NCBI GenBank assembly: GCA_001801515.1
Contig: MGXX01000022.1
Location: 1 to 7,842 of the forward strand
Direction of reading: 5' to 3'
Length of the DNA stretch: 7,842 nt
Source: Gammaproteobacteria bacterium RIFCSPHIGHO2_12_FULL_38_11
GTDB lineage: Bacteria > Pseudomonadota > Gammaproteobacteria > Coxiellales > Coxiellaceae
The translations under genes and the position numbers were made by a program. Positions 1 to 7,842 of the stretch are shown here, in pieces (the first letter of the stretch is position 1; the number at the start of each line of letters is the position of its first letter). Below the pieces are notes generated by a model. That model worked only from the letters and a program-made list of their open reading frames with translations. It made no database searches and had not been told where the DNA came from.

Positions 1-95
1 AATTATATTGCTTATCGCAAGATTCGCACGCACCCTTCCGGGCGCGTTTCGGTGATAATTATATTGCTTATCGCAAGTTCGCACGCACCCTTCCG
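1..95. repeat. Two-copy direct repeat, unit about 40 nt, period 56 nt
   Basis: Copy 1 is 1-40 and copy 2 is 57-95. They are identical except for one base missing in copy 2 after the GCAAG at its centre. Each starts with an AT-rich half (AATTATATTGCTTATCGCAA) and ends in a GC-rich half (GCACGCACCCTTCCG), followed by SSCGCG. The 16 nt between copies (41-56) make a tandem unit of 56 nt. The array ends about 12 nt before the stop codon of the SPFH gene, and copy 1 begins exactly at the window edge, so more units may lie to the left. The GC-rich half stands out from the AT-rich surroundings. No terminator-like hairpin was found. A dispersed intergenic repeat or a local duplication would both explain it. 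Confidence 0.8.
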
Positions 96-107
96 CCCGC
101 GTGTTAT

Positions 108-3100
108 TTAAGAAGAGTGTGTTTGTTCTAATGCGATATTATTCGCAGGTTGTTCAACCACCACCACGCGCGCGTTTCCACCAAACACACCGGCACCAAA
201 CGGATTGCCAGGATTAAATCCCAAATTATCTGGATAACCCATCGCTTTTCGAACACCGTCAATTGCGCTAATTTGTGTGTCTAATGTTACATGACGTGCA
301 CGTTCGAGTTCGGTCGCCGCATCAATTTTTTTGGTTTCTAATCTAACCATTTGTTCACTACTTGGATCAGAATAAAGCGCGCCTATTTCTGCTTTTTTAA
401 CAGTGGCATTCGCCTTACCCAGTATGGTAATGCGTGCTGCTTCTGCTTCGGCAAGCAAAGTCATTCGTTTTGCTTCTAGCTCTGCAGAATTAAATTGCGC
501 CTGAGCAATTTGATTTGCTGCCTGTGCTTTAGCAATTTCGCGTGCCGTTTCTTTAAACACTTCTGTTTCTACGTTTAACCCCGCTGTTTTTTTCTCAAGT
601 TCTGCGCGTAATTGTGCGGTTTCAGCCTCCATTTTAATTTTGACGCGTAATTCTTCTTGCTCAGCTTGAATGGTTTTAATTTTTTCTTGTGCAACGCGTG
701 TATTTGATTCTGCTTGCACAACTTCCGCTGCCGATTTTGCTTTTTGTTGCGCCAATTGAAATTCCAAATCGGTTTGTTGTTTGGTAAGTCTGATTTTCAT
801 TTCTGCAGCGGCTACCCCAGCTAATTTTTCTGATTCAGAAATTGATTTAACTGATTCTGCTCGTGCATTGGCTTCTGCTATTCCAGCCGTTGCACGTGCG
901 GAAGCGATAGATTCCGCTGCTTGAATATCCGCCTTTGTTTGTGCTTGCGTAATCGCCATTTGTTTTTGGCGTTCGGCATCGAGCAGCTGTGACTGGTTAT
1001 CCACCTCTTGTTGTCGTAAAGCAATTTTAGCTTGTTCTAATTCAGAACGTGTTCTTTGCAGCTGCAACGATATTTCCATGGATTGTTTTGCAAATTCCGG
1101 ATCAATTTCCCAGCCTTGAATTTGAATCGAACCCAATTTAACCCCATATTTTGCCAATGATTCGCTCGTATGGGTTGTAAATTGATTTTCAATTTCCTCT
1201 TCTTCTTGTTCGGCATTTTTTTGTGTTTCAAAATCATCACAAGCATAACCAATTGGTAATCGCGATTTGCAAAGGTGTAAAATTTCCGCACGCGTTGTTG
1301 TTTCAATGTGGCCATGCAATAAATCATGTGATTTGAATTGCCTGATCGCTAATTCAGGATGTTCAATGCTGTAAGTCACTACAATATCCAAATGCGATCT
1401 GATGCCGTGAAGTGAGGTTACTTGTTGCCTTTCAATTTTCAGGGGATCCGCACTGATTTGAAAAAAACCTGAAAAACGCTCGTTTTTATTTACATCAACA
1501 GAGTGTTGACCTTGGCCCCAAATATGTAATTCACCATTAATATTGCCATAACCAACTTCGCCCACGCCGACTCTGAAGAAATGATAAGGTCCCAAATCAT
1601 ATTCTTTTTCAGATTTTTTCCTTGGGCCGTAAACTTCAAGTCTTTCAGCGCGAAAAGTGTAAATGCCATTTTCAACTTCTGCTTCTACGCCAAATTCAGT
1701 TGGAATCGGTGTGCCGGGCAATAAAATGGGGATGCCATTTTTTACCACCACACAACGTTCATCAGGCTTTAAATAAATACGATGCAAATCACCAAATTTA
1801 ACGTAGGATTCTGTCATCGAAATTTCTTGTATATATTTATTAGGTGATACAAATATTTGTGGATGTGGTGAAGGATTTAAAAAACAAAAAGCATTATTAA
1901 TTTTACATGCGCCAATATTGCCTGTTGTTAAATTGACAACACTTACTTTACCAATGCGTGGCACAATTAATTCCTGCGCGCCTTCTTGATTGATATTCAC
2001 AATACCTACCACAGTGTATCGAGGTTGATAAAAGTAATAAGGCACTTCATCTAATGTGGGCGGGAACATTTCAAATTTTCCTTTTTGACTGACAACCGCA
2101 ACCCATTCTGCTTCTGAAGGTTGAATACGGCAGACCTTTGCGCCATCTTCACCAACAGAATAATTGGCTTCTGATTTTGCAACAGTATCAACATAACGCC
2201 ACGGTGCACGCAGCGTAATGGGTTGATTTCCACTGTCTTCAAGGAAGCGAATATTGCCTAGATTATCTTGAATAACGACTAATTGATCGATACGTTTACT
2301 AAAAACAGTGACTTGATCAACGCTAGCTTCGATTGTTTTGTTGCTGAAAATTTTGCCATTAAAAGAAAAATATGCATTAGATAAGTGCACGGTATTTAAT
2401 TGTGGATTTTCTGCATCATATTCCCAAACAATTGGCTGAGCACTTGCGGAATCTTTAAAAATAATATATTCGCCCGCTTGCAAAGTAACAATAGAATAGC
2501 TTGATACAGCTTCCGTTGTTTTACTGATTGCTTGACCTAAGGTCGTGCAATTAATAAATTCAAATCCTTCACGTTTATTTAAAACATAAGGTTCTTGTTT
2601 GTGTGGTAATGCAAATGTGCCTTGTGTTGAACGAATAAGCGCTACGTGATTAATGGGTACAAATAAGATCGATAAATTTTTAATAATATCATCGCAAAAA
2701 GCATCTGTTTCTTTTGATGCAGCTAAAACAGAACTGGTTGTTTGACCGTTAAATTGCACAACTGCCTTACCCAAAAAAATATTAGCACCTTGAAGCATGT
2801 AACGACCAGGTAACATTTTCTCTGTTTTTTTTGTTTCGCGATTATAGCAAAAACCAACTTCATTTGAATTAATACGCGTGATAGTGCAATTATTTGGAAG
2901 TGCTAGATAATTGATATTTAAGTCATATTCTACCGTTCCATCCACCTGTGCCAATCCCATGTCGACAGTTTTAGGCGCTGGTTTTAATCCACGCCATAGT
3001 TGTACTTTCTTACCATCTGCTTTTCCATTATGATCGGAAACAACAGCGAATTTACCTTGCGCAATTCTCCATTTGGTTGGGTTCATAATGCTGGTATGCA

Positions 3101-3863
3101 ATTTGGGATTGGAATCCGCTGCAACCAACATCGCTTCTATTTCATCAAATGCAGGGTTAGCCGCGTGTGTGCGTAACCATGCTTCTTCTTTTTGCTGCGC
3201 GGTCGTTGTGATTTTAGAAACAGCTGACCCTTCTTCATCCGATGTAGATTGAAAAATGGCAGGGACATAAATGGGCAACGCATCAAATTTGGATGGGGTG
3301 ATTGTTTTTCCTAAAAAACTATCGAGTTTATTGTTTTGCGCAACTTGATCTGATAAACGACGCACAACATTCGCTTTAAATTTTCGAGAAAAAATGTCTT
3401 CTGGAATTTCAGTAACTGGAATTGAAGCGGAAAATTCAAGTTGCCCCATTTTGCCTAGCCGTTCTTTCCAAATTTCATGTTTTGGAAATTCTTCTCTTTC
3501 TATTAAATCTCGAGACCGCAACCATGCTTCATAAGATTCTTTTTCATCTTCGTTCATAGGGGGTTCACCGGGTTTATTGGGCTGCGGTGCAAATTTTGCG
3601 GAACCAACCACTGGAACAAATTTATTACCAAAGGCAACGTTGGAGTCATCTGTGGTGTTTTGTGCTGCTTGAAAGGGGTTAGTAGTAACGGGGTTGCTTC
3701 TTGCTTCTTCTTCACGTTGCCCATGCAGTACCAATGCCTGTTTATCGGCATTTGGATTTCGTTTTGTGCTACTTGCGGGTTCGGTGGATTGTTCCGAATA
3801 AATGCGGGTGTTTGGATCTAGTACTGTTACATCATCTTGACTGATTGTTGATGTTTTTCTCAT
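108..3863 (-). CDS. Giant SPFH/band 7 protein with vault-like (beta-repeat, SPFH, long coiled-coil) architecture
   Basis: A 1251-residue protein. The ATG at 3863 is preferred over the in-frame GTG at 3878 because a GGAGAA ribosome site lies between them. Residues 1 to about 100 are polar and low-complexity. About 100-260 is mixed charged helix. From about 260 to 760, beta-rich segments recur every 50-70 residues, often with a V-x-V-x5-G-x-x-x-x-L pattern and an LPGxY/LPGT turn (for example near 350, 465, 710). An SPFH domain follows at about 762-930: the opening GEVGYGNINGELHIWGQGQHSV, then RSHLDIVVTYSIEHPELAIRQF, and the closing KYGVKLGSIQIQGWEIDPEF. An acidic insert (QKNAEQEEEEIEN) interrupts it. 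About 930-1200 is Ala/Glu/Gln-rich coiled coil like the flotillin C-terminus, ending in a Gly/Phe/Asn tail. I see no signal peptide or membrane segment, so it is probably soluble or peripheral. SPFH proteins form rings and cages; vault-like assembly is inference. Gene specificity and partners are unknown. ygfZ lies 131 bp upstream on the same strand. Confidence 0.85.
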   Translation of the reverse strand: MRKTSTISQDDVTVLDPNTRIYSEQSTEPASSTKRNPNADKQALVLHGQREEEARSNPVTTNPFQAAQNTTDDSNVAFGNKFVPVVGSAKFAPQPNKPGEPPMNEDEKESYEAWLRSRDLIEREEFPKHEIWKERLGKMGQLEFSASIPVTEIPEDIFSRKFKANVVRRLSDQVAQNNKLDSFLGKTITPSKFDALPIYVPAIFQSTSDEEGSAVSKITTTAQQKEEAWLRTHAANPAFDEIEAMLVAADSNPKLHTSIMNPTKWRIAQGKFAVVSDHNGKADGKKVQLWRGLKPAPKTVDMGLAQVDGTVEYDLNINYLALPNNCTITRINSNEVGFCYNRETKKTEKMLPGRYMLQGANIFLGKAVVQFNGQTTSSVLAASKETDAFCDDIIKNLSILFVPINHVALIRSTQGTFALPHKQEPYVLNKREGFEFINCTTLGQAISKTTEAVSSYSIVTLQAGEYIIFKDSASAQPIVWEYDAENPQLNTVHLSNAYFSFNGKIFSNKTIEASVDQVTVFSKRIDQLVVIQDNLGNIRFLEDSGNQPITLRAPWRYVDTVAKSEANYSVGEDGAKVCRIQPSEAEWVAVVSQKGKFEMFPPTLDEVPYYFYQPRYTVVGIVNINQEGAQELIVPRIGKVSVVNLTTGNIGACKINNAFCFLNPSPHPQIFVSPNKYIQEISMTESYVKFGDLHRIYLKPDERCVVVKNGIPILLPGTPIPTEFGVEAEVENGIYTFRAERLEVYGPRKKSEKEYDLGPYHFFRVGVGEVGYGNINGELHIWGQGQHSVDVNKNERFSGFFQISADPLKIERQQVTSLHGIRSHLDIVVTYSIEHPELAIRQFKSHDLLHGHIETTTRAEILHLCKSRLPIGYACDDFETQKNAEQEEEEIENQFTTHTSESLAKYGVKLGSIQIQGWEIDPEFAKQSMEISLQLQRTRSELEQAKIALRQQEVDNQSQLLDAERQKQMAITQAQTKADIQAAESIASARATAGIAEANARAESVKSISESEKLAGVAAAEMKIRLTKQQTDLEFQLAQQKAKSAAEVVQAESNTRVAQEKIKTIQAEQEELRVKIKMEAETAQLRAELEKKTAGLNVETEVFKETAREIAKAQAANQIAQAQFNSAELEAKRMTLLAEAEAARITILGKANATVKKAEIGALYSDPSSEQMVRLETKKIDAATELERARHVTLDTQISAIDGVRKAMGYPDNLGFNPGNPFGAGVFGGNARVVVVEQPANNIALEQTHSS

Positions 3864-3868
3864 ATTGC

Positions 3869-3874
3869 TTCTCC
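3869..3874 (-). promoter_or_regulatory. Ribosome binding site of the SPFH gene (decides the start)
   Basis: On the minus strand GGAGAA sits 5 nt before the ATG at 3863. It falls inside the longer reading frame that opens with GTG at 3878, which argues that the ATG is the true start and that the first five codons of the longer frame are untranslated leader. Confidence 0.75.
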
Positions 3875-3950
3875 ACACTTGATTTTGGTTATTTCGTATC
3901 TGTTTCTTAACTTAGCAAGATTAACAAAACAAAGTGCAGCGATAATCTAG

Positions 3951-3993
3951 GTTACCGAGAAAAGATTGTTCTCATTAGGGAAACAATGGTAAC
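3951..3993 (-). terminator. Weak nested inverted repeat just after ygfZ, possible leaky terminator
   Basis: Immediately after the ygfZ stop codon, minus-strand RNA reads GTTACC then ATTGTT, an 11-nt loop, AACAAT, CTTTTCTC and GGTAAC. The inner arms (3965-3970 with 3982-3987) form a 6-bp AT-rich stem followed by CTTTTCT. The outer arms (3951-3956 with 3988-3993) are complementary as well. The stem is weak for an intrinsic terminator, so ygfZ transcripts may read through into the SPFH gene. It could also be chance or an operator upstream of the SPFH gene. Confidence 0.25.
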
Positions 3994-4650
3994 TCACTGA
4001 TCTTGCATGACTGCCAGCACATCATAATTATTTTCTGTAATATTAGCGGCTTCAACGATTACGCCATTTTCAATTTCCCAGCCAGGATGTAAAGGGTGAT
4101 CGCTTTGAATTTGCAATCGATGTAAATGTTTTTTTAATTTTCCGAGATGTTGTGTGCGCGCCACAATTTCTTGTCCGACATAACAGCCTTTTGTAAAAGA
4201 AACACCCCCTAATTTTTCTAAATTAATCATCTGTGGTGTGAATAAAAGACTTGTTTTATCGCACAATATTGCTATGCCATTTTTAATTCTCTGTTTGCAA
4301 TCGGGTATCATGATGTTTTTATCTACTATTTTTATAGTATTTTCATCATCAGATTCTGTCATAAAAAAATCATTTTCTTCTGAAATAGTAACTTTCGAAA
4401 ACACGGCATATTTTTTTAAATGATCAGAAACGAGGGTTGATAAACTTTTCGATAAAATACATAAAAAATTATTGTGCCAATTCACCACCCAAAAATTAGC
4501 AATCATTCGTCCGCGATGATCGCAAACAGCTGCCAGCGAAGCTTGTCCGTGCTCGGACAATAAAGTCATATCGCAAGTCAATTGCCCTTGTAAAAAAAGT
4601 TGTACGTTAACGCCTGAGAATTTGAGTATCGAAAAGGTGTTTTTTGGCAT
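3994..4650 (-). CDS. ygfZ: YgfZ-like folate-binding Fe-S cluster maintenance protein (short form)
   Basis: A 218-residue member of the YgfZ/GcvT-like family, cytosolic proteins that bind tetrahydrofolate and help keep certain Fe-S enzymes (for example MiaB) active. The family signature KGCYVGQE is at residues 154-161, with the conserved Cys at 156. LKKYAVFSKVTI at 78-89 matches the E. coli protein block, and FLQGQLTCDM at 19-28 matches its QGQVTADV region. E. coli YgfZ is 326 residues. Here the middle segment between KVTI and the signature is about 65 residues against well over 100, and the C-terminal barrel stops about 60 residues after the signature, at VMQDQ. No Shine-Dalgarno is visible before the ATG, but the start fits the family. 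It is divergent from the MFS gene and upstream of the SPFH gene on the same strand. Family assignment is firm; full activity of the short form is not proven. Confidence 0.9.
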   Translation of the reverse strand: MPKNTFSILKFSGVNVQLFLQGQLTCDMTLLSEHGQASLAAVCDHRGRMIANFWVVNWHNNFLCILSKSLSTLVSDHLKKYAVFSKVTISEENDFFMTESDDENTIKIVDKNIMIPDCKQRIKNGIAILCDKTSLLFTPQMINLEKLGGVSFTKGCYVGQEIVARTQHLGKLKKHLHRLQIQSDHPLHPGWEIENGVIVEAANITENNYDVLAVMQDQ

Positions 4651-4713
4651 GGGAAGGTGGCTTTTGGGTTGTTATATAGAATCGTTATGATACCATGACT
4701 GCAAATTTTTCCC

Positions 4714-4770
4714 TGCCTATTCGGTTGTAACAAAATATTGCGACAATATTACGTTACAACCGGATAGGCA
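4714..4770. repeat. 57-nt near-perfect hairpin in a divergent intergenic region
   Basis: The outer arms are 18 nt (4714-4731 and 4753-4770) with one mismatch that can pair as G-U in RNA. After a 2x2 internal mismatch, an inner 7-bp stem AATATTG/CAATATT (4734-4740 and 4744-4750) closes on a CGA loop. It lies between ygfZ (minus) and the MFS gene (plus), where both genes need promoters, so a terminator role is unlikely. AATTTTTC occurs directly on both sides (4704-4711 and 4773-4780), as a target duplication might, although 2 nt separate it from each arm. A miniature mobile element, a REP-like repeat or an operator are all possible. Confidence 0.85.
4725..4752 (+). promoter_or_regulatory. Candidate MFS promoter inside the hairpin
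   Basis: TTGTAA (4725-4730) and TATTAC (4747-4752) are 16 nt apart, each matching the sigma-70 consensus at four of six positions. Because the region is palindromic, the other strand also carries TTGTAA (4759-4754) with TATTTT 16 nt further. A protein binding the palindrome would therefore cover both promoters. This is pattern matching only; in AT-rich DNA such hits arise by chance. Confidence 0.2.
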
Positions 4771-4795
4771 TGAATTTTTCAACCCGGGTTTGATT

Positions 4796-6037
4796 ATGGT
4801 AGCCTTTAAAAAAGCACGCAGACATCGTATGCGAATTGCATGGTCCATTTGGATCGTTGCTGCCATATTTGTTTTATTTCAATTTTTTCTACAGTTATCG
4901 TCGGGTGAGATTATTGCAGGTTTAATGAAGAGTTTTGCGTTAACGGAGTTTGGCGGTGGATTGTTGGCGAGCAGTTATTATTATATTTACGTTTTATTGC
5001 AAATACCTGCTGGTATGTTGATGGATCGTTATGGCCCTCGCCTTATTTTAAGCTTAGGCGCCATGCTGGTTTGTTTGGGCTGTCTTGTATTTCACGGTGC
5101 GAAAATAGTGCCGTTTGCTTTATTGGGCAGAATATTAATGGGGACGGGTTCAGCTTTTGCGTTTGTGGGTTGCCTAAATGTAATTTCCATCTGGTTTCCC
5201 AGAAGGCGATTTGCACTGATGGCTGCTATTGTTGAAACTGCTGGAATGGTTGGTGCAATTGTCGGTAATTATTGGCTTGCAGGTTATATCGAACGCGCTG
5301 GTTGGCGTAGCGCACTTTTTATAGCGGCTGTTTTTGCAGGCATTTTGTCACTGTTTTTATTTATATTGGTGCGTAATACGCCGCGTCGAAAAAAACCTTC
5401 TGTCATCGTTGTTGCAAAAAAATATTTAATAGCTGGCTTAAAACAATTAATACGAAATCCATTCATTTGGATCAACGGTATTTATTCGGGCATTATGTTT
5501 AGCATTGTGACGGTGTTTATCGCGTTGTGGGCAATTCCTTTTTTTGAATTATCACACCACATTGATTTGGTTTTGGCAACGCTGGTTACGTCAGCCCTTT
5601 ATATGGGGGTTGCTATAGGGGGTCCTATTTTGGGTTGGTTGGATGGACGTACATTGTGGCGTCGAAATATTATGATTATTAATGCATTTTGCGCATCGCT
5701 TTTTTTATTTTTAGCAATTTATTCTGTTCATGAATCATTATTAACAATCGCCTTGTTTTTATTTTTGGCGGGTATTTGTGCGAGTAGCTATGTCTTAACT
5801 TTTGCGACTGCCAATGATATTGCAACGCCTTCCAATAGAGCAACAAGCATTGGTTTTACAAATATGTTGTGTGTGATATTAGCGCCAATTTTACAGCCAC
5901 TGATTGGATTTTTAATTACTTATTTTGATCACGCGCATACCCATTTGATTTTGCATTTTCAATGGGCGGTGTCGCTGATACCTATTTTATCACTTGTGGC
6001 AGGCATACTAGCGTTTTACTTGCCCAATCGAAAATAA
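4796..6037 (+). CDS. Major facilitator superfamily (MFS) transporter, substrate unknown
   Basis: A 413-residue inner-membrane secondary carrier, the usual MFS size, with hydrophobic segments consistent with 12 TM helices. The basic N-terminus (KKARRHRMR) precedes TM1 (about 15-33). Between TM2 and TM3 is the MFS motif A equivalent GMLMDRYGPR (73-82). GRILMGTGSAFA (111-122) is the TM4 motif and ETAGMVGAIVGN (147-158) is the TM5 motif. A basic central loop (RNTPRRKK, about 195-202) separates the two six-helix halves, and GWLDGRTLWRR is the motif A echo in the second half. The family covers sugars, amino acids, organic acids and drug efflux, and nothing here fixes the substrate. ATG 4796 is chosen; an in-frame TTG at 4790 would add two residues, and neither has a clear ribosome site. 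The gene is transcribed alone, away from ygfZ, and stops at a strong terminator. Confidence 0.9.
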   Translation: MVAFKKARRHRMRIAWSIWIVAAIFVLFQFFLQLSSGEIIAGLMKSFALTEFGGGLLASSYYYIYVLLQIPAGMLMDRYGPRLILSLGAMLVCLGCLVFHGAKIVPFALLGRILMGTGSAFAFVGCLNVISIWFPRRRFALMAAIVETAGMVGAIVGNYWLAGYIERAGWRSALFIAAVFAGILSLFLFILVRNTPRRKKPSVIVVAKKYLIAGLKQLIRNPFIWINGIYSGIMFSIVTVFIALWAIPFFELSHHIDLVLATLVTSALYMGVAIGGPILGWLDGRTLWRRNIMIINAFCASLFLFLAIYSVHESLLTIALFLFLAGICASSYVLTFATANDIATPSNRATSIGFTNMLCVILAPILQPLIGFLITYFDHAHTHLILHFQWAVSLIPILSLVAGILAFYLPNRK

Positions 6038-6069
6038 AAAATCCAGCGAGGGGAGTCGCTGGATTTTTT
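6036..6069. terminator. Bidirectional rho-independent terminator
   Basis: A 14-bp perfect stem (6036-6049 with 6056-6069, core ATCCAGCGA/TCGCTGGAT) closes on a 6-nt loop GGGGAG. An A-run on one side and a T-run on the other give a U-tract in both directions. It begins inside the MFS stop codon and lies 10 bp from the stop of the convergent small gene, so it should end both transcripts. Confidence 0.92.
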
Positions 6070-6079
6070 GATTTTAATA

Positions 6080-6298
6080 TTACTTGTTCGGGTTATTCCA
6101 TCCTTGTTTCGGATTGGGTTGAGGTTGACCGTGCTTAGGTTGAGGCTGTCCATGTTGCGGACGATTGGGTTGTTGTGGATTATTTGGATTTCTGTGTTGA
6201 TCAGCTCCTTGAGCCTGGCGTTCTTGCTGACGGCCAGTGTTGTTTGGATTTGCATTTGCTTGAGGGCGTTGTTCATTGCGATTGTTGTCTTTTGACAT
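6080..6298 (-). CDS. Small Asn/Gln/Pro-rich, probably disordered protein
   Basis: A 72-residue hydrophilic protein that I do not recognise. Composition is dominated by N, Q, P, R, G and H with almost no hydrophobic residues and a single Trp near the end (GWNNPNK), so an unfolded chain is expected. It has no signal peptide, no TM segment and no Cys. A seven-residue tandem repeat HGQPQPK/HGQPQPN (6154-6113) reflects a 21-nt DNA duplication. The start at 6298 is supported by AGGAGA 6 nt upstream; a longer frame from TTG 6367 would prepend a T-rich, hydrophobic stretch with no ribosome site. A sigma-70-like promoter about 40 bp upstream and the shared terminator give it a complete single-gene transcription unit, which argues that it is real. 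Function is unknown; RNA or nucleic-acid binding or a stress role would be guesses. Confidence 0.7.
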   Translation of the reverse strand: MSKDNNRNEQRPQANANPNNTGRQQERQAQGADQHRNPNNPQQPNRPQHGQPQPKHGQPQPNPKQGWNNPNK

Positions 6299-6304
6299 GA
6301 TACA

Positions 6305-6310
6305 TCTCCT
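6305..6310 (-). promoter_or_regulatory. Ribosome binding site of the small N/Q/P-rich gene
   Basis: AGGAGA on the minus strand with a 6-nt spacer to the ATG at 6298. It is among the strongest ribosome sites in the window and fixes the start at MSKDNN rather than further upstream. Confidence 0.8.
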
Positions 6311-6339
6311 TTGTTTGATTAAAAAATGAGCACTAAAAA

Positions 6340-6377
6340 AGTATATCAGCAATAAATGAAAGTACAAGATGTACTTT
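6340..6377 (-). promoter_or_regulatory. Candidate promoter with overlapping 19-nt palindrome
   Basis: On the minus strand a good -10 box TATACT (6345-6340) has a weak -35 TTGTAC (6367-6362) 16 nt upstream. That predicts a leader of about 35 nt before the small gene. The perfect palindrome AAAGTACA-AGA-TGTACTTT (6359-6377) covers the -35 box, which is where a dimeric repressor would bind. An 11-bp direct repeat CTTTGTTTGAT (6309-6319 and 6374-6384) flanks the region. The palindrome is seen directly; its role as an operator is inferred. Confidence 0.4.
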
Positions 6378-6523
6378 GTTTGATCAGATTGTAAAAATAT
6401 TCTTTAAAAATGAAGAAGTTAATTTTTTTCAAAAAACTAGGCTACTGAAAAATCAGATTATTTTTTATACAAATTATTTTGAAAATAAATTTTTTAAAAG
6501 AGCTTGACTCTACGCTAATTTTT

Positions 6524-7705
6524 CTAACTATTGAAAGCCGCAACAATAAACCCTTTTAAATAATTGGTTTCTGTTATGGCGGGATGAACGGGGTGGTCTG
6601 AGGCTTGATGACATTGCTCTAAAACAGAAATTTCTTTTTGGGTGTTTATTGCTGCCTTACGAATGACATTTAATAAATCAGTTGCCGCTAAATGCATGGA
6701 ACAGGATGCAGAAAATAAAATGCCGTTGGACTTTAATAATTGCAATGCGGCCTCATTTAATTTTTGATACATTTTCGCGCCTGCAGAAGCCTCTTTTTTG
6801 CGTTTGATTAATGCCGGCGGGTCTAAAATAATTACGTCGAATAATTCCTTTTTTGCCACTAATGTTTTCATTGATTCTAATGCATCACCGCAACACGTTT
6901 TAATATTATTGAGCGAATTTAATGTTGTATTTTCATTTAATATATCGAGTGCGGGTTGTGAACGATCAATTGCAGTGACTTCACGTGCAACTTTGGCCGC
7001 GGGCAAGGTAAATCCACCGCAATATGAAAATACATCTAATACTTTTTTATCTTTGCAGTAAGTAGCTACCCGTGCGCGATTTAAGCGATGATCAAAAAAC
7101 CAACCGGTTTTTTGCCCGCTTAATAATGAAACGCGATAAACACAATTATTTTCTTTAATCTCGATTTGTTCGGGTGTTGCTCCGTGCGCTATTTCAGTAT
7201 AATTTTCTAACCCTTCATTTTTACGTTCCGAACTATCGCATTTTAATACAACACAAGTTGGATTAAATACTATTTTGATCGCGTCAATTAAATAGGGTTT
7301 CAAATTTTCCATACCAGCAGTGTTAATTTGTGCGACGATGATATTATTAAAGCGGTCAATGACAATGCCAGGTAAACGATCACTCTCGCCAAAGACAGCG
7401 CGATAATAATGATCAGTAAAAAGGGTTTCGCGTTTTAGTATCGCCATTTTTATTTTAGCAACAAAAAATTCGGTGTCAATTTTAGTCTGAATATCAAGCG
7501 ACAAAATGCGAATGCATAATAGGCAGTGTGGATTAATATAACCAATGGCGATAGATTTTTTAAATGATGTTTCAATAATAATTAATTCACCAGCAGAATA
7601 ATTTTTTAAAGGGGAAAGGGCAGTATCAATATCATTGCTGAAAATCCACAAATGGCCTGCTTTGATACGACGCTCGGCGTCTTTTTTTAGAGAGAGAATT
7701 TTCAT
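6524..7705 (-). CDS. rlmI: 23S rRNA (cytosine-1962-C5)-methyltransferase RlmI
   Basis: A 393-residue class I SAM-dependent RNA methyltransferase, close to the 396 residues of E. coli RlmI, which makes m5C1962 in 23S rRNA. Residues 1 to about 75 form the PUA RNA-binding domain (KAGHLWIFSNDI, matching RRHPWVFSGAV). GESDRLPGIVIDRF (near 106-119) and SGQKTGWFFDHRLNR (near 196-210) are the family's central EEHEE-domain blocks. SAM binding is at VLDVFSYCGGFTLPAA (from about 221), with acidic VTAIDRS following. LDPPAL (near 292) is motif IV, and SASCSMHL (near 332) holds the candidate catalytic Cys. The C-terminal ASDHPVHP and YLKGF blocks are also conserved. The protein looks complete. No Shine-Dalgarno precedes the ATG at 7705. 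The gene stands alone, with about 140 bp of gene-free AT-rich DNA downstream and hairpin repeats upstream. RlmI is preferred over RlmK/L or other YccW-like paralogues because of full-length collinearity. Confidence 0.93.
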   Translation of the reverse strand: MKILSLKKDAERRIKAGHLWIFSNDIDTALSPLKNYSAGELIIIETSFKKSIAIGYINPHCLLCIRILSLDIQTKIDTEFFVAKIKMAILKRETLFTDHYYRAVFGESDRLPGIVIDRFNNIIVAQINTAGMENLKPYLIDAIKIVFNPTCVVLKCDSSERKNEGLENYTEIAHGATPEQIEIKENNCVYRVSLLSGQKTGWFFDHRLNRARVATYCKDKKVLDVFSYCGGFTLPAAKVAREVTAIDRSQPALDILNENTTLNSLNNIKTCCGDALESMKTLVAKKELFDVIILDPPALIKRKKEASAGAKMYQKLNEAALQLLKSNGILFSASCSMHLAATDLLNVIRKAAINTQKEISVLEQCHQASDHPVHPAITETNYLKGFIVAAFNS

Positions 7706-7745
7706 TTGGAGTGCTCGCGTTGAGTTTGCTTAGGAACATGTACGA

Positions 7746-7777
7746 AATAACTTGGACGCCAAGTTGTCCAAGTTATT
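7746..7777. repeat. Perfect 12-bp inverted repeat with a switchable loop
   Basis: Arms AATAACTTGGAC (7746-7757) and GTCCAAGTTATT (7766-7777) enclose an 8-nt loop GCCAAGTT. The loop holds a second CCAAGTT (7759-7765), so the left arm can pair either with the loop or with the right arm. Equivalently, CCAAGTTGT/CCAAGTTAT is a 9-nt tandem repeat. It lies about 40 bp upstream of rlmI. Confidence 0.8.
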
Positions 7778-7795
7778 GTGTGCCGCAGGCACACA
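7777..7795. repeat. Second perfect hairpin directly abutting the first
   Basis: Stem TGTGTGCC (7777-7784) pairs with GGCACACA (7788-7795) across a 3-nt GCA loop. It shares base 7777 with the hairpin to its left. There is no T-tract on either side, so an ordinary terminator is unlikely. Confidence 0.75.
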
Positions 7796-7800
7796 CTCAA

Positions 7801-7842
7801 GGAAGATTAACACAAGGAGGATGTAAACACGGAGGATAATGT
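7801..7842. repeat. 15-bp tandem repeat running off the window edge
   Basis: GGAAGAT, GGAGGAT and GGAGGAT begin at 7801, 7816 and 7831, an exact 15-nt period, each followed by an A/C-rich half (TTAACACAA, GTAAACAC). The third unit is cut by the window end. Each unit looks like a Shine-Dalgarno sequence. The second is followed at once by ATG TAA (7821-7826), and the third by an ATG at 7839 that could start a gene beyond the window. Confidence 0.6.

Follow-up and report, generated by a model that had tools for sequence, protein, structure and literature searches.

A bacterial SPFH protein with a vault-like domain order

Genes and features of the locus

The window, i.e., the whole stretch of 7,842 nucleotides analyzed here, contains a long open reading frame on the minus strand (108..3878), whose ATG lies at 3863 and whose product has 1251 residues. 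This protein (P0001) is composed of an N-terminal extension, nine beta repeats (R1-R9), an SPFH domain, a long predicted helix and a C-terminal tail. The repeat boundaries were drawn by us from the family alignment and the structural model. The features are as follows.

108..3863, minus strand: coding sequence (1251 aa) of the vault-like SPFH protein, ending with the stop codon at 108-110
3871..3874, minus strand: Shine-Dalgarno-like GGAG, 7 nt ahead of the ATG, assigned from sequence
3099..3863, minus strand: N-terminal extension, residues 1-255, from alignment and model; variable at its start, with invariant positions thereafter
2901..3098, minus strand: repeat R1, residues 256-321, with the motif RIPxxxFxVVSDHNG; low model confidence
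2694..2900, minus strand: repeat R2, residues 322-390
2511..2693, minus strand: repeat R3, residues 391-451
2328..2510, minus strand: repeat R4, residues 452-512; low model confidence
2160..2327, minus strand: repeat R5, residues 513-568
1992..2159, minus strand: repeat R6, residues 569-624
1803..1991, minus strand: repeat R7, residues 625-687
1602..1802, minus strand: repeat R8, residues 688-754
1449..1601, minus strand: repeat R9, residues 755-805, running directly into the SPFH domain
1008..1454, minus strand: SPFH/Band_7 domain (Pfam), residues 804-952, with a globular part at ~806-921 equivalent to the shoulder
369..1100, minus strand: predicted long Ala-rich helix/coiled coil, residues ~922-1165, equivalent to the cap helix; low confidence in its later part
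111..368, minus strand: C-terminal tail, residues 1166-1251, Gly-rich in this protein and poorly conserved
3994-4650, minus strand: YgfZ-like gene, 218 aa, upstream of the vault-like gene on the same strand
4790-6037, plus strand: MFS transporter
6080-6298, minus strand: small hydrophilic ORF, 72 aa, with a very high content of Pro, Gln and Asn, its ATG preceded by AAGGAG
6524-7705, minus strand: RlmI-like rRNA methyltransferase

By appearance, the genes neighboring the vault-like gene are ordinary bacterial genes. The YgfZ-like protein matched PRK09559 (327 positions) in two pieces with 113.3 bits, below the cut-off of 219, and CAF17_like_YgfZ with 87.3 bits, above the cut-off of 49. No convincing family match was found for the small ORF, and the RlmI-like gene had no match in E. 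coli genomes. A 15-pair hairpin at 6035-6070 is terminator-like on both strands, such sites as a class being no more frequent than in shuffles, and may serve as a terminator common to the small ORF and the MFS gene. Right past the stop codon of the vault-like gene, positions 1-102 hold two copies of a ~46-bp unit that extend to the window edge. The copies, 55-56 bp apart, share an identical 21-nt part and a 25-nt part that is 92% identical. This repeat is possibly the point at which the contig breaks; a single 17-mer of it was matched exactly in viral contigs, which is no more than expected by chance. Rfam searches returned no match in the window at the gathering threshold, nor in 3600-4400 at E<=0.1.

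Domain organization of a rare protein family

A word-sharing search of ~5.8 billion proteins (7995 candidates scored) identified five members of the family, including the cluster of the window protein itself, and a profile built from the repeats plus SPFH (7159 candidates scored) recovered eight, i.e., the same five and three more. The seven other members are 31-72% identical to the window protein. The family is rare and uncharacterized; a partial survey of the literature, covering titles and the opening of abstracts, found no account of it. Scans of genome contigs with patterns derived from one and five sequences, which distant members could escape, detected no relatives, and no family match was found in viral contigs, plasmids and phages.

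The alignment of all eight members covers the extension, the nine repeat blocks and the beginning of the SPFH domain; over the helix, seven are aligned. Since P0128 (931 aa) stops inside the SPFH domain, statistics for the helix and the tail are from seven members. The repeats and the SPFH domain are the best-conserved parts, with a mean pairwise identity per block of 36-52%, R9 being the most conserved block (52%). The corresponding values are 34% for the helix, 32% for residues 105-255, 26% for the first 104 residues and 18% for the tail. Thus, the Gly-rich tail noted in a preliminary description of this DNA is present in the window protein but is not a conserved feature of the family. Five members (P0002, P0003, P0004, P0126 and P0127) carry a motif of the type H(T/C)(L/I/M) behind the helix, at a place where the window protein has a 14-column gap.

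The remaining layout given in that description could be reproduced. In place of about eight or nine beta-rich segments spaced 50-70 residues apart, we found nine units of 51-69 residues at ~256-805. These are followed, as had been proposed, by an SPFH domain: Band_7 was the sole Pfam match in the protein (residues 804-952, E 3.6e-7, 30.8 bits versus a cut-off of 23.6), and NCBIfam gave no match. The coiled coil, described as ~250 residues long, corresponds to a predicted helix of ~240 residues (~922-1163), with low confidence beyond its first part. With Band_7 above the curated cut-off and a predicted helix behind it, the protein belongs to the SPFH/Band_7 superfamily. Band_7 was detected in three of the eight members at E<=10, and the family consensus scored 48.7 bits. 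No membrane anchor had been visible in the window protein, and by Kyte-Doolittle analysis a strong transmembrane segment is absent from all eight members: the maximal 19-residue mean is 1.42 in P0001, and the highest value across the family, 1.61, is located inside a beta repeat.

The 255-residue N-terminal extension did not figure in the preliminary description. Helices are predicted in it from residue 105 onward with low to moderate confidence, and nine of its positions (D72, D73, Y111, W114, R123, F126, H129, W132 and L136) are invariant in all eight members.

The nine beta segments resemble each other. When compared by hhalign as non-overlapping segments, they gave a mean score of 13.4 (36 pairs) versus 9.6 for column-shuffled pairs (144 pairs), and the top scores were 22.4 and 19.9, respectively; 13 of the 36 pairs, which are not independent of each other, exceeded the 95th percentile of the shuffles. 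By eye, the segments have in common a strand, a turn that resembles P-x-E, a pair of strands with a G turn and one additional strand. Strands are predicted in each of the nine units, in R1 and R4 at low confidence. The family therefore has nine N-terminal beta repeat domains, as does the major vault protein (MVP).

Comparison with MVP and other SPFH proteins

In the vault, the body of the barrel consists of nine beta repeat domains, the SPFH shoulder acts as a hinge and the helices form the cap, and the two halves of the particle are joined at the waist by R1 domains (excerpts of PMC13347060 and PMC13100048). MVPs (rat 4hl8, human 9bw5 and rabbit 9z4w) have the same organization as the window protein: nine N-terminal beta domains, an SPFH shoulder, a long Ala-rich helix, a short tail and no transmembrane segment. 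The succession of a shoulder, represented in the window protein by Band_7, and a predicted cap helix, with no transmembrane anchor, is that of MVP. The window protein differs from MVP in being encoded by a bacterial gene, in lacking an MVP Pfam match and a significant sequence relationship, and in two structural features. The predicted helix of ~240 residues compares with residues 647-814 in human MVP, and the N-terminal extension has no counterpart in MVP, whose model starts at residue 3, within R1 (both according to the excerpted part of PMC13347060).

HflK/HflC, QmcA, stomatin, prohibitin and erlin likewise combine an SPFH domain with a long helix behind it, but lack the nine-domain beta body. 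The same is true of flotillins 1 and 2, whose sequence match is weak and confined to the coiled coil (E 0.012). Flotillins bind the membrane through hydrophobic and lipid-modified residues (excerpt of PMC13100048).

At the level of predicted fold, the models match MVP. All 13 PDB matches of the repeat-only model at E<=0.001 were MVP, and the 12 best matches of a longer model were also MVP, over 855-1004 columns (best E 7.7e-14). The quality of the models was mediocre (pLDDT 58 and 71), with low TM-scores to MVP for both; the VIA Z for the repeats was 4.9-6.2. When modeled without the SPFH domain, R2-R3 and R6-R9 were mostly at pLDDT 70-91, and R1 and R4 were poor. The best non-MVP match of the repeat-only model had an E of 2.4e-3 and a probability of 0.15. 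Entries that contain propellers, among which we count IFT-A 8hmc (E 2.6e-3) and the BAM chain 9co0_B (E 8.4e-3), as well as Gemin5 (E 0.016), ranked behind MVP, at E values of at least 2.6e-3 and probabilities of at most 0.33. A beta-propeller was therefore set aside as the leading idea for residues 256-805, and the models favor an MVP-like fold for the repeats.

Sequence comparisons bore out the earlier remark that the repeats are not clearly related to those of MVP. None of the eight members matched PF01505, PF17794, PF17795, PF17796 or PF11978 at E<=10, in searches whose HMMER filters drop most matches above ~0.1, and the consensus body of the family also had no match to these models; human MVP, the positive control, matched all five. 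Against an MVP profile of 12 sequences, all from tetrapods, a five-sequence alignment gave a probability of 90.5 over the shoulder, which fell to 41.9 when the alignment was cut. With eight sequences the best match was the coiled coil, and without the coiled coil the scores of the family body were not above shuffled controls. Searches of PDB sequences with the five-member profile reached MVP over the coiled coil only (E 0.42-3.3). Given this dependence on the cut and the fall to shuffle level, we rejected these scores as sequence proof of MVP homology.

Individual repeats of the family scored a mean of 11.1 against MVP repeats (81 pairs) versus 9.6 for 324 shuffles, a shift that is unspecific because shuffling also destroys the beta pattern; six of the 81 pairs were above the 95th percentile of the shuffles, where ~4 are expected. 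The top pair was R1 against MVP R1 (RIPxxxFxVVSDHNG versus RIPPYHYIHVLDQN). Its score of 20.6 with non-overlapping segments is within chance (maximum of 324 shuffles, 21.0); with overlapping segments, which inflate neighboring pairs, it was 20.0, and the controls peaked at 16.8 for 243 shuffles and at 19.1 for 81 reversed controls. We regard this resemblance as a hint and no more. Sequence models do not place the protein in the MVP family, and its identity as an MVP is not established.

A candidate vault-like cage in a bacterium

Of the readings considered, the analogy with vaults has the best support, at the level of architecture and predicted fold. The proposal that the protein is a vault-type subunit stands as far as the layout and the predicted repeat fold are concerned, which match MVP and not a propeller; it is tempered by models of moderate quality, low TM-scores and the lack of a significant sequence relationship. 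Because the domain order is that of vaults and no membrane anchor is evident, the most satisfactory explanation of the findings is a soluble cage that has a stave-like wall, and we consider it somewhat more probable than the alternatives combined that the protein is a subunit of such a vault-like SPFH cage. SPFH domains and Ala-rich cap helices would be packed next to each other into a ring with a cap, as seen in SPFH cages of solved structure, and the nine beta domains would act as a stave, continuing the wall below the shoulder. In such a cage, the 255-residue extension would sit at the N-terminal rim, where it could join two half-cages rim to rim or plug the opening. In MVP, it is at this rim that 39-fold half-cages meet; the predictions made here are of the monomer. 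By analogy with known cages, the likely role would be enclosing or sequestering macromolecules. Oligomerization, closure, cargo and function of the cage are what we infer.

An unlikely, though not negligible, alternative is a half-cage docked to the membrane, with the beta domains as a spacer and the extension attached to the membrane either peripherally or via a partner, in the manner of flotillin or HflK/C-type scaffolds. The absence of a strong hydrophobic segment in all eight members, by a test that does not cover lipid or amphipathic anchors, argues against it, as does the match of the repeat-only model to MVP alone at E<=0.001. In addition, known anchoring motifs are located upstream of the SPFH domain (excerpt of PMC13100048), where the present family has its beta repeats.

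Somewhat less probable is that the protein is a true MVP, one that eukaryotes share or have donated, whose sequence has diverged past recognition. The predicted fold and the domain order are those of MVP, the R1 motif RIPxxxFxVVxDxN resembles MVP R1 by eye, and a 2021 vault review mentions putative bacterial MVP homologs, leaving their origin unresolved (PMC7916137, section 6). This reading has to be set against the missing Pfam match, the insignificant profile match, the additional extension and the longer helix. Third-position GC (0.276) is near that of the neighboring genes (0.297-0.346), and therefore shows no sign of a recent transfer. We give slightly less weight still to the idea that the beta segments fold otherwise and that the matches to MVP arise artificially when a beta-rich repeat protein is modeled at low confidence. 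It would fit the alignments of only eight sequences, the poorly modeled R1 and R4, the low TM-scores and the lack of sequence support for MVP, but not the better-modeled R2-R3 and R6-R9, nor MVP being the sole match at E<=0.001.

To return to the soluble vault-like cage, a more far-reaching version of it is that closed barrels of the vault type exist in a bacterial lineage outside MVP, with nine-domain staves, an SPFH shoulder, a longer cap and an extension that lines or seals the waist. We consider this version possible but doubtful. If it is true, MVP would not be the only protein to use the vault design, and the purpose of vaults could be studied in a bacterial system. A protein from a bacterium with its parts in the same order as those of MVP, and without an evident anchor, would give this particle of still unknown function a bacterial context, and would bear on the question of whether vaults arose in prokaryotes.

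In viral contigs scanned with family patterns, no sequence relative was confirmed. The highest-ranking structure of the viral library was a Harvfovirus "prohibitin domain-containing protein" (A0A3G5A4K1; BFVD, 802 aa), at E 8.1e-25 over 769 columns; the best MVP value of 7.7e-14 comes from a different library, and the two are not strictly comparable. The longer model also matched the giant-virus SPFH proteins A0A3G5A5B7 (Harvfovirus, 1.6e-15) and A0A2H4UTE5 (Bodo saltans virus, 1.7e-13). As judged from these models, further vault-like SPFH proteins may occur in giant viruses.
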